Assembly: GCA_021298245.1 (NCBI GenBank)
Contig: JAJTDZ010000002.1
Coordinates: 122,540-186,539, forward strand
Reading direction: 5' to 3'
DNA length: 64,000 bases
DNA from: Algoriphagus sp.
GTDB taxonomy: Bacteria > Bacteroidota > Bacteroidia > Cytophagales > Cyclobacteriaceae
Shown: positions 1 to 64,000 of the stretch, one piece after another
Layout of the letters: the number at the start of each line of letters is the position of its first letter
Numbering within the stretch: the first letter of the stretch is position 1
Made by a program: the position numbers and the translations under genes
Notes under the pieces: model-generated
What the model was told of the DNA's origin: nothing
Database searches by the model: none
Seen by the model: only the letters and a program-made list of their open reading frames with translations

Positions 1-632
1 ACGAGCTAGGACACGAATGGTTTGGCAATAAGATTTCTGTGGGAGACTGGGCAGACATGTGGATCCACGAAGGCCTCACCGCCTACGGAGATTGGCTATT
101 CTATTGGGAACATGGGGGACCTGATGCCTATTTTGAAAAAGTAAAATTAGAGGAAGCCTATATTCCACACGAAAAACCGGTAGTGAGCCCTCGCAACTCC
201 ACTGAAAAAACGGCCTACCATCCTGAAATCTACACCAAAGGAGCCATGGTCATTCATTCTTTAAGAGGAGTATTAGGAGATGAACTCTTTTTTAAAGCTC
301 TCAAAGCAGTAGCCATGGAAGAAGAATTTGCCTACACCACCAAGATAAGCACGGATGCCTTTGTAGAATTTATTCAAAACTATACGGGAAAGGACCTGAA
401 AGATTTTTTCCAGCTCTACCTCTACAGCACCAATCTTCCCGAAGTACATCTGAAAAAGAAGGGGAAAAATCAATACCAATTATCCTTAGAGGGAATCCAA
501 TTTGAGCTACCGATAGAAGTAAAAACCTCCACTGGAATTCAAAAGTACTATTTAGGAAAAACCCCTACGCTGATCTCCAGTACCAGTACGCCCGAAGTAG
601 ATCCACGGGGCTGGCTGATGCTGAAGCGGTAA
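1..632 (+). CDS. M1 family aminopeptidase, C-terminal part (5' end outside window)
   Basis: Zinc metallopeptidase of the M1 (aminopeptidase N-like) family, which removes N-terminal residues from peptides. The frame is open from the first base and the window starts inside the active site. It reads (H)ELGHEWFGNK, then WIHEG with the glutamate exactly 18 residues after the HEXXH motif, the HEXXH-x18-E zinc site of this family. Downstream IYTKGAMVIHSL matches the YxKG region that carries the family's catalytic tyrosine. The ORF track starts at a GTG (39) only because the true start lies upstream. About 190 residues follow the active site, so it lacks the long C-terminal domain of E. coli PepN. 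The family is clear; substrate and location cannot be judged without the N-terminus. Confidence 0.9.
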   Translation, partial: ELGHEWFGNKISVGDWADMWIHEGLTAYGDWLFYWEHGGPDAYFEKVKLEEAYIPHEKPVVSPRNSTEKTAYHPEIYTKGAMVIHSLRGVLGDELFFKALKAVAMEEEFAYTTKISTDAFVEFIQNYTGKDLKDFFQLYLYSTNLPEVHLKKKGKNQYQLSLEGIQFELPIEVKTSTGIQKYYLGKTPTLISSTSTPEVDPRGWLMLKR

Positions 633-721
633 GGGAGTTTGTTCACGCGGCAAAAAGAATGTGAAGGAGGAGTTGGTGTACATTTATTTTAAAGTGGATT
701 ACTTACAAAAAATCTCCCTAC

Positions 722-738
722 CCCCCTTGGTAAGGGGG
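722..738. repeat. Short G/C-run hairpin in the 633-1068 intergenic region
   Basis: CCCCCTT-ggt-AAGGGGG forms a 7-bp stem with a 3-base loop. The surrounding 436-base gap between the M1 peptidase and metK holds no convincing ORF. Besides this hairpin it contains the terminator-like stem at 911-958 and the dyads at 1003-1049. The stretch 770-900 shows nothing recognisable. Confidence 0.5.
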
Positions 739-910
739 AGTCACATCTCCTGATCCTAAAAAATAAATTAAGAACTTGACGGTCTATTTCTAAAAGTAAA
801 ATTTTACCGAGTCCATAAAAAGTTGTTGAATGAGCTTTGAGGCTCCTTGCCCCTCAGAATTCCGGGGGGATTTAGCACTCAAAATCATACAACAAATGTA
901 GCAACCCCCT

Positions 911-958
911 AAACCAAAAAAGCGGCGAAGCCTTTAGACTTCTACCGCTTTTTGGTTT
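911..958. terminator. Probable bidirectional terminator between the M1 peptidase and metK
   Basis: AAACCAAAAAAGCGG (911-925) pairs with CCGCTTTTTGGTTT (945-958) with one bulged A, and GAAG/CTTC pairs inside the loop. A-rich and T-rich arms flank the G/C core, so the stem can act on transcripts from either side. It lies between two genes that converge on it. Confidence 0.65.
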
Positions 959-1002
959 TGTAAAGTTAAATTTACTTTAGAGCAGGAGTAATTAACGTTT
1001 AA

Positions 1003-1049
1003 CCTGCCTGCCTTCGGCAGGCTTTTAACCTGCTTGCCGCAGGCAGGCT
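1003..1049. repeat. Tandem pair of GCCTGCC-type dyads downstream of metK
   Basis: The first copy is GCCTGCC-ttc-GGCAGGC (1006-1022), a perfect 7-bp stem. The second copy, CCTGCTTGCCGCAGGCAGG (from 1029), is a related imperfect dyad. A third degenerate copy lies upstream of metK at about 2451. Small palindromes of this kind are dispersed intergenic repeats in many Bacteroidota genomes; here they sit just past the metK stop and may also help 3' end formation. Confidence 0.6.
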
Positions 1050-1068
1050 CTTAACGCTCATAAAGCCC

Positions 1069-2322
1069 TTAAAGTCCGAATTCTTTCTTTACCCGCTCTA
1101 CGTAATCCAACTTCTCCCAGGTAAATAGCTCCACCTTCTTGGTAATCGCTGGGCGGTACGGGGAAGTGAAGGTTTTCTCTACCACCACGCTCTCTCTACC
1201 CATGTGACCATATGCCGCAGTCTCTAGGTAGATCGGCGTACGCAACTTCAAGCGCTGCTCGATGGCATAGGGACGCATGTCGAAGATGCCCTCCACCTTT
1301 TTGGCAATCTCTCCATCACTCATGTTCACCTTGGCCGTGCCGTAGGTATTGATGTAGATACCCATCGGCTTGGCTACACCAATCGCATAGGATACCTGCA
1401 CCAAGATCTCGTCAGCCACTCCCGCTGCCACCATGTTCTTGGCAATGTGACGGGTAGCGTATGCTGCGGAGCGGTCTACTTTCGAAGGATCTTTGCCAGA
1501 GAAGGCTCCTCCTCCGTGAGCACCCTTGCCCCCGTAGGTGTCTACGATGATCTTTCTTCCGGTAAGTCCAGTGTCTCCGTGTGGTCCACCGATCACAAAC
1601 TTGCCCGTTGGGTTGATGTGGTAGGTGATCTGGTCCGTGAATAATTTTTGTAGCGAAGGCTTCAACTTGGCCTTCACACGTGGAATCAGGATGTTGATGA
1701 TATCCGCTTTGATTTTGGCAAGCATTGTGGCTTCGGTATCAAAGTCGTCGTGCTGGGTAGATACCACAATCGCATCGATGCGTTGAGGCACGTTGTCGTC
1801 GGAGTATTCGATGGTCACCTGAGACTTGGAGTCAGGACGTAGGTAAGGCATGTCCTTGTTCTCTCTACGCAATTCCGCAAGTTCCAAAAGAATGCGGTGC
1901 GAGAGGTCCAATGCCAAAGGCATGTAGTTTTCTGTTTCGTTGGTGGCATAGCCAAACATCATTCCTTGGTCGCCTGCACCCTGCTCTTCTGGGTTCTTGC
2001 GTTCTACACCTTGGTTGATGTCCGCAGATTGCTCATGGATAGCAGAAAGCACCCCGCAGGAGTTGCCTTCAAACATGTATTCACTTTTGGTATAACCAAT
2101 CTTGTTGATCACCTCGCGGGCAATCTTTTGCACATCTAAGTACACTTCGGATTTTACCTCTCCAGCAAGGACTACCTGTCCGGTAGTTACCAGCGTTTCG
2201 CAGGCTACCTTGGAGTTGGGATCAAAAGCCAAAAAGTTGTCAATCAATGCGTCCGAAATCTGGTCCGCAATTTTATCTGGGTGACCCTCAGATACAGATT
2301 CTGAGGTAAATAGGTAAGGCAT
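1069..2322 (-). CDS. metK: S-adenosylmethionine synthetase
   Basis: Makes S-adenosylmethionine from methionine and ATP in the cytoplasm. The 417-residue product starts [17 protein letters not shown], the family's N-terminal ATP/methionine motif. It also has [19 protein letters not shown] and the glycine-rich [11 protein letters not shown] loop, followed by [11 protein letters not shown]. Length is normal, slightly longer than the E. coli protein. The ORF track begins 11 codons upstream at 2355. I prefer the ATG at 2322 because homology begins there and a good -7 box (TAATTTTG) lies at 2353-2360, so the longer start would precede the transcript. It stands alone on the minus strand. The leader of roughly 25 bases leaves no room for a SAM riboswitch. 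Confidence 0.97.
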
Positions 2323-2352
2323 ACCGTTTTTTATTTTTCGTGAATGGTGCCC

Positions 2353-2382
2353 CAAAATTACAGGAAGTAGGGGAAATAAAAA
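2353..2382 (-). promoter_or_regulatory. Promoter of metK (Bacteroidota type)
   Basis: On the minus strand TAATTTTG (2353-2360) matches the Bacteroidota -7 consensus TAnnTTTG exactly. A T-run (2378-2383) sits 17-19 bases upstream in place of a perfect TTTG. The predicted start of transcription is about 2345, some 25 bases before the metK ATG. Confidence 0.5.
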
Positions 2383-2450
2383 ACTGCAGTAAGGGGTTAC
2401 TTACTGAGCAGCAGCGATTCCTTTTTTTATGCTCACAAAGAAGGAAAGTC

Positions 2451-2468
2451 TGCCTGCGGTAGGTAGGC
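2451..2468. repeat. Degenerate copy of the GCCTGCC dyad
   Basis: TGCCTGCGGTAGGTAGGC resembles the dyads at 1003-1049 with a few substitutions. It lies in the 213-base gap upstream of metK. Nothing else is recognisable in that gap apart from the metK promoter. Confidence 0.4.
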
Positions 2469-2535
2469 TCTACTACTTTACATGAGTACTTTTTTTACTC
2501 AAAAATGGGTAAAGAAAAAAGAAGTGGACATCTCA

Positions 2536-2784
2536 TTAAATGCCATCTTTTAAAAGAAAAAATGCTATAAAAAGTATTCCTCCAATTACCGCCCCAGCTT
2601 TCTTTTTGAGATACTCCTGCTGCAAATCGATCTTTTTATAGAGATAAAAAATATAGCCCTGTACAAAAAGTCCAAAGGTAAAAATGAGGAGTGCAATGGG
2701 GATAGATTTGAAAAAGAACCCCGCAAAAGCAACAGCTAGGGCAAGGAATATTGAATAAGTTTCCCACTTTTTTATTGTGTCCAT
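2536..2784 (-). CDS. Small membrane protein of unknown function (82 aa)
   Basis: Not recognised. The product has two or three hydrophobic stretches: SIFLALAVAFAGFFF at about residues 11-25, a second at about 28-48 that continues from it, and AVIGGILFIAFFLL near the C-terminus. A charged segment (KKIDLQQEYLKKK) separates the second and third. It starts only 5 bases after the stop of the six-cysteine lipoprotein upstream, so the two are almost certainly cotranscribed, and it is the last gene of the pair. A membrane partner or an immunity protein for that lipoprotein is possible but purely contextual. ORF 2636-2836 is a shadow in another frame. Confidence 0.65.
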   Translation of the reverse strand: MDTIKKWETYSIFLALAVAFAGFFFKSIPIALLIFTFGLFVQGYIFYLYKKIDLQQEYLKKKAGAVIGGILFIAFFLLKDGI

Positions 2785-2789
2785 GTTCT

Positions 2790-3428
2790 TTAATTTTCGT
2801 ATTTTTTACAAGTCTTATAAGATTTTGTAGCATCATCTATACATACCAATTCAGATAAATAGACAAATCCTCCACAAGCCAATGCGCCTAGCAGAGTAGG
2901 AGTCAATAAGCCACAAGCGGCTGAAGCTACTAGTGCCGCATTCCTACAGGTTTCAATACCGGTATCAAATTCCTCTTCACAAGCTCCATAAATTCTCAAA
3001 TTTGCTGAATGAACGCTTCTTTTTTGCACTAACTCAGAAATATTTTCTGCTAGTAGCATATCAAGTTCTTCTCGATTCGCTACAAGGAGTTGAGGATATT
3101 TTTCCCTTAATTTTTGACCTAAAATCACCATTTCAAGTAAAGGATGTTCGATTTTAAGGTTAGACCCACTAAGTGTATACCGATCTTTTTCCACCTCTGC
3201 AAAAGAAGAAGCTGATATCACTCGCTGCTGAATTTTTTCAAAATCTTCTTTGGAAATCCTTGAAGCATTCGCCTGGCTCTTTTGTAAGGAATTCATAAAC
3301 TCAATGAATAAGGGGTCTTCAGGTAGCTGATCAACCAAAAGTTCTGCCTGCTTGGGTTGTGGATCTTCCGCAACGCAGCCCAAAAAAAGGCAGGAAAAAG
3401 ACACAAAAAAAAGGGATTTCATTTTCAT
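2790..3428 (-). CDS. Lipoprotein with a C-terminal six-cysteine helical hairpin
   Basis: Exported lipoprotein of 212 residues. The signal peptide ends in the lipobox LFLGC (Cys18). Residues about 20-145 are mostly charged and helical-looking (LVDQLPEDPL, KEDFEKIQQRV) with no domain I recognise. The last 63 residues hold six cysteines at 150, 161, 172, 185, 196 and 207, with spacers of 10, 10, 12, 10 and 10 residues. The middle is small and hydrophobic (CGLLTPTLLGALACGGF). This mirror-symmetric spacing fits an antiparallel helical hairpin cross-linked by three disulfides. From memory the central part resembles the halocin C8-type peptide domain, so a peptide bacteriocin-like role is one possibility. 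It is followed closely by a small membrane protein. A start at Met3 is equally possible. Confidence 0.75.
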   Translation of the reverse strand: MKMKSLFFVSFSCLFLGCVAEDPQPKQAELLVDQLPEDPLFIEFMNSLQKSQANASRISKEDFEKIQQRVISASSFAEVEKDRYTLSGSNLKIEHPLLEMVILGQKLREKYPQLLVANREELDMLLAENISELVQKRSVHSANLRIYGACEEEFDTGIETCRNAALVASAACGLLTPTLLGALACGGFVYLSELVCIDDATKSYKTCKKYEN

Positions 3429-3690
3429 GGATTAAAAAGTGTTTAGAATTAAAAAATTATTTATACTAATTTATAGATTAAATTAAATTTATCAAATATT
3501 TATAGATATTTTTTTAATTAAACTACTACAAAAATTAATCACCCCAGATTAAATTTTAAAAAGCAGCAGTTTTGAATGAAGAAGCCTTTGCCTTCAACCA
3601 AAAAAAATCCCCTACAAATGGTAGGGGATAGCGTGCAATTTTGGAGTTGCAAAAGACCTTCGAGGTTTTAGAAAACTTAAAGGGGAACAA
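3429..3690. other. Very AT-rich intergenic stretch upstream of the six-cysteine lipoprotein
   Basis: Bases about 3440-3550 are almost entirely A and T, far below the surrounding base composition. The gap should contain the promoter of the lipoprotein, but no full TAnnTTTG box stands out. A weak copy of the htpG-side palindrome (GACCTTCGAGGTTTT) lies at 3655-3669. No ORF or RNA gene was seen. Confidence 0.5.
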
Positions 3691-3721
3691 GACCTTCGGG
3701 GTTTGAAAAACCCCGAAGGTC
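3691..3721. terminator. Perfect 14-bp hairpin at the 3' end of htpG
   Basis: GACCTTCGGGGTTT (3691-3704) and AAACCCCGAAGGTC (3708-3721) pair perfectly around a GAA loop, directly after the htpG stop codon. There is no long T-run on the htpG strand, so it may be a transcript-end stabiliser or a dispersed palindrome rather than a classical terminator. Confidence 0.6.
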
Positions 3722-3722
3722 A

Positions 3723-5609
3723 TTAAATCATTTCCACGCTGCGCTTCACGAAGGCAGTCAGGTCCTTGCCTGTCAGCAAGCCCTGAGACAATAAAGCCAG
3801 ATCAAAAGCCTGCTTGGCCAACTTCACTTGCTCCTCTTCTCCTTCCGCTTTCAAAATTTTATCCACCAAGGGGTGATTGCCGTTGATGGCTACCTTATAG
3901 CTATCCGGCAAACTACCGTAGAAACTCATCGGCCCCCCACCCGTTTGTGCCATTTCCTTCATTCGGCGCATCCACTCTTCCATGGTGATAGTCACTGGGA
4001 ATTCCTCTGGGCTAAGGCCCTCGATCTCCACGGTATAGGTCTTATTTTGAATGGCTTTTTCAAAAAGCTCTTTCACCGATTTGCTTTGATCTTCTGTCAA
4101 TAAATTGGCATAAGCTGCTTCTTTTTGAATCAATTTTTCAATCACATCCGCATCCACCCGCTTCAGTTGGGTTTTTTCCAACTTCGTTTCCACATGCTGG
4201 ATGAAATGGTTGTCAATGGGGGAGTCCATGACCAAGACATCGTATTCTTTTTTCAAAGCAGAATCGATAAAGCTGTCTTGTTTTTTGACATCGCTGGCAT
4301 AGAGGTAAATCACTTGCTCGTTTTTATCCGTTTGCGTAGCAGCTACCTTTTCTCGGTACTCGTCTAAAGTGTAATATTCGTCCTTGGTGTTTTTGAGAAG
4401 GGTAAACTCTTTGCCCTTTTCATAAAACTTCTCCTCGGAGATCATGCCATACTTCACAAAAAGACCGATGTCATTCCACTTTTCTTCGTAGACTTTTCTG
4501 TCTTTCTTGAAGAGCTCTGAAAGTTTGTCAGCAACCTTTTTGGTGATGTAATTGTTGATTTTCTTCACGTTGCCATCCGCCTGCAAGAAACTTCTCGACA
4601 CGTTGAGCGGAATATCTGGAGAGTCAATCACCCCGTGTAGGAGCATTAAAAACTCTGGAACTATGTCTTTAACTTCATCGGTAATGAAGACTTGACGACT
4701 AAATAATTTGATTTTATTTCGCTGCAACTCAAAATCATTTTTGAGTTTGGGAAAATACAAGACTCCCGTCAAATTGAAAGGATAATCTACATTGAGGTGA
4801 ATCCAAAACAAGGGATCTTCGCCCATGGGATATAGACTCTTGTAAAAAGCCAAATAGTCTTCGTCTTGAAGGTCATTAGGAGATTTGGTCCAAATGGGTG
4901 AAGTGGTATTGATGATGTTGTCCACCTCAATGGATTTCCACTTCTTCTCCCCTTTGTCATCTACTCCATCCTCTACGGATTGGGATTTTGTTCCAAATTT
5001 GATAGGAACGGGCAAAAACTTGCAGTATTTATCCAAGATCCCCTGCAGCTTCCAGTTGTCTAAAAACTCTTCGGAGTCCTCATTGATGAAAAGGATGATT
5101 TCTGTCCCGCGACTTTTTCTTTTGCCTTTTTTAATTTCAAATTCTGTACTGCCGTCACAGGTCCAAATGGCCGGCTCAGCCCCTTCTTGGTAGGATAGCG
5201 TATGGATCTCCACATTCTTGGCAACCATGAAGGCAGAGTAGAATCCTAAACCAAATTTTCCAATGATTTCATTGGCATCCTTGGCATCCTTAAATTTTTC
5301 TACAAATTCGGTTGCCCCAGAAAATGCAATTTGGTTGATGTACTTTTTGATTTCCTCGGCTGTCATACCAAGGCCCTTGTCCGAAATGGTGATGGTTTTC
5401 TTCTTCTCATCAAAAGAAACTTCCACGGTAAGGTCTCCAAGCTCTCCAGCATACTGACCTAATGTCGCCAGCCTCTTGATTTTTTGGGTAGCATCAACTG
5501 CATTGGAAACGAGCTCTCTGAGGAAAATCTCATGGTCGGAATAGAGAAATTTTTTAATTATTGGGAAAATGTTCTCGGTATGAATCGAGATGGTGCCTTT
5601 TTCCTGCAT
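3723..5609 (-). CDS. htpG: Molecular chaperone HtpG (Hsp90)
   Basis: Cytoplasmic ATP-dependent chaperone of the Hsp90 family. The 628-residue product begins MQEKGTISIHTENIFPIIK. It carries the GHKL ATP-binding motifs: FLRELVSNAVDA (Glu and Asn of the N-box), ISDKGLGM (DxGxG) and IGKFGLGFYSAF. The middle domain includes NVSRSFLQ, the region with the catalytic-loop arginine. The C-terminal dimerisation region is present, and the length is normal for Bacteroidota. It is transcribed alone on the minus strand. A 158-base gap separates it from the next gene upstream and contains a TGTCA direct repeat (5685-5697) that could be a stress-control site. A strong hairpin follows the stop codon. Confidence 0.97.
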   Translation of the reverse strand: MQEKGTISIHTENIFPIIKKFLYSDHEIFLRELVSNAVDATQKIKRLATLGQYAGELGDLTVEVSFDEKKKTITISDKGLGMTAEEIKKYINQIAFSGATEFVEKFKDAKDANEIIGKFGLGFYSAFMVAKNVEIHTLSYQEGAEPAIWTCDGSTEFEIKKGKRKSRGTEIILFINEDSEEFLDNWKLQGILDKYCKFLPVPIKFGTKSQSVEDGVDDKGEKKWKSIEVDNIINTTSPIWTKSPNDLQDEDYLAFYKSLYPMGEDPLFWIHLNVDYPFNLTGVLYFPKLKNDFELQRNKIKLFSRQVFITDEVKDIVPEFLMLLHGVIDSPDIPLNVSRSFLQADGNVKKINNYITKKVADKLSELFKKDRKVYEEKWNDIGLFVKYGMISEEKFYEKGKEFTLLKNTKDEYYTLDEYREKVAATQTDKNEQVIYLYASDVKKQDSFIDSALKKEYDVLVMDSPIDNHFIQHVETKLEKTQLKRVDADVIEKLIQKEAAYANLLTEDQSKSVKELFEKAIQNKTYTVEIEGLSPEEFPVTITMEEWMRRMKEMAQTGGGPMSFYGSLPDSYKVAINGNHPLVDKILKAEGEEEQVKLAKQAFDLALLSQGLLTGKDLTAFVKRSVEMI

Positions 5610-5684
5610 GGACGTATATAGGTTTAGTTAAACACAGATGAATTTGCCTATCTAGTAACAAGGGGCATTCCAAGAATAAAAAAG

Positions 5685-5697
5685 TGACAAGATGACA
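5685..5697 (-). promoter_or_regulatory. TGTCA-N3-TGTCA direct repeat upstream of htpG
   Basis: Read on the minus strand, TGTCATCTTGTCA lies about 76 bases before the htpG start. A spaced direct repeat in front of a heat-shock gene suggests a regulator or alternative promoter site. No CIRCE palindrome is present. This is an inference from position only. Confidence 0.3.
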
Positions 5698-5767
5698 GAG
5701 TGCTTGCTTGGACTAGTTCTACCCCATGGGAGTGTTCTAGTACCTTCAATCGCCTGACTAGGGAAAA

Positions 5768-6589
5768 TTAGCAGTACTCAAAATGCAAGGGATCTGGAAA
5801 AGTAAATTGAAATCCCGTTTCTAAAATTTTCCTAGAATCTATGACCCTATCCACCCCATTTTGGAATTGGGCATAGCTTCTAGGGGGGACTATCCCAAAA
5901 CTGGCTGCATTCTGTTCGTAGATTTCTTTCCTCCGAGGATGGTAGGGAGCTACCCCATTGAAAGTTTGATTCCACAATCCCTTTTGAATTATCCATGCAA
6001 TCATCCGAACCGCATCGAGTTGGTGAATGTAATTGACGCGAGCATGGCCCACAACTTCAGATTTTCCGGAAACATAGCTCCCCGGAATTCTACCTGGTCC
6101 CATCAATCCTCCCAAACGAAGGCAGGTGAGTGCGTAGGCCCTCTGCTCCTCCATGAAACCTTCGGCTTGTAAAAGAATGGGGTTCCCAGGGCTTACTCCC
6201 TCCTGCAAACTTTCTTCCGTATACCTCTCTTCCTGAGGATGCTCCGGATAGATCCCTGTACTGGAAATCATTAAGACTTTTTCTATTGGAGAACTGTCAA
6301 TAAGCTTCTTCAAAGACTGGAGTTGAGCCAGGTAGAATTCCCCCTCCCCCGAACGCGTGCGCGCTGGAAGGGTAATGACGAGTACTTCCGAGGCAAAAAG
6401 ACGGTGGTTTTCTTCTCCCTGAGCTTGGGGGGCAAGGGAAAATACCACCGTATCTAATTCCAATTCCATCAATTTGGATTGCTTTTCTTTGCTGGTAGTA
6501 GATCCAATTACCCGCATACCCTCCTTTTTCAAATGGATTCCAAGGGCTAAACCCAGCCAACCGTAACCCAGAATGGACACGCTATGCAT
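5768..6589 (-). CDS. YeeZ-like NAD(P)-binding Rossmann-fold protein
   Basis: Atypical short-chain dehydrogenase/epimerase-like protein (273 aa) of the YeeZ type, whose reaction is unknown. The N-terminus SILGYGWLGLALGIHLKK is a dinucleotide-binding GxGxxG loop. VIGSTTSKEK follows where the cofactor's phosphate or ribose is usually read. ISSTGIYPE is the family's S-T-x-Y active-site region, and LRLGGLMGPGR resembles the epimerase substrate-lid motif. The last gene of a run, it lies 115 bases downstream of the hydroxylase-like gene and has its own predicted promoter at 6657. ORFs 5861-6172 and 6297-6560 are shadows. Confidence 0.75.
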   Translation of the reverse strand: MHSVSILGYGWLGLALGIHLKKEGMRVIGSTTSKEKQSKLMELELDTVVFSLAPQAQGEENHRLFASEVLVITLPARTRSGEGEFYLAQLQSLKKLIDSSPIEKVLMISSTGIYPEHPQEERYTEESLQEGVSPGNPILLQAEGFMEEQRAYALTCLRLGGLMGPGRIPGSYVSGKSEVVGHARVNYIHQLDAVRMIAWIIQKGLWNQTFNGVAPYHPRRKEIYEQNAASFGIVPPRSYAQFQNGVDRVIDSRKILETGFQFTFPDPLHFEYC

Positions 6590-6656
6590 CGTGATTTTGG
6601 TTTAAGGTTATTCCCAAGAATAAATCCAATTGCAGCATGGTCGTTTTTCCTACCCC

Positions 6657-6664
6657 CAAAGGTA
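6657..6664 (-). promoter_or_regulatory. -7 box upstream of the YeeZ-like gene
   Basis: TACCTTTG on the minus strand matches TAnnTTTG exactly. A T-run lies about 17 bases upstream at the -33 position. The leader would be about 60 bases. Confidence 0.4.
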
Positions 6665-6704
6665 AGGACACTATACCTAAAAAAAGCCTCTAAGAAGGAG
6701 GTGT

Positions 6705-7328
6705 TTATTCTTTCTTGGGGAGGGTTCCAAAAACATAATCCCAAAGAGGAGAACTTACTCCATAAGAAGTAGATGGATCTTTGTAATGGTGAATGGCGTG
6801 ATTGACCCAAAGGACTTTGAAAAAATTCTTGGGAGGCTGGTAGGCGTGCACCACGTAATGAACACCCAAGTAAAGGGAATAGCCTAGCAAAAATCCTGGT
6901 AGAAAATACAGCGCATAATCCCCCATCACTAAATGAAACACCAAGTAGAAAATTGCCGCATAGGCAGCACTGACAAATGGCGGCATGGCCAATCTATCTT
7001 TATCTTTGGGATAATCGTGATGTACTCCATGCATGCTGTACTGCACCTTGTCCTTGAGCGGCGTATCTGGCTCCATATGAAACAAGTGTTTGTGCATTAA
7101 GTATTCCACAAAAGTAAAGGCAAAAAGGCCTAAAAAAACGAAGACAAAGCCCAACCAAAGTGGAATGCTGGTAGTGAGGGCATAATAAAACGAAACAGAG
7201 GAAATCCCTAAAAATAAGGTGATAGGAACTAAAATGTGGGTTCTGGAAATTCGCTCCAAAATAGGGTTAGAAAACATCTTGGCAGAACCGAAATTGTCAG
7301 GCCGGTCTAATCTCCCAATCTTTTTCAT
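6705..7328 (-). CDS. Fatty acid hydroxylase / sterol desaturase family membrane protein
   Basis: Integral membrane di-iron oxygenase-like protein (207 aa). The family hydroxylates or desaturates lipids. The histidine clusters that bind the two irons are all visible: HKHLFH (about 80), HGVHHDYP (about 100), HYVVH (about 160) and NHAIHHY (about 180). Hydrophobic segments lie between them, at about 33-72 and 115-160. The small size and the HGxHHxYPxD motif resemble bacterial fatty acid 2-hydroxylases, which hydroxylate acyl chains of sphingolipids or amino lipids in Bacteroidota. The substrate is an inference. It has its own predicted promoter (7387-7416) and is followed at some distance by the YeeZ-like gene on the same strand. 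Confidence 0.85.
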   Translation of the reverse strand: MKKIGRLDRPDNFGSAKMFSNPILERISRTHILVPITLFLGISSVSFYYALTTSIPLWLGFVFVFLGLFAFTFVEYLMHKHLFHMEPDTPLKDKVQYSMHGVHHDYPKDKDRLAMPPFVSAAYAAIFYLVFHLVMGDYALYFLPGFLLGYSLYLGVHYVVHAYQPPKNFFKVLWVNHAIHHYKDPSTSYGVSSPLWDYVFGTLPKKE

Positions 7329-7386
7329 GACGACAATAAATTAGGCTTGAAGGTAAAGGTGTTGTTTTTGAATTTAAACTAGACTA

Positions 7387-7416
7387 CAAAAATAAGGGTT
7401 TCAATTTTCAGCTCAA
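7387..7416 (-). promoter_or_regulatory. Promoter of the fatty acid hydroxylase-like gene
   Basis: On the minus strand a TTG (-33 element, 7414-7416) is followed after 19 bases by TATTTTTG (7387-7394), a full match to TAnnTTTG. It lies 59 bases before the start codon. Confidence 0.55.
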
Positions 7417-7446
7417 TTTTTTTGTTCCTGATTGAAATCATGTTTT

Positions 7447-8583
7447 TTATTGAATTTTCAACATTTTTTCGAGAGTTCTTTCGTAGTAGCTCACGTACTT
7501 AGGCAGGACTTGATCGATATCAAATTCTTTTGCTCTTGCAAGAGCTCTTTCCTTGAATCCTGGCAAGCGAGATTCGTCTAAAATGCTTAAGGCTTTTTCG
7601 GTCATGTCCTCTACATCACCAACCTCACATACAAACCCCGTAACCCCATCGAGATTGAGTTCGGGAATGCCTCCTGCATTGGAGGATAATACAGGTACTT
7701 CACAAGCCATAGCCTCCAAGGCAGCAAGTCCAAAGCTTTCTTTTTCGGAAGGCATGACAAAGAGATCTGCTACAGAAAGAACTTCCTCTACCGCTTCCAA
7801 TTTGCCTAAAAATCTTATGTCCTCGCAGGTGCCTAAAGTTCGGCAAAGCCTTTCCATTCGGTCCCTTTCCGGTCCATCTCCTACCAATAGCAACTTGGCG
7901 GGGATTTGCTTCCGGATATTGTAAAATACCTGAATCACATCCTCTACCCGTTTTACTTTTCGAAAATTAGAGGTGTGCACCAAAAGCTTTTCTCCGTTGG
8001 GACAAATGGCAAATTTAAAATGATCCTTTCGCTGTTTTTTAAATCGCTCCAAATCAATAAAGTTAGGGATCACCTCTATTTCCTGCTGAATATCAAAGTA
8101 TTCGTAGGTTTCTTTTCTCAAATCCTCCGAAACGGCCGTTACCCCATCGGATTGATTGATGGAAAAGGTCACCACGGGTTCATAACTGGGATCTTTCCCC
8201 ACCAAAGTAATGTCTGTCCCATGCAGGGTCGTGACTACCGGAATGGAAATTCCATGCGTTTTGAGAATTTGCTTGGCCAAATATGCAGAAGAAGCATGGG
8301 GAATGGCATAATGAACGTGGAGTAAATCCAGCCCTTCGTACTTTACCACACTGACCATTTTACTGGCCAAGGCCAATTCATATGGAGCAAACTCAAATAA
8401 GGGATAGCTCTTGATGTCTACCTCATGGTAGAAAAGATTCTCACTAAAAAAATCCAAGCGCATGGGTTGCTTGTAGGTAATAAAGTGCACTTCATGCCCT
8501 ACTTTGGCCAATCCTTTTCCTAATTCTGTGGCTACCACCCCACTACCTCCAAACGTAGGATAACATACTATTCCAATTTTCAT
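7447..8583 (-). CDS. bshA: N-acetyl-alpha-D-glucosaminyl L-malate synthase BshA
   Basis: First enzyme of bacillithiol synthesis: it joins GlcNAc from UDP-GlcNAc to L-malate in the cytoplasm. This is a GT4-family glycosyltransferase of 378 residues. The N-terminus MKIGIVCYPTFGGSGVVATE is highly characteristic of BshA. LHVHYAIPHASSAYLA and TTLHGTDITLVG follow. The donor-binding C-terminal domain has LLVGDGPER and the ExxxxxxxE motif in EKESFGLAALEAMACE. The ORF track's start is a GTG one codon earlier; I chose the ATG at 8583. It stands alone, with bshB and bshC not in this window. Its presence implies that the cell uses bacillithiol as a thiol buffer, as many Bacteroidota do. Confidence 0.93.
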   Translation of the reverse strand: MKIGIVCYPTFGGSGVVATELGKGLAKVGHEVHFITYKQPMRLDFFSENLFYHEVDIKSYPLFEFAPYELALASKMVSVVKYEGLDLLHVHYAIPHASSAYLAKQILKTHGISIPVVTTLHGTDITLVGKDPSYEPVVTFSINQSDGVTAVSEDLRKETYEYFDIQQEIEVIPNFIDLERFKKQRKDHFKFAICPNGEKLLVHTSNFRKVKRVEDVIQVFYNIRKQIPAKLLLVGDGPERDRMERLCRTLGTCEDIRFLGKLEAVEEVLSVADLFVMPSEKESFGLAALEAMACEVPVLSSNAGGIPELNLDGVTGFVCEVGDVEDMTEKALSILDESRLPGFKERALARAKEFDIDQVLPKYVSYYERTLEKMLKIQ

Positions 8584-8759
8584 CACTTACAAGGCTTCGG
8601 GGACAATTATTCTGTTATTAACAACAGATGACTGGTATTTTGTTCAAACTATTCAAGTTTTAGAAATCTCAGGTTTGACAAAAGGGACGCAGCAAAGTTA
8701 ACTAGGAGCTCTAGAGAACACAAAATTCTCCTAAATTTAGGCTGGTTAATTTCCTATCT

Positions 8760-10097
8760 ATGAAATATACTTTCCTTTTTGTTGGATTTTTGTTGGCCTG
8801 TATGGCCTGTCAACCTTCGGATCCTGCCAGTACCCAAACGAAGGATCAGATAGATCTTAGTACCTACTGGGGCGAAAATCCCTGGCCTGAAATCCGTAAA
8901 AAACGAATCAACCAACTTTTGCCCGAAGCACTAAAAAATGCTCAAATCGATAGCTGGTTGGTCATTTGCAGAGAAAATTACAACGATCCCATTGCTACCC
9001 ATGTGGGAGGAGAAAATGCGAGTGGTACAGCTGCTTTCCTTTTTTACAACGATCAAGAGGGATTTCATTCCCTGGCTTTTTCACCCGATGGAGAAGCTAC
9101 TGCTTTGGAGGATTTGGCCATACATCAGCAGGTAATCCGTGTTCCCAGAGGTGAGTCTGCCCTGGCAAAAGCAGTAGCCTTCATCAAGGAAAAAGGATTC
9201 TCTACCGTAGCCATCAATACTTCCACCTCCAACGAAATGGCAGATGGACTTACCTACAGCCAACACCAAGAATTGGTAAGCCTGATGGGTGTAGATCAAA
9301 AAAAATTGGTTTCTTCGGAAGAATTGGTCTACGAATGGCTCTCCATCAAGCTGCCTGAGGAAGTTGAAATTTTGAAAAAAGCGGCTCAGCTGGCTGCTGA
9401 CTTTCAAGAGGAGGCCTATGCCAGCATTGTTCCGGGCAAAACCACCGATGCCGAAGTAGCAAAATTTTTAAAAGCAAAAATGGCAGCCTACGGGGTAACC
9501 GATGCTTGGCATCCCGACCAAAATCCAAATGTCAATTCTGGTCCAGACCGAGGTCACTCTCATGCCACCGACAAGGTGATTCAGCCAGGAGATGTGATCC
9601 AAACAGACTTTGGCGTTAAGCTCTACGGCATTTGGGTAAGTGACATTCAAAGATTTGCCTACGTGCTTAAGGAGGGCGAGACCAGTGCCCCAGAAGATAT
9701 CCAGAACTACTGGGAATTTGGCAAGGCAGGTAGTCGCGCCGCCTTGGGAGCCATGAGACCAGGCGTGAAAGGGGAAGATGTAGACCGAGCCCAGCGCGAT
9801 CTTATGGATGCCAACGGTTCTCTGCACGTGCCCTGGAGTACGGGCCATCCCGTAGGCTATGTCGCACACGATGTGGGTCCCAACCTTGGTGGAGCTCGAC
9901 TTCCTCAGCCCAGGCCTGCGGCGCAAAAACTATTGAAAAAAGGGATGGTATTTGCGTTTGATGGATTCCATTGTTGGAAAAGAAGCGATGGCAGTGAGAA
10001 AACTATTTCTGTAGAAGAAATGGCCGTGGTCACCGATACGGGAGCCACTTACCTTATTCCTCCGCAGGAGGAACTGATTCTAATCGGAAAAAAATAG
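8760..10097 (+). CDS. M24-family peptidase (Xaa-Pro aminopeptidase-like) lipoprotein
   Basis: Exported lipoprotein (445 aa) with lipobox LLACMAC (Cys17). It has a creatinase-type N-terminal domain (about 30-200) and a C-terminal pita-bread M24 domain (about 205-440). The usual metal ligands appear in TDFGVK (Asp), WVSDIQR (Asp), STGHPVG (His) and VEEMAVV (Glu). At the place of the usual glutamate in the family's F-T-I-E-P motif this protein has VFAFDGFH, so that ligand is Asp or absent. The fold is clear, but whether it is an active prolidase or aminopeptidase is uncertain. It is a single gene closed by a terminator at 10121. Several ORFs inside it are shadows. Confidence 0.85.
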   Translation: MKYTFLFVGFLLACMACQPSDPASTQTKDQIDLSTYWGENPWPEIRKKRINQLLPEALKNAQIDSWLVICRENYNDPIATHVGGENASGTAAFLFYNDQEGFHSLAFSPDGEATALEDLAIHQQVIRVPRGESALAKAVAFIKEKGFSTVAINTSTSNEMADGLTYSQHQELVSLMGVDQKKLVSSEELVYEWLSIKLPEEVEILKKAAQLAADFQEEAYASIVPGKTTDAEVAKFLKAKMAAYGVTDAWHPDQNPNVNSGPDRGHSHATDKVIQPGDVIQTDFGVKLYGIWVSDIQRFAYVLKEGETSAPEDIQNYWEFGKAGSRAALGAMRPGVKGEDVDRAQRDLMDANGSLHVPWSTGHPVGYVAHDVGPNLGGARLPQPRPAAQKLLKKGMVFAFDGFHCWKRSDGSEKTISVEEMAVVTDTGATYLIPPQEELILIGKK

Positions 10098-10120
10098 ATT
10101 TGCCTAGAGATATCTAGAAG

Positions 10121-10147
10121 AGGCCCAAGAGTACTTGGGCCTTTTTT
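10121..10147 (+). terminator. Rho-independent terminator after the M24 peptidase
   Basis: AGGCCCAAG (10121-10129) and CTTGGGCCT (10134-10142) pair around AGTA, followed by a run of T. This is a textbook intrinsic terminator 24 bases after the stop codon. Confidence 0.85.
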
Positions 10148-10212
10148 ATTCCATAACTTCTCGGGAAATAGACAATTTTTTACTTTTTCCAAATTTCAAT
10201 TTTCCAATTGGT

Positions 10213-10220
10213 TACCTTTG
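10213..10220 (+). promoter_or_regulatory. -7 box of the purM transcript
   Basis: TACCTTTG matches TAnnTTTG exactly, 24 bases before the ATG at 10244. It lies inside the longer ORF of the track (TTG at 10208), which argues for the downstream ATG as the real start. The -33 element is weak. Confidence 0.45.
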
Positions 10221-10243
10221 AGCAACCAATTGTCTCCCAATAC

Positions 10244-11407
10244 ATGAACGAGCGCTACCTTCAGCGCGGGGTGTCCGCAGCCAAAGAAGATGTACATCGA
10301 GCGATTTCCAATTTGGACAAAGGTCTTTTTCCCAAGGCCTTCTGCAAAATTGTAGAAGATGCCCTAGGCAACGACCCCTTGTATTGCAATATCATGCATG
10401 CAGACGGGGCAGGCACAAAGTCTTCCTTGGCCTATCTGTATTGGAAAGAGACTGGGGACATGAGTGTCTGGAAGGGGATAGCTCAAGATGCCATCGTCAT
10501 GAATACCGACGACCTACTTTGCGTAGGCGCTACCACCAATATTTTAGTTTCTTCCACCCTAGGGAGAAACAAACACCTCGTCCCAGGAGAAGTCATCTCT
10601 GCTATCGTAGAAGGTACCGAAGAAATTCTCCAGCTCCTTAGAGACCACGGCATGCACGCTGTACTCACGGGAGGGGAAACGGCAGATGTGGGGGATTTGG
10701 TCCGAACCATCATTGTAGATAGCACGGTAACTTGCCGCATGAGACGGGAGGACATTATCTCCAACGATAGGATTCAAGCAGGTGACGTCATCGTGGGGCT
10801 TAGCTCTTTTGGAAAAGCCTCCTACGAAAAGGAGTACAACGGGGGGATGGGCAGCAACGGGCTGACCTCCGCACGCCATGACGTATTCCACAAGGTATTG
10901 AAAACAAAGTATCCAGAAAGCTTTGACCAAGCTGTACCTGATCATTTGGTTTACTCTGGAAAATACCAACTCACAGATCCAGCACCCGGTACTACCTTAG
11001 ACATGGGAAAATTGGTTCTTTCTCCTACCAGAACCTATGCTCCTATTCTCGTAGAAGTATTAAACTATATGAGGCCCCATATTCACGGTTTGGTTCATTG
11101 CTCAGGAGGAGCACAAACCAAGGTCCTCCATTTTGTAGAAAACTTGCACATCATCAAAGACAATTTGTTTGAGATTCCCCCTTTGTTTCGCATCATTCAG
11201 GAAGAAAGCGGCACAGATTGGAAAGAAATGTACAAGGTTTTTAATATGGGACATAGGATGGAGATCTACTTGGATGAGCGATATGCGGAGGAAATCATCG
11301 ATATCGCAGAATCCTATGGCGTAGAGGCCCAGCTTATCGGAAGAGTGGAGCCTCATCAAGGCAAAAAAGTAACCATACAAGGGCCCCAAGGGACCTTTGA
11401 ATATTAG
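10244..11407 (+). CDS. purM: Phosphoribosylformylglycinamidine cyclo-ligase (AIR synthase), Bacteroidota form
   Basis: Fifth step of purine synthesis: closes the imidazole ring of AIR using ATP. The product has 387 residues with the Bacteroidota-type N-terminus RYLQRGVSAAKEDVH. MHADGAGTKSSLAY is the conserved D-G-x-G-T-K motif. MNTDDLLCVGA, TGGETADVGD and GLTSARHDVF are further AIR-synthase landmarks, and NMGHRMEIY lies near the C-terminus. It is longer than E. coli PurM, as is usual in this phylum. The start was chosen at ATG 10244 because of homology and the -7 box at 10213. It begins a plus-strand run with the ceramidase-like gene and the DUF983 gene. No other purine genes are nearby. Confidence 0.93.
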   Translation: MNERYLQRGVSAAKEDVHRAISNLDKGLFPKAFCKIVEDALGNDPLYCNIMHADGAGTKSSLAYLYWKETGDMSVWKGIAQDAIVMNTDDLLCVGATTNILVSSTLGRNKHLVPGEVISAIVEGTEEILQLLRDHGMHAVLTGGETADVGDLVRTIIVDSTVTCRMRREDIISNDRIQAGDVIVGLSSFGKASYEKEYNGGMGSNGLTSARHDVFHKVLKTKYPESFDQAVPDHLVYSGKYQLTDPAPGTTLDMGKLVLSPTRTYAPILVEVLNYMRPHIHGLVHCSGGAQTKVLHFVENLHIIKDNLFEIPPLFRIIQEESGTDWKEMYKVFNMGHRMEIYLDERYAEEIIDIAESYGVEAQLIGRVEPHQGKKVTIQGPQGTFEY

Positions 11408-11444
11408 TCCTAAGGACATACAATTCCCCTCAGCTGATCCGAAT

Positions 11445-12776
11445 ATGCGAAAAATAGTACGCGTCCTTGCTTGGATTTCAGCAGTCCTGCTCCTTCTGAG
11501 CCTGGCCACTTTGACTTGGGTCGATCGAAGCCCAATTCTTCAACAGGCACATGTACAACAAACGCTAGCGCGTATAAAAGCCACTCCATGGAAAAGTACT
11601 TCTGGAGAATTTTGGGTAGCCGGTTGGGCCAAAGCCAATGTCACGCCCTCACATCCAGTCCCCTTAGTTGGGTATTCCCCCAGGGGTAACTATGAATTTA
11701 TTCAGGATTCCAGCTTTGTCAAAGTCCTGACGCTGAGCAATGGCACTAGCCAGGTGGCTTGGCTAAACTACGAGTTGCTCATCGTACATCCCTACCTGGC
11801 CCAGCAGGTAAGGCAAGGAATTCAAGAGGCAGGCCTAAACCTTGACCAAGTCCTATTTACTGCTACCCATACCCATGCCGGCATGGGAGGTTACATGCCT
11901 GGACCTTTGGGTGAAATTGCCTTTGGAGGCTATGAAGAAGAAGTGGTACGTGGCCTTGTACAGGGATCTGTCCAGGCTCTTCAGGCCGCATTAGCCTCAC
12001 AAGATACGGTCACAGTCTCCTATCGTCAAACCGCTGCTCCAGCCTACGTGTCGAATCGATTTGTCAAAGGAGGCCCGATAGATCCTTTTCTCAGACAAGT
12101 ACTATTTGAGAAAAGGGACGGAAAAAAAGCGGTATTTCTAACGTATGCCGCACATGCCACGGCCTTAAGTTCCAAGTTTATGGGGCTTTCAGGAGATTAC
12201 CCACAGGCTTTGACAAAAGGTCTGGAAGGAGAAGGCTATGACTTTGCACTCTATGCCTCTGGCACAGTGGGAAGCCACCGACCCAATACCGAAGGAAATA
12301 CGCCTGAAAAAGTCAAGGCCTACGCCTTGGCCATACAGCAGGTACTGCAGGCAGATAGCAGCTCCAGGTATGTTGAAAACATGCAGCAACTGAGGCTTGC
12401 CGATGTAGAAGTATCTTTAGGCGATCCCCAACTTAGAATTTCCAAAGACATCAGGCTTCGCCCATGGCTATTTAGGTACTTGGTTGGAGACACTCCTGCC
12501 TATTTCAACGTCACCCAGGTAGGGTCCCTCCTCTTTATTTCCAGCAGCGGGGAACTTTCGGGAGTTTTTTATGAGGAATGGGAAAAGCTTGCGAAAGCGC
12601 AAGGACTCCATCTTGTAATCACTGTTTTTAATGGAGGCTACGTCGGTTACATTACACCAGACGAACTTTATGATGAGGATTTCCATGAGGTCCGGGAAAC
12701 CAATTGGTTTGGACCAGGCAATGGCACCTATTTCGATCTGATGATGCAAGAACTAATTAAAAAAGCAGGCCAGTAA
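11445..12776 (+). CDS. Neutral/alkaline ceramidase-like membrane-anchored hydrolase
   Basis: 443-residue protein with one N-terminal membrane segment (about 8-25, AWISAVLLLLSLATL) that is either a signal anchor or a signal peptide. The rest resembles the N-terminal catalytic domain of neutral ceramidase. It has AGWAKANVTPSHPVPLVGY at the domain start, the zinc-type motif TATHTHAGMGGY, and TYAAHATAL. Neutral ceramidases split ceramide into sphingosine and fatty acid. Bacteroidota make sphingolipids, so a role in lipid turnover is plausible, but many homologues are uncharacterised. The track's TTG start overlaps purM; I chose ATG 11445 because it gives a normal membrane anchor. It lies 37 bases downstream of purM and is probably cotranscribed. 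Confidence 0.8.
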   Translation: MRKIVRVLAWISAVLLLLSLATLTWVDRSPILQQAHVQQTLARIKATPWKSTSGEFWVAGWAKANVTPSHPVPLVGYSPRGNYEFIQDSSFVKVLTLSNGTSQVAWLNYELLIVHPYLAQQVRQGIQEAGLNLDQVLFTATHTHAGMGGYMPGPLGEIAFGGYEEEVVRGLVQGSVQALQAALASQDTVTVSYRQTAAPAYVSNRFVKGGPIDPFLRQVLFEKRDGKKAVFLTYAAHATALSSKFMGLSGDYPQALTKGLEGEGYDFALYASGTVGSHRPNTEGNTPEKVKAYALAIQQVLQADSSSRYVENMQQLRLADVEVSLGDPQLRISKDIRLRPWLFRYLVGDTPAYFNVTQVGSLLFISSSGELSGVFYEEWEKLAKAQGLHLVITVFNGGYVGYITPDELYDEDFHEVRETNWFGPGNGTYFDLMMQELIKKAGQ

Positions 12777-12789
12777 CTTATAGAAACTC

Positions 12790-13071
12790 GTGTCACTCCC
12801 TAAACTATTTACTAGTGTACTATCCTTGCGATGTCCCAGATGTCGAAAAGGACCACTTTTTCGCTCGGGTACTAAAACAAGTCCAGGAAGTTACTTTCAA
12901 ATGCACCCTGCTTGTCCCGTTTGCCAACTTTCTTTTGAGCCAGAGCCTGGATTTTATTTTGGAGCCATGTTTGTAAGCTATGCCATCAATACCCTACAAT
13001 TTTTCTTTGCTTGGGGGCTTTTGGTCTACTTGTATCCCTCCTACACCCTAGTTCACTTGCTTACCGATTAA
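12790..13071 (+). CDS. DUF983 family protein, apparently shortened at the C-terminus
   Basis: Small membrane protein with a zinc-ribbon-like N-terminus: CPRCRKGPLF and CPVCQLSF give two CxxC pairs. These are followed by the family signature EPGFYFGAMFVSYA that leads into the first membrane helix. Members are usually about 120-140 residues with two membrane helices. This one stops at 93, just after the first helix (LVHLLTD). No continuation was found in the other frames. Its last bases overlap the end of the convergent UbiA-like gene. It starts with GTG, 13 bases after the ceramidase-like gene, with no alternative start before the first CxxC. Function is unknown for the family. Confidence 0.8.
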   Translation: MSLPKLFTSVLSLRCPRCRKGPLFRSGTKTSPGSYFQMHPACPVCQLSFEPEPGFYFGAMFVSYAINTLQFFFAWGLLVYLYPSYTLVHLLTD

Positions 13072-13901
13072 AAAAGTGCCAAGATCCAGGGCATGCTGAA
13101 GCTTAGTTCCATGGCTATTCGCTTTTGATTTTCTGAACTTTTACTCCCAAAAAAAATCAGGTAATGTGCCAAAGTCATTAAAAATAGGATCCCTGAATAC
13201 GTTCGGTACAGAGAAGGCAAAAACGCAAAGGCGAGCAAAGAAGTAATGATCAATAATAAACCAAGCTTGCGAATTCCTCCCTGTAGCTGTGCGGTTGTCA
13301 TTTTCTGAGCTGCTGACCCAAAACCAGAGACCAAGTCTTCCTCCCTGTCCAAAAAAGTAAGCATCAGCAAATTGAGCAGGGCAAGAAGCACATAGAAGAC
13401 AAGAAATAGGAAGACCTCCCAGTTCAGATCCAAGGGAGAGGCCTTAAGCAAGGGTAGCCAAGCTACCCCGATTACATAAAATAAGGCAATGGAAACCTCT
13501 TTCCATTTAAACCAACCTTGGTAGTGAATTATCCCTAGGCTACCAGCTATCACCGTTCCTAGGCAAGTGGCCACTTGAAGTTCTATTCCCCAACCAAGCC
13601 AAAAAAAAGATCCCAGGATTCCAAAGACGATGGCGATTACGACCAGTAGTCCCAAGATCATTCTGTGCCGCCAATGAAATATCCTTCGAGCAGAAAGCGG
13701 TGCTTCCTTAGATCTCCTTAGGTCCACAAGATGATCTAAGGTATAGATCACCCAAACAGCCAATGCCAACAGTACATACCTCGTTCCCTCCAGCTCTACA
13801 TGCAGAAGTTGTTTAAAAAAATACATGCTTGCTAGTGCTCCTGAGACTACATCCAAGGAAAGGTAGGAAAAGGAGCTAAACTTATTCGTTGCATGGGCCA
13901 T
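13068..13901 (-). CDS. UbiA-like polytopic membrane protein
   Basis: 277-residue, very hydrophobic protein with about seven or eight membrane segments. Two acidic clusters sit where UbiA prenyltransferases bind the magnesium diphosphate: YTLDHLVDLRR (about 53-63) has D-x3-D but lacks the Asn that normally begins the first motif, and FLDREEDLVSGFGS (about 184-197) gives a second D-x3-D. UbiA enzymes move a prenyl chain onto an aromatic acceptor in the membrane, as in menaquinone or heme A synthesis. Given the altered first motif the substrate is open and the assignment is tentative. The gene converges on, and overlaps by 4 bases, the shortened DUF983 gene. It is divergent from the SGNH hydrolase gene. 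Confidence 0.6.
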   Translation of the reverse strand: MAHATNKFSSFSYLSLDVVSGALASMYFFKQLLHVELEGTRYVLLALAVWVIYTLDHLVDLRRSKEAPLSARRIFHWRHRMILGLLVVIAIVFGILGSFFWLGWGIELQVATCLGTVIAGSLGIIHYQGWFKWKEVSIALFYVIGVAWLPLLKASPLDLNWEVFLFLVFYVLLALLNLLMLTFLDREEDLVSGFGSAAQKMTTAQLQGGIRKLGLLLIITSLLAFAFLPSLYRTYSGILFLMTLAHYLIFFGSKSSENQKRIAMELSFSMPWILALF

Positions 13902-14017
13902 GGTTCAAAAATACTTGGCTTGCCCATTAGAATGATGAAAGGGCTTATTTTTTAAATTAGTTTTTCTATTTTTCTACACCTAAACCCAAACTAGTACCTG
14001 AACCCCCTGCAATTCTT

Positions 14018-14656
14018 ATGAAACCCATTCTACTACTACTTATCCTCACGAGCTTTTCTCTTCTCCCCCTTCAGGCACAAGAGCCTATCAAGGTGGCATT
14101 TGTAGGTAATAGCATTACTCAAGGCCCAGGTCGAGAACATCCAGGATCCTTTCCCTTACTGGTTGGCAGTATATTAGGAGATGCTTACCAAGTGAAGAAC
14201 TTTGGGGTCTCTGGGAGAACCCTACTGAAAAAAGGTGATTTCCCCTACTGGAACGAACCTCAATATGAGGAGGTAAAGGCCTTTCGTCCTGATGTAGTCG
14301 TGATCAAATTAGGAACTAATGACTCTAAGCCACAAAATTGGCAGTACAAAGCTGATTTTGTCCAAGATTATCTAGACCTGATCCGAGAATTCAGGATGCA
14401 CATGCCCAAAGATGGAAAGGTATACATCGTCCTTCCGGTTCCTGTGACCCGAGTAAACTTTGGAATCACTCCAGACGTCATGAACAACGAGCAGCGCCTC
14501 ATGCTATTTGAAATCATCCAAAAATCGGGCGCAGAGGTCATTGACTTGTATACCCCGCTCATGGATAAGCCCGAATTACTCCCTGATGGAGTCCATCCCA
14601 ATGCAGAGGGCTTGACCATTATGGCTGGTGTGATCAGCCGAAGAATCAGACTCTAA
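14018..14656 (+). CDS. Secreted SGNH/GDSL-family hydrolase
   Basis: Exported esterase/lipase-type hydrolase (212 aa) with a signal peptide ending near LLPLQAQ. The four SGNH blocks are all present: VGNSITQG (catalytic Ser of block I), NFGVSGRTL (Gly), LGTNDSK (Asn) and LPDGVHPN (catalytic Asp and His). The sequence type, with VAFVGNSIT at the start, is common among carbohydrate-esterase-like proteins of Bacteroidota, so an acyl ester on a polysaccharide is a reasonable guess for the substrate. It stands alone, divergent from the UbiA-like gene, and shares a terminator hairpin with the convergent atp operon. Confidence 0.88.
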   Translation: MKPILLLLILTSFSLLPLQAQEPIKVAFVGNSITQGPGREHPGSFPLLVGSILGDAYQVKNFGVSGRTLLKKGDFPYWNEPQYEEVKAFRPDVVVIKLGTNDSKPQNWQYKADFVQDYLDLIREFRMHMPKDGKVYIVLPVPVTRVNFGITPDVMNNEQRLMLFEIIQKSGAEVIDLYTPLMDKPELLPDGVHPNAEGLTIMAGVISRRIRL

Positions 14657-14673
14657 AAGACGGAGGGTAAAAA

Positions 14674-14707
14674 CAAAAAACCACAGCTACTCGCTGTGGT
14701 TTTTTTG
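14674..14707. terminator. Bidirectional terminator between the SGNH hydrolase and the atp operon
   Basis: CAAAAAACCACAGC (14674-14687) pairs with GCTGTGGTTTTTTTG (14693-14707) around TACTC. With A-run and T-run flanks it can stop transcripts from both converging units. Confidence 0.85.
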
Positions 14708-14724
14708 TTGGAACAAACAGGAAA

Positions 14725-15597
14725 TTACTTGCCAGCAAGTGCATTGGCGCCTGCAACAATTTCCAAAATTTCATTGGTAATGGCTGCCTGACGGGTACGG
14801 TTGTACATCAACTTAAGTTCCTTCAGCAATTCTCCTGCATTTTCGGTAGCCTTATCCATAGCAGTCATTCGGGCTCCGTGCTCGGATGCATTGCTTTCCA
14901 GTACAGCCTTGTAAAATTGAATTTTCAACGAGGTGGGAACCAATTCTTCGATGATATAATTTCTAGAGGGCTCTAGGATGTAATCGGTTTCCACTTGCTT
15001 TACCTCTTGCTCTACCTTGGGCGCCATGGGTAAAAATTGTTCTACTTGAACAATCTGGGTAGCCACATTTTTAAATTCATTAAAAATCAAAACGACCTGA
15101 TCGTAATTTCCTGATGCAAAGCCATTCATAGCAAAAAGAGCAGCTTCTTTTGCTACATCAAAATTTAAGTCTTGGAAAATCCCATAATAGGAATCTACCA
15201 CCTGATGTCCGGATTTTTTGAAGTATTCAAATGCTTTTTTTCCAAGAGGGAGGAGGTGGATCTCTTTTCCTGACCCTTGTTGCTGTATGGCAGCATTGGT
15301 CGCTTTGATGATGTTGGTATTGAATGCTCCACAAAGCCCTTTATCAGAAGTAATCGGCACCAAGAGTACTTTCTTGGTTTCTCTTTTGGTCGCATAGACT
15401 ATATCTGAAGCCCCTTCTGAAGCTGCAGACACGTTATTGAGAATGGTAGTCAGCTTCTGAGAATAAGGACGCATTTGGACAATCTTTTCCTGAGCCCTAC
15501 GTAGCTTGGCCGCGGAAACCATTTTCATGGCCTTCGTGATTTGCTGGGTAGAGATTACCGAGTTGATCCTTTGCTTTACTTCCTTAAGGTTAGCCAT
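14725..15597 (-). CDS. atpG: ATP synthase gamma subunit
   Basis: Central rotor stalk of F1, which couples rotation of the c ring to catalysis. The 290-residue protein begins MANLKEVKQRINSV and continues with the conserved STQQITKAMKMVSAAKLRRAQ region, of which the first and last helices form the coiled shaft. The C-terminus has YNRTRQAAITNEILEIVAGA, the second conserved helix, and ITSDKGLCGAFN is the Rossmann-like core motif. The track's start is 13 codons upstream; the ATG at 15597 is clearly right by homology. It is the last gene of the atp operon, 60 bases after atpA, and is followed by a terminator. The beta and epsilon genes, which normally follow, are not in this window. Confidence 0.97.
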   Translation of the reverse strand: MANLKEVKQRINSVISTQQITKAMKMVSAAKLRRAQEKIVQMRPYSQKLTTILNNVSAASEGASDIVYATKRETKKVLLVPITSDKGLCGAFNTNIIKATNAAIQQQGSGKEIHLLPLGKKAFEYFKKSGHQVVDSYYGIFQDLNFDVAKEAALFAMNGFASGNYDQVVLIFNEFKNVATQIVQVEQFLPMAPKVEQEVKQVETDYILEPSRNYIIEELVPTSLKIQFYKAVLESNASEHGARMTAMDKATENAGELLKELKLMYNRTRQAAITNEILEIVAGANALAGK

Positions 15598-15657
15598 CAG
15601 AGATTGCTTTGTACGTATGACAAACCCTGCCAGCAAGCTAGCAGGGAGTTATTAAAA

Positions 15658-17235
15658 TTACTTTGCGTATTTAGGGGAAAGTTCGGCAGCTGCAGTAGCA
15701 AGAATCTTGCCTGCGCCATCAACATCTCCTTTTAGAATCAATTGGATTGCTTCAGGATAAGAGGCATCCAACAAAAGGTAGAACTCCTTTTCAAAAGCTC
15801 TTGCTTTTTCTACAGGTACGCTGTCCATTAGGCCTCGGGTAGAAGCATAAATGATAGCTACCTGGTGTGCTACTGACACGGGAGCATATTGTGCTTGCTT
15901 CAAAATCTCTTGGTTACGACGACCTCTTTCAATAGTTCTCTTGGTAGAAGCATCCAGGTCAGATCCAAACTTAGCAAATGCCTCAAGTTCACGGAATTGA
16001 GCTTGATCTAGCTTCAAGGTACCGGCAACTTTTTTCATGGATTTGATTTGTGCATTACCTCCTACTCGAGATACAGAGATACCCACGTTGATGGCAGGAC
16101 GTATACCGGAGTTGAAGAGGTTAGTCTCCAAGAAAATCTGTCCATCCGTAATTGAAATTACGTTGGTAGGAATATAGGCAGACACGTCGCTGGCTTGGGT
16201 CTCAATGATAGGCAAGGCGGTCAAGGATCCACCACCCTTTACCAAAGGACGAATAGAATCTGGAAGATCATTCATCTGCTTGGCAATGGCATCGGATTGA
16301 TTAATTTTTGCCGCTCTTTCCAAAAGTCTGGAGTGCAAATAAAATACGTCACCAGGATATGCTTCACGTCCTGGAGGTCTTCTCAATAGTAGAGAAACCT
16401 CACGGTAGGCTACTGCTTGCTTGGAAAGGTCATCGTATACCACCAAAGAAGGACGTCCTGTATCTCTGAAGAATTCTCCGATTGCCGCACCAGTAAATGG
16501 AGCAAAGAACTGCATAGGAGCAGGATCAGAAGCTGGAGCGGCTACAACCACCGTATAGGGAAGTGCGCCTCCTTTTTCCAAGGCAGCTACTACTCCAGCT
16601 ACGGTAGAAGCTTTCTGGCCTATGGCAACATAGATACAGAATACAGGCTCCCCTTTTTCATAAAATTCTCGCTGGTTAAGGATCGCATCGATAACAACGG
16701 CTGTCTTTCCAGTTTGTCTATCCCCGATAACCAACTCTCGCTGACCACGTCCAATAGGAATCATGGCATCGATAGATTTAATACCCGTTTGCAAAGGTTC
16801 GGTTACTGGCTGACGATAGATTACCCCAGGCGCTTTACGCTCCAAGGGCATCTCGTACAAGTCCCCAGAGATAGGGCCTTTTCCATCAATGGGATTACCT
16901 AGGGTGTCGACTACACGACCAAGCATTCCTTCACCAGCCATGATGGAGGCGATTTTCTTAGTACGCTTTACCGTATCCCCTTCCTTAATTTCCTTGGAAT
17001 CTCCAAAAAGTACCGCTCCCACATTGTCTTCTTCCAAGTTGAGAACCATTGCTTTTAGACCATTCTCAAACTCTAACAATTCACCAGCTTGGGCTTTTGT
17101 GAGTCCATAGATACGGGCCACACCATCCCCCACTTGGAGGACTGTTCCCACTTCTTCTAGTTCTGCTTCTGTTCTGGCCCCTGAGAGTTGTTCTCTCAAG
17201 ATTGCTGAAACTTCATCAGGTCTTACTTCTGCCAT
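15658..17235 (-). CDS. atpA: ATP synthase alpha subunit
   Basis: Non-catalytic nucleotide-binding subunit of the F1 hexamer (525 aa). The Walker A motif is GDRQTGKTA, followed by YVAIGQKAS. Further landmarks are [15 protein letters not shown] (Walker B region) and the signature [17 protein letters not shown] (here cut to the family motif), including the arginine-finger region. Length and start ([10 protein letters not shown]) are normal. It lies 25 bases downstream of atpH and 60 bases before atpG in the operon. Confidence 0.98.
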
Positions 17236-17260
17236 GATAGGATTCGGTTATAAAGATTCG

Positions 17261-17821
17261 TTAAAATTGTTTTTCGTAAAGATTTTTTGAAAACTGAACG
17301 CGCAATGCATTCAATTTGCTGCTGATAGATTCGTCCAATTGACGGTCATTGACCTTTAGAACAAATCCACCAATCAGGGAAGGATTTATTTTTTCTACCA
17401 ATTGTACTTCTTTCATCCCGCTAATTTCTTTGACAGCGGCAATCAATTGAGTTCGTTGCTTGTCTGTCAAACTTGAAGCCGAACTTACTTCCGCTACTTG
17501 AATAGATTTGTATGCGTTGTACTGAACGATAAACTCCTTGGCCATTTCCAACAAAACCCCTTCTCTATTTTTTCTAGAAATCACCTCAAAAAAGGTCAAG
17601 GTCAGTGGGTTGGCTCCTTTGGAAAAAAGGGCTTTTAAAATGTTTAGTTTTTTATCCGAGGTCAACACAGGATTATTTAGCGCTAGGTTTAGCTCACGAG
17701 AAGCTTTCCCCATAGCGGCCAAATTATTGAAATCTGAAAATACCCCCTCCAATTGACCCTTTTCTATGGAAAGATCCAATATAGATTTGGCATAACGAGA
17801 CGCGGCTCTGTGGTTGGACAT
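17261..17821 (-). CDS. atpH: ATP synthase delta subunit
   Basis: Peripheral-stalk subunit that ties the b subunits to the top of F1 (186 aa). It begins HRAASRYAKSILDLS, the typical RYAxAL-type start. The C-terminal part has SLIGGFVLKVNDRQLDESI, the conserved G-G-F-x-x-x-V-x-D-x-x-x-D-x-S motif of the family. It follows atpF by 6 bases and precedes atpA by 25 bases. Confidence 0.95.
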   Translation of the reverse strand: MSNHRAASRYAKSILDLSIEKGQLEGVFSDFNNLAAMGKASRELNLALNNPVLTSDKKLNILKALFSKGANPLTLTFFEVISRKNREGVLLEMAKEFIVQYNAYKSIQVAEVSSASSLTDKQRTQLIAAVKEISGMKEVQLVEKINPSLIGGFVLKVNDRQLDESISSKLNALRVQFSKNLYEKQF

Positions 17822-17827
17822 AAAACT

Positions 17828-18322
17828 TTAGTTAATCTTCAAGTCTTTGATAAATTGATCCACTAGGGCAGCTTGGGCTTTATCGTCAGCAAGCTGTTTC
17901 CTAAGCAATTTTTCGGTAACTTCTAAGGTCAATAAGGCTACCTGATTTTTAACTTCTGAAAGGGCAGCTTTCTTTTCGGTTTCTATAACCGCCTTTGCAT
18001 TTGCAATAAGTTGTGCGCCTTGCTTACTCGCCTCCGTCTTGGCGTCTTCGATCATCTTTACAGAGGCTTCGTGGGCTTTTTTCAAAATCACGTCACGCTC
18101 TATTCTAGCTTCTTGAAGCAGCTTCTCGTTTTCTGACTTGAGGTTAGACATTTCATTTCTCGCCTTTTCAGCGGATTGAAGAGCCTCCTCAATGCTAGAT
18201 TCTCTCTCGGCCAATGAAGCCAGCATGGGCTTCCATGCAAACTTGATTAGGATAAATAGCAGGGCCAAGAAACCCAAAAGTTGCCAAAATATGAGTCCGC
18301 CACTAGGTATTATTAGATCCAT
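17828..18322 (-). CDS. atpF: ATP synthase b subunit
   Basis: Peripheral-stalk subunit of F0 (164 aa). It has a single N-terminal membrane helix (about 8-28, GGLIFWQLLGFLALLFILIKFAWKP). A long charged coiled coil (about 35-125, rich in Ala, Glu and Lys) follows and forms the stator dimer. The sequence starts MDLIIPSGGLIFWQ as in other Bacteroidota. Gene order atpE-atpF-atpH is standard; the gap to atpE is unusually long (74 bases) and holds a stem-loop. Confidence 0.95.
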   Translation of the reverse strand: MDLIIPSGGLIFWQLLGFLALLFILIKFAWKPMLASLAERESSIEEALQSAEKARNEMSNLKSENEKLLQEARIERDVILKKAHEASVKMIEDAKTEASKQGAQLIANAKAVIETEKKAALSEVKNQVALLTLEVTEKLLRKQLADDKAQAALVDQFIKDLKIN

Positions 18323-18360
18323 GGTAGATGGGATTAATTTCGATTTTGTTCAAAAGCAAA

Positions 18361-18383
18361 GGGATTGGCCTAGCGCCAATCCC
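18361..18383 (-). promoter_or_regulatory. Stem-loop between atpE and atpF
   Basis: GGGATTGGC (18361-18369) and GCCAATCCC (18375-18383) form a perfect 9-bp stem with a 5-base loop, right behind the atpE stop codon. No T-run follows on the transcribed strand, so full termination is unlikely. Such a structure could partly stop transcription or protect the atpE mRNA end, giving the high c-subunit dose. That role is an inference. Confidence 0.55.
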
Positions 18384-18396
18384 CCTGTTGTACATC

Positions 18397-18693
<297 letters not shown>

Positions 18694-18697
18694 TTAC

Positions 18698-19741
18698 TTA
18701 ATGATGATCATCGTGGGCATGTTCTGCAACAGCACCCCCAATGTACATGGCTGAGAATAGGGTAAATACATAAGCCTGAATAGTTGCCACCAACAATTCA
18801 ATGATGTTGATAAACGTAACCATTACCGTAGATAATATGCCTATCGCATAGGACTCGAAGATGAATACCAAAGAAATAAAGGCCAAAATCACAATATGTC
18901 CAGCAGTAACAGCGACAAAGAGACGAACCATCAAGGCAAAGGGTTTGGTAAATAGTCCGATAAACTCTACCAAAACCATGATTGGCAACAATGCCGCAGG
19001 TACACCTGGGGTAGCAAATACGTGCTTCCAATAATCCTTGTTGCCATTCACGTTGACAATGATAAAGGTAAGGAAGGCTAAGGTGCAGGTAACTGCAATA
19101 TTTCCCGTAAGGTTGGCTGCTCCTGGAAGTAGTCCCAGTAAATTACCTGTCCAAATAAATACGAACAAGGTTAATAGATAGGGAACAAACCTCATGTACT
19201 TAGGACCTATTGCTTTTTGGGCAATTTCATCCCGCACAAAAATGACGATGGGCTCCAGCAAGGAAGCAGCGCCTTTTGGAGCTGCTGTCCCATTCTTTTT
19301 GTAATGAGATGCTGCAGAAAGCGTAACATAGAGCACAATGGCAATGACAATAAACATCATGGCCACGTTTTTGGTGATGGAAAAATCCATGATAGAACCC
19401 TCATCGACTCTACCTAGGTGTTCGTGCTCGTCGATATAAATTCCATTATGAGCAAATTCTTTACCGAATTTGTGGGTCTCGGGATCTTGAAAGTCTGAAG
19501 AAAGATAAAATTCTATGCCTCGATCGGAGGCATAGGTAATCACAGGCAAAGGCAAGGTGATATGGGTATGACCCACATTAAAAAAATGCCACTCGTGCGC
19601 ATCCTTGATGTGGTGCATGATGAAGCTTGTCGGGTCCTCTTTGCCTTCTTTGGCACCCGCTTCAGCTGCGAAAATCTCTCCAAAGGAATGCAGAAAAAGT
19701 ACTGAAAATAAAAGGCTTAGGGCCAAAAACTTGCGCGACAT
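18698..19741 (-). CDS. atpB: ATP synthase a subunit
   Basis: Stator channel subunit that conducts protons past the c ring (347 aa). It is the long Bacteroidota form: an N-terminal signal-like segment (about 1-26, FLALSLLFSVLFLHSFGEIFA) and a periplasmic domain of about 100 residues precede the membrane domain. The essential arginine lies in FALMVRLFVAVTAGH, and the last helix contains IIELLVATIQAYVFTLFSAMY. The C-terminus is histidine-rich (EHAHDDHH). The gene starts immediately after the stop of the AtpI-like gene. Confidence 0.96.
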   Translation of the reverse strand: MSRKFLALSLLFSVLFLHSFGEIFAAEAGAKEGKEDPTSFIMHHIKDAHEWHFFNVGHTHITLPLPVITYASDRGIEFYLSSDFQDPETHKFGKEFAHNGIYIDEHEHLGRVDEGSIMDFSITKNVAMMFIVIAIVLYVTLSAASHYKKNGTAAPKGAASLLEPIVIFVRDEIAQKAIGPKYMRFVPYLLTLFVFIWTGNLLGLLPGAANLTGNIAVTCTLAFLTFIIVNVNGNKDYWKHVFATPGVPAALLPIMVLVEFIGLFTKPFALMVRLFVAVTAGHIVILAFISLVFIFESYAIGILSTVMVTFINIIELLVATIQAYVFTLFSAMYIGGAVAEHAHDDHH

Positions 19742-20143
19742 CTACTCGTTTAGGTTAGGTCTTTTAGAAATTTGGCGCAAGTTAGATATAATAAAGTAGA
19801 TATCAAAAATCAGGTAGAACAAAAAAAGAATAAAGAAATTGGCAATAAACAAAATAATATTTTCCAATTCCAGCATGCTAAACAGGACAATAAAACCTAA
19901 TGCACTTAGGATGCGAATAAGCATTCCAAGTAATTTAATATTTGCAAAATTTTCTGGGGATTTTTTATTTAGCCACAGACTAAGTCCACTTACCAAATAA
20001 TTCAAGCCTACAGAGTACACAAAAATAGACCAGATTTCGGTATGAAGGGCCTTTGGAAATAATTGGCCTACTCCAAGGAGGATCAATCCACCAACCAAGG
20101 AGACTAGAAAAAACATAGCGTGGAAATTTTGACGTAGCTTCAT
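19742..20143 (-). CDS. AtpI-like small membrane protein of the ATP synthase operon
   Basis: 133-residue protein with about four membrane helices (VSLVGGLILLGVG, WSIFVYSVGLNYLVSG, LLGMLIRILSALGFIVLFSML, IILFIANFFILFLFYLIFDIYF). It has no motif I can assign with certainty. Its place between atpZ and atpB is where many bacteria encode AtpI, thought to help c-ring assembly, so that is the likely role. Its stop codon directly abuts the atpB start, which suggests translational coupling. The track's start is a TTG seven codons upstream; I chose the ATG at 20143. Confidence 0.7.
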   Translation of the reverse strand: MKLRQNFHAMFFLVSLVGGLILLGVGQLFPKALHTEIWSIFVYSVGLNYLVSGLSLWLNKKSPENFANIKLLGMLIRILSALGFIVLFSMLELENIILFIANFFILFLFYLIFDIYFIISNLRQISKRPNLNE

Positions 20144-20188
20144 GCCTATAGATTTAGCTCTCAAAGTTACTTTCTTTTTTCTTTAGCC

Positions 20189-20422
20189 CTAGCGATCTTC
20201 TTGAATAGACTTCCAAAGAGTGTATCCCGCAGCCATCATCCCTATGGCCAAGCCTAGGAGCAACCAAAGGGGAAACTTCATGGCCGATTGGTGGTGAAGC
20301 CACCAACCCAAAGCAGTACAGCCTCCAATTAAAGCCAAAAGTTGAAAAGATAGCCCAAGGTATTTTATCCAAATCGGGACTTCTTGTTGCTTTGCAGGTT
20401 TATCGTAGTGAGGTTTTGACAT
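20189..20422 (-). CDS. atpZ: AtpZ/AtpI family protein
   Basis: 77-residue protein with two membrane helices (IKYLGLSFQLLALIGGCTALGWWL and FPLWLLLGLAIGMMAAGYTLW), the family's usual pattern. AtpZ-type proteins are encoded at the front of ATP synthase operons and have been linked to magnesium uptake or c-ring assembly. It is the first gene of this operon, 45 bases before the AtpI-like gene. It is divergent from sprE; the shared 124-base gap has a near-match -7 box (TATATTTA) just in front of atpZ. ORF 20154-20372 is a shadow. Confidence 0.85.
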   Translation of the reverse strand: MSKPHYDKPAKQQEVPIWIKYLGLSFQLLALIGGCTALGWWLHHQSAMKFPLWLLLGLAIGMMAAGYTLWKSIQEDR

Positions 20423-20546
20423 GTGCTTAAATATAAGTTATTGATTCAGCTTTTTTATTTGAGGAACACAGAATAATTCCTGTTCCGAATCGTTCGGTAA
20501 TGGGGTAAATGCCCTAATTTGGTATTTTGAAAAAGACATTACCTTA

Positions 20547-23171
20547 ATGAAAAGCAGAAAACTATTTTTTGCAGGAATTTTACTCCTGTGTATGGGCGGA
20601 TGTTCATCTGAACGCAACACCTTTATCAATCGGGCTTTTCATAACCTAACTTCTCATTACAATGCTTTTTACCTCACAGAATCAAAAATCGCTAAGGTAG
20701 AAGATCAGATTTTGACGAACTACAAGGAAGATTATACCCAGCTCTTGCCGGTAATCATTGCCTATGACTCCTCCTCTGTACAACAACATAAAGCTAGCCT
20801 GGATTCGGCAAGGGCTTTAGCATCCAAAGCCATAGACTGGCACAGGATTTCCAAATGGGTGGATGACAGTTACTATTTGATTGGAAAAATTGACTACTTA
20901 CAAGGCCGGTCCGACGATGCAAAAAACACCTTCCGCTATGTGAATAGCCAAAGCAAGGACAAAGATTTGCGGCATCAGGCTTTAATTAGTCTCCTCCAAC
21001 TTTACATCGATCAAAATGCCTTAGAAGATGCCAACTTTACCATTGACTATTTGTCTAAGGAAACAGAAATCAATCCAACAAATCGACACGAACTCTTTAA
21101 AACCTTGGCGTATTACTATGAATCCAAATCGGATCAAAATGGGGTAATTGGCGCCTTAGATCGAGCAATCACCTACAGTAAAGATAAAAAGGAGCGCTCC
21201 AGAATGTACTTCATGTTGGCCCAAAGGTACCAAAGCGAAGGCTTGGACGCACTGGCCTACGATTATTATCAAAAATCTTTGGAGGGCAATCCTCCTTACG
21301 AGCGTAGTTTTTTTGCTACCCTATATTCACAGCAAGTAGCCGAGCTTAATGCCTCCAAGGATGTGAAAAAGGTGCGCAATTACTACGATGGATTGTATGA
21401 GGATCCAAAAAACAAGGAGTTAAAAGATGTGGTAGTATACGAGCGTGCTCTTTTTGAAGAAAAACAAGGAGATATACCTTTGGCCCTAGAACTGCTGCAG
21501 AAGGCCGCCAAAGAACAAGGAAGCCTCCCTAGGATAAAGGGGTATATCTATGAAAAGTTGGCAAAAATTCAACTCGATCAATTCAAAAATTACCGCGCCA
21601 GCAAATACTACTTGGACTCCGCACTCAATTTTATCACCGAGGAAGATGAAGATGCATTGGCCCTAAGGGAACAAAAACAAACCCTAGATACCTACGTTTT
21701 TCATTTCGAAAGAATTCAGACTACAGATAGTTTGCTACAGCTATCCAATTTGACCCCTGAAGAGCAACGCATGCGCGCAGAAGCATTTTTAGAAAATGAA
21801 AAAGCAAAATTAGAAGAACAAGCACTTAAGGAAAAAACTAGCACTTCAGCCTCCCTTTTTGATAACCTGCTGGCATTTGGAGATCGAGGCAATGCCTCTA
21901 GTTTTTATTTTGACAACAGTACCGCCATGCAGCAAGGGGCTATAGATTTTGTCCGTACCTGGGGAAATCGTACCCTTCAAGACAATTGGAGAAGGAAAGC
22001 AGCCTTATTTGAAACTTCAACCCAAGCTACTACTCCCCTAGATGTAAATGATAATCCGAAGCAAGCAGATTCCTTAGCTAATGCAGGACTTCCTTCTGTA
22101 GAAAGTTTGCTAGCAAGTATTCCCGCTTCACCAGAACAAATTCAAGCTGCAAATCAGGAGGTAGAAACTTCTTATTTTGAATTAGGAAAACTACTGTACA
22201 TCAACTTAAAAGAACCCGAACTCAGCGCCCAATACCTAGAAAAATTTATTAACAACTTTCCTAAAAGCATCAAAAAACCTGAAGCCTACTACCTTTTGTA
22301 TTTAGGTCAGAAAGAAGTGCAAGGCAGACCCGATTATTACGTGACCTTGCTCAATAGTGAATTTCCAGAATCACCTTACACCTTTTCAGTAAATAATCCC
22401 GAGGCCACTTCAGGTAACTTGGCTTACCTAGAATCTGCCAAAGGCTACGAACAAGCCTATGATGCCTATTATGCAGGAAATTACAGTGAAGCAAAATCTC
22501 TAATTTTTTCCACTCTTGAAAAATTTCCCTTGACCCGAAATACGGAAAAATTACTCCTACTCAACGTCATGATAGCTGGCAAACTAGAAAGCCGCACGAA
22601 TTATAGGGTAAAGCTTGAAGAGTTTATTCAGCTTGGAAAAGAACCAGCATTGGTAGAATTGGCAAAATCCATGCTTTTGCCACTATTGAGTCAAGAGGAA
22701 CTGGATCAGCGTGCTCAAGCAAACCAGGCAGCGCCAGCAAATGATACCCCAATTAAGGAGGCAATTGTGGAAAAAGAAGCCATAAGCCCCGTTGAAAACA
22801 GTCCGTATAAAATTTCTAATGATCAAACTCATATTTTTATTTTGGTTTTGTCACAAAGCGAAGCAGAATCGGCCAAGAATTTGCTTGGAGACCTAGAGAC
22901 CTTTCATTCCCAATCCTTTGGGGAAGCAAGATTACGAACAGGAAATATGAGCATGAGCCAAGAGCTTACCTTTTATATTATTAGCCCATTTTCTACTGCT
23001 GAAAAAGCCATGGACTATTTCACTACCTTTAAAAATAAATTTTCCTCTACAGAATTGAGTGAAGAAGCAAAATCCAAGGCATTTTTCATTTCTATTGAAA
23101 ACTTTCAAGTCTTAAACAAAACCAAAAACGTAGAGGAGTACCTCAACTTCTTTACTTCTACCTATCACTAA
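20547..23171 (+). CDS. sprE: Type IX secretion system lipoprotein PorW/SprE
   Basis: Large TPR lipoprotein (874 aa) of the type IX secretion and gliding system, thought to link the outer-membrane translocon parts with the PorK/N ring. The signal peptide ends in the lipobox CMGGC (Cys19). The start RAFHNLTSHYNAFYL is the conserved N-terminal region of PorW/SprE. Residues about 90-390 and 540-700 form TPR-like helical repeats, including YYLIGKIDYLQGRSDDAKN and the repeat around AYDAYYAGNYSEAK. A linker at about 735-755 leads to a C-terminal domain (HIFILVLSQSEAESAKNLL). Only 3 bases separate it from the penicillin-binding protein gene, so both are on one transcript. The gliding core genes lie 4 kb away on the other strand. 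Confidence 0.9.
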   Translation: MKSRKLFFAGILLLCMGGCSSERNTFINRAFHNLTSHYNAFYLTESKIAKVEDQILTNYKEDYTQLLPVIIAYDSSSVQQHKASLDSARALASKAIDWHRISKWVDDSYYLIGKIDYLQGRSDDAKNTFRYVNSQSKDKDLRHQALISLLQLYIDQNALEDANFTIDYLSKETEINPTNRHELFKTLAYYYESKSDQNGVIGALDRAITYSKDKKERSRMYFMLAQRYQSEGLDALAYDYYQKSLEGNPPYERSFFATLYSQQVAELNASKDVKKVRNYYDGLYEDPKNKELKDVVVYERALFEEKQGDIPLALELLQKAAKEQGSLPRIKGYIYEKLAKIQLDQFKNYRASKYYLDSALNFITEEDEDALALREQKQTLDTYVFHFERIQTTDSLLQLSNLTPEEQRMRAEAFLENEKAKLEEQALKEKTSTSASLFDNLLAFGDRGNASSFYFDNSTAMQQGAIDFVRTWGNRTLQDNWRRKAALFETSTQATTPLDVNDNPKQADSLANAGLPSVESLLASIPASPEQIQAANQEVETSYFELGKLLYINLKEPELSAQYLEKFINNFPKSIKKPEAYYLLYLGQKEVQGRPDYYVTLLNSEFPESPYTFSVNNPEATSGNLAYLESAKGYEQAYDAYYAGNYSEAKSLIFSTLEKFPLTRNTEKLLLLNVMIAGKLESRTNYRVKLEEFIQLGKEPALVELAKSMLLPLLSQEELDQRAQANQAAPANDTPIKEAIVEKEAISPVENSPYKISNDQTHIFILVLSQSEAESAKNLLGDLETFHSQSFGEARLRTGNMSMSQELTFYIISPFSTAEKAMDYFTTFKNKFSSTELSEEAKSKAFFISIENFQVLNKTKNVEEYLNFFTSTYH

Positions 23172-23174
23172 TCC

Positions 23175-25478
23175 ATGTTTAAATCGGATCAATCTTCTTC
23201 ACCTGACTGGGCTTCCAAAACAATAAAGTACTTGTGGATGGCCTTTTTTGGAGGACTGGTGTTTTTTATCCTGTTCGTTTGGCTGGTAAGCATCAATTTT
23301 CTAGGCCTATTTGGATCCCTACCAGATTTTAAAGCCTTGGAAAATCCAGATAGCGAGCTGGCTTCCGAACTTTATTCGGCAGATGGCGTCCTACTAGGCA
23401 CTTTTGCTAGAGAAAATCGAAGCCCAGTAACCTACGAAGAGTTGGCTCCTAACTTGGTTCAAGCCCTTATTTCCACAGAAGACGAACGATTTGAAGAGCA
23501 CTCTGGGATAGATTTGAAAGCCATGATGAGGGTAATCTTCAAATCGATTTTGTTAGGCCAAAATGCAGGTGGTGGCTCTACACTCAGTCAGCAAACAGCT
23601 AAAAATTTATTCAAAACAAGAACGGATGCTAGTGCAGGAGTTCTAAGCAATATTCCTGGACTCAGAATGCTGATTATCAAAACCAAGGAGTGGATTGTAG
23701 CTACCCAATTGGAAAAGGCATATACGAAAAACGAAATACTTACTCTTTATCTAAACACTTCTGAATTTGGATCCAATGCCTTTGGAATAAAAACTGCAGC
23801 CAGAACCTTTTTCAATAAGGACCCAAAGGACTTGTCCGTGCAAGAGTCAGCCGTTTTGGTGGGTTTGTTTAAAGCGCCTACCTATTACAGTCCAGTTTTC
23901 AATCCTGAAAATTCTCTTGCTAGAAGAAATACAGTATTGTCTCAAATGGTCAAAAACGATTTTTTATCTGCAGCGGAATACGATTCCTTGTCTAAATTAC
24001 CTATAGAATTGGACTACAGAATCCAAAACCAAAACCAAGGCTTGGCTACTTATTTTCGTGAAATAGTAAAGGCAGACTTAATAAAATGGTCTAAAGAAAA
24101 TTTGAAACCGGATGGATCTGCATACGATATTTTTGGGGATGGTCTAAAGATCTATGTGACCATAGATAGCAGAATGCAACGCTATGCAGAAGAAGCCATG
24201 AGGGAGCATATGGCGGAACTTCAAAAGGTTTTTTTCAATGAGATGGGTGACAGGGACCCCTGGATTAATGAAAACTTACAGGTTATTCCAGGATTTATAG
24301 AAAATGCGGTTAAAAGAACCGAACGATATAGAATTTTGAAAGAGAAATATGGAGATCAAAACGATTCCATCAACCTCAAACTGAATGAAAAGAAGAAAAT
24401 GAAGGTATTCTCTTGGAAAGGAGAACGTGATACCTTGATGAGTACCATGGACTCTCTTGCTTATTATAAAAAGTTTCTTCAGGCAGGATTTCTTAGCATG
24501 GATCCGCATACTGGCCATATCAAAGCTTGGGTAGGTGGTATGGATCATAAATATTTTAAGTTTGACCACGTGAAGCAGGGGAAAAGGCAGCCTGGTTCAA
24601 CTTTTAAACCTTTTGTTTATGCTGCAGCCATTGAAAACGGGTATAGTCCATGTTATAAAGTTACTGACCAGCCAATTGAGGTAAATATTCCAGGACAACC
24701 CCCGTGGAGCCCAGCGAATGCAGATGGAAAATTTTCATATGAAAATATGACGATTAGGAAAGCAATGGCGCAATCTGTCAACTCAGTGACTGCTTATATG
24801 ATGAAAAAACTGAGTCCAAAATTGGTTATTGAAACTGCCAACAGGATCGGCATAACTAGTGATTTGGAAGAAGTTCCTTCTCTTGCTCTAGGTGTGAATG
24901 ATGTTTCCATTTTCGAGATGGTCGGGGCATTTGGAACTTTTGTTAATAAAGGAGAACACTCTACTCCCTTCTATATTGATAGAATTGAGGATAAAAATGG
25001 AAATGTAATCCAGCAATTTACTCCTAAAAAAAGGCCGGCAATGACAGAAGAGCATGCCTATTTGATGACCTATATGCTTCGTGGTGGATTTGAAGAAGAA
25101 TCGGGTACTAGCCAAGGAGTTCCTTCAAGCTTGCGAGAGGGAAATGAATTGGGCGGAAAAACAGGAACGACCCAAAATGCTTCTGACGGTTGGTATATGG
25201 GGTTGAGTAAAGATCTAGTTTCTGGTGTTTGGGTAGGTGGCGATGATCGGGCCATTCACTTTCGTAGCTGGCCTCTTGGACAAGGGGCAAAAACTGCACG
25301 TCCTATTTGGGTAAAATATATGACTAAAGTATATGCAGATCCCAGTCTTGGCTATACCAAAGGACCATTCCCCAGACCAGAAAGACCCTTAAGCATAGAG
25401 ATTGATTGCGATAAGTACGAACAAGAAAGTCAACGATTTGCGGATTTTAATTACGATGCTGAGAAAAATGATTTTTAA
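23175..25478 (+). CDS. Class A penicillin-binding protein (PBP1A-type)
   Basis: Bifunctional peptidoglycan synthase (767 aa) anchored in the inner membrane by one helix (about 16-37, YLWMAFFGGLVFFILFVWLV). The GT51 glycosyltransferase domain (about 55-270) has EDERFEEHSGID with the catalytic Glu, GGSTLSQQTAKN and YTKNEILTLYLN. The transpeptidase domain (about 420-720) has the serine motif GSTFKPF (SxxK), SVNSV (SxN) and GKTGTTQ (KTG). The order and spacing are normal and both activities should be present. It is the second gene after sprE and is closed by a terminator at 25500. Pairing with a T9SS lipoprotein suggests wall building and secretion may be coordinated, but this is context only. 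Confidence 0.95.
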   Translation: MFKSDQSSSPDWASKTIKYLWMAFFGGLVFFILFVWLVSINFLGLFGSLPDFKALENPDSELASELYSADGVLLGTFARENRSPVTYEELAPNLVQALISTEDERFEEHSGIDLKAMMRVIFKSILLGQNAGGGSTLSQQTAKNLFKTRTDASAGVLSNIPGLRMLIIKTKEWIVATQLEKAYTKNEILTLYLNTSEFGSNAFGIKTAARTFFNKDPKDLSVQESAVLVGLFKAPTYYSPVFNPENSLARRNTVLSQMVKNDFLSAAEYDSLSKLPIELDYRIQNQNQGLATYFREIVKADLIKWSKENLKPDGSAYDIFGDGLKIYVTIDSRMQRYAEEAMREHMAELQKVFFNEMGDRDPWINENLQVIPGFIENAVKRTERYRILKEKYGDQNDSINLKLNEKKKMKVFSWKGERDTLMSTMDSLAYYKKFLQAGFLSMDPHTGHIKAWVGGMDHKYFKFDHVKQGKRQPGSTFKPFVYAAAIENGYSPCYKVTDQPIEVNIPGQPPWSPANADGKFSYENMTIRKAMAQSVNSVTAYMMKKLSPKLVIETANRIGITSDLEEVPSLALGVNDVSIFEMVGAFGTFVNKGEHSTPFYIDRIEDKNGNVIQQFTPKKRPAMTEEHAYLMTYMLRGGFEEESGTSQGVPSSLREGNELGGKTGTTQNASDGWYMGLSKDLVSGVWVGGDDRAIHFRSWPLGQGAKTARPIWVKYMTKVYADPSLGYTKGPFPRPERPLSIEIDCDKYEQESQRFADFNYDAEKNDF

Positions 25479-25499
25479 TTTTAATCTTCCTTCACATTT

Positions 25500-25533
25500 A
25501 AAAACAGCCCTTTACTAATGGGCTGTTTTTTTT
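25500..25533 (+). terminator. Rho-independent terminator after the penicillin-binding protein gene
   Basis: AAAAACAGCCC (25500-25510) pairs with GGGCTGTTTTT (25520-25530) around a 9-base loop and is followed by further T residues, 21 bases after the stop codon. Confidence 0.85.
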
Positions 25534-25544
25534 AATTTCACCCC

Positions 25545-27350
25545 ATGCTTTCCTCGTCTTTTCTACCCGAAGAACACCTCCTCCTTCCCGATCAACCTGG
25601 TGTTTATAAGTTTTTCAATCCCGATGAGGAATTGATCTATGTAGGGAAAGCGAAGAGTCTAAAAAAAAGAGTTAGTAGCTATTTCACAAAAAATAGTGGA
25701 GTCAATCTCAAAACCAAAAGGATGGTCAAAGAAATCTCAAAAATTGAGATTACTTTGGTTCATAGCGAATTAGATGCCTTGCTATTGGAAAACAACCTGA
25801 TCAAAAAAGTTCAACCCAAATACAACATACTTCTTAGGGATGACAAGACCTATCCCTACTTGTTGCTTACCAAAGAACATTTTCCTAGAATATTCCCTAC
25901 TCGAAAATACCTGCCTAAAAAAGGGACTTACTTTGGGCCATTTGCAAGTGTGAAAGCCATGAACAATGTGCTTGATTTGATTCGGGAACTTTTTACCATC
26001 CGAACTTGCAGCTTAGACCTCTCTCCTGAAAAAATAAAGGAAGAAAAATACAAAGTTTGCCTAGAGTATCATATTGGGAATTGCCAAGGCCCTTGTATAG
26101 GCAAACAAAAAGAGCAAGACTATTTGACCGATTTGGAACAGGCAAAACACATCTTAAAAGGAAATCTGGCTACTGCCAAGTCCTATTTCAAGCAACACAT
26201 GCAGGCACTCGCCGAAAACTTATCCTTTGAACAAGCCCACCAAGTAAAAAATAAATTAGAACTACTTGATAAATACCAGGCCAAGTCACTAATCACTTCT
26301 CCTAACATCTCCAACCTGGACGTATGTACCCTAGTGTCGGATGAGAAAAATGCGTACGTTAATTACATGAGGATAAAAAGTGGCGCTTTGATTACCTCGA
26401 AAAATGTAGAACTCAAAAAGCGATTGGATGAATCGGAGGAAGAGCTATTAGTCACTGCCCTGATCCGGCTCCAAGATCAATTCCAAAGTGATGCCACTGA
26501 AACCTTGATCAATATTGACTTGGAACAGCCTATTGAGGGATTGCAGCTCACCCATCCAAAAATTGGAGATAAGAAAAAGTTGGTAGAGCTCTCTTTAAAA
26601 AATGCCATATACTACAAAAAAGAAAAAGCATCGCTGCAGGGCCTGAATGTAGATAAAAAAGATAGGGTCATTCGGCAACTACAACATGATCTTAATTTGC
26701 AAGAAATTCCCGATCATATCGAATGCTTTGATAATTCAAATATTCAAGGCAGTAGCCCTGTAGCCAGTATGGTTTGTTTCAAACAGGGCAAACCAGCAGT
26801 CAAAGAGTATAGGCATTACCATATCAAAACGGTACAAGGCCCCAATGATTTTGCAAGCATGAAGGAAATTGTAGGAAGACGTTACAAAAGACTCTTAGAA
26901 GAAGGAGTGCCTCTCCCCAAATTGGTGGTGATCGATGGAGGAAAAGGACAATTGTCTTCAGCAATAGAAGCCTTACACGAGCTAGGTATTTATGGTAAGA
27001 TGCCCATCATAGGGATAGCCAAAAGACTCGAGGAAATCTACTTTCCAGGTGATCAATTTCCTCTACATATCGATAAAAAATCCGAAAGCTTAAAATTATT
27101 GCAGCGCATCCGGGACGAAGCCCACCGATTTGCCATTACCTTTCACCGACAGATACGTAGCAAGAAGGCGATAGAAAGCCAGCTGACTGAAATTGAGGGA
27201 ATTGGAAGCAGCAGCATTCAAAAATTACTTCAGCATTTCAAATCCCTTCGAAAGGTCGAACTTGCCAAGGAGGAGGAAATTGAAGAACTACTTGGAAAAG
27301 CAAAAGCCAAACTTGTACAAGCTTGGATACATAAAAAGAAAGGGGCCTAA
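25545..27350 (+). CDS. uvrC: UvrABC system protein C
   Basis: Excision nuclease subunit that cuts DNA on both sides of a lesion during nucleotide excision repair (601 aa). The N-terminal GIY-YIG domain for the 3' cut has PGVYKFF and LIYVGKAKSLKKRVSSYF. A UVR-type helical segment is at about 200-235 (NLSFEQAHQVKNKLELL). The C-terminal RNase H-like nuclease for the 5' cut has ECFDNSNIQGS, VVIDGGKGQL and DEAHRFAITFHR. Tandem helix-hairpin-helix elements (IEGIGSSSIQKLLQHF) end the protein. Length is normal. It begins just after a terminator and overlaps its own terminator at the 3' end. Confidence 0.96.
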   Translation: MLSSSFLPEEHLLLPDQPGVYKFFNPDEELIYVGKAKSLKKRVSSYFTKNSGVNLKTKRMVKEISKIEITLVHSELDALLLENNLIKKVQPKYNILLRDDKTYPYLLLTKEHFPRIFPTRKYLPKKGTYFGPFASVKAMNNVLDLIRELFTIRTCSLDLSPEKIKEEKYKVCLEYHIGNCQGPCIGKQKEQDYLTDLEQAKHILKGNLATAKSYFKQHMQALAENLSFEQAHQVKNKLELLDKYQAKSLITSPNISNLDVCTLVSDEKNAYVNYMRIKSGALITSKNVELKKRLDESEEELLVTALIRLQDQFQSDATETLINIDLEQPIEGLQLTHPKIGDKKKLVELSLKNAIYYKKEKASLQGLNVDKKDRVIRQLQHDLNLQEIPDHIECFDNSNIQGSSPVASMVCFKQGKPAVKEYRHYHIKTVQGPNDFASMKEIVGRRYKRLLEEGVPLPKLVVIDGGKGQLSSAIEALHELGIYGKMPIIGIAKRLEEIYFPGDQFPLHIDKKSESLKLLQRIRDEAHRFAITFHRQIRSKKAIESQLTEIEGIGSSSIQKLLQHFKSLRKVELAKEEEIEELLGKAKAKLVQAWIHKKKGA

Positions 27351-27362
27351 GCCCCTTTTTAT
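27339..27362. terminator. Terminator overlapping the uvrC stop codon
   Basis: AAAGGGGC (27339-27346) and GCCCCTTT (27351-27358) pair around CTAA, with the uvrC stop codon in the loop and T residues after it. The convergent gldN ends at 27365, so the same hairpin probably serves both sides. Confidence 0.75.
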
Positions 27363-27364
27363 TT

Positions 27365-28195
27365 CTACCATTCCCAAACCGAACTTTCAATTTCTAGCAG
27401 GTTATATTCATAGGCCAAGGCATCCAAATACGCCTGCATTTTTTTTACCTCTGGGGATTCTTTTGGGATTTTATTTTCAACCAAATCCACTATAAACTTA
27501 TCATCTCGATTAGTATATTTAGTTATAACAGATCGAAAAAAACGGGATTCAAATGCCTTATCGTAGGTCATATTTTTAGAAATATTATCAAAATTTATCC
27601 AACGAGCATCAGGGTGATTTGCAAAATATTTAATAAAGTCCTTGTACCTAATGTATCCAATAATTTTAATTCCTGCTCCATTGATTTCTGCAGGCATTAT
27701 TAAACTTAAGTATTTGATATCAAAGGTGAATCGAGAATGAAGCTTATCAAAAACAAAATCTTCCTTAAAATCTAAGTAATAAAGTTGCTTTACAAAAATA
27801 CTGTCACCGTTATCTGTAACCCAAAAAAGAGAATCAAATTTTGGAATACTGAGGGGTTTAGAAAAACTTTCATCAGCGAATACTTCAAGCTCATTCTTTT
27901 TGACCGCCTTATAGATTTGATTGATGATCCCGTTTTCTTTAGAATCACCTGATCCATAAAAAGACACATTATTTTTCTCACGCAAGTCAATTCTCCTCCA
28001 AACTGAGATTTGATACATCTTATCCTCTTCTTTAATACGTTTAGCTGAATAAATCGTATCAGTATTAAAACTGTCATAAGTCTTTTTCGCGGGCAATCCA
28101 GCACTCAAAGACGTAGTGATTTGGGAAAAAGCATCTACGACCAATACAAATCCAAAAAAAAGGATAAGACAGACGTTACGAAGTATGACTTTCAT
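27365..28195 (-). CDS. gldN: Type IX secretion / gliding motility protein GldN (PorN)
   Basis: Periplasmic partner of the lipoprotein GldK/PorK, with which it forms the ring under the outer membrane in type IX secretion (276 aa). It has a signal peptide (NVCLILFFGFVLVVDAFSQ). The core includes MYQISVWRRIDLREKNN and INQIYKAVKKNELEVFAD, the conserved start of the GldN domain. Near the C-terminus is FFRSVITKYTNRDD. It is the last gene of the gldK-L-M-N run, 26 bases after gldM, and ends beside the uvrC terminator. Confidence 0.92.
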   Translation of the reverse strand: MKVILRNVCLILFFGFVLVVDAFSQITTSLSAGLPAKKTYDSFNTDTIYSAKRIKEEDKMYQISVWRRIDLREKNNVSFYGSGDSKENGIINQIYKAVKKNELEVFADESFSKPLSIPKFDSLFWVTDNGDSIFVKQLYYLDFKEDFVFDKLHSRFTFDIKYLSLIMPAEINGAGIKIIGYIRYKDFIKYFANHPDARWINFDNISKNMTYDKAFESRFFRSVITKYTNRDDKFIVDLVENKIPKESPEVKKMQAYLDALAYEYNLLEIESSVWEW

Positions 28196-28221
28196 ATTTA
28201 GTTAATTTTTTTTATAAATTC

Positions 28222-29826
28222 CTATTTCACCCTTACGGTTATCAAATCTTGATAATCCATAGAAATTTTTTCTCCTCTAAAATTGGTCCTAGTGACTCCA
28301 GTAACCTTTATCACAATGAGATCTCCTGTAGCCGCATTACTCAATAATCCTCTTAAACCCGAACTTAAGTCTACTGGAGCTCCTCGTGGTATATCGTTGC
28401 GGACTAAAGTAATTTGCCCTCTAGTTACTGCAAAATTCGCATCCCTTGCCATGGTACGAGCAAAATTAGGGTCTGATTTAGCAGTTACTTTTATTCCTTG
28501 CAATGCATTGATGGTATGCGATTGACTAAGATCTAATTCAGAACCATTGGCGGCTAAGATAGTGATGGTAGGATTAGGGACAGGCTTAATATCAAAGGTT
28601 TCGTCTCCAATCTTATTTCCTCCACTACTCACACCAATAGTCACCTTACCAGTAGCATTTGGAATGATGGTCACTTGTCCTGCTTTTGCACCTTTTATTT
28701 TATCTCCATTACTTACAGTAAATTCAGGAGCATAGGCATTACCCAGAGCGGGTACATCAATACTCAAATCGTTGGCACAGCCAGCATAAAGTTGTTGAAC
28801 AACTTCAGAAGTAATTTTAATGACAGGCTGAGCTACATAATATTCATATTCGATAGGGAGAACCTTGTCTTCTCCGCCTACATTGGTAATAATCTCTCCT
28901 CTCAATAATTTTTTTGCCAAACCTCTGTCATCATAGGCTCCCGCTGGTGTAGCCGTAAATTCTATTTTTCCAAATCCTTTTTCGTCTACTGGAACCGCCC
29001 GACCATCCAAGGTCATGGTGGGAGTAGCCGAAGAAGAAGAAGAGGCAATAAACATGGTTCCTTCAAACTTAGTTCCTGCTGCTACAACATTAGAAATAGC
29101 GGAAATCTTGGCTTCTGTAATATCAGCTTTAAAATAAAAAGAACCTATGGTATTGGCCATGGTAGTCAAGGCCTCACTCTCAATATTCAACACTTCATTT
29201 TGAAATTGGGAAATGATAGCGAGTACCGCGCCTACAGGAGATTTCACAAAATTCAAGGCAACGAAACTTTTATTTTTAGCTTCTAGGTCGTTTGCAAATA
29301 AGTCGATCTCTGCAGCATCCCGCGCTATGGGCCTAAAGGTCAAATTACTTATACCTACTCCTTTTAATATACTTTCTATCTGTTTGGGATAGTCATTGAG
29401 CTTTTTCTTTAACTCCTCACCTTTGCCTTGGTTGGCAAACATGTTGCCTGCTGCTTCCGTATTTTTTAAGGCAGCATTGACAAAGTTTCCACTTTCATTT
29501 TTCGCATTGGATTGCTCGATCAGCTCCCTTTTGAGACCCTCTAGGTAATCATAAATTTCTTTGGAAGCTGCCCGGACTTTTTTAGAGGCATCCACTTTTG
29601 GGAAATCTTTTGGATTATTCCCTTGCTGGGCAATGGTGTATTCAATGGAACCCACCATGGATTCATTTTTTAATACGTAGTTTTTGGAAGTTCTTTCCAT
29701 CCCATCGTTGAGAAGAACAAACTTCTGGAGAATCTGATTACTTACCTGTAGGGCCAAAAGGGCCGTAAGTACCAGGTACATCATCCCGATCATCCGCTGT
29801 CTAGGTGTTTCCTTAGCTCCTGCCAT
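28222..29826 (-). CDS. gldM: Type IX secretion / gliding motility protein GldM (PorM)
   Basis: Inner-membrane protein with one N-terminal helix that, with GldL, forms the proton-driven motor of type IX secretion and gliding (534 aa). The start is the family hallmark KETPRQRMIGMMYLVLTALLALQVS, in which the membrane helix lies at about 12-30. A long periplasmic part follows: a helical region at about 35-220, then beta-rich D2-D4 domains (SAISNVVAAGTKFEG, TSEVVQQLYAGCANDLSIDVP and a C-terminal domain ending in DLITVRVK) that reach up to the GldK/N ring. Length is normal for Bacteroidota. It lies 33 bases after gldL and 26 before gldN. Confidence 0.96.
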   Translation of the reverse strand: MAGAKETPRQRMIGMMYLVLTALLALQVSNQILQKFVLLNDGMERTSKNYVLKNESMVGSIEYTIAQQGNNPKDFPKVDASKKVRAASKEIYDYLEGLKRELIEQSNAKNESGNFVNAALKNTEAAGNMFANQGKGEELKKKLNDYPKQIESILKGVGISNLTFRPIARDAAEIDLFANDLEAKNKSFVALNFVKSPVGAVLAIISQFQNEVLNIESEALTTMANTIGSFYFKADITEAKISAISNVVAAGTKFEGTMFIASSSSSATPTMTLDGRAVPVDEKGFGKIEFTATPAGAYDDRGLAKKLLRGEIITNVGGEDKVLPIEYEYYVAQPVIKITSEVVQQLYAGCANDLSIDVPALGNAYAPEFTVSNGDKIKGAKAGQVTIIPNATGKVTIGVSSGGNKIGDETFDIKPVPNPTITILAANGSELDLSQSHTINALQGIKVTAKSDPNFARTMARDANFAVTRGQITLVRNDIPRGAPVDLSSGLRGLLSNAATGDLIVIKVTGVTRTNFRGEKISMDYQDLITVRVK

Positions 29827-29859
29827 GTGTGTTTAGTCGTTCTGGAAGTTAGCTTACAC

Positions 29860-30657
29860 TTATCCCTTCATGGCAGAAAGCATTCCACCGTAAATCTTGC
29901 TTAGCGCACCTACGTTTTGATTCAGTTTTTCTAGCTCCTCTTTGAAAGCTTGAGATTGCTGCCCTGCCTCAGTGAAGCTTGACATCGCTGTAGACATTTT
30001 CGTATAAAACTCAGATCTTGCTTTCCTTTGCTCTGCAGTATCTTGAAGTTCTAATTCGTACACAGCATTTAATGCAGCAAGATTTTTGGTTACCAACTGA
30101 ATTTGTACCTGGTAAGCTTGAGCATCCTGAGAAGCGGATGACATTTCCATCAAGGCTGCGGCAGTCTGGGCATAAGATTCATTCATGCTTGCCAATGTTT
30201 TTGATGCTGCCTTTACCTGAGTCGCATATTCTGTAGTAGCCACTGCGGCATCCGCAAGATTTCCCATTCGTTCTGCAGAGGTAGCCAAATTAGCCATGCC
30301 TTTACCCAAACTTTCTATCAGTTCCGGTCCAATGTTTGCTTTAAATAACACCTCATCAAGTTGGGCTGCAACCCCGTCCGCTTGAGCAGGTCTGCTCGGT
30401 CTAGGCGTGGGAGTACCTTCTTCCTCCAATTCTGGATAAACTTTACTCCAATCTACTTCTTTAGGGGAAGGTTCAAATGCAGATAGGAAAAATATAACTG
30501 CTTCGGTAGATAGACCAATTCCAATCATCCAATTGGCACCCTGCCAATCTAGGATTTTAAACATAGCTCCTAAAATTACTACCGCTGCGCCAATGCCATA
30601 AATTTTAGGCATTATTACATCATAAAAGAAGTTTTTGGATTTTTTGTTACCGGCCAT
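29860..30657 (-). CDS. gldL: Type IX secretion / gliding motility motor protein GldL (PorL)
   Basis: Inner-membrane stator-like protein of the T9SS motor (265 aa). Two membrane helices at about 15-60 are joined by a short loop (AAVVILGAMFKILDWQGANW and IGLSTEAVIFFLSAFEP). The glutamate in STEAVIFF matches the membrane-buried acidic residue needed for proton flow in GldL. The rest is a cytoplasmic alpha-helical part with a Pro/Thr-rich linker (GTPTPRPSRPAQ). It lies between gldK (41 bases upstream) and gldM (33 bases downstream), the usual gldK-L-M-N order. Confidence 0.96.
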   Translation of the reverse strand: MAGNKKSKNFFYDVIMPKIYGIGAAVVILGAMFKILDWQGANWMIGIGLSTEAVIFFLSAFEPSPKEVDWSKVYPELEEEGTPTPRPSRPAQADGVAAQLDEVLFKANIGPELIESLGKGMANLATSAERMGNLADAAVATTEYATQVKAASKTLASMNESYAQTAAALMEMSSASQDAQAYQVQIQLVTKNLAALNAVYELELQDTAEQRKARSEFYTKMSTAMSSFTEAGQQSQAFKEELEKLNQNVGALSKIYGGMLSAMKG

Positions 30658-30698
30658 AATAGATATAAATGAAAGATTTAAATTTTTGAAAAGTTAAA

Positions 30699-31805
30699 TT
30701 ACCTGGTCATGCGTTTGTTTTGAACTGCATCCATAGTCGCTGATCTTCCAACAAAAGACATCACCGTGCGAAAACCAATGTAAGGTCTACTTTGATCTTG
30801 GTATTCGTAGGTTCTTGTAGAAGTCTCTAGATAAAAGGCTATATCTTTCCAACTTCCACCCCTGACTACTTTCTTTGGTTCTTTATCGTCAACATAGATT
30901 GGATTTAAATCCCAAGTACTCATTTGGGCTGTAGGATTGTATGCATCTAAAACCCATTCAGAAACATTTCCAGCCATATTAAATAAGCCAAAATTATTAG
31001 GTTCAAATACATCGACTGGAGCCGTGGTAGTGAATCCGTCATCAATATAATTTCCTCTTCCAGGTTTGAAATTTGCCATCAAACATCCTCTCTTGTTTTT
31101 GAGGTAAGGACCTCCCCAAGGATATTTAGCTATTTTTTTTCCTCCTTTGGCTGCATATTCCCATTCTGCCTCAGTAGGTAATCTAAACGCTGGATAATTA
31201 AAGCTAAGTTGACCTTTATTTTGAAGGTGAATAGTCCTCCAAAGGCAATACTGCTGCGCCTGATCGTAACTAACATTGACTACAGGGTAGGTATCGAAAG
31301 CAGGATGGTAAAAATAATACTCCACCAATGGATCTCCATAATGGCCAGAAATTCTATTAGTTTCGTATGTAAAATCGGTATTCCAACGTTTTTCATCAGG
31401 TTTTAAAAAAGTAGTATCAAAAGATATTTTGATTTCCTTTCCTAATTTATCAACATAAGTGTAGTCTTTCGTTTCAGCTACATCATTCAAAAATTGCCTG
31501 TATTTACTATTGGATACTTCATATTTATCCATGTAAAATTCAGATATAGTAATTTGTTTATTGAGTGAAGATTGGGAGTAGGTAATGTCTTCATCCGCCT
31601 GTCCCATCCAAAAAGTGCCCGCTTTTATAGGAACCATATCTATTGGAAGATGTTGACTCCATTTTTTTTTCGTAGGCACTCCAGTTACTTCACCTCTATT
31701 ATTTTCCCTCTCACTAGGTCCTCCCTTTTTATTGATGAGACCACAACCTTGCAGGATGAAAAACATCATACCTACCAGAATAAGTGAAAGAAGATTTGAC
31801 TTCAT
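30699..31805 (-). CDS. gldK: Type IX secretion / gliding motility lipoprotein GldK (PorK)
   Basis: Outer-membrane lipoprotein that forms the periplasmic ring of the type IX system with GldN (368 aa). The signal peptide ends in LQGC (Cys21). The body is a formylglycine-generating-enzyme-like domain: PIKAGTFWMGQADED, FYMDKYEVSN, RLPTEAEWEYAAKGG, NMAGNVSEWVLDAY, RGGSWKD and YIGFRTV. In GldK this fold is structural, not enzymatic. The track's start lies 16 codons upstream; I chose the ATG at 31805 because it gives a normal signal peptide (31817 is also possible). It is preceded by a likely promoter at 31881. Confidence 0.95.
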   Translation of the reverse strand: MKSNLLSLILVGMMFFILQGCGLINKKGGPSERENNRGEVTGVPTKKKWSQHLPIDMVPIKAGTFWMGQADEDITYSQSSLNKQITISEFYMDKYEVSNSKYRQFLNDVAETKDYTYVDKLGKEIKISFDTTFLKPDEKRWNTDFTYETNRISGHYGDPLVEYYFYHPAFDTYPVVNVSYDQAQQYCLWRTIHLQNKGQLSFNYPAFRLPTEAEWEYAAKGGKKIAKYPWGGPYLKNKRGCLMANFKPGRGNYIDDGFTTTAPVDVFEPNNFGLFNMAGNVSEWVLDAYNPTAQMSTWDLNPIYVDDKEPKKVVRGGSWKDIAFYLETSTRTYEYQDQSRPYIGFRTVMSFVGRSATMDAVQNKRMTR

Positions 31806-31880
31806 TTTTAAGCGCATAAAATTATTTTTTAATCTTATCAAATTCTTGGCCAAACTCTATTTTACTAAGAAAAAGATGGC

Positions 31881-31913
31881 GAAAGTTAGTGTAATTTGAA
31901 CCAATAAACCAAA
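31881..31913 (-). promoter_or_regulatory. Promoter in front of gldK
   Basis: On the minus strand TTTG (31910-31913) and TAACTTTC (31881-31888) are separated by 21 bases; the second box matches TAnnTTTG in all but the last base. It would allow gldKLMN to be transcribed independently of porP, which lies 179 bases upstream. Confidence 0.42.
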
Positions 31914-31984
31914 TTAATATGAAATAGAGCAAGAATTTCTTAGCGATGGAAAACCTAATAGATTCTAAATTTTTAATTAAAAGA

Positions 31985-32965
31985 TTAAAATCTAAATCTT
32001 GGCGTTCGCTGGATCACTCGATCTACTACTCGCTCTACCTCAGACCAAGTATACCTAAGCATCAATTCATGAGAAGTTGGAGATTTAGCTTCCAAACCAC
32101 CCACTACCAAATCAAAGGCATACCCTAGTCGTAAACTATTGTCATTCAATAAACTATATCCCAAGATTAAGGATACAGATTCCTCACCTCTATAGGCGAG
32201 GCCTGCATTAATTCTTTCTTGAAGTGTTGCTATAACGCTTACGTCGTAGGAAAAAGTATGAGTTCCAATGGATTTTACTAAAATAGATGGCTCAATCCTC
32301 AATTGCCCTATTGGCCTAAGCCGATATCCTAGCAAGAAATAATTATGCATGGTAAGTTGATTGCCATACGTACCATTCCCAAAGTCAAAGGAAGGTTGAT
32401 TGAGGTGACGGGCACTCAATCCTGCATAAATATCCCCTCTATCAATAAGAACTCCAGCACCAGCATCCACCCCTACCAGGTTTTCTCTTCCCGACTGAGG
32501 CAGATTAGGTTCAGGATTGATCACCACCAATTCTCCATAATCCAAACTCCTATTTACCGCGCCCACATAAGCCCCTATACTGAATAAACTTCTCTTGATT
32601 TTTTTATGATAACTCCCTAAAAAATTAATTTCTAAGGAATTATTTGCCCCGATTTGGTCATTAATTACCGTAAGTCCATACCCTACAGGAGAAGATTTAA
32701 CCCTTCCTTGGGCAGTAATTACTTGGGTAATTGGAGCTCCCCCAGCTCCCGAACTACTGGTGTAGGATTGCCATTGAGACCGATGAAGTGCAGAAAACCT
32801 ATACCCCTCTTCTTTCCCTACAAAAGCGGGATTGAAAAAACTGCCTGAAAACATGTATTGGGTAACTTGAGGGTCTTGCTGAGAAAATACAGGAACAGAG
32901 GCGAGAAGCAACGCTAATGAAGCAATTGCTCTAAAAAATGCATTCAGGGGTTTTACTGTGGTCAT
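31985..32965 (-). CDS. porP: Type IX secretion membrane protein PorP/SprF family
   Basis: Outer-membrane beta-barrel (326 aa) of the PorP/SprF family, which works with the GldK/N ring and helps to anchor secreted adhesins. The signal peptide ends at about VPVFSQ, and the mature start QDPQVTQYMFSGSFFNPAFVG is the family hallmark. The rest consists of alternating strands and glycine-rich turns and ends in an aromatic C-terminus (TPRFRF), as expected for a BAM substrate. It lies between hemD and gldK. In Porphyromonas gingivalis porP likewise precedes porK-L-M-N, so this is likely the core PorP and not one of the many accessory copies. Confidence 0.9.
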   Translation of the reverse strand: MTTVKPLNAFFRAIASLALLLASVPVFSQQDPQVTQYMFSGSFFNPAFVGKEEGYRFSALHRSQWQSYTSSSGAGGAPITQVITAQGRVKSSPVGYGLTVINDQIGANNSLEINFLGSYHKKIKRSLFSIGAYVGAVNRSLDYGELVVINPEPNLPQSGRENLVGVDAGAGVLIDRGDIYAGLSARHLNQPSFDFGNGTYGNQLTMHNYFLLGYRLRPIGQLRIEPSILVKSIGTHTFSYDVSVIATLQERINAGLAYRGEESVSLILGYSLLNDNSLRLGYAFDLVVGGLEAKSPTSHELMLRYTWSEVERVVDRVIQRTPRFRF

Positions 32966-33040
32966 TTGGCTTTGGTTTCCTAAGTTACTCCTTTGTCTAG
33001 GAATTTAAACTGATAAACCACAAAAAATGATTCTAAATAG

Positions 33041-33814
33041 TTACAAATTATTCGCTTTTTTGATGAATAATTCCAAAGCCCCAGTCATACTTGGAGCATT
33101 GGGCATGGGCGCTTCAATGTCCAAAATGAGTCCCATGTCGCGTACCGCTTGAGCCGTGGTGGGTCCAAAAGCTGCAATTCTGGTTTTACCTTGCACGAAA
33201 TCTGGGAAGTTTTGGCGCAGAGACTTTATGCCTGATGGACTAAAAAATGCCAAAATATCGTATTTCACATCGGCCAAATCAGATAAATCAGCCGCAACGG
33301 TGTGGTAAATAATGGCTTCGGTAAAGGAAATGCCATGCTTTTCCATAAAACTTGGGATATCATCCTTTCGGATATCCGAACATGGGAAAAGATATTTCTC
33401 AGTTTTATGCTTTTTAAAATAATCAAACAGGTCCTCAGCCGTCTTAAGGCCAACAAAAAGCTTTCTCTTTCGAATCACTATGTATTTCTGAAGGTAATGC
33501 GCTGTTTGATCCGAAATACAGAAATACTTCATCTCTGCAGGCATTTCTACCTTAAATTCCTTACAAATGGCAAAGAAATGATCTATGGCATTCCTGCTTG
33601 TAAAAATAATGGCGGTATGCTTTAAAATTTCGATTTTTTGCTTCCTAAATTCCTTGGGAGGAACAGGCTCCACCTTGATAAATTGCCTAAAGTCAATTTT
33701 CAATTTGTACTTCTCTGCAAGCAACAAATAGGGGGAATTGGCTTCAGTAGGTTTGGGTTGGGAAACTAAAATACTTTTTACGGGGGTAAAGCGATCTTTT
33801 GAAGCTGCACTCAT
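33041..33814 (-). CDS. hemD: Uroporphyrinogen-III synthase
   Basis: Cyclises hydroxymethylbilane to uroporphyrinogen III, the branch-point tetrapyrrole of heme synthesis, in the cytoplasm (257 aa). HemD sequences are poorly conserved. The visible features are the start VKSILVSQPKP, IIFTSRNAIDHFF, KYLFPCSDIRKDDIP, ILAFFSPSGIKSL and IAAFGPTTAQAVRDMG, which match the two-domain fold. I chose the ATG at 33814 over the track's TTG, which overlaps the DUF4271 gene. In Bacteroidota this gene is often found between a DUF4271 protein and porP, as here, although the heme link to secretion is not understood. Confidence 0.88.
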   Translation of the reverse strand: MSAASKDRFTPVKSILVSQPKPTEANSPYLLLAEKYKLKIDFRQFIKVEPVPPKEFRKQKIEILKHTAIIFTSRNAIDHFFAICKEFKVEMPAEMKYFCISDQTAHYLQKYIVIRKRKLFVGLKTAEDLFDYFKKHKTEKYLFPCSDIRKDDIPSFMEKHGISFTEAIIYHTVAADLSDLADVKYDILAFFSPSGIKSLRQNFPDFVQGKTRIAAFGPTTAQAVRDMGLILDIEAPMPNAPSMTGALELFIKKANNL

Positions 33815-33842
33815 GCCAGTAGTTCGATTAGCGTTCAACTCG

Positions 33843-34976
33843 TCACTGTCCAAGCACCAAAATCCATTTTGAAAGGATCAAAAATGGTACAATTTCAGCG
33901 ATACAAAGGTAAGTAAATAAATGATATTTCTTAACATCCAATCGATTCATCATAAGTAGGAACAGTCCAAAAACACCCAACATATACACCCAGAAAAACC
34001 CCATGACGAGTAAGGTAAAGATGGATTTTAAGGCAGTGAAATCGTTTAAAACAAAAAATGAAGACAAAACAAGGAGAATTGCACAGCCAAAGGAGATCAG
34101 CCGGAGCAAATAAAAAAAATGAGCAAATTCTGCTTTTCCCAACTCAAATAGGTAGCTCATGACTTTGAGAATCATAAATTTTACCACCGTCAACAATAAA
34201 ATGACTACAGCTCCTAGCAGCCATGCTCCTAATAAGGAAGTAAAATAAGGTTCTATCTTTCCCTGAAACCATTCTGGATTAAAAATTAAAATGCCCGTAA
34301 TCAAGCATTGGGACAACATTAAGGAAACGATAAACAAAAAAAACAGGATATCTAATGAAAATACTTTTTGTAATCCCCCGCTCTCCGAAAAATCTTCTGC
34401 CTTAATTACGGCTAAGGGCCGTAGCAGAGCTCCAAGCAAATAAGGATACGCAATTCTATAAATTGCTATCAAGCTCAATACCACCACTAAAGAAATGACA
34501 AAAAAATCTTTTATGGGCTGAGTCAGCAATCTTTCTTGCCACAAGGCTAGGCTCCCTGTGCTCTTTTGAATTTCCGATTCAGGAGGTGAGGCAATCTTAG
34601 TAATACTTACCGCAGAATTTTCTTGATTTTTTTTCTCAGAAACCAGGGTGACAGTCAAGGTATCCTTTTCAAACTCTTTACGAAGAATTCCCGAAGGCAA
34701 ATAAAATAGGGAGTCCTGCAGAAAAAGTCCCCATAGTTTTCCATCGATAAATAAAGTAGAATTTTTTGGGACCTGGAAGTAAACAAATGATTCCGGAAAA
34801 GTTGCAATCGGAATTTTGACTTCCTTTTCTGTACTGGGTCCAAACCAAGAGTTTGAATTTTTGCTGATCCAAGAGCCCTCATAATTTTCCAGCACCTGAG
34901 AAAATCCCAGGTGTGAAATTCCCAAAAAAAGTAATACTAGAATTAGTCTACCCCTATTTCCCAGCTTTACATGCAT
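33843..34976 (-). CDS. DUF4271 family membrane protein
   Basis: 377-residue exported membrane protein of unknown function. It has a signal peptide (LILVLLFLGISHLGFSQ) and a soluble part of about 140 residues that is probably periplasmic. About six or seven membrane helices follow, beginning with KDFFVISLVVVLSLIAIYRIAYPYLL (about 160-180). The C-terminal half with several helices fits the DUF4271 domain that sits next to hemD and the gliding genes in many Bacteroidota. The start was set at ATG 34976 so that the signal peptide is complete; the track's start lies 22 codons upstream. It probably leads the operon DUF4271-hemD-porP-gldKLMN. A TACATTTG box lies at 35077-35084 on the minus strand. 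Confidence 0.8.
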   Translation of the reverse strand: MHVKLGNRGRLILVLLFLGISHLGFSQVLENYEGSWISKNSNSWFGPSTEKEVKIPIATFPESFVYFQVPKNSTLFIDGKLWGLFLQDSLFYLPSGILRKEFEKDTLTVTLVSEKKNQENSAVSITKIASPPESEIQKSTGSLALWQERLLTQPIKDFFVISLVVVLSLIAIYRIAYPYLLGALLRPLAVIKAEDFSESGGLQKVFSLDILFFLFIVSLMLSQCLITGILIFNPEWFQGKIEPYFTSLLGAWLLGAVVILLLTVVKFMILKVMSYLFELGKAEFAHFFYLLRLISFGCAILLVLSSFFVLNDFTALKSIFTLLVMGFFWVYMLGVFGLFLLMMNRLDVKKYHLFTYLCIAEIVPFLILSKWILVLGQ

Positions 34977-35175
34977 GAACTGCCAATTTAGAGCATGGGA
35001 AATCCAGCTTCTTCTAAGATTTGCTTGGATCTCACATACCATGATTTACAAAATTCATCATTCTAAAGCCTGCTTCCAAATGTATTTTCTATTCGGAACA
35101 ATTATCCTTTCCTACTGAGATGGAAAATTAATCCATAGGCGGCCTCAGAAAAAAGGATTATTGATTGTCTACATG

Positions 35176-35202
35176 TTTGTGAAACAGCAAGACGTATCTT
35201 TG
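35176..35202 (+). promoter_or_regulatory. Promoter of hemW
   Basis: TTTG (35176-35179) and TATCTTTG (35195-35202), a full TAnnTTTG match, are separated by 15 bases, a little short. Transcription would start about ten bases before the hemW ATG, giving a nearly leaderless mRNA. Confidence 0.5.
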
Positions 35203-35219
35203 TAGCTCATTACTTGTTC

Positions 35220-36371
35220 ATGGCAGGCATTTATATTCATATCCCCTTTTGCAAGCAAGCCTGTCATTATTGTAATTTCCATTTTTCCACAAACCATAAT
35301 AGCATGGAAGCCATGGTGGAAGCACAAGTACAAGAAATGCAACTTCGAGAGCAATACCTCCAAGGGCAACAAGTAGATACGGTATATTTTGGAGGCGGAA
35401 CACCCTCCTTGCTTCCAATAAGGTCTTTAGAAAAGCTTTTAGAAAAAATCAACTTGATCTTCCCAGGTAAAAAATCCGAAATTACCTTGGAGGCCAATCC
35501 AGATGACCTACATTCTTCTGACTTGGTTGCCTGGAAATCCTTGGGCATTGATAGACTAAGCCTAGGGGTGCAGAGTTTTCAAGACCAAATCTTAAAAAAA
35601 TACCATAGGGCACATAACTCCGAGCAAGCGAAAAAGGCTATAAAATTGGGTAGGGAAGCTGGCTTTGAAAAATTCTCCATTGACCTGATCTATGGCTATC
35701 CCCACCAGGACCATAGCTTATGGAAAGAGGATTTAAGCATCGCTTTAGAGCTAGATCCTGGGCACCTTTCCGCTTATGCCCTTACCATTGAGCCAAAAAC
35801 AGCCTTTGGTTCATGGACTAAAAAAGGAAAATTTCTACCTGCCTCTGAGGAATTTATAGCACAGCAATACGAGTACTTACTAGAGCGCTGCGACCAAGCA
35901 GGATACCTTTCCTATGAAATTTCAAACTTTAGCATTCCCACACAAATAGCCTTACATAACAGCAATTATTGGAAAGGGATACCCTACTTAGGCATAGGAC
36001 CTAGTGCCCATTCCTTCGACGGTAAATCCAGAGGACACAACCCTGCCTCAAATGCTCTCTACCTGCAAGCACTTCAAGCTAATAAAATACCTTTTGAAGA
36101 AGAGCCCCTTTCCTCGGAAGAGCGCATCAATGAGGCCATTATGATTGGACTTCGAACGATTTGGGGAGTAGATACTGAAGTTTTGGAAAAAAAATTTCAT
36201 GTAGATATCCTGCATGAAAAACAAGTGGAATTACAAAAATTAGCTGATTTAGATATGATTGAAATCAAGGGCAAGATCTTAACTTTGACCCGAAAGGGAA
36301 AGTTATTGGCAGACAGTATTGCTGCCGAACTTTTTCTAGATTCTTATGACGCCTCCACAACACAATCCTAG
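35220..36371 (+). CDS. hemW: HemW-type radical SAM protein (heme chaperone)
   Basis: Radical SAM protein of the HemN/HemW family (383 aa). The N-terminus MAGIYIHIPFCKQACHYCNF has the CxxxCxxC motif that binds the 4Fe-4S cluster. VYFGGGTPSLLP and EANPDD are the SAM-binding signatures, and LSLGVQSFQD and DLIYGYPHQ follow. The protein lacks the long N-terminal extension of true oxygen-independent coproporphyrinogen oxidase HemN, so HemW, a heme-binding chaperone, is preferred. The ATG at 35220 was chosen over the TTG at 35214. It overlaps the DciA-like gene by 26 bases. It is divergent from the DUF4271-hemD operon, so two tetrapyrrole genes flank one intergenic region. Confidence 0.9.
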   Translation: MAGIYIHIPFCKQACHYCNFHFSTNHNSMEAMVEAQVQEMQLREQYLQGQQVDTVYFGGGTPSLLPIRSLEKLLEKINLIFPGKKSEITLEANPDDLHSSDLVAWKSLGIDRLSLGVQSFQDQILKKYHRAHNSEQAKKAIKLGREAGFEKFSIDLIYGYPHQDHSLWKEDLSIALELDPGHLSAYALTIEPKTAFGSWTKKGKFLPASEEFIAQQYEYLLERCDQAGYLSYEISNFSIPTQIALHNSNYWKGIPYLGIGPSAHSFDGKSRGHNPASNALYLQALQANKIPFEEEPLSSEERINEAIMIGLRTIWGVDTEVLEKKFHVDILHEKQVELQKLADLDMIEIKGKILTLTRKGKLLADSIAAELFLDSYDASTTQS

Positions 36372-36657
36372 AAAAAAAGATGCTGCTCCATTAGAAGAGG
36401 CTTTGAAAGATTTATGGAAAGCTTACAGCCTAGAAGAAGCATACCAAGAAAAATTGTTGATTGCCTCCTGGCCGGAACTAATGGGCAAATCCATAGCAGA
36501 CCGAACAGGTACGATTTATATAAAAAACAAAAAACTGTTTGTCTTTATCACCTCAGGCCCCGTGAAAAAAGAATTGCAGCTAAGCAAATCAAAGGTATTG
36601 GCTCTCATAGAAACTAAACTTGGAAAGGGAATCGTAGAAGACCTGGCTTTTTTATAA
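36346..36657 (+). CDS. DciA-like protein (DUF721)
   Basis: 103-residue protein of the DUF721/DciA family. DciA loads the replicative helicase DnaB in bacteria that lack DnaC. The family pattern is visible: ASWPELMGKSIADRTGTIYIKNKKLFV followed by PVKKELQLSKSKVLALI. This is the short KH-like form found in Bacteroidota, without the N-terminal extension of some proteobacterial members. It overlaps the 3' end of hemW by 26 bases in another frame and is probably translated by coupling. Confidence 0.82.
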   Translation: MTPPQHNPRKKDAAPLEEALKDLWKAYSLEEAYQEKLLIASWPELMGKSIADRTGTIYIKNKKLFVFITSGPVKKELQLSKSKVLALIETKLGKGIVEDLAFL

Positions 36658-36752
36658 AAATTTTGATAAGATTTAACACTTTTTCCAATCCTCACCCTAA
36701 TCAAATGTAGGTAAGGATTCAGGTACATTCCCTATTTTTGATGGGTAATCCC

Positions 36753-38813
36753 ATGAACAAATTCAATCCTTTTTCCCTAGGTAAAATCAGCTTTTTGCTA
36801 GCCATTTTAGTTTGGCTTGCCTTGGTGACTGTGGACTTGATTCGAATTTTTGGGATGATCAATAACCTAGAATCAGGCATTTCAGAAGAAATTACCTGGA
36901 CTCTTGAGTTGCTTTTTTTTAGTATGCTATACCTTCTGTATAGGCATATTTATCGAAAAATGCGAGAATTGGATTTTTTGACTCTACTCTGGAGAGGGAC
37001 CTCTACGGGAATTTTCGCGGCAGGAGCAGGATTTTTGACCGATTTGTTATTTTTCTCACTGGGCGATAGTAAAATCAGTTCAGATCCCTTTTTAAAAAAT
37101 ATATTCTACCATCTCAATTTTGCTTTCACCAGTGCTTTCCTAATTTCCACTACCCTATTGTGGAGGCATTTGATCTTGTACCAGCGCAGCAAACAAGTGG
37201 TCAATCAATGGCAAGTATTTGAAGTGATGATGGGTATTGCCCTGTTTTTTGTCTTTTTCAATCAAAATAAGTTTGATTATAGCTTCTTTTTTGGATTGAT
37301 AGTGTTGGTGATTTTATCCTTACTCTTATCGAGTAACTTAAAATGGATTCCTTACCTAAATTTTAAAGAAAAATGGAAATCCTTACTTTTTCTGTTTCTC
37401 ATATTCCTGTGTGCCAGTTTCCTTTTCTATAGAATTCTTTCCTATGGCAATGAAGCAAGATTACAAATCAACTTGACAGACAATTTGTTTTTGATGGGCT
37501 TATTCGCCTTCGTTTTTCTCTATGCTCTGTTTAGCTTTTTAGTTACCCTTTTCAATCTCCCCACCTCCTCTGTTTTCGAACAAAAACTTACTGAGGCCAT
37601 CAATTTTCAAAAATTAAGTCAATCCATACAGCCCGAGGAAAACGAAGAAAAGGTACTTGATATCCTTTTAGATTCTTGCGTAGGCGCCTCATATTCGGAT
37701 GGAGCTTGGCTAGAAATAAAGTCTACTCTAGGTTCTCCTGTTTTGATGCCCCCTCAAGGTTTAGATTCCACTACCCAATCTGCCTTATCCAAAGAAATTT
37801 CTTCCATGAATCATGTGGCATCCTGGGAGCAAGACAGCGGAGCTGATCAAATTTCTCCCTTGCCTCTACGGCTAAGCCATGACACCTTTAAGACAGCTTT
37901 GTTGGTCCCACTCTTGATCAACAGGCGGATGATAGGTAAAATTATTTTAGTCAAAGAAGTAAAAGAAGGTTACAATAAAGAAATGCTGGGGATCATAGGC
38001 ACTTTTTCCAGACAAGCCTGCATTGCAGTAGAAAACCACCAACTTCTCAAACAATCTTTACAAAATGAACGGTACCAAGAGGAACTAAAAATCGCGCAAA
38101 GGGTACAAAAAGCCTTACTACCCGTTCGCTTGGATCACTCTTCAGCATTTACCTTATGTGCCTATTCCCACACTGCTGATGAGGTGGGAGGGGACTACTA
38201 CGACACCTACAAGGAGAATGAACATACCTACGTCTTAATTATTGGAGATGTGTCAGGAAAGGGAACTTCTGCAGCATTCCATATGGCCCAAATGAAAGGT
38301 GTATTCCAAAGCTTGATTCAACTTGAAATGCCGCCTGCAGCCTTTATGGAAAAAGCAAATGCTGCCTTGAGCAAATGCTTGGAAAAAAACCATTTTATTA
38401 CCGCATCGATTTTCAGAATTGATTGTGAAAAGAAAGAATTCACCCATGCTAGAGCAGGGCATATTCCCACGCTGATGTACAAGGCAAAAGAGAAAAAATC
38501 GGCCTTATTAGAAATCGATGGACTTGGATTGGGAATTTTAAGAAACCAGACTTACCAAAATCACGTTTATGAAAAAACCTATTCATTTGCTCCCGGAGAT
38601 ATCTTGGTCATGCTAACAGATGGAATTCTGGAAGGAAAAAACCAACATGGGGAACAATTTGGATATGAACGAATCAAAAATTTAGTGGAAATCCACCATC
38701 ATAAATCTCCAGAGGATATCCAACAACTGCTAATACTTGCACTTCATGACTTTGTGGGCGGTGACGGTATAATAGACGATGATTATTCCCTTCTGCTTGT
38801 CAAATTTAGTTAA
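36753..38813 (+). CDS. Membrane-bound SpoIIE/RsbU-type protein serine phosphatase
   Basis: PP2C-like phosphatase (686 aa) that would dephosphorylate the downstream STAS protein. Residues about 10-270 contain about eight membrane helices (FLLAILVWLALVTVDLI and more). A GAF-like sensor region follows at about 285-440. The PPM domain at about 455-685 has DEVGGDYYD, IGDVSGKGTSAAFHMA, THARAGHIPTLMY, LTDGILEGKN and DDDYSLLLV, with the metal-binding aspartates present. I chose the ATG at 36753; a TATTTTTG box (36733-36740) lies just upstream and speaks against the earlier start. It leads a three-gene partner-switching module with the STAS protein (23 bases) and the HATPase. Confidence 0.9.
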   Translation: MNKFNPFSLGKISFLLAILVWLALVTVDLIRIFGMINNLESGISEEITWTLELLFFSMLYLLYRHIYRKMRELDFLTLLWRGTSTGIFAAGAGFLTDLLFFSLGDSKISSDPFLKNIFYHLNFAFTSAFLISTTLLWRHLILYQRSKQVVNQWQVFEVMMGIALFFVFFNQNKFDYSFFFGLIVLVILSLLLSSNLKWIPYLNFKEKWKSLLFLFLIFLCASFLFYRILSYGNEARLQINLTDNLFLMGLFAFVFLYALFSFLVTLFNLPTSSVFEQKLTEAINFQKLSQSIQPEENEEKVLDILLDSCVGASYSDGAWLEIKSTLGSPVLMPPQGLDSTTQSALSKEISSMNHVASWEQDSGADQISPLPLRLSHDTFKTALLVPLLINRRMIGKIILVKEVKEGYNKEMLGIIGTFSRQACIAVENHQLLKQSLQNERYQEELKIAQRVQKALLPVRLDHSSAFTLCAYSHTADEVGGDYYDTYKENEHTYVLIIGDVSGKGTSAAFHMAQMKGVFQSLIQLEMPPAAFMEKANAALSKCLEKNHFITASIFRIDCEKKEFTHARAGHIPTLMYKAKEKKSALLEIDGLGLGILRNQTYQNHVYEKTYSFAPGDILVMLTDGILEGKNQHGEQFGYERIKNLVEIHHHKSPEDIQQLLILALHDFVGGDGIIDDDYSLLLVKFS

Positions 38814-38836
38814 TCACCACCCCTAAGAATATAGCC

Positions 38837-39181
38837 ATGCTTCAACTAGAGAAACAAAAAAAGGGCAAAAATGATCTCCTCAGATTGATTGGGGAAGTAG
38901 ATGCCAGCAACTCCCTGATTCTAGATCAAGCCATACAGGAACTTATTCAGGCAGGTATTTCAACGCTTTTGATCGATGGCAATAAATTAACTTACATTTC
39001 TTCTGCTGGCCTAGGAGTCTTTATGTCTTACCTAGAAGAATTTAAGGAAAAAGGAATACGAATGGTAATCTTTGGGTTAAATGAACAAGTAATAGAGGTA
39101 TTCAAGATTCTTGGTTTGGATAAATTGATCCCCCTAGTAAAAGATCAAGCTGAAGCAGAAGCACATTGCCATGAAGAATAA
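38837..39181 (+). CDS. STAS-domain anti-sigma factor antagonist (RsbV/SpoIIAA-like)
   Basis: 114-residue single STAS domain. In partner switching the unphosphorylated form binds the HATPase kinase. The motif LTYISSAGLGVFMSYLEE holds the serine that is usually phosphorylated (the second Ser of I-S-S-A-G). The N-terminal strands (LRLIGEVDASN) and the C-terminal helix (IEVFKILGLDKLI) are complete. The acidic C-terminal tail ends in EAHCHEE. It lies between the phosphatase and the kinase and overlaps the latter by 11 bases, a sign of tight coupling. Confidence 0.92.
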   Translation: MLQLEKQKKGKNDLLRLIGEVDASNSLILDQAIQELIQAGISTLLIDGNKLTYISSAGLGVFMSYLEEFKEKGIRMVIFGLNEQVIEVFKILGLDKLIPLVKDQAEAEAHCHEE

Positions 39182-39584
39182 ACTGCATTTAAATTGCCAA
39201 ACTTCCGCTCTTTCAGAATTGAGGACATTTTTACATGTGACTTTATCTGAAGTTCAGCTCAATGACATCGAGCGTCATCAAGTCACTTTGGCAGTGGAAG
39301 AAGTTTGTGCCAACTTGATTATTCATTCCCACTCCTGCAATCCTAAAGAAAGAATTGAATTGGAAATTTTAAAAAACAGAAAAGGAGTAATTTTTGAGAT
39401 TACAGACCAAGGGGAGGCCTTCAACCTGTTGGACTACGATGCCCCAGAACTCAAGCAAGTCGTGGAAGAAAAAAGAAAGGGAGGTTTAGGAATCATTTTG
39501 GTAAAAAAAATTATGGATGAAATTGAATTTGAATCCAAAAACGGTAAAAATATTTGTAGATTAATTAAAAATTTTCCCGCTTAG
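39171..39584 (+). CDS. RsbW/SpoIIAB-like HATPase serine kinase
   Basis: 137-residue GHKL ATPase of the anti-sigma-factor/serine-kinase type. The N-box is in AVEEVCANLIIHSH (E and N). The G1 box is ITDQGEAFN (DxG), and the G2 box is KGGLGIILVKKIMDE. It should phosphorylate the STAS partner and bind a further target when that partner is phosphorylated. The classical target is a sigma factor, but none is encoded next to the module, so the output is unknown. It is the last gene of the module; a new promoter follows at 39640. Confidence 0.9.
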   Translation: MKNKLHLNCQTSALSELRTFLHVTLSEVQLNDIERHQVTLAVEEVCANLIIHSHSCNPKERIELEILKNRKGVIFEITDQGEAFNLLDYDAPELKQVVEEKRKGGLGIILVKKIMDEIEFESKNGKNICRLIKNFPA

Positions 39585-39639
39585 GGAAGAATGACCTTCC
39601 TCTAGTACAGGCTAATTCTAAATTTCCCTTTTAACTTCG

Positions 39640-39647
39640 TATATTTG
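39640..39647 (+). promoter_or_regulatory. -7 box upstream of the PPIC foldase genes
   Basis: TATATTTG is a full match to TAnnTTTG, 24 bases before the ATG at 39672. It overlaps the TTG that the ORF track uses as a start, which supports the downstream start. The -33 element is weak. Confidence 0.5.
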
Positions 39648-39671
39648 ATTGATTTTACGGTTTTGCAATTC

Positions 39672-41651
39672 ATGAATATCCGGATCCTTTCGGCAACCCT
39701 ACTACTTATTTCATTGATTTTGGTGGGTACTTCCCTGCCCCTAAGGGCTCAAGTACAAGAAGAGGTGCTTTTTTCTGTAGGTCAAAAACAAGTAGAGAAG
39801 AAGGAATTTTTATATCTCCTAACCAAAGGTAAGGGACTAGGAAATGCATCTGGATCATTCAGCCGAGAAGAATTTGAGGAAAATTTTGATCTTTTTTTAA
39901 AATTTAAGCTGAGGGTTATTGAAGCTGAAGCACTTGGCTTAGATACCTTGGAAGAATTTAAATTGGAGTTTGATTCGTTTAAAGAATCTCTAATTTTTCC
40001 ATTTTTAATCAAAAATTCAGTTCAGGAAGGAGAGGTCAGCAAAGTTTACGGTAGAATGCAAGAAATAGTACGTGCAAGTCATATACTTTTTCAAATTCCT
40101 TACAATGCTAGTACAGAAGATACCTTGACCGTTTTGAAATTAGCCCTGCAAGTGAAATCAGAAATAGAAAATGGGGGAGATATCAATGAACTTGCTGTTA
40201 AATACTCTGATGACCCTTCTGCAAAAATAAATAAAGGAGATTTGGGCTATTTTACCAGCCTTCAGATGGTACCTCAATTTGAGGAGGCTGCTTTTGGACT
40301 GCCCATTGGTACTGTGTCGGATCCCGTACTTACAGATTTTGGCTATCATATTCTTCAAGTCAAGGACCGCCAGCCTAATCCAGGGGAGGTAAGTGTTTCC
40401 CATATTTTGGTGCGATTTGATTCTGAAAATTTGGCTCAAGAAGAAAGTGCAAGAAGAAAAGTAGGTGACATATATGCAGAAATTCAAAAAGAAACTACTC
40501 TTTGGGAAGAGATAGTTAAGTCGTATTCAGAAGATCCAGCCACAAAGGATATTGGGGGGAAATTACCCTGGTTTGGGATCGGTACCATGATTCCGGAATT
40601 TGAAGTGGCTGCATTTTCTCTTACTGAAGTTGGGGAAATTTCACCACCCTTGAAGACCCCTTATGGGTACCACATTTTAAGATTGGAGGGGAAAAGAGAG
40701 CTTCCTTCCTTTGAAGAGTTGGAGCAAAGCATCAAATCCAAATTATTTCGCCAATCCAAATCAAACTTGATTCAATCCCAAGTCGAAGCTATACAAAAAG
40801 CCCGGTTTGGATTTAAAGAAAATGAGAGTACTATCCAACAATTAGCAACTGAACTGAATAGTGTTCCATTTGAAAATATTGGTGCAACCTTGGCCAGCAA
40901 AGGATGGGCAGGGGCAGAGCTTTTTGTACTTAAAGACATTTCTTACAGTGCAACTACTCTTTGGGAGTTTATGAAAACACAGGCCATACTTCCTCAACCC
41001 AATCAAGCTACCTTTGATGGTTGGTATACCTTTTTTGTAAGTCAAAAACTAGCGGAGACCGAGGTAAAAGATTTAGAAGAGAATAACAAAGAGTATCAGC
41101 TTCTTTTGAAGGAATATCGAGATGGAATTTTATTTTTCTCTTTAAATAATCAGGAAGTTTGGCAAAAAGGAATCAATGATTCCATTGGTCAAAAAGCTTA
41201 TTTTCAGAGTAACCTACAAAATTACCAATGGAAAAAAAGGGTACAAGCCTCCCTAATAAAAGTTGAAGACAACAGCAAACTTGAAAGTGCCAGAAAATAT
41301 CTTCAATTCAAAAATCTTGAAGCTTCTACCCTTTCTGGATTTGAGGCAGCATTTCCGGAAGGTTTTAGCATAGAATCTGGAAATTTTGAATACGAAGATC
41401 ATCCCTTACTTTCATTTGTGGATCTGAATAAACCCTACCAAGAGCTTAGTCAGGAAGGAAATACCTACCTAATCCTGCTCGGAAAAACTAGCCCTGCAGG
41501 TCCAAGACTTTTTGAGGAGTCTAGAGGATTGGTAATAAGAGATTATCAGGATTTTCTAGAAAAATCACTCGTCGATAGACTCCTTGCTAAATATCCCGTT
41601 GTGATCAATTCGGTAGTTAAAGAAAAAGCATTTCAGGACCTAAACCAGTAA
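39672..41651 (+). CDS. Periplasmic peptidylprolyl isomerase with two PPIC domains
   Basis: Exported foldase of the SurA/PrsA type (659 aa) that would help outer-membrane and secreted proteins to fold. It has a signal peptide (ILSATLLLISLILVGTSLPL). A helical N-domain is followed by two parvulin domains: the first at about 125-220 (ASHILFQIPYNAS, KGDLGYFTSLQMVPQFEEAA, GYHILQVKDR) and the second at about 235-335 (VSHILVRFDSE, GGKLPWFGIGTMIPEFEVAAF, GYHILRLEGKRE). A long C-terminal part of about 310 residues has no domain I recognise. The ATG at 39672 was chosen over the TTG at 39645. It is 38 bases upstream of the SurA-like gene, with which it forms an operon. Confidence 0.9.
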   Translation: MNIRILSATLLLISLILVGTSLPLRAQVQEEVLFSVGQKQVEKKEFLYLLTKGKGLGNASGSFSREEFEENFDLFLKFKLRVIEAEALGLDTLEEFKLEFDSFKESLIFPFLIKNSVQEGEVSKVYGRMQEIVRASHILFQIPYNASTEDTLTVLKLALQVKSEIENGGDINELAVKYSDDPSAKINKGDLGYFTSLQMVPQFEEAAFGLPIGTVSDPVLTDFGYHILQVKDRQPNPGEVSVSHILVRFDSENLAQEESARRKVGDIYAEIQKETTLWEEIVKSYSEDPATKDIGGKLPWFGIGTMIPEFEVAAFSLTEVGEISPPLKTPYGYHILRLEGKRELPSFEELEQSIKSKLFRQSKSNLIQSQVEAIQKARFGFKENESTIQQLATELNSVPFENIGATLASKGWAGAELFVLKDISYSATTLWEFMKTQAILPQPNQATFDGWYTFFVSQKLAETEVKDLEENNKEYQLLLKEYRDGILFFSLNNQEVWQKGINDSIGQKAYFQSNLQNYQWKKRVQASLIKVEDNSKLESARKYLQFKNLEASTLSGFEAAFPEGFSIESGNFEYEDHPLLSFVDLNKPYQELSQEGNTYLILLGKTSPAGPRLFEESRGLVIRDYQDFLEKSLVDRLLAKYPVVINSVVKEKAFQDLNQ

Positions 41652-41689
41652 CCCAAAGGATCCTACATTCCAGATTAAGAACCTATTTT

Positions 41690-43051
41690 ATGAAATTATT
41701 CCAACGACTTTTCTATTGTTTTAGCATCCTTGGCTTTTTTACCCAAGTGCAAGCCCAAGAAACAGCTACAGGACAGGTGTTAGATAAGATTGTTGCCAAA
41801 GTAGACAATAACATTGTTTTAGAGTCTGAAGTACAAAAAACCTATATCGAGGCTCTTTCTCAAGCCCAACAAGGGATTGAAGCCCCTACACGCTGTACTG
41901 TGTTTGAGAGCCTACTCATCAATAAGCTGATGGTGGCAAAAGCAGAAATAGATTCGGTAATCGTCACTGATGCAGAAGTTTTGCTTCAAACCAACAATAG
42001 ATTTAGCATGGTTATGCAACAGTTTGGCGGGGATGAGTCCATGCTCGCTGAAATGTATGGCAAAACAGCAGATCAATTGAAGGCAGAACTTGAGGAGGTG
42101 ATTCGAGAACAACTCATTGTGCAAAAAATGCGGGCCACCATTACGGAAGGAATCACGGTTTCCCCAGCAGAGGTTAGAGCTTTTTATTACAGCATTCCCA
42201 AAGACTCTCTACCCCTATTTACTTCGGAAGCTACGGTAGGACAAATTGTGAGAAAACCAAAAACAAACCCCCAAGTTAGGGAGCAACTCATTTCCCAACT
42301 TCTAAAATTCAAAAATGAAATTGGTACCGGTAAGGCCACCTTTGCAGAACTTGCACGTGCGTATTCCGAAGATCCGGGTTCTGCAGCACAAGGTGGAGAT
42401 TTAGGATTTTTTAGAAGAGGTGAATTGGCACCAGAATACGAGGCCACCGCCCTCAACCTTAGGCCAGGAGAGATTTCCGAGCCCGTGGAAACCCAATTTG
42501 GCTTTCACATGATCCAACTCCTAGAAATAAAAGGATCTACTTACAATACCCGACATATATTAAGAATTCCTAAACCTACCGAAGAGGACATTCAAAAAGA
42601 AGAACGATATCTTGATAGCTTAAAAAAAGAAATTTTAGCAGGCAAAATAGATTTCGCAAAAGCTGCCAAAGAATATTCAGAAGATAGGGCAACATCAGAT
42701 GCCGGTGGATATTTTACTGATCCTGCTACCACCTCCAACCGATTGTCTTTGAGAACTTTAGAAGATCCCGTGCTTTATTTTACCATTGATACGATGTCAG
42801 TGGGAGACATTACTCATCCGATTCGCTTCGAGGATCCTCGCGAAGGCACCAAGGTGAGAGTCCTATATTACAAGGCAAGGTACCCTGCTCATAAAGCCAA
42901 TCTTAATGACGATTACGAAAAAATGAAAGCAGCTACCCTCAGAAGAAAAGAAGATGAAGTTTTGAGTAAATGGTTTGTCACGGCCAAGGAAGATATTTTT
43001 ATTGACATTGATCCTAGCTACGACAGGTGCAATGCTTTAAAAGAAAAATAA
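41690..43051 (+). CDS. SurA-like periplasmic chaperone / peptidylprolyl isomerase
   Basis: 453-residue exported foldase most like SurA. The signal peptide ends near QVQAQ, and VLDKIVAKVDNNIVLESEV is the typical SurA N-domain start. Two parvulin domains follow: about 175-270 (GQIVRKPKTN, AQGGDLGFFRRGELAPEYEATA, GFHMIQLLEIKG) and about 275-375 (TRHILRIPKPT, SEDRATSDAGGYFTD). It carries unfolded beta-barrel proteins to BamA. It is the second gene after the larger PPIC foldase and converges on the ABC exporter gene with no clear terminator between them. Confidence 0.92.
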   Translation: MKLFQRLFYCFSILGFFTQVQAQETATGQVLDKIVAKVDNNIVLESEVQKTYIEALSQAQQGIEAPTRCTVFESLLINKLMVAKAEIDSVIVTDAEVLLQTNNRFSMVMQQFGGDESMLAEMYGKTADQLKAELEEVIREQLIVQKMRATITEGITVSPAEVRAFYYSIPKDSLPLFTSEATVGQIVRKPKTNPQVREQLISQLLKFKNEIGTGKATFAELARAYSEDPGSAAQGGDLGFFRRGELAPEYEATALNLRPGEISEPVETQFGFHMIQLLEIKGSTYNTRHILRIPKPTEEDIQKEERYLDSLKKEILAGKIDFAKAAKEYSEDRATSDAGGYFTDPATTSNRLSLRTLEDPVLYFTIDTMSVGDITHPIRFEDPREGTKVRVLYYKARYPAHKANLNDDYEKMKAATLRRKEDEVLSKWFVTAKEDIFIDIDPSYDRCNALKEK

Positions 43052-43108
43052 TTACTCCTCCAAGGAAATTTTTAAAGGATTACTAGAAAAACGACTCAAA
43101 ACTGCGCC

Positions 43109-44899
43109 TTATTCTTCAAAAGTGGAAGCCTTTTGGGTTTGTTTTTCAAATAGCTCCGCATATACCCCTTTTAGTGCCATCAAGGTTTCGTGATTGCCTC
43201 GCTCAACAATTTTTCCCTCATCTAGCACAATAATTTGGTCTGCAAGTTTGGCAGATGAAACTCTATGGGAGATGATGATGGAGGTACGTTTCTTCATGAT
43301 TTTTTGCAAAGAATTCAAAATAGCATTCTCTGTTTTGGTATCTACTGCCGAAAGGCAATCGTCTAAAATTAGAATTTTAGGTTCTTTTGCTATCGCACGA
43401 GCAATAGAAACCCGTTGCTTTTGCCCCCCCGAAAGGGTAATGCCACGTTCTCCCAAAAGGGTATCAAAACCTTTTGGGAAGTCGAGTATATTTTGGTAAA
43501 CATCAGCATCTTGGGCAGCTTTACTAATCACCTCCAGGTCGGGTCGGTCCAAGCCAAAAGCAATGTTATTAGCGATGGTATCTGAAAAAAGAAAAACATC
43601 TTGAGGCACCACCCCCATTTGTCCTCTTAGATTAGCTAAAGAATAGTCTTGTATGGGTCTTTCATCAACAAGGATCTGACCATTAGATGGGTCGTACATG
43701 CGCAATAATAAATTGGCGATGGTAGACTTTCCCGAACCTGTAGTTCCAATGATACCCAAGGTTTGCCCTGCTTGGACTTCAAAGGAAACGCCCTTAAGGG
43801 CTTGAATACCTGAATCCGGATAGGTAAAGAAAATATCCTTCACCTGTATCGAACCGTTTAGTTCTGCACCAAGATTTTTTTCACTTATCAAATCATTCTT
43901 ACAATCAAGGAGTTCATTGATTCTACGCTGAGAAACCTCTGCCCGTTGGACTATACTCGTAACCCATCCCAATGAGGCTACGGGCCACGTCAACATGTTG
44001 ACATAAAGAATAAATTCTGCAATAACCCCATAGCCAATTTCTCCTTGTATAACTTTCATTCCCCCTACATAAATGGTGATGATGGTAGAAATCCCTACCA
44101 ATGCCATGATCAGAGGGAAAAACAAGGCGTTGACTCGGGTCAATTCAATAGACTTATGCTTGTATTTTTCGCTGGCTTTAAAAAATTCGTTCGCAGAATC
44201 TTCTTCTCTAACGAAGGCTTTCAATACCCGTATTCCTGAAAAGGCCTCTTGAACGAAACTGCTTAATTCAGAAAGGCTTTTTTGTATGCTTTCCGAGCGT
44301 TCGTTGATGAAATTATTGACCAGGTAGATACTCAAAGAGAGGACGGGCAAGGGAAGCAAAGAATAGAAAGTAAGCTCCACATTTACCGAAAGCATGTAGG
44401 TGATTACCAAAGGAAATAGTACCAGCAAATTGAGGCCATACATGATTGCAGGCCCTAAATACATACGCACCCTACTGACATCTTCTGAGATTCGTGCCAT
44501 CAAATCCCCCGTACTATTTTTTCTGTAAAAGCTTAAGGGCAGGTATTGGAAGTGATTAAAAAGTTCATTTTTCATGTCATATTCAATTTTTCTGGACATG
44601 ATGATGATTGTCTGACGAATTAAAAAAAGGAAAAAACCACGGAGTAAGGCCATGATTAAGATTAAAATTCCAAAAATAAATACCGATTCAAGGAAATCTT
44701 CTCTAGCCAACTCCCCCAGACCTCCCTTTTCTAGAGGCCGATAAAGAGAAAAACTTTCCACCACATAATCTATGGCAATTCTAACCAGCTGTGCAGGAAT
44801 AATTACGAAAAAGTTAGAGATCACCGTAAATACTATTCCCAAAAACAATAAGCCCTTGTATTTAAATAAATAGCTATTGATTCTCCAAAGCGATTTCAC
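43109..44899 (-). CDS. ABC exporter with fused membrane and ATPase domains
   Basis: Half-transporter (596 aa) of the MsbA/multidrug type. Six membrane helices lie at about 15-310 and one ATPase domain at about 340-585. Walker A is GTTGSGKST, the signature is LSGGQKQR, and the H-loop is IIISHRVSSAKLAD. The Walker B stretch reads LILDDCLSAVDTKTE, with Asp where the catalytic Glu normally stands; this also occurs in the YheI/BmrC branch. It would export a lipid or drug across the inner membrane, probably as a dimer, and the substrate is unknown. It stands alone on the minus strand and is divergent from leucine dehydrogenase. Confidence 0.92.
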   Translation of the reverse strand: MKSLWRINSYLFKYKGLLFLGIVFTVISNFFVIIPAQLVRIAIDYVVESFSLYRPLEKGGLGELAREDFLESVFIFGILILIMALLRGFFLFLIRQTIIIMSRKIEYDMKNELFNHFQYLPLSFYRKNSTGDLMARISEDVSRVRMYLGPAIMYGLNLLVLFPLVITYMLSVNVELTFYSLLPLPVLSLSIYLVNNFINERSESIQKSLSELSSFVQEAFSGIRVLKAFVREEDSANEFFKASEKYKHKSIELTRVNALFFPLIMALVGISTIITIYVGGMKVIQGEIGYGVIAEFILYVNMLTWPVASLGWVTSIVQRAEVSQRRINELLDCKNDLISEKNLGAELNGSIQVKDIFFTYPDSGIQALKGVSFEVQAGQTLGIIGTTGSGKSTIANLLLRMYDPSNGQILVDERPIQDYSLANLRGQMGVVPQDVFLFSDTIANNIAFGLDRPDLEVISKAAQDADVYQNILDFPKGFDTLLGERGITLSGGQKQRVSIARAIAKEPKILILDDCLSAVDTKTENAILNSLQKIMKKRTSIIISHRVSSAKLADQIIVLDEGKIVERGNHETLMALKGVYAELFEKQTQKASTFEE

Positions 44900-44954
44900 G
44901 AAATAAAATCTATATTTTAATTAATATTATTAAATAAAATTTGGCGAAGTAAAA

Positions 44955-44984
44955 TTTGTATGCTGATAAAAGTATTTAATTTTG
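44955..44984 (+). promoter_or_regulatory. Promoter of leucine dehydrogenase
   Basis: TTTG (44955-44958), an 18-base spacer and TAATTTTG (44977-44984) make an almost ideal Bacteroidota promoter. The leader to the ATG at 45043 would be about 50 bases. Confidence 0.65.
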
Positions 44985-45042
44985 TATCGGCTATTTTCTT
45001 GGCTAAACCCAAATATAACACATTCTTAAAAGTTACTTTCAG

Positions 45043-46143
45043 ATGTTAGAGATTAATGAAACCCAAATTATCCAGGAAGGTTCGATTTTTGGTCAAATCA
45101 CCAGCATGGATCATGAACAATTAGTGATCTGCCAGGACCAGGCCACAGGATTAAAAGCACTCATTGGGATCCACAATACCGTATTGGGTCCAGCATTAGG
45201 CGGTACCCGCCTGTGGAACTACGCAAGTGAGCAGGAAGCCATTAGGGACGTTTTGCGACTTTCAAGAGGAATGTCCTTCAAAAATGCTCTTGCAGGATTG
45301 AATTTAGGAGGAGGCAAGGCCGTAATCATCGGCACTCCTAGCCTGAAAAACGAGGCTTTTTTACGAAGATTTGGAAGATTTATCGAAAGTTTAGGAGGAC
45401 GCTATGTGACCGCAGAGGATGTCAATATGAAGACCTCAGACATGGAATACATTGCCATGGAAACCCGCTACGTCACCGGACTCCCTAAAAATAAGGGAGG
45501 AGCTGGCGACCCCTCTCCAGTGACCGCCTACGGAGTCTATATGGGCATGAAAGCTGCTGCAAAAAAAGCCTACGGTTCGGATTCCTTAGCAGGGAAAAAA
45601 ATAGCTGTTCAAGGAGTGGGGCAAGTGGGAAAATACCTTCTTCAATACCTGGTAAAAGAAGGTGCAATCCTTATGATCACAGATATTTTTGAAGATAAAT
45701 TGCAAGCTGTTGCCAAAGAAACGGGTGCCACCGTAGTCGATAGTCATGTCATCTACGATATGGAAATGGATATCTATGCTCCTTGTGCCTTGGGCGCCAC
45801 CATCAATGACCAAACCATAGACCGCTTGAAATGTAGCATCATTGCTGGCGGGGCAAACAACCAACTCGAAGATGAAGCCAAACATGGACAACTGCTACTG
45901 GAAAAAGGCATAGTCTATGCGCCAGATTTCCTAATCAATGCTGGAGGAGTCATCAATGTGGGGGCTGAATTTTATGGGGATTACCAAGAAGAAACCGTAT
46001 ATGCCCAAACAGAAAAAATTTACGACACCTGCCTATCCATTTTAACTGCAGCCGCACAACAACAAATTCCTGCGCAGCAAGCCGCTATTGCAGCTGCAAA
46101 ATCAAGGATAGAATCCATGGGTAAGGTAAAATTATCCTATTGA
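45043..46143 (+). CDS. Leucine dehydrogenase (Glu/Leu/Phe/Val dehydrogenase family)
   Basis: NAD-dependent enzyme (366 aa) that deaminates branched-chain amino acids, mainly leucine, to their 2-oxo acids. The N-terminal domain has GPALGGTRLW, LSRGMSFKNALAGLNLGGGKAV with the catalytic and substrate-binding lysines, and TAEDVNMKTSDM. The Rossmann domain has AVQGVGQVGKYLLQ, and GGANNQLED lies in the family's asparagine motif region. FLINAGGVINVGAEF closes the active site. Length and order are those of leucine dehydrogenase, not of hexameric glutamate dehydrogenase. It stands alone with a strong promoter and its own terminator. It may feed branched-chain fatty acid synthesis, important in Bacteroidota membranes (inference). 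Confidence 0.93.
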   Translation: MLEINETQIIQEGSIFGQITSMDHEQLVICQDQATGLKALIGIHNTVLGPALGGTRLWNYASEQEAIRDVLRLSRGMSFKNALAGLNLGGGKAVIIGTPSLKNEAFLRRFGRFIESLGGRYVTAEDVNMKTSDMEYIAMETRYVTGLPKNKGGAGDPSPVTAYGVYMGMKAAAKKAYGSDSLAGKKIAVQGVGQVGKYLLQYLVKEGAILMITDIFEDKLQAVAKETGATVVDSHVIYDMEMDIYAPCALGATINDQTIDRLKCSIIAGGANNQLEDEAKHGQLLLEKGIVYAPDFLINAGGVINVGAEFYGDYQEETVYAQTEKIYDTCLSILTAAAQQQIPAQQAAIAAAKSRIESMGKVKLSY

Positions 46144-46162
46144 GCAGTCCTACGCCACTTAG

Positions 46163-46195
46163 AACCACCGGAAGTTGATTTTCGGTGGTTTTTTT
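46163..46195 (+). terminator. Rho-independent terminator after leucine dehydrogenase
   Basis: AACCACCGGAA pairs with TTCGGTGGTT with one bulged G, followed by a run of seven T. It lies about 20 bases after the stop codon. Confidence 0.8.
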
Positions 46196-46259
46196 GTGTT
46201 CTCCTTCATGGAGAGAAGCCCGGTCAAATTGCTTATATTTACGGCTCTTTACCATCCCT

Positions 46260-47444
46260 ATGCTCAACAGAAGAATCCTTAGAGTCAAGGCATTTCAAAA
46301 TTTGTATGCCTTCGAACAATGCAAAGGATCCAATCTTACCCTTGCGAAAGACTTCATTCGGGAGTCTTTTCTCCCTGATCTCAATAGCATGGAGATCCAA
46401 GATAAAGCCCTGCTTACAAAATATTCAGAGGAGGCCCTAGAGCTCTTTGAAAAGAGCATAGAAAATAAAGAGATAATTCCCTCAACTAACTCCTCTACAA
46501 AAATCAAAGGATTGGTCAAAAATGCATTGCAGCAATACCAAAAAGCCAATGAAAAGGACAAATCTTTTTTGCTTAAAAATATGGTCACCTCTGCGGAGCG
46601 AATTCCCCAGTTGTACCTTTTAGCCATAGAAATGCTCCAAGCCTTTTCAAGTCACGTAGCCCTGGAATTAGAAAAAAAGAAAAAACTTGCTGGAGAAGCA
46701 TCTCTCGAACTTGGAAATGAACTACATCTCGCTCAAAACCAAGTGTTGAAGCGGCTAAAGGATTCTTCAAACTATCAAAATGCTCTTAAAAGACATGGGG
46801 TTTCTTTAGATGATCTTGAGTTAGAACTAAAGGAATGGTTTAGAGAATACGTAAAACCCTCCGAACCCTATCAACACTATTTAAAAATACCACAGCCTAC
46901 GCAGGAACAAGACTTCGAGGTCTTGGATGACTTATTGAAAAAAATTATTTTTAAAAATGAAGTAGTGCTAAGCTTTTTCTCAGAAAAAGATTTGAATTGG
47001 ACTGAGAATAAAGCTATAGTCCGAAGTTTGGCAGCTAAAGTCTTAAAAAATGCAACATCTTCTGAGGTTCCAATCGATGAAATTTTGCCTGAAATAGCCA
47101 TCAATTGGGAAGAAGACAAAGAATTTTTTGAAAATATTTTTAACTTCACTATCGAAAATGCCATGGAAAGCAAGGCATTAATCGCAGAGAAAACTAAAAA
47201 TTGGGATATTGAACGATTGGCATTTACCGATAAGGTAATCATATCTATGGCCTTGGCTGAAATGATCCATTTCCCTAGTATCCCTGTAAAAGTGACGATC
47301 AACGAATACATTGATATATCAAAAACCTACAGTACTCCTAAAAGTAAGCAATTTGTAAATGGCCTACTGGATGTGCTTTCTAAAGAGTTGATGGACCAAG
47401 GAAAAATTAGAAAAAGTGGCAGGGGACTGCTAGACAATAAATGA
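46260..47444 (+). CDS. nusB: Transcription antitermination factor NusB, long Bacteroidota form
   Basis: RNA-binding antitermination factor that works with NusE (S10) on rRNA operons. The product has 394 residues, whereas most NusB proteins have about 140. The N-terminus MLNRRILRVKAFQNLYAFEQ and the C-terminal part (FTDKVIISMALAEMIHFPSIPVKVTINEYIDISKTYS, here cut to the start of the motif run, and QFVNGLLD) are normal NusB elements. They are separated by about 260 mostly helical, charged residues. The phylum generally has long NusB proteins. The track's start is 25 codons upstream; ATG 46260 is right by homology. It leads the run nusB-ytxH-DUF1573-yajC-ybbR-coaE. A TATATTTA box at 46234 may be its promoter. 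Confidence 0.88.
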   Translation: MLNRRILRVKAFQNLYAFEQCKGSNLTLAKDFIRESFLPDLNSMEIQDKALLTKYSEEALELFEKSIENKEIIPSTNSSTKIKGLVKNALQQYQKANEKDKSFLLKNMVTSAERIPQLYLLAIEMLQAFSSHVALELEKKKKLAGEASLELGNELHLAQNQVLKRLKDSSNYQNALKRHGVSLDDLELELKEWFREYVKPSEPYQHYLKIPQPTQEQDFEVLDDLLKKIIFKNEVVLSFFSEKDLNWTENKAIVRSLAAKVLKNATSSEVPIDEILPEIAINWEEDKEFFENIFNFTIENAMESKALIAEKTKNWDIERLAFTDKVIISMALAEMIHFPSIPVKVTINEYIDISKTYSTPKSKQFVNGLLDVLSKELMDQGKIRKSGRGLLDNK

Positions 47445-47451
47445 TACGACC

Positions 47452-47754
47452 ATGAGCAAAACTACGAATACCTTACTTGCCTTTGCTGTAGGCGCAGGAG
47501 TCGGTGCAGCATTGGGGATTTTATTTGCCCCAGATACGGGAGCTAATACGCGAGACAAGCTTTCTTTTAAACTATCTAAATACAAAAAAGAGCTTGAAGA
47601 CCTCATCACCGAATTGATGGATGGAAAGGAAATTCATCTCAATGAGGCTAAATCTGAAGGAAAACGAGTAATTTCAGAGGCAAAAAATAAAGCAGAAGAC
47701 CTTCTAAACGACGTAAATAAATTAATTGATCAAATAAACCAAGATAATAACTAA
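47452..47754 (+). CDS. YtxH-domain small membrane protein
   Basis: 100-residue protein with one N-terminal glycine-rich membrane segment (LLAFAVGAGVGAALGILFAP), followed directly by DTGANTRDKL, the YtxH signature (A-P-x-x-G-x-x-T-R-x-x-L). The rest is a charged amphipathic helix. YtxH-type proteins are linked to stress in Gram-positive bacteria, but their role here is unknown. It lies 7 bases downstream of nusB and 1 base before the DUF1573 gene, inside a conserved operon. Confidence 0.85.
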   Translation: MSKTTNTLLAFAVGAGVGAALGILFAPDTGANTRDKLSFKLSKYKKELEDLITELMDGKEIHLNEAKSEGKRVISEAKNKAEDLLNDVNKLIDQINQDNN

Positions 47755-47755
47755 T

Positions 47756-48286
47756 ATGAAAACCAGATTCGCAAGTGTACTCCTATTTTCGGTAGTCATC
47801 CTAGCATCCTGCAACCAAGCAAAAGACGAGCAAGCAGAAAAAATCGCTGCCCTAGAAGAAAAAATCGCTACCCTAGAAGGTGGAAATACAGCGGTAAATC
47901 CGGATTTAGCACAAACCACTACTAATGCAGATCCTAGCACCTTAGGTGCCTTTCAGTTTACTGAAATGGAATTTGATTTTGGAACAATCAATGAAGGTAA
48001 AGTGGTTGAAAAGATTTTCAACTTTACCAACAATGGTCAAGCTCCATTGGTGATTTCCAACATTACTGCTTCCTGTGGCTGTACTAGCCCCGACTGGACT
48101 AAAACCCCCGTAAAGCCAGGAGAAAAAGGATATGTAAAAGTTGTATTCGATTCTAAAGCCAAGTCAGGGGCACAGTCTCCCACGGTCACTATCCAGGCTA
48201 ATACAAATCCCTCAGTGACCAGACTCTCATTGAAAGGTACCGTAACTTCAAGCGGGACAGCTCAGACTGGACCAGTGAATAGATAA
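47756..48286 (+). CDS. DUF1573 lipoprotein
   Basis: 176-residue lipoprotein with lipobox ILASC (Cys19). A short Lpp-like heptad coiled coil (EKIAALEEKIATLEG) follows. The DUF1573 domain has FDFGTINEGKVVEKIFNFTN and the hallmark SCGCTSPDW, then PVKPGEKGYVKVVFD, and ends in an immunoglobulin-like strand region. This domain is very common in Bacteroidota but its function is not known; the fold resembles ASH/MSP-type beta sandwiches. It is in the nusB-coaE operon, 1 base after ytxH and 3 bases before yajC. Confidence 0.9.
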   Translation: MKTRFASVLLFSVVILASCNQAKDEQAEKIAALEEKIATLEGGNTAVNPDLAQTTTNADPSTLGAFQFTEMEFDFGTINEGKVVEKIFNFTNNGQAPLVISNITASCGCTSPDWTKTPVKPGEKGYVKVVFDSKAKSGAQSPTVTIQANTNPSVTRLSLKGTVTSSGTAQTGPVNR

Positions 48287-48289
48287 GCC

Positions 48290-48607
48290 ATGTTAAGTTA
48301 CATTCTTGCACAAGCCGCTGGAGGCGGTTCAAGTATTCTTGGACAGGTCTTTTTGTTTGGGTCTATTATTCTGATTATGTATTTCTTTATGATCCGACCA
48401 CAGCAAAAGAAACAAAAAGAGACCAAGAAGTTTATCGATGAAATAAAAAAAGGAGACGATGTGGTCACCATTGGAGGGATCCATGGCAAAGTATATAGCG
48501 TAGAAGGCGATACCGTGCTTCTAGAACTTGACAAAGGCCTTAAGGTCAAATTAGAAAAGTCGGCTATATCTTTGGATTTCTCCAAAAAATCGGGTACAAC
48601 CAAATAA
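48290..48607 (+). CDS. yajC: Preprotein translocase subunit YajC
   Basis: 105-residue accessory subunit of the SecDF-YajC complex that supports Sec-dependent export. It has one membrane helix (about 15-33, ILGQVFLFGSIILIMYFFMIRPQQKKQ, cut here to its core FLFGSIILIMYFFMIRPQQK), whose end IRPQQKKQKE is the family hallmark. It continues with IKKGDDVVTIGGIHGKV and VLLELDKGLKVKLEKSAI. SecD and SecF are not in this window. It is in the nusB-coaE operon, next to the DUF1573 gene, an order often seen in Bacteroidota. Confidence 0.95.
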   Translation: MLSYILAQAAGGGSSILGQVFLFGSIILIMYFFMIRPQQKKQKETKKFIDEIKKGDDVVTIGGIHGKVYSVEGDTVLLELDKGLKVKLEKSAISLDFSKKSGTTK

Positions 48608-48614
48608 AATCCCC

Positions 48615-49580
48615 TTGCCAGATTCAAAGAAATCTTCCTGGAGAATTTCATCAAGAAAACTCTCTAATCTAAAAGTGGTAGTCCTATGTTGTGTAGCGGC
48701 TACCACTTTTTGGATTTTAAATGCCCTGAACAAGGACAATTACAATACCATCGTAGATTATCCGCTACAATGGGACTTTGATCAAGATAACTATGTGGCC
48801 GTAAAGCCACTTCCTAAAAGTATTCAAATACAAATTTCAGGAAATGGTTGGGATTTGTTGCGCAAGTATTTCAATTTTAGCGCCCCCCCTTTTCCCATTT
48901 TGCTGGCCAAGCCGGCAGATAAAAACTATATTCTTACTGCAGACATCCAAAGAGCACTCAGTGAGTTTATCGCACCTACCTATTTAGAGAATATTTTAGA
49001 AGATTCCATAATTTTCCAAATTGACCCCATTATCAAATCAAGCTTAACGCCATACTTAGATACTACGGCCTACTCCTTGGATAAGCATGTAGAGTTAGAT
49101 GGACAAGTGAGGTTTACTCCTGATAAAGTGGAAATAAGAGGCCCCTCATCTCTAGTGGAAGCCTACCAAGGAAAATTTCCAATATCCCTTAATGAAAGGG
49201 GTATAAAAAATAATTTTTCGGCAAAAGTCACTCTTGAGTTGGAGGATAAAGTTGTAGAACTAGTTCAAATCAACCCAAGTACCATTCAGGTAGATTTCAA
49301 GGTACTTACTTTTCTGGAGGGAAATAAACGTCTAAAAATCAAGAAACTAAACTTCCCGAAAAATGTAAGCCTCAGCAACGAGGAATTGATTCCCGTTATT
49401 ACCTATTTGGTAGAAGAATCCAAAGCAAAAGGCTTGGCTGAAATGGAATTTGAAGCGGTACTGGATTACAAAAAAAGAAATAGAGCAGACAGTACCTTGA
49501 AAATAACTCTTAACCCAGCTCCAAGTTACTTAAAAGATATTCGAATAGACCCCCCTCAAGTGAAACTTCGGTATGACTAA
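48615..49580 (+). CDS. YbbR-domain membrane-anchored protein
   Basis: 321-residue protein with one membrane helix near the N-terminus (about 20-38, LKVVVLCCVAATTFWILNAL) and an extracytoplasmic part. The latter has YbbR-like repeats, for example ELDGQVRFTPDKVEIRGPSSLV, where the P-x-x-V-x-V-x-G-P pattern of the repeat is clear. In Firmicutes YbbR (CdaR) controls the diadenylate cyclase CdaA; no cyclase gene is adjacent here, so the role is open. The start is a TTG at 48615, since no ATG or GTG precedes the membrane helix except a GTG inside it. It overlaps coaE by 8 bases. Confidence 0.82.
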   Translation: MPDSKKSSWRISSRKLSNLKVVVLCCVAATTFWILNALNKDNYNTIVDYPLQWDFDQDNYVAVKPLPKSIQIQISGNGWDLLRKYFNFSAPPFPILLAKPADKNYILTADIQRALSEFIAPTYLENILEDSIIFQIDPIIKSSLTPYLDTTAYSLDKHVELDGQVRFTPDKVEIRGPSSLVEAYQGKFPISLNERGIKNNFSAKVTLELEDKVVELVQINPSTIQVDFKVLTFLEGNKRLKIKKLNFPKNVSLSNEELIPVITYLVEESKAKGLAEMEFEAVLDYKKRNRADSTLKITLNPAPSYLKDIRIDPPQVKLRYD

Positions 49581-50187
49581 TCCAAAAACACTCCGAATCG
49601 GCGTGACAGGAGGCATTGGGTCAGGAAAATCTACTGTCTGCAAGGTATTTTCTCTACTTGGCATACCTATCTACGCTGCCGATGAACAAGCCAAGAGGCT
49701 TATGACAAAGGAAGAAGGTCTTAAAAAAAAGATTTTAAGCGCTTTTGGCTCCAAGGCTTACACCGTGGAAGGGGAACTCAACCGATCATTTTTAGCAAAC
49801 ACTGTTTTTTCAGACCCTGAGAAGCTTGAAAGTCTGAATGCACTGGTGCATCCTGCAGTAGCAGCTGATTTTGATGCCTGGGCTAACACACAAACTAGTC
49901 CCTATGTCATCAAAGAGGCAGCCTTACTCTTTGAAACGGATGCTGTAAAGCAACTAGATTATGTGATCAATGTAAGTTCCCCTCTAAAAATACGAATGAA
50001 TAGAGTCCTCCTCCGAGATCCACATCGCTCAGAAATGCAAGTCAATCAAATTATTGACCAACAACTTCCTGACGAACAAAAAAACGAGAGAGCAGACTTT
50101 ATCGTCAAAAACCAGGAAAATAAGTTGATCATACCACAGGTACTAGACCTCCACAACAAGCTCTGTGCACTTTCTCAAAAGGGATAG
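49573..50187 (+). CDS. coaE: Dephospho-CoA kinase
   Basis: Last enzyme of coenzyme A synthesis: phosphorylates dephospho-CoA at the 3' hydroxyl with ATP (204 aa). The P-loop is GVTGGIGSGKSTVC. YAADEQAKRLM is the CoA-binding aspartate region, and HPAVAADF and KEAALLFETDA follow, as in the family. It overlaps the ybbR gene by 8 bases and is the last gene of the nusB operon. It converges on serS; the 58-base gap holds only a weak dyad (CCCTA/TAGGG at 50206-50221). Confidence 0.94.
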   Translation: MTNPKTLRIGVTGGIGSGKSTVCKVFSLLGIPIYAADEQAKRLMTKEEGLKKKILSAFGSKAYTVEGELNRSFLANTVFSDPEKLESLNALVHPAVAADFDAWANTQTSPYVIKEAALLFETDAVKQLDYVINVSSPLKIRMNRVLLRDPHRSEMQVNQIIDQQLPDEQKNERADFIVKNQENKLIIPQVLDLHNKLCALSQKG

Positions 50188-50245
50188 TCCCTTGAAATAG
50201 GATGTCCCTAAAAAAATAGGGGGGCAACATCTTCTTTACTCTTCC

Positions 50246-51517
50246 TCAGATGCTATCAAATCCCAAATAGGAATGCAAAACCTTTGGCATCTTAATTCCA
50301 TGGGGAGTTTGATTGTTTTCCAAGATAGCTGCTACAATCCTTGGCAAGGCCAATGCACTCCCGTTTAGAGTATGTGCCAATTGAGGTTTTTTATCTTCTT
50401 CCTTCCAGCGTAACTTCAATCGGTTGGCTTGGTAGGTCTCAAAATTAGAAACCGAGCTTACTTCTAGCCAACGTTCTTGAGCAGCAGAATACACCTCCAT
50501 ATCATAAGTCATGGCAGAGGTAAAGCCCATATCTCCTCCGCAAAGTCGAAGGACCCGATAAGGTAGTTCAAGCTTGTTCAACAAGCCCTGTACATAGGAG
50601 CTCATTTCTTCCAAAGCAGCATAAGATGCTTCGGGATGGGTAATTTGGACAATCTCCACCTTGTCAAATTGGTGTAGCCTATTTAGGCCTCGAACATGAG
50701 CCCCCCAAGAGCCCGCTTCCCTTCGAAAGCAAGGGGTATATCCTACGTTCTTGATGGGAAGATCGCTACGGTTGACAATCACATCCCTGTACAAATTGGT
50801 AATGGGTACTTCTGCGGTGGGAATCAAGTACAATTGATCGGCTTGGGCAAAGTACATCTGCCCTTCCTTGTCAGGCAATTGCCCCGTTCCATATCCTGAA
50901 TCCTCATTGACAAGGATGGGAGGTTGCACTTCAAGATAGCCTTGAGCTTGTGCTTGATCTAGAAAAAAATTAATCAAGGCCCGTTGTAGCCTTGCCCCTT
51001 TCCCTTTGTAGACAGGAAATCCAGCTCCAGTAATTTTTACTCCAAGATCAAAATCAATTATGTCGTACTTTTTGATTAATTCCCAATGAGGCAGTTTTCC
51101 CTCAAAAAGGGCAGGTATCACTCCCTCTTGCTTTATTACCTCATTATCTTCTGCCGATTTCCCTGCTGGCACGGTCTCCTGAGGCACGTTGGGCAAGGTG
51201 TATAACAGCGCTTTTAACTGTTGCTCCACATGCTCATGCTGATCCTCCACATCCTTGATTTGTCCTTTGATCAGGGTGGTTTTTTCTCTAATAGCTGTGG
51301 CTTCAGCTTGCTTTCCTTCTTTCATCAAAACACCAATCTCCTTGGATATCGTATTGGATTCTGCTTGCAATTGATCCCTTTGGGTTTGACAAGCTTTTCT
51401 TTTATCGTCCAAAGCAAGTACCTGCTGCAAGGTGTTTTCTACCTGAGGCAGGTTTCTTTTTTGTAGCCCAAGAAGGACTTGATGGTAGTTTTCTCGGATA
51501 TGTTGAACTAAAAGCAT
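50246..51517 (-). CDS. serS: Seryl-tRNA synthetase
   Basis: Class II aminoacyl-tRNA synthetase that loads serine onto tRNA-Ser (423 aa). The N-terminal coiled-coil arm spans about 25-105 (VLALDDKRKACQTQRDQLQAE). The catalytic core includes PTAEVPITNLYRDVI, CFRREAGSWGAHVRGLNRLHQF (motif 2, cut here to FRREAGS), VYSAAQERWLEVSSVSNF and the motif 3 region NGSALALPRIVAAILEN. The start MLLVQHIRENYHQVLLGL fits the family. It lies 36 bases downstream of the lipoprotein gene on the same strand and could share its transcript. Confidence 0.97.
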   Translation of the reverse strand: MLLVQHIRENYHQVLLGLQKRNLPQVENTLQQVLALDDKRKACQTQRDQLQAESNTISKEIGVLMKEGKQAEATAIREKTTLIKGQIKDVEDQHEHVEQQLKALLYTLPNVPQETVPAGKSAEDNEVIKQEGVIPALFEGKLPHWELIKKYDIIDFDLGVKITGAGFPVYKGKGARLQRALINFFLDQAQAQGYLEVQPPILVNEDSGYGTGQLPDKEGQMYFAQADQLYLIPTAEVPITNLYRDVIVNRSDLPIKNVGYTPCFRREAGSWGAHVRGLNRLHQFDKVEIVQITHPEASYAALEEMSSYVQGLLNKLELPYRVLRLCGGDMGFTSAMTYDMEVYSAAQERWLEVSSVSNFETYQANRLKLRWKEEDKKPQLAHTLNGSALALPRIVAAILENNQTPHGIKMPKVLHSYLGFDSI

Positions 51518-51553
51518 GAAGAAAATTGGGATTTAAGATCCAAAGATAAGCAC

Positions 51554-52321
51554 TTATCGGACAAAGACCGTCTTGGTGCTGCTAGAGAAAGGTCCATCTA
51601 ATTCCTTGTTGTCCTTTCGAAGCAATTGAATTTTAAGTTGATGGTCTCCTTTTGGAAGATTAGTAATTCGGATAGAATTAGGCGAAGTAACTTCGGTACT
51701 GTCTCCACCGATGAGGACCTTTACTTTCAAATTATCCAATGCCAAGTCTCCTCCCAAAATCAAAAAATCGAGTAAAAGAGGCTCTCCAAAAGCCAAAATT
51801 TGTCCATTTTTTGGAAGATTTACAGCTATATAAGGTTCTGCAGAATAGGGGAAAGCTCGAGAGTCACCTACCATAAAATCCCGATCCACATAATTTCCAA
51901 AATTTTTGAGTGCAAATCCCTTTTCATCTACCAAATAGGCAACTACTCGGTAAGTGCCTCGAGTCAATTCTTTTTGGAAAATTGGCGAGGAATATCCCTC
52001 TGGATCACTTCCATTCAAAATCATCCTAAGCCTAGGACTAGAGGTAGAGGCAGCCCGGAGAGGGAAATTTTTTACATTAAACTCAAAGGGGACCTTGCCT
52101 GGTTTAAAAATTTGATTTCCTAGTGGAGTGTATAGCTCTACCATGGCATCGGGATAAAAGGCCAATGAATCCATGCTACTAAAAGAAAGCTGAAGCGAAT
52201 CTGAAGTAGCTTGGACCACTTGTACACTATCTTGAGCAGTTTGCGCCCTCTCCTTGTTGTCAGCAGCACAAGAACTCAGTAATAAAGAAAAGACCACAAA
52301 GGAAAAAAGGATTTTATTCAT
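51554..52321 (-). CDS. Lipoprotein of unknown function (255 aa)
   Basis: The signal peptide ends in LLSSC (Cys18). The remainder looks beta-rich: VELYTPLGNQIFKPGKVPFEFNVKNFPL and a second similar stretch around LPKNGQILAFGEPLLLDFLI suggest two Ig-like sandwich domains. Each starts with a G-x-x-x-x-x-G-x-P-type strand, but I do not recognise a named family. The track's start is 16 codons upstream; ATG 52321 gives the proper signal peptide. It is divergent from the oxygenase gene across a 77-base gap with promoter-like boxes on both strands, and upstream of serS. Confidence 0.8.
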   Translation of the reverse strand: MNKILFSFVVFSLLLSSCAADNKERAQTAQDSVQVVQATSDSLQLSFSSMDSLAFYPDAMVELYTPLGNQIFKPGKVPFEFNVKNFPLRAASTSSPRLRMILNGSDPEGYSSPIFQKELTRGTYRVVAYLVDEKGFALKNFGNYVDRDFMVGDSRAFPYSAEPYIAVNLPKNGQILAFGEPLLLDFLILGGDLALDNLKVKVLIGGDSTEVTSPNSIRITNLPKGDHQLKIQLLRKDNKELDGPFSSSTKTVFVR

Positions 52322-52398
52322 GAAATCTCCAAGATTGATACTAAAGATATTTATTTTTGAAGAATTCAAGTGAAGTATTACGTAAACTACCCTCTTCT
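52322..52398. promoter_or_regulatory. Divergent promoter region
   Basis: Plus strand: TATTTTTG at 52352-52359, a full TAnnTTTG match, 40 bases before the oxygenase ATG. Minus strand: TTG, 17 bases, then TATCTTTA, a 7 of 8 match, just before the lipoprotein ATG. The two boxes overlap in opposite directions, so their use may be mutually exclusive. Confidence 0.45.
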
Positions 52399-53376
52399 AT
52401 GGACATCTTATTTGATGAAGTTCCAAGTCTAGATCTCGCAGATTTCACATCTGGTAATCCGGATAAAAAAAATGCCTTTGTAAAAAAACTGGGTGAAGCC
52501 TATCAAAATATTGGTTTTGTGGCTATCAAAAATCATGGTCTTTCTCAGGAGCTACAAGACAGATTGTATGCCTCCATTACTTCCTTTTTTTCTCTCCCCG
52601 ATGAAGTAAAAGGAAAATACGAAAAACCTGAAATTGGTTATCAAAGAGGTTACACGGGAAAGGGCAAGGAACATGCCAAAGGAAGGAATACTGGTGATTT
52701 GAAAGAATTTTACCATGTAGGTCAGGAAGTTTCTTTGATTCCTGACGCTGATCCAGTAAAATCTGAATATCCTGAAAACCTTTGGCCAGAAGAAATACCA
52801 AACTTTAAGCAAGATGCTGTGGAAGCTTACCAGACCTTAGAGTATGCTGGCAGACAAATGCTCAAAGCTATTGCCCTGCATTTGGGTTTGGAAGAGTCCT
52901 ATTTTGAAGACAAGGTGATTCGTGGCAATTCTATCCTTCGGCAAATCCATTATTTTCCTATTGATAATCCTGATGCGGTCCCTGCAGATGCGGTTAGAGC
53001 CGCAGAACACGGAGACATCAATTTGATCACCTTACTTATGGGAGCAAGCGCAGATGGACTACAAGTCCTTCGAAAAGATGGAAAATGGATTCCCATCACA
53101 GCACTCCCAGATCAATTGGTAGTCAATGTTGGGGACATGCTGGAGCGACTTACCAACAAAAAACTCAAGTCAACCATCCATCGGGTGGTCAATCCCCCAC
53201 GTGAAAAGATGCATACCAGCCGATATTCCATTCCCTTTTTCATGCATCCACGGTCCGAGATGGATCTTTCTTGCCTAGACAGTTGCATTTCCGGAGCCCA
53301 CCCGAAGCAATTTCCAGACATTACAGCAGGAGAATTTCTTGAGGAAAGGCTTCGTGAATTAGGCTTAAGAAAATAA
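52399..53376 (+). CDS. Isopenicillin N synthase-like 2-oxoglutarate/Fe(II) oxygenase
   Basis: Non-heme iron oxygenase (325 aa) with the DIOX_N and 2OG-Fe(II) domains. The N-domain has LGEAYQNIGFVAIKNHG and FFSLPDEVKGKYE. The iron ligands are His and Asp in AAEHGDINLITLL and the distal His in STIHRVVNPP. The Arg-x-Ser pair that binds 2-oxoglutarate or substrate is in SRYSIPFFMHP. Family members make antibiotics or plant hormones or oxidise small molecules; the substrate here is unknown. The start was set at ATG 52399 by homology. One base separates it from the chromate-type transporter gene, so the two are cotranscribed. Confidence 0.9.
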   Translation: MDILFDEVPSLDLADFTSGNPDKKNAFVKKLGEAYQNIGFVAIKNHGLSQELQDRLYASITSFFSLPDEVKGKYEKPEIGYQRGYTGKGKEHAKGRNTGDLKEFYHVGQEVSLIPDADPVKSEYPENLWPEEIPNFKQDAVEAYQTLEYAGRQMLKAIALHLGLEESYFEDKVIRGNSILRQIHYFPIDNPDAVPADAVRAAEHGDINLITLLMGASADGLQVLRKDGKWIPITALPDQLVVNVGDMLERLTNKKLKSTIHRVVNPPREKMHTSRYSIPFFMHPRSEMDLSCLDSCISGAHPKQFPDITAGEFLEERLRELGLRK

Positions 53377-53377
53377 C

Positions 53378-54577
53378 ATGTCCGTTCGTAGGGTCAGATA
53401 CTACGTTTTTTTAAAGGATATTCTTACCCTATCGCTTACTGCATTTGGGGGGCCTCAAGCCTTATTGGCCATGATTTTAGAAAGAATGGTCAATAAGAGA
53501 GGTTATATTCAAGAGGAGGAATTATGGGAACTTAATGCTCTTTGCCAAATGCTCCCAGGTCCAGCTTCTACCCAATTGATTACCGCCATAGGTTTACGAG
53601 TAGGTGGACCCAAACTCGCTTACCTCACCCTATTGGTCTGGATCCTACCGGCTACCTTGGTGATGATTTCGGCGGCTATTCTAATAGATTTTTTAAAAGA
53701 AAAAACCCCTGGGGCACTAAATTTTGCCCAATTTATACAGCCTATGGCCATAGGTTTTATCATTTTTGCTGCGCAAAAAACCATAGGTAAAACAGTAAAA
53801 AGTACAGAGGCTACCATCCTGATGCTGTTGGCAGCCTTTGTTAGTTTTTTCTACAGTTCCCCTTACCTATTTCCAATCATGCTTCTTCTGGGAGGCCTTA
53901 GCACTGCAATCAAGTACAAAAATCAACCCAAGGTAGAAGAGGACAAATCCCTTCAAATCAAGTGGAGCAATTTTTACCTATGGGCCGGAGTTTTGTTGAG
54001 TGCTGCCATAGCTGGGGCCATCACCAAAAACCAAAGCATTATTCTTTTTGAAAATTTTTATAGAAACGGAAGCTTAATTTTCGGTGGAGGTCAAGTGCTG
54101 GTACCCTACCTGTATACTGAGTTTGTAGACTTTAAAAAATTTCTCTCTTCTGAGGAGTTTTTAACAGGGTATGCCATTTCTCAAGGTATTCCTGGCCCTA
54201 CCTTTTCGATTGCCTCCTATATTGGAGCCCTTTCCATGAGGGATTTGGGGATAGGGGGATTTGTCCTAGGCGGGCTGATTGGGAGTGCTGGGATTTTCCT
54301 CCCTGGCATCTTCATGATTTTCTTCGTCATTCGTTTTTGGGACCAACTCAAGCTATATAGACCTGTAAGGGCTGCGCTAGAAGGGATCAATGCGGTCTCA
54401 TGTGGAATGCTAATCGCCGCTGCCTACTTGCTGTTTGAGCCTCTTGAAGCTAATTTTATTCATATTTTCTTTATTCTGAGCACCTATTCCTTACTTCAAT
54501 TCACCAAAATATCCTCTCCTGTCATCGTTACTGGAGGTATTTTTCTCGGAATTTTGGCTCAGTACTTTTTTTCTTAA
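53378..54577 (+). CDS. Chromate transporter family (CHR) protein
   Basis: Polytopic inner-membrane protein (399 aa) with two homologous CHR halves. The first has LTAFGGPQALLAM and CQMLPGPASTQL. The second has GSLIFGGGQVLVPYL and SQGIPGPTFSIASYIGA. These F-G-G-x and x-P-G-P motifs are the family hallmarks. Known members export chromate, but many only share the fold and may move other anions such as sulfate. It starts one base after the oxygenase stop, and this pairing is unusual. Export of the oxygenase product, or simple linkage, are both possible. Confidence 0.9.
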   Translation: MSVRRVRYYVFLKDILTLSLTAFGGPQALLAMILERMVNKRGYIQEEELWELNALCQMLPGPASTQLITAIGLRVGGPKLAYLTLLVWILPATLVMISAAILIDFLKEKTPGALNFAQFIQPMAIGFIIFAAQKTIGKTVKSTEATILMLLAAFVSFFYSSPYLFPIMLLLGGLSTAIKYKNQPKVEEDKSLQIKWSNFYLWAGVLLSAAIAGAITKNQSIILFENFYRNGSLIFGGGQVLVPYLYTEFVDFKKFLSSEEFLTGYAISQGIPGPTFSIASYIGALSMRDLGIGGFVLGGLIGSAGIFLPGIFMIFFVIRFWDQLKLYRPVRAALEGINAVSCGMLIAAAYLLFEPLEANFIHIFFILSTYSLLQFTKISSPVIVTGGIFLGILAQYFFS

Positions 54578-54621
54578 GTGCCTTATTTAAGTAGAAGTAA
54601 CAAGATACCCTTCAAAACCGT

Positions 54622-54651
54622 TTTGTGTTTAGATTGGAATTCCTAACTTTC
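54622..54651 (+). promoter_or_regulatory. Promoter of the CBS protein gene
   Basis: TTTG (54622-54625), an 18-base spacer and TAACTTTC (54644-54651; 7 of 8 to TAnnTTTG) end only four bases before the ATG. The transcript would start at or next to the ATG, so it would be leaderless. Confidence 0.5.
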
Positions 54652-54655
54652 TTTC

Positions 54656-55321
54656 ATGCAAGCTTCAGAATTTATAGATCATCAGGTTCCTGTGCTTAAA
54701 AAAACCGATGTTGTAGGTACAGCATTGAGCTGGATGGAAGAACTCCGTGTAGATGCCTTACCTGTCACAGATTGCAGGAAGTTTTTGGGATTTGTGGACC
54801 AAGAAGTGCTGGAAGAACTGCCCAATTCTTTGGAGACTTTGGACCAGGTACCTTTGGAAAATTCATCTTGCTGGGTTATTGAAGGAAAGCACCTTTACGA
54901 TCTCCTAGGTGTTGCATATACTCATCATTCCAAATGGGTGGCTGTAGTAGATCGTAACATGCAATACCTTGGAGTAGTCCCTATAGAGAAAGCCATTGAA
55001 ACTATAGTAAAAGACTTATCAGCCCATATTGAAGGGAGTGTTCTTTCCCTTTCTATGCAAATCAAAGAATATCAACTTTCAGAAATTGCAAGGCTAGTGG
55101 AGTCTGAAAATGCAAAAATCCTGAGCTGCCTAGTATCTTCAAATCCTATTGACTCCACTGCCATTGAGGTGATCATAAAGTTAGATAAAGTGGATGTGCG
55201 CCATATCAAAGCCACCCTAGAGCGATTTGGCTATAGGGTAAGGGAGTATTTTCGAGAAGATGCCGCTATTTCCACAGAAGAAGAGCGAATCGGCAATTTG
55301 CTCAGATTTTTAGATATTTAA
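54656..55321 (+). CDS. CBS-domain protein
   Basis: 221-residue protein with a CBS pair at about 1-120: ASEFIDHQVPVLKKTDVVGTALSWMEE is the first and WVAVVDRNMQYLGVVPIEKAIE the end of the second. A C-terminal ACT-like domain follows at about 130-215 (LSMQIKEYQLSEIARLVESEN, EVIIKLDKVDVRHIKATLERFGY). CBS pairs bind adenine nucleotides, so it may sense energy state. It precedes nadK by 3 bases and so leads the conserved run CBS-nadK-porG-uppS-bamA-skp in this phylum. The predicted promoter overlaps the start. Confidence 0.88.
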   Translation: MQASEFIDHQVPVLKKTDVVGTALSWMEELRVDALPVTDCRKFLGFVDQEVLEELPNSLETLDQVPLENSSCWVIEGKHLYDLLGVAYTHHSKWVAVVDRNMQYLGVVPIEKAIETIVKDLSAHIEGSVLSLSMQIKEYQLSEIARLVESENAKILSCLVSSNPIDSTAIEVIIKLDKVDVRHIKATLERFGYRVREYFREDAAISTEEERIGNLLRFLDI

Positions 55322-55324
55322 GTC

Positions 55325-56200
55325 ATGAATGTAGCCTTGCACGGGCTTTCCCTGAAAGCAGAATTTTTGCCAGCCATTCGTGGGCTATTCACCCAACTTC
55401 ACTCTTTGGGAATCGAGGTACGTCTTACCCCTGCATTAGAAACTCAACTCCAATTGCTTGGTCTCCCTTTGCCAACCTATAAGGTATTGAATCAGCAAGA
55501 AGATTATGTTGGTCTTGATTTTATGCTCTCTATCGGTGGAGACGGAACACTTTTGGATACCGTATGCCTGGTAGGAAGTAAAGAAATCCCCATTTTGGGA
55601 TTAAATACTGGAAGACTTGGATTTTTGGCCACCGTGGCTACCAACAAAATTGAAGAGGCCATCCTTCAATTGGCCAAGGGCAATTTCCAACTAGAATCAA
55701 GGACCCTTCTGTCTCTACATAGCTCGAAAAAAATTTTTAACGGAATGAATTTCGCTCTTAATGAATTTACAATTCATAAAAAAGACACTTCTTCCATGAT
55801 CACAGTACATACCTATATCGACGGTATGTACCTCAACTCTTATTGGTCAGACGGGCTCATTGTAGCTACACCCACAGGCTCTACGGGATATTCATTGAGT
55901 TGTGGAGGACCTTTGATTACTCCTGGAGCAAAGAATTTTGTAATTACCCCTGTAAGTCCTCATAATCTTAATGTACGTCCCATCATCGTTTCTGATGAGT
56001 CCGAAATCAGTTTCGAAATCGAGGGCAGAACAGATAAGTTTATGATCTCTTTAGATTCAAGGTCGACGAGTATTTCTTCAGAAGTGAAATTAACAGTAAA
56101 AAAAGAAGTCTTTTGTGCAAAATTAGTGAAATTGCCTACCTACCATTTCTTTGATACCCTGAGACAAAAGTTAAATTGGGGTTTGGATATGAGAAATTAA
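55325..56200 (+). CDS. nadK: NAD kinase
   Basis: Phosphorylates NAD to NADP in the cytoplasm (291 aa). The core motif is SIGGDGTLLDTV, followed by LNTGRLGFLATV, NEFTIHKKD and the glycine-rich TPTGSTGYSLSCGGPLITPG region, here cut to TPTGSTGYSLS, with PVSPHNLNVRP near the C-terminus. Length is normal. It lies 3 bases after the CBS protein gene, with which it is clearly cotranscribed. Confidence 0.96.
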   Translation: MNVALHGLSLKAEFLPAIRGLFTQLHSLGIEVRLTPALETQLQLLGLPLPTYKVLNQQEDYVGLDFMLSIGGDGTLLDTVCLVGSKEIPILGLNTGRLGFLATVATNKIEEAILQLAKGNFQLESRTLLSLHSSKKIFNGMNFALNEFTIHKKDTSSMITVHTYIDGMYLNSYWSDGLIVATPTGSTGYSLSCGGPLITPGAKNFVITPVSPHNLNVRPIIVSDESEISFEIEGRTDKFMISLDSRSTSISSEVKLTVKKEVFCAKLVKLPTYHFFDTLRQKLNWGLDMRN

Positions 56201-56290
56201 AAAATTTAACGCTGGAGCTTAACAATAATTAACCCTCTACATACCTATCTTCATTTTTTAAACGTTTGGTCCTGTATAACTTGCATCGTC

Positions 56291-57049
56291 TTGAAAAAAG
56301 TCAACTCTAAGCGTATTATTCTATTGCTAGTTGCCTGTCTCTTGGCTTACGCTCCTTTATACTCTGGCTTTGCACAAAGTTATGAAGTTGGGGCGGGCAT
56401 AGGAACAGCAGTCTATTCGGGAGATATGCTACGCAAGATTGACTATGGCCAAAATGGCCTTCAAGGAACGTTATTTGGCAAGAGAAATTTTGACAATGTG
56501 TGGAGCTTAAGGCTTGGAGTAAATATGGCTGAGCTAATGGCTGCCGATAGCATTCGGCCCATTGACGCAGTAGCATCACTTCGAAATGCACACTTCAAGG
56601 GGCGAGTCACCGAACTATCGGCTATCATGGAGTTTAATTTCCTAGATTTTGTCAACCATAAGAGTGAATTTAGGTATTCTCCCTATGCTTTTTTTGGAGT
56701 TGGCATGTCTTTCTTATCGGCAGACGGTCGAGTAAACGCTAGCCTACCTGTTGAACCCTACGAGGTTTCCACAGTAGTTATTCCTTTTGGAGGCGGGATA
56801 AAGTACATGCTCTCCGAAAACCTTACCCTCGGATTAGAACTTGGATTCAGGCCAAGCCTTTCGGATTACCTAGACAAACTAGACAGTTCCCTTCCGGCAC
56901 AATCTAGGTATGCCCTTCCACTAGATCCTAAAAGCAAAGTTCTTCCGGAAGGATTAACTTATGGCAATCCTTACACGAAAGATTGGTATTATTTTATAGG
57001 GCTTACCCTAAGCCATACCCTCACCAAGGCCAGGTGCTACACCTATTAA
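56291..57049 (+). CDS. porG: PorG-like outer-membrane protein (DUF6089 family), type IX secretion
   Basis: 252-residue exported beta-barrel. The signal peptide ends near YSGFAQ. The mature start SYEVGAGIGTAVYSGDM is the family hallmark, followed by RYSPYAFFGVGMSF, IPFGGGIKYMLSENLTLGLELGFRPS and DYLDKLD. PorG is a T9SS component that spans the outer membrane and binds the PorK/N ring. In Porphyromonas gingivalis, as I recall, porG also lies directly upstream of the uppS-bamA-skp genes, which supports the name. The start is a TTG (56291), since no ATG precedes the signal peptide in frame. ORFs 56316-56591 and 56461-56655 are shadows. Confidence 0.8.
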   Translation: MKKVNSKRIILLLVACLLAYAPLYSGFAQSYEVGAGIGTAVYSGDMLRKIDYGQNGLQGTLFGKRNFDNVWSLRLGVNMAELMAADSIRPIDAVASLRNAHFKGRVTELSAIMEFNFLDFVNHKSEFRYSPYAFFGVGMSFLSADGRVNASLPVEPYEVSTVVIPFGGGIKYMLSENLTLGLELGFRPSLSDYLDKLDSSLPAQSRYALPLDPKSKVLPEGLTYGNPYTKDWYYFIGLTLSHTLTKARCYTY

Positions 57050-57130
57050 TTAATTGCAGCGTAGGGGGATTTATTGAAAAAGAAATCCCATTTTTGTACC
57101 TCCAAAAAAGTAGTTTTCTTAGCCACTAAA

Positions 57131-57868
57131 ATGAAGGAAACCTTAGATCGGAGCAATTTACCAAGACACATCGCTATCATCATGGATGGGAATGGGCGCT
57201 GGGCTAAAAAGAAAGGAGCCATGCGCATTTTCGGGCATAGAAATGCCATACAAGCGGTGCGTGAGTCCATAGAAGGAGCGGCAGAGTTGGGTATTGAATA
57301 CCTTACCTTATTTTCTTTTTCTACAGAAAATTGGTCCCGCCCTCAGGAAGAAGTAAAAGCTTTGATGGAATTACTTGTCCAAACCATCCTTGCGGAAGTT
57401 TCGCAAATGATGAAAAATAATATCCGTTTGAATGCCATTGGAGATTTGGCAAGTTTGCCTGGTCAGGCTCATGAAAAATTGGTAGAAACCATGCAAAAAA
57501 CTTCTACCAATACCGGGTTGACTGTTACCTTAGCTTTGAGCTACAGCGGACAGTGGGAACTTACCGAAGCTGCCAAACGCATTGCTCAAAAAGTCTCTGA
57601 AGGTAAATTAAAACCTGAAGAAATCAGTCAAGAAACCTTGGCCAATCATTTGGATACGGCAGGAATCCCTGATCCAGAGCTCATGATTCGCACAAGTGGT
57701 GAATTTAGAATTAGTAATTTTCTGCTTTGGCAGTTGGCCTACACGGAAATGGTTTTTACCCCCGTACTTTGGCCAGATTTTAGAAAAGAAGACCTTTTTG
57801 CTGCGATAGATGATTTTCAAAAGAGAGAAAGAAGATTTGGAAAGACTGGCGAACAAGTAAACTCGTAA
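57131..57868 (+). CDS. uppS: Undecaprenyl diphosphate synthase
   Basis: Cis-prenyltransferase that makes the C55 lipid carrier for cell-wall and surface-polysaccharide synthesis (245 aa). The motif HIAIIMDGNGRWAKKKG has the catalytic aspartate and the P-loop-like diphosphate site. TLFSFSTENWSRP, ALSYSGQWE and MIRTSGEFRISNFLLWQLAYTE, here cut to RTSGEFRISNFL, follow, in normal order. The track's start is 19 codons upstream; ATG 57131 is preferred by homology. It lies between porG and bamA, 6 bases before the latter. Confidence 0.96.
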   Translation: MKETLDRSNLPRHIAIIMDGNGRWAKKKGAMRIFGHRNAIQAVRESIEGAAELGIEYLTLFSFSTENWSRPQEEVKALMELLVQTILAEVSQMMKNNIRLNAIGDLASLPGQAHEKLVETMQKTSTNTGLTVTLALSYSGQWELTEAAKRIAQKVSEGKLKPEEISQETLANHLDTAGIPDPELMIRTSGEFRISNFLLWQLAYTEMVFTPVLWPDFRKEDLFAAIDDFQKRERRFGKTGEQVNS

Positions 57869-57874
57869 GCGTTG

Positions 57875-59866
57875 ATGAAAAGAAGTATACTCCTTCTGTT
57901 GTGTTTGATATGGACCGTAAGTGCCCTCGCGCAGATTCGCTTGGGCCAAAGTAGGTATGCCTCGCCAAAGCCTATCAATATTTTAGAATTAAACTATGCC
58001 AAACCTCAGAAATTTAGAATAGCAGGCATTAAAGCCGTGGGGCTTTCTACTTTAGATGAAGTCGCCATCATCTCCTTGTCGGGATTGAAAGTGGACGATC
58101 GCATTGAGGTGCCAGGAGATGCCATTTCTGGTGCACTCAAGAAATTGTGGGGGCAAGGAATTATCGGAGATGTCAAAATCCTGGTGACCAAAATCGAGGG
58201 AGAAGACATTTACCTGCTTCTTGACCTCACCGAGCGCCCAAGATTTTCTCGCGTAGAATTTTCAGGGATCAATAAAACGCAGGAGGGAGAACTTCGGGAT
58301 AAAGTAAATATTAGGGGCCGTGTGGTCAGAGACGATGTGCTCAATACGGCCAAGAGAAACATAGAAAAATATTACCTAGACAAAGGCTACCTCAATACAG
58401 AAGTAAAAATCATTCAGGATCGAGATACTACCTTACCCAATAGTGTAAAGCTTCGCTTTGACATAGACCCAAAATCAAAGGTCAAAATCAATGAAATTGC
58501 TATTTATGGCAACAATGAAATCTCCGATAGAGCGATCAAGGGTAAATTAAAGAAAACAAAAGAGCACGCGCGGGTGGCCATATTCAAAGATTTCTACTCC
58601 CGTATCTTGGATGCAGACGCAAAAAGCATTTCTACTTCTGTCTTCAATACCCAGCAAGCTTCAGGAGAACAAGTCAATCAATACATCCACAAAAATTTCA
58701 AATTGAATTTTTTCAATGGGTCCAAATTTATCCCTAAAGAATATAGAAGCGACAAAGAAAAAGCCATCACATTCTACAATAGCAAAGGATTTAGGGATGC
58801 AAAAATCTTAGAAGATTCCGTCTATGATTTTACAGAAAACAAGATCAACATCGATATCTCTTTAGAAGAAGGCAGAAAATATTACTACCGAAACATCACC
58901 TTTACCGGAAATTACATTCATGAGGATGAGGTACTACTGGCCAAATTAGGTATTCAAAAAGGAGACGTTTACGATAAAGAAAAACTAGACAAACGACTCA
59001 ACTATGATCCTCAAAAAGGAGATGATGTAAGTTCCTTATACCAAGACAACGGTTATTTATTTTTTAGTATTGATCCTGTGGAAATCAATGTTTCTGGCGA
59101 TTCTATTGATTTAGAAATGCGAATTTTTGAAGGGCCGCAAGTGACAGTCAATAGCGTGGGCATTAAAGGAAATGACCGTACCTCTGACCACGTGGTCATG
59201 CGTGAAATTCGAATTCTTCCAGGTCAAAAATTCAACCGCAGTCTTTTGGTAAGGACCATTAGAGAGCTTTCTACCCTTGGGTATTTTGACCCAGAAAAAA
59301 TCAATCCTGACCTAAGACCTAATTTTGAAAGTGCCACCGTAGACATCACCTTTGAATTGGAGGAGCGACCCAATGACCAAATTGAGTTATCCGGAGGCTG
59401 GGGAGGATTTTTTGGATTTGTAGGTACTGTAGGATTGGTTTTCAATAATTTCTCCATCAAAAATATTGGGGATTTTAGCAAGTGGGATCCACTTCCTGTT
59501 GGGGATGGTCAAAAACTATCTCTACGCGTTCAAGCTAATGGTCAAGCATTTCAAAACTACTCCCTGTCCTTGAGTGAACCTTGGTTTGGTGGAAAAAAGC
59601 CAAACTCTCTAAGCTTTGCATTCAATCATTCGGTACAGCGTCAGGTAGATTACTTTAACCAAGCCGGAGGAGGAGATTTGGGTTCTTTCAAAATTACCGG
59701 AGTCACCTTAGGCTTATCCAGAAGAATTACCTGGCCAGACGATTACTTTAGCATCAGTAACTCTCTTCAATTCCAAAACTATGAATTATGCTACAGGAAA
59801 TTCAAAAAGTGTTGTTTTAAACACTACAATAGCGAGAAACAACGTAGACAATACCATTTACCCTAG
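57875..59866 (+). CDS. bamA: Outer-membrane assembly factor BamA, N-terminal part up to a frameshift
   Basis: Core of the BAM complex, which inserts beta-barrels in the outer membrane. A signal peptide (RSILLLLCLIWTVSALAQ) is followed by five POTRA domains at about 45-450 (KAVGLSTLDEVAIISLSGL, FSGINKTQEGELRD, IAIYGNNEISDRAIK, ITFTGNYIHEDE, VGIKGNDRTSDHVV). The barrel starts near IELSGGWGGFFGFVGTVGL. At about 59783-59790 the frame is lost: the reading continues with 26 unrelated residues to the stop at 59866, while the true barrel continues in the +1 frame as the next entry. The ATG at 57875 follows the track's TTG by one codon. The whole gene would encode about 880 residues. Confidence 0.93.
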   Translation: MKRSILLLLCLIWTVSALAQIRLGQSRYASPKPINILELNYAKPQKFRIAGIKAVGLSTLDEVAIISLSGLKVDDRIEVPGDAISGALKKLWGQGIIGDVKILVTKIEGEDIYLLLDLTERPRFSRVEFSGINKTQEGELRDKVNIRGRVVRDDVLNTAKRNIEKYYLDKGYLNTEVKIIQDRDTTLPNSVKLRFDIDPKSKVKINEIAIYGNNEISDRAIKGKLKKTKEHARVAIFKDFYSRILDADAKSISTSVFNTQQASGEQVNQYIHKNFKLNFFNGSKFIPKEYRSDKEKAITFYNSKGFRDAKILEDSVYDFTENKINIDISLEEGRKYYYRNITFTGNYIHEDEVLLAKLGIQKGDVYDKEKLDKRLNYDPQKGDDVSSLYQDNGYLFFSIDPVEINVSGDSIDLEMRIFEGPQVTVNSVGIKGNDRTSDHVVMREIRILPGQKFNRSLLVRTIRELSTLGYFDPEKINPDLRPNFESATVDITFELEERPNDQIELSGGWGGFFGFVGTVGLVFNNFSIKNIGDFSKWDPLPVGDGQKLSLRVQANGQAFQNYSLSLSEPWFGGKKPNSLSFAFNHSVQRQVDYFNQAGGGDLGSFKITGVTLGLSRRITWPDDYFSISNSLQFQNYELCYRKFKKCCFKHYNSEKQRRQYHLP

Positions 59867-60536
59867 GCAGGGGTCTAATATTATTTTGTCTATGAATTTG
59901 ACTCCTCCCTATGCTAGCTTAAATAATAATTTAAACGAAGAATCTCAAGATCAGGACAAATACAAGTGGCTAGAGTACCACAAGTGGATGTTTGATGCCT
60001 CCTTCTACACCCCTGTTTTTGGTTCCCCCAAATGGGTAGCAAGTGCACGAGCCCATATGGGTTTCTTGGGTTCTTACGGAAATAAACTGGGAATTATCCC
60101 TCTCGAACGCTTTGTCATGGGGGGAGACGGAATGAACTTCAATAACTTTGCGCTTGGGCAGGAAATCATTGGTTTAAGAGGCTACGAAAATCAATCCATC
60201 ACCCCAGGGAGAAGTACTCGAGGCACTGCCAATCCCGACCCTTACGGTGGAGTGGTATACAACAAATACGTCATGGAATTGAGATTTTTAGTATCTCCAA
60301 ATCCCTCTGCTACTATCTTCTTATTGACCTTTGCCGAAGCAGGAAATAACTGGGGCGATTACAAGGATTTTAATCCCTATAACCTCAATAAATCAGCAGG
60401 TGTAGGTGCTAGAATATTTATGCCTGCCTTCGGATTGTTGGGTGTCGATTGGGGCTATGGATTTGATCCCATCCCTGGCACCCTACAGCGCAGTGGACCT
60501 AAATTCCATTTTACGATCGGACAGCAGTTTAGATAA
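59781..60536 (+). CDS. bamA: BamA, C-terminal barrel part after the frameshift
   Basis: This frame carries the rest of the BamA barrel (251 aa). It has NNVDNTIYPRQGSNIILSM, the conserved barrel motif with YPRQGS, FVMGGDGMNFNNFA, IIGLRGYENQSITP (the loop 6 L-R-G-Y, equal to the VRGF motif of E. coli) and the C-terminal strand KFHFTIGQQF with the terminal aromatic residue. It has no signal peptide or own start; the ATG at 59781 is chance. It joins the upstream ORF by one inserted base or two lost bases. BamA is essential, so either the sequence has an error or the frameshift is bridged in some way. Confidence 0.9.
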   Translation: MNYATGNSKSVVLNTTIARNNVDNTIYPRQGSNIILSMNLTPPYASLNNNLNEESQDQDKYKWLEYHKWMFDASFYTPVFGSPKWVASARAHMGFLGSYGNKLGIIPLERFVMGGDGMNFNNFALGQEIIGLRGYENQSITPGRSTRGTANPDPYGGVVYNKYVMELRFLVSPNPSATIFLLTFAEAGNNWGDYKDFNPYNLNKSAGVGARIFMPAFGLLGVDWGYGFDPIPGTLQRSGPKFHFTIGQQFR

Positions 60537-60623
60537 TCTTTTCGTTTGACGATCGTTTGTTAAATAATGTTAGGAAAATCCCACATTTCATCCCTTAGAA
60601 TAAAGCAAAATAGAAAGTAAGGC

Positions 60624-61154
60624 ATGAATAAATCATTGAAAATTGTACTTTTACTTTTCCTTGTAGGGGTTTCTGAGCCAGTATTTGCCCAAAAATTTGG
60701 ATATATTGATTCAGAATATATTCTCAATAAGCATCCAGATTACAAACTCGTGCAAGAGGAATTAAAAAAATTGAGTGAGGAATGGAAAAAAGAGGCACAA
60801 AGTTTGGACCAAGAAATAAAAGAGCTTTCCGCTCAACTTAAAGCAGAAGAAGTATTGCTCACGGAGGAGATGTATCAAAAAAGGATGGAGCAAATCAAAG
60901 CAAAGCAAAAGGCTTCGCAAGAGTTTAATAGCCGAATATTTGGAATTGATGGAACCTACTACCAGAAACAAGCAGAGCTCCTTCAACCTCTCCAATCTAA
61001 AATCTACGATGCCATAGAACGGGTGTCTAGAAAAAATAACCTTGCTGTTCTTTTTGATAAAGCGGCAGGACCCTCGGCAATTATTTATACAGATCCAAGA
61101 CACGATTATTCAGAATTTGTCTTGGAGGAATTAGGAATTGAAGACAACAATTAA
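60624..61154 (+). CDS. Skp/OmpH-family periplasmic chaperone (first copy)
   Basis: 176-residue exported chaperone that holds unfolded outer-membrane proteins. A signal peptide (LKIVLLLFLVGVSEPVFAQ) is followed by KFGYIDSEYILNKHPDYK, the Skp core strand. A long charged coiled-coil arm spans about 45-120 (LSEEWKKEAQSLDQEIKELSAQ). The C-terminal core has NNLAVLFDKAAGPSAIIYTDP. It lies 87 bases after bamA and 11 bases before the second copy. Confidence 0.92.
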   Translation: MNKSLKIVLLLFLVGVSEPVFAQKFGYIDSEYILNKHPDYKLVQEELKKLSEEWKKEAQSLDQEIKELSAQLKAEEVLLTEEMYQKRMEQIKAKQKASQEFNSRIFGIDGTYYQKQAELLQPLQSKIYDAIERVSRKNNLAVLFDKAAGPSAIIYTDPRHDYSEFVLEELGIEDNN

Positions 61155-61165
61155 ATAAAAAAACG

Positions 61166-61708
61166 ATGAAAGTAAATGTTCTTTTAGCCACTCTAGCCCT
61201 GCTATTGTTCGGCTTTACTACCCAGGCGCAAACCCTCAAAATCGGCTACACCAGTGTAGAATTAATTATGGATTTGATGCCAGAAATGGAGCAAATTGGA
61301 GCTGATGTTCAAGATTATCAAACCCAACTGCAAACCAATATCCAAACCAAGGCTGCAGATTTTCAAAAGCAAGTGGAGGCTTACCAACAGGCTGCAGCTA
61401 CCATGACCGAAACAGCAAGAGCTGCAAAAGAGCAGGAATTGACCAAGCTTCGTGACGATCTCCAAAAGTACGAGCAAGATGCACAGGTTTCTTACCAAAG
61501 AAAACTTCAGGAGTTACTTGAGCCCGTACAAACAAAGGTGATCAATGCCATCAATGCAGTAGCTGCTGAAAACAACTATACCCACATCTTTGCTGAGACA
61601 GCAGGACAATCTCCTATTCTACTTTACACCAAAGAAGAGGATAAATTCACAGAGTTAGTTTTGGCTAAATTGGGAATTGAAATTCCCAAAGCTCCAGCGC
61701 AAAAGTAG
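61166..61708 (+). CDS. Skp/OmpH-family periplasmic chaperone (second copy)
   Basis: 180-residue paralogue of the preceding gene. The signal peptide ends in GFTTQAQ, and the core starts TLKIGYTSVELIMDLMPEME. The coiled-coil arm at about 45-120 is rich in Gln, Lys and Ala (QTKAADFQKQVEAYQQAAATM). The core ends with NNYTHIFAETAGQSPILLYTK. Two Skp copies side by side downstream of bamA are normal in Bacteroidota. The two proteins differ strongly in the arm, so they may have different clients. A terminator follows. Confidence 0.92.
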   Translation: MKVNVLLATLALLLFGFTTQAQTLKIGYTSVELIMDLMPEMEQIGADVQDYQTQLQTNIQTKAADFQKQVEAYQQAAATMTETARAAKEQELTKLRDDLQKYEQDAQVSYQRKLQELLEPVQTKVINAINAVAAENNYTHIFAETAGQSPILLYTKEEDKFTELVLAKLGIEIPKAPAQK

Positions 61709-61752
61709 GCTGAGCGCTTCTAGAAACTACCTTCGGATTTCATTGAAAATGT

Positions 61753-61781
61753 AAAAGGCCCCATGTTTTGGGGCCTTTTTT
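61753..61781. terminator. Bidirectional terminator between skp and the pseudouridine synthase gene
   Basis: AAAAGGCCCC (61753-61762) pairs with GGGGCCTTTT around ATGTTTT, followed by further T. It overlaps the stop codon of the convergent gene, and the A-run on the other side lets it work for both. Confidence 0.85.
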
Positions 61782-63174
61782 AGTGTTTATGATACTTCAG
61801 CCGTATTACTTCTTGTTCGGTGAGGAATCGATAATGTCCTCTTTTCAAATCTTTCTTATCTAAGCCAGCATACATTACCCGATCTAAGCCTACCACCTCA
61901 TACCCAAAATGGGCAAAAATTCTTCTAACTATCCTATTTCTTCCAATATGGATTTCAAGGCCTAATATCGTCCTATCCTTAGATAGTACCTGCATATCAT
62001 CTACTTTCACTTCCCCATCTTCCAGGGTGATTCCCTCTAGGATAGCTTCCTCGTCTTTCTGGGTAAGCGCCTTGTCCAGGGTTACTTGATAGATTTTTTT
62101 TATTTCATTGGAGGGATGTGAAAGCTTAGCTGCCAATTCTCCATCGTTGGTAAATAACAATAGCCCAGTTGTGTTTCTATCCAATCTGCCAACAGGAAAT
62201 ATTCGTTCTTCACAGGCATTCTCTACCAAGGCCATAACGGTTTTTCGATCCATGGGATCTTCGGTGGTGGTGATGAAATCCTTAGGCTTATTGAGCAATA
62301 CGTAAACTGGTTTTTCTGGATTAATTCGCTTTCCCTCAAACACTACTTGGTCCGATCTCCTTACCTTATACCCAAGTTCTTTGATTACCTCTCCGTTGAC
62401 AATAACCAATCCTTTCTGAATCAATTCATCTGCCTCCCTTCGGCTACAAATCCCAGAATTGGAAATATACTTGTTGAGTCGAATCAAGTCCTCCCCATCC
62501 TTGGTGCTTTTTTGCTGTGCTACCTTGTCAAAGGAATAGTTGGGTCGATCCGCATTGAGCGCAATGTACTTACTCCGATTTTTACCAAATCCTCGCTTTT
62601 CTCCAGTAGGCTTAGAAGAAAAATTCTCCTCTGTCTTTCCAAATACAGGTTGTTGATCCTTCCCTCTTCCTTTATAAACCAGTTTCTCATTTGAAAAAGA
62701 AGAAGAAGCATCCTTCTTCTCCCTACCTCTTCCGTATTTCTCCTTGGGTGAGTTGCTAGGTTCTTCAGCACCAAAGTTTCTTATTTTATTTCCTTGGGGC
62801 TTTTCTCCTCTAAGAGGATCTTTATGCGTTCCAAAAGTTTTTTTGTTCCTGTCTTTTGAAGAGTTGGTGTTCCAAGAATTAGACTTTTTCGAAAAGCTAT
62901 CTCCGTATTTTTTTTCTTCTCTTTCTTTAAAAGGGGAATTATCGAAGGCAGACTTTTGGTTTTCCCTATTTTCCTTAAAAAATTTACCCTTTGAGGAAGG
63001 GCTACTTCCGGAAGTTTCTTTTTTCTGTCTAGAGAAGGGGCTTTTTTCTGAAAATTTTCCTTTCTCTTCCAAAGGAGCTTCTTTTCCTCCTTTTTGATTT
63101 TTCTTTTGGAAAGGAGCAGTCTCTTCCAACTTCTCTTCCTTAAAAAATGGCTTTTTTGAATTATTTTTTTTCAT
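61780..63174 (-). CDS. RluB/RsuA-type pseudouridine synthase with a long disordered N-terminus
   Basis: RNA pseudouridine synthase (464 aa). The C-terminal half has an S4 RNA-binding domain (about 235-290, LNKYISNSGICSRREADELI). The catalytic domain with FPVGRLDRNTTGLLLFTNDG holds the catalytic aspartate; KIYQVTLDK and IHIGRNRIVRRIFAHFGY are the further RluB/RsuA landmarks. It probably modifies 23S rRNA. The first 225 or so residues are a low-complexity run of Lys, Ser, Glu, Phe, Gly and Asn with repeated K-x-x-F-x-K patterns and no fold. The track's start is 12 codons upstream; ATG 63174 is preferred. Plus-strand ORFs inside (for example 62744-63097) mirror the low-complexity part. Confidence 0.9.
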   Translation of the reverse strand: MKKNNSKKPFFKEEKLEETAPFQKKNQKGGKEAPLEEKGKFSEKSPFSRQKKETSGSSPSSKGKFFKENRENQKSAFDNSPFKEREEKKYGDSFSKKSNSWNTNSSKDRNKKTFGTHKDPLRGEKPQGNKIRNFGAEEPSNSPKEKYGRGREKKDASSSFSNEKLVYKGRGKDQQPVFGKTEENFSSKPTGEKRGFGKNRSKYIALNADRPNYSFDKVAQQKSTKDGEDLIRLNKYISNSGICSRREADELIQKGLVIVNGEVIKELGYKVRRSDQVVFEGKRINPEKPVYVLLNKPKDFITTTEDPMDRKTVMALVENACEERIFPVGRLDRNTTGLLLFTNDGELAAKLSHPSNEIKKIYQVTLDKALTQKDEEAILEGITLEDGEVKVDDMQVLSKDRTILGLEIHIGRNRIVRRIFAHFGYEVVGLDRVMYAGLDKKDLKRGHYRFLTEQEVIRLKYHKH

Positions 63175-63295
63175 GGCATTGCAGCATCCCTGCTGTAGTT
63201 TTGAAGACACGAACCCCTGCTACATTACAAAGGCGCTTTAAGATTGTAAAGGTACGGCTCTTTCAGCAATAGCGGACCTAGAATCAAAATTTTAT

Positions 63296-64000
63296 TTACT
63301 TTTTACTTTTATTTTTATAATAATATTCTGTAGCAAGGCGTACAGAACCTTGGCTAAGCAAGAGGGCTTGCGCCTCTTCGTATCCTATCCCTGTAGCTTC
63401 CATGATCATTTGGGTACCCCTATCCACCAATTTGGCATTGGAAAGCTGCATATCTACCATTTTATTCCCCTTTACTCTACCCAGTTGGATCATCACTGCG
63501 GTAGATATCATATTGAGCACCAACTTCTGAGCAGTGCCTGACTTCATCCGCGTACTTCCAGTGACAAACTCAGGGCCTACAACTACCTCAATAGGGAAAG
63601 TCACCTCTCGAGCAAGGGGAGAATCCGGGTTGCACGTGATACAGGCCGTAAGTAGCCCCATTTCCTTGGCCTTTTTTACTCCTCCGATTACGTAGGGGGT
63701 AGTTCCCGAGGCGGCTATGCCAATGACGGTGTCTAAGGTAGAAAAACCAAAAGCTTGAATATCCTTCCAGGCTTGATGGGGATCGTCTTCTGCATGTTCT
63801 ACAGCCTTTCTTATGGCGGAATCTCCCCCTGCAATGAGTCCTATGACCCATTCGTGAGGTACTCCATAGGTAGGCGGGCATTCTGAGGCATCCAAAATTC
63901 CCAATCGTCCGCTCGTACCAGCACCGATATAAAAAAGTCTACCTCCTTCTCGCATTCTAACCACAATCTGATCTACCAAGGAAGAAAGCTGTGGAATAAT
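63296..64000 (-). CDS. murQ: N-acetylmuramic acid 6-phosphate etherase (5' end outside window)
   Basis: Cleaves the lactyl ether of MurNAc 6-phosphate during recycling of peptidoglycan. The visible 234 residues, open to the window's edge, include GGRLFYIGAGTSGRLGILDASECPPT, of which FYIGAGTSGRLG is the SIS-domain phosphosugar site. GLIAGGDSAIRKAVEHAEDD with the catalytic glutamate region, GIAASGTTPYVIGG and TGSTRMKSGTAQKLVLNM follow, all typical of MurQ. The track's start is a TTG at 63979; the frame continues beyond it, so about 40-60 residues are missing. It is the last gene on the minus strand before the gap of 121 bases to the pseudouridine synthase. Confidence 0.93.
   Translation of the reverse strand: MIPQLSSLVDQIVVRMREGGRLFYIGAGTSGRLGILDASECPPTYGVPHEWVIGLIAGGDSAIRKAVEHAEDDPHQAWKDIQAFGFSTLDTVIGIAASGTTPYVIGGVKKAKEMGLLTACITCNPDSPLAREVTFPIEVVVGPEFVTGSTRMKSGTAQKLVLNMISTAVMIQLGRVKGNKMVDMQLSNAKLVDRGTQMIMEATGIGYEEAQALLLSQGSVRLATEYYYKNKSKK

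Follow-up and report, generated by a model that had tools for sequence, protein, structure and literature searches.

A conserved six-cysteine helical hairpin predicted at the end of an Algoriphagus lipoprotein encoded beside a small membrane protein

The best-supported statement about the gene pair described here is a structural one: a 212-aa lipoprotein of Algoriphagus (hereafter LP) is predicted to end in a helical hairpin with facing cysteines, and is encoded in a two-gene unit with a small membrane protein. The most likely reading of the pair, with a probability of roughly 0.4, is that LP is the precursor of a stapled-hairpin peptide directed against competitors and that its partner is the immunity protein. 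An initial annotation of the DNA stretch that was analysed (the window, 64,000 nucleotides) had proposed a lipoprotein with a mirror-symmetric cysteine hairpin resembling halocin C8. The lipoprotein, the hairpin, the spacing and the nested geometry are supported, and neither of the two outcomes named there as refuting occurred, but the kinship to halocin C8 is not supported; the partner gene, the arginine preceding the domain and the decay of LP are points beyond that account.

The LP gene, defined by its ORF and its homologues, occupies positions 2790..3428 of the window on the minus strand, as do all features listed below. Its product has a lipoprotein-type start, MKMKSLFFVSFSCLFLGC, with a signal peptide and a lipidated Cys18 (3375..3428), and the cysteine is shared by the intact homologues, at C18, C18, C18, C19 and C21. 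This hydrophobic segment and conserved cysteine, read by inspection and with a relaxed Bacteroidota lipobox, support the assignment as a bacterial lipoprotein, which is probably surface-exposed in the outer membrane. The cysteines of LP lie at residues 13 and 18 (lipobox), and then at 150, 161, 172, 185, 196 and 207. Between the two groups lies an N-terminal part, residues 19-144 (2997..3374), which is fast-evolving in the alignment and helical in the AlphaFold2 model, followed by Arg145 (2994..2996), a candidate processing site. The partner gene (2536..2784), recognized as an ORF, encodes an 82-aa protein with about three membrane helices predicted from hydropathy, its start lying 5 nt beyond the stop of LP. 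A terminator-like hairpin downstream of htpG (3607..3629), identified by a consensus match only, lies between htpG and the pair and suggests that LP and its partner form a transcription unit of their own.

The spacers of 10-10-12-10-10 residues that had been reported for the last 63 residues of LP are exact, the codons of C1 to C6 running from 2981 to 2808 (2808..2981). The spacing by itself is not decisive, because, at the DNA level, 66 of 395 genomes belonging to the class contain a bare TGY pattern with the LP spacing, most of the matches being, by eye, repeats or EGF-like tandem arrays. The arrangement in LP is nevertheless beyond chance, being conserved in seven diverged copies. In the alignment that had been proposed as a check, all six cysteines and the identical spacing are kept in copies from two genera: those of the window, G036, G732, G023, A. 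chordae (G707), A. hitonicola (G700) and G1042. The two exceptions are both broken genes, one with an in-frame stop and a C4 to R replacement (G002) and the other with a frameshift just after C4 (A. antarcticus, G704). Identity between the main Algoriphagus copies is 49-71% in the domain and mostly 22-46% in the N-terminal part, the near-identical pair G036/G732 (97% in the domain) excepted; the neighbouring HtpG proteins share 77-93% identity with the window HtpG. The domain evolves under purifying selection, with dN far below a dS that is saturated.

Copies of LP are scattered and often damaged. The domain search listed nine of 76 Algoriphagus genomes, of which eight hold real copies once a chance match in G733 (E 0.008, in a stop-containing frame) is removed; weak profile matches in G150 and G362 were likewise dismissed as chance, lying in unrelated or stop-containing frames. 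The relatives that emerged first all belong to Algoriphagus, and A. chordae, A. hitonicola and A. antarcticus are among the carriers, along with several metagenome-assembled genomes. Five of the Algoriphagus copies are intact (window, G036, G732, G023 and G707), and the other three are broken: that of A. hitonicola has a TAG inside the signal peptide, that of G002 carries its stop, a TAA, in the N-terminal part, and that of A. antarcticus has the frameshift noted above. A ninth copy, in another genus of the same family (G1042), was reached by searching with the partner protein; its full-length identity to LP is 31% (E 6e-24 in a one-to-one BLASTP comparison), and its identity in the domain is 49%. 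The N-terminal part gave no usable match outside the genus, no Pfam, NCBIfam or PHROGs family was assigned to LP, and relatives were not found among the plasmids, phages and viral contigs searched. The genome searches sampled the class, order and family, so that the LP family may extend beyond the matches seen, and incomplete assemblies are among the genomes counted as negative for the gene or for the helper enzymes considered below.

Structure prediction gave the helical hairpin that had been proposed. AlphaFold2, run with a shallow alignment of seven sequences, returned a helical LP with residues 131-145 disordered and with two final helices, at residues 149-175 (helix A, 2904..2984, with C150, C161 and C172) and 179-211 (helix B, 2796..2894, with C185, C196 and C207); the domain folded alone gave the same two helices at a mean pLDDT of 84. 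All six cysteines lie within these helices, and those of each helix fall on one line at the hendecad step, in keeping with the suggestion that each half aligns three cysteines on one face. The helices break at a conserved T-P-T, residues 176-178 (2895..2903), in which P177 is invariant. The turn is this short segment and not the whole of GLLTPTLLGALA, as had been supposed, most of which is predicted to be helical. The register of the model would pair C150 with C207, C161 with C196 and C172 with C185, and the residue numbers of each pair add to 357, as expected of the nested facing geometry C1-C6, C2-C5 and C3-C4. The neighbours on the cysteine face are mostly small (G157, A165, A168, G181, S192, A200 and S203, along with F154, V189 and E211), which fits the requirement of close helix packing. 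The hairpin core is hydrophobic (GRAVY 1.3, with two charged residues in 34), and no charge is present in the hydrophobic tip (residues 164-192 or so); the open end is charged. A sequence search of solved structures and Foldseek searches of the PDB and of viral models returned generic helical hairpins only, with nothing at E below 0.001. Comparable, among known folds, are the mitochondrial CHCH (twin CX9C) proteins, helical hairpins whose regularly stepped cysteines are joined in nested disulfides. They differ in having two rungs and CX9C spacing and in being soluble and eukaryotic, whereas LP has CX10C steps and three cysteines per helix, and matches no Pfam family, CHCH included.

The proposed likeness to halocin C8 was followed with family profiles (TIGR04449, Pfam), BLASTP, and hhalign with shuffle controls, and membership was rejected. 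As in LP, halocin C8 is a hydrophobic, cysteine-rich C-terminal peptide behind an N-terminal part, and the LP core CGLLTPTLLGALACGGFVY aligns in register with CGLLGITIPVAGLSCLGFVE of HalC8 for three cysteines; the hhalign score was reached by none of 200 column shuffles and, with the cysteines fixed, by two of 200. Yet the hhalign probability is 7% over 34 columns, the window protein and four homologues gave no TIGR04449 match at E up to 10, and none of 297 Bacteroidota genomes yielded a match over the TIGR04449 cut-off, while the Haloferax volcanii control was detected. (The halocin C8 query, unlike the other three rows of the alignment, was not taken from a database record; TIGR04449 matches it at E 1e-16.) Halocin C8 is, moreover, an archaeal, Tat-exported product with ten cysteines at other spacings, as against six at 10-10-12-10-10 in a lipoprotein, of which only three align. 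The halocin family is further marked by a C-terminal peptide freed by proteolysis and by immunity conferred by the N-terminal part; the one LP trait seen that bears on this is the conserved arginine ahead of the domain. A point on the side of kinship is that, at two of three haloarchaeal plasmid loci (L021 and L022), a halocin C8-like gene has a 68-aa ORF 19-24 nt downstream of it; that of L021, the one translated, has the look of a two-helix membrane protein, and at the third locus (L020) the following gene is a 693-nt hypothetical. The short core resemblance appears real but far too weak for kinship, and true distant membership of LP in the halocin C8-like family is very improbable. Profile matches at L018 and L019 were chance, in unrelated or stop-containing frames.

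LP and the membrane protein gene are found as a pair in two distinct genomic settings. Wherever the LP frame runs through to its own stop, at seven loci (window, G036, G732, G023, G707, G700 and G1042), the partner start lies -4 to +6 nt from that stop, and across loci the partner product has 82-90 aa and about three hydrophobic helices by hydropathy. In Algoriphagus the pair comes after htpG, and beyond it lie either metK or Rrf2 and cys genes. The pair of G1042 occupies a different site, with an AAA_21 ATPase and a DUF4276 gene just downstream (L084, 9491-11329), a combination that we take as the sign of a variable or defence-like region. The membrane gene also occurs without LP: in G009 an intact copy directly follows htpG (L067, 1456-1755) and resembles an orphan immunity gene, and in G020 a decayed copy is all that is present. 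Six further genomes (G725, G025, G650, G716, G708 and G022; loci L070-L075) carry more distant relatives of the membrane protein, each on its own between SerC-like aminotransferase and marC/RNase H genes; their occurrence at another locus without LP implies that the membrane protein may serve some purpose independent of LP. Several neighbouring ORFs may be recorded. An unrelated small lipoprotein-like ORF stands in the place of LP, before the decayed membrane gene, in G020 (L068, 1092-1496). Beside the pair of G023 (L028) are an ORF for a small secreted, cysteine-containing peptide (5226-5471) and then a gene for a six-bladed beta-propeller-like lipoprotein (5459-6667), and a similar propeller-like gene lies beside the pair of A. 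hitonicola (L023, 4748-6016).

The anti-competitor reading is the likeliest because the unit is patchy and decays often, is paired at unrelated sites, is sometimes represented by the membrane gene alone, and has a plausible release site. Also in its favour are the fixed cysteine spacing across two genera, the predicted two-helix hairpin, the largely small residues flanking the cysteines together with the hydrophobic core, and the stronger conservation of the domain than of the N-terminal part. The release site is an arginine 3-6 residues before C1 in nine of nine copies, in a linker otherwise variable in length and sequence (SQARVNGIC in L081). For this scheme we infer disulfides, cleavage, toxicity and immunity alike: the C-terminal 67 or so residues would fold as a hairpin of two helices, which as many as three nested disulfides would close; the N-terminal part and the disordered linker would serve as carrier; a protease would cut after the conserved arginine at the end of the linker, freeing the stapled hairpin; the hydrophobic tip would insert into the envelope of close competitors; and the co-translated three-helix membrane protein would protect the producer. 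Cleavage at this point would yield a peptide of 67 residues and charge -4, uncharged along its 29 core residues (164-192). The adjacent, co-translated small gene in a patchy, dispensable and decaying unit fits the bacteriocin-immunity class but does not prove membership. A further step, that the pair exemplifies a new Gram-negative class of lipoprotein-borne antibacterial peptides with a three-rung disulfide ladder, cleavage at arginine and a three-helix immunity protein, in a two-gene unit moving within Cyclobacteriaceae-type bacteria, is somewhat less likely.

Two systems are precedents for parts of this peptide-plus-immunity logic. Gallocin A (GllA1/GllA2) and class IIb bacteriocins like it have predicted antiparallel helical hairpins with facing cysteines, an arrangement that the LP model would match, and their operon includes a small immunity gene, as the LP partner may be; gallocin A activity needs its disulfide, with immunity supplied by the third gene of the operon (PMC10100652). 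Gallocin A differs, however, in being a two-peptide, Gram-positive system with one disulfide per peptide, where LP has three potential rungs; no sequence match between them was found, and in place of the double-glycine leader of class IIb (PF10439) LP has a Sec/SPII-type signal and no Pfam match. BcpT of Phocaeicola, a Bacteroidales toxin, is a Bacteroidota lipoprotein, as LP is, and a precursor, as LP would be; its active C-terminal fragment is released by proteolysis, and a small immunity gene, bcpI, lies downstream (PMC9308784). It differs in its 499 aa, with only three cysteines named outside the lipobox region, in an immunity protein that is itself a lipoprotein, and in activation by clostripain-like proteases. 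Clostripain (C11), the family of these activating proteases, was absent from all ten Algoriphagus genomes tested, which counts against the anti-competitor reading.

Other observations weigh against a toxin. No sequence or fold match of LP to any known toxin emerged from family profiles or from sequence and structure searches. The LP domain is conserved and not diversified, whereas many polymorphic toxins are diversified, and a net charge of -4 is unusual for a membrane-active bacteriocin. Also counting against the toxin, DsbB is absent from all seven carriers tested; VKOR is absent from six of the seven, G023 alone having it. The membrane-protein relatives that stand alone tell against it as well. 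Almost as likely as the anti-competitor peptide, although still tentative, is an envelope pair in which the hairpin docks on the membrane protein or on an outer-membrane protein and LP acts in cis as a structural, regulatory or stress component and not as a toxin. Such a role would suit the constant coupling of LP to the membrane protein, the purifying selection on the domain and the occurrence of membrane-protein relatives on their own; it sits less easily with the membrane gene of G009, which lacks an LP, and with the dispensability of LP, evident from its presence in only eight of 76 Algoriphagus genomes, three copies being broken.

The scarcity of oxidizing enzymes bears also on a redox or metal-binding hairpin, in which the six cysteines would stay reduced and coordinate Cu(I), Zn or some other ligand in the space between the helices, or would serve as a redox relay. 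Because the carriers lack DsbB and mostly lack VKOR, enzymatic disulfide formation is not assured, and one face of each helix is lined by cysteines. But the domain has no CXXC or CXXXC pairs, and neither His nor Met appears on its cysteine face; with 11 residues from rung to rung, only two thiols are available per level, and the locus (htpG, metK or Rrf2/cys genes) contains no metal-handling genes. A reduced, ligand-binding hairpin is improbable, and the anti-competitor peptide is still preferred.

Taken at that strength, the pair of LP and membrane protein looks like an undescribed exported peptide with its protector. Whatever its role, three nested disulfides at the 11-residue (hendecad) step would give a helical hairpin a clean natural ladder and make it a useful scaffold. 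The pair also raises the question of how disulfides would be made in Algoriphagus without DsbB or, for the most part, VKOR. To our knowledge few peptide bacteriocins are known in Bacteroidota and, if LP is a weapon, it would add to this phylum a class of peptides borne on surface lipoproteins.
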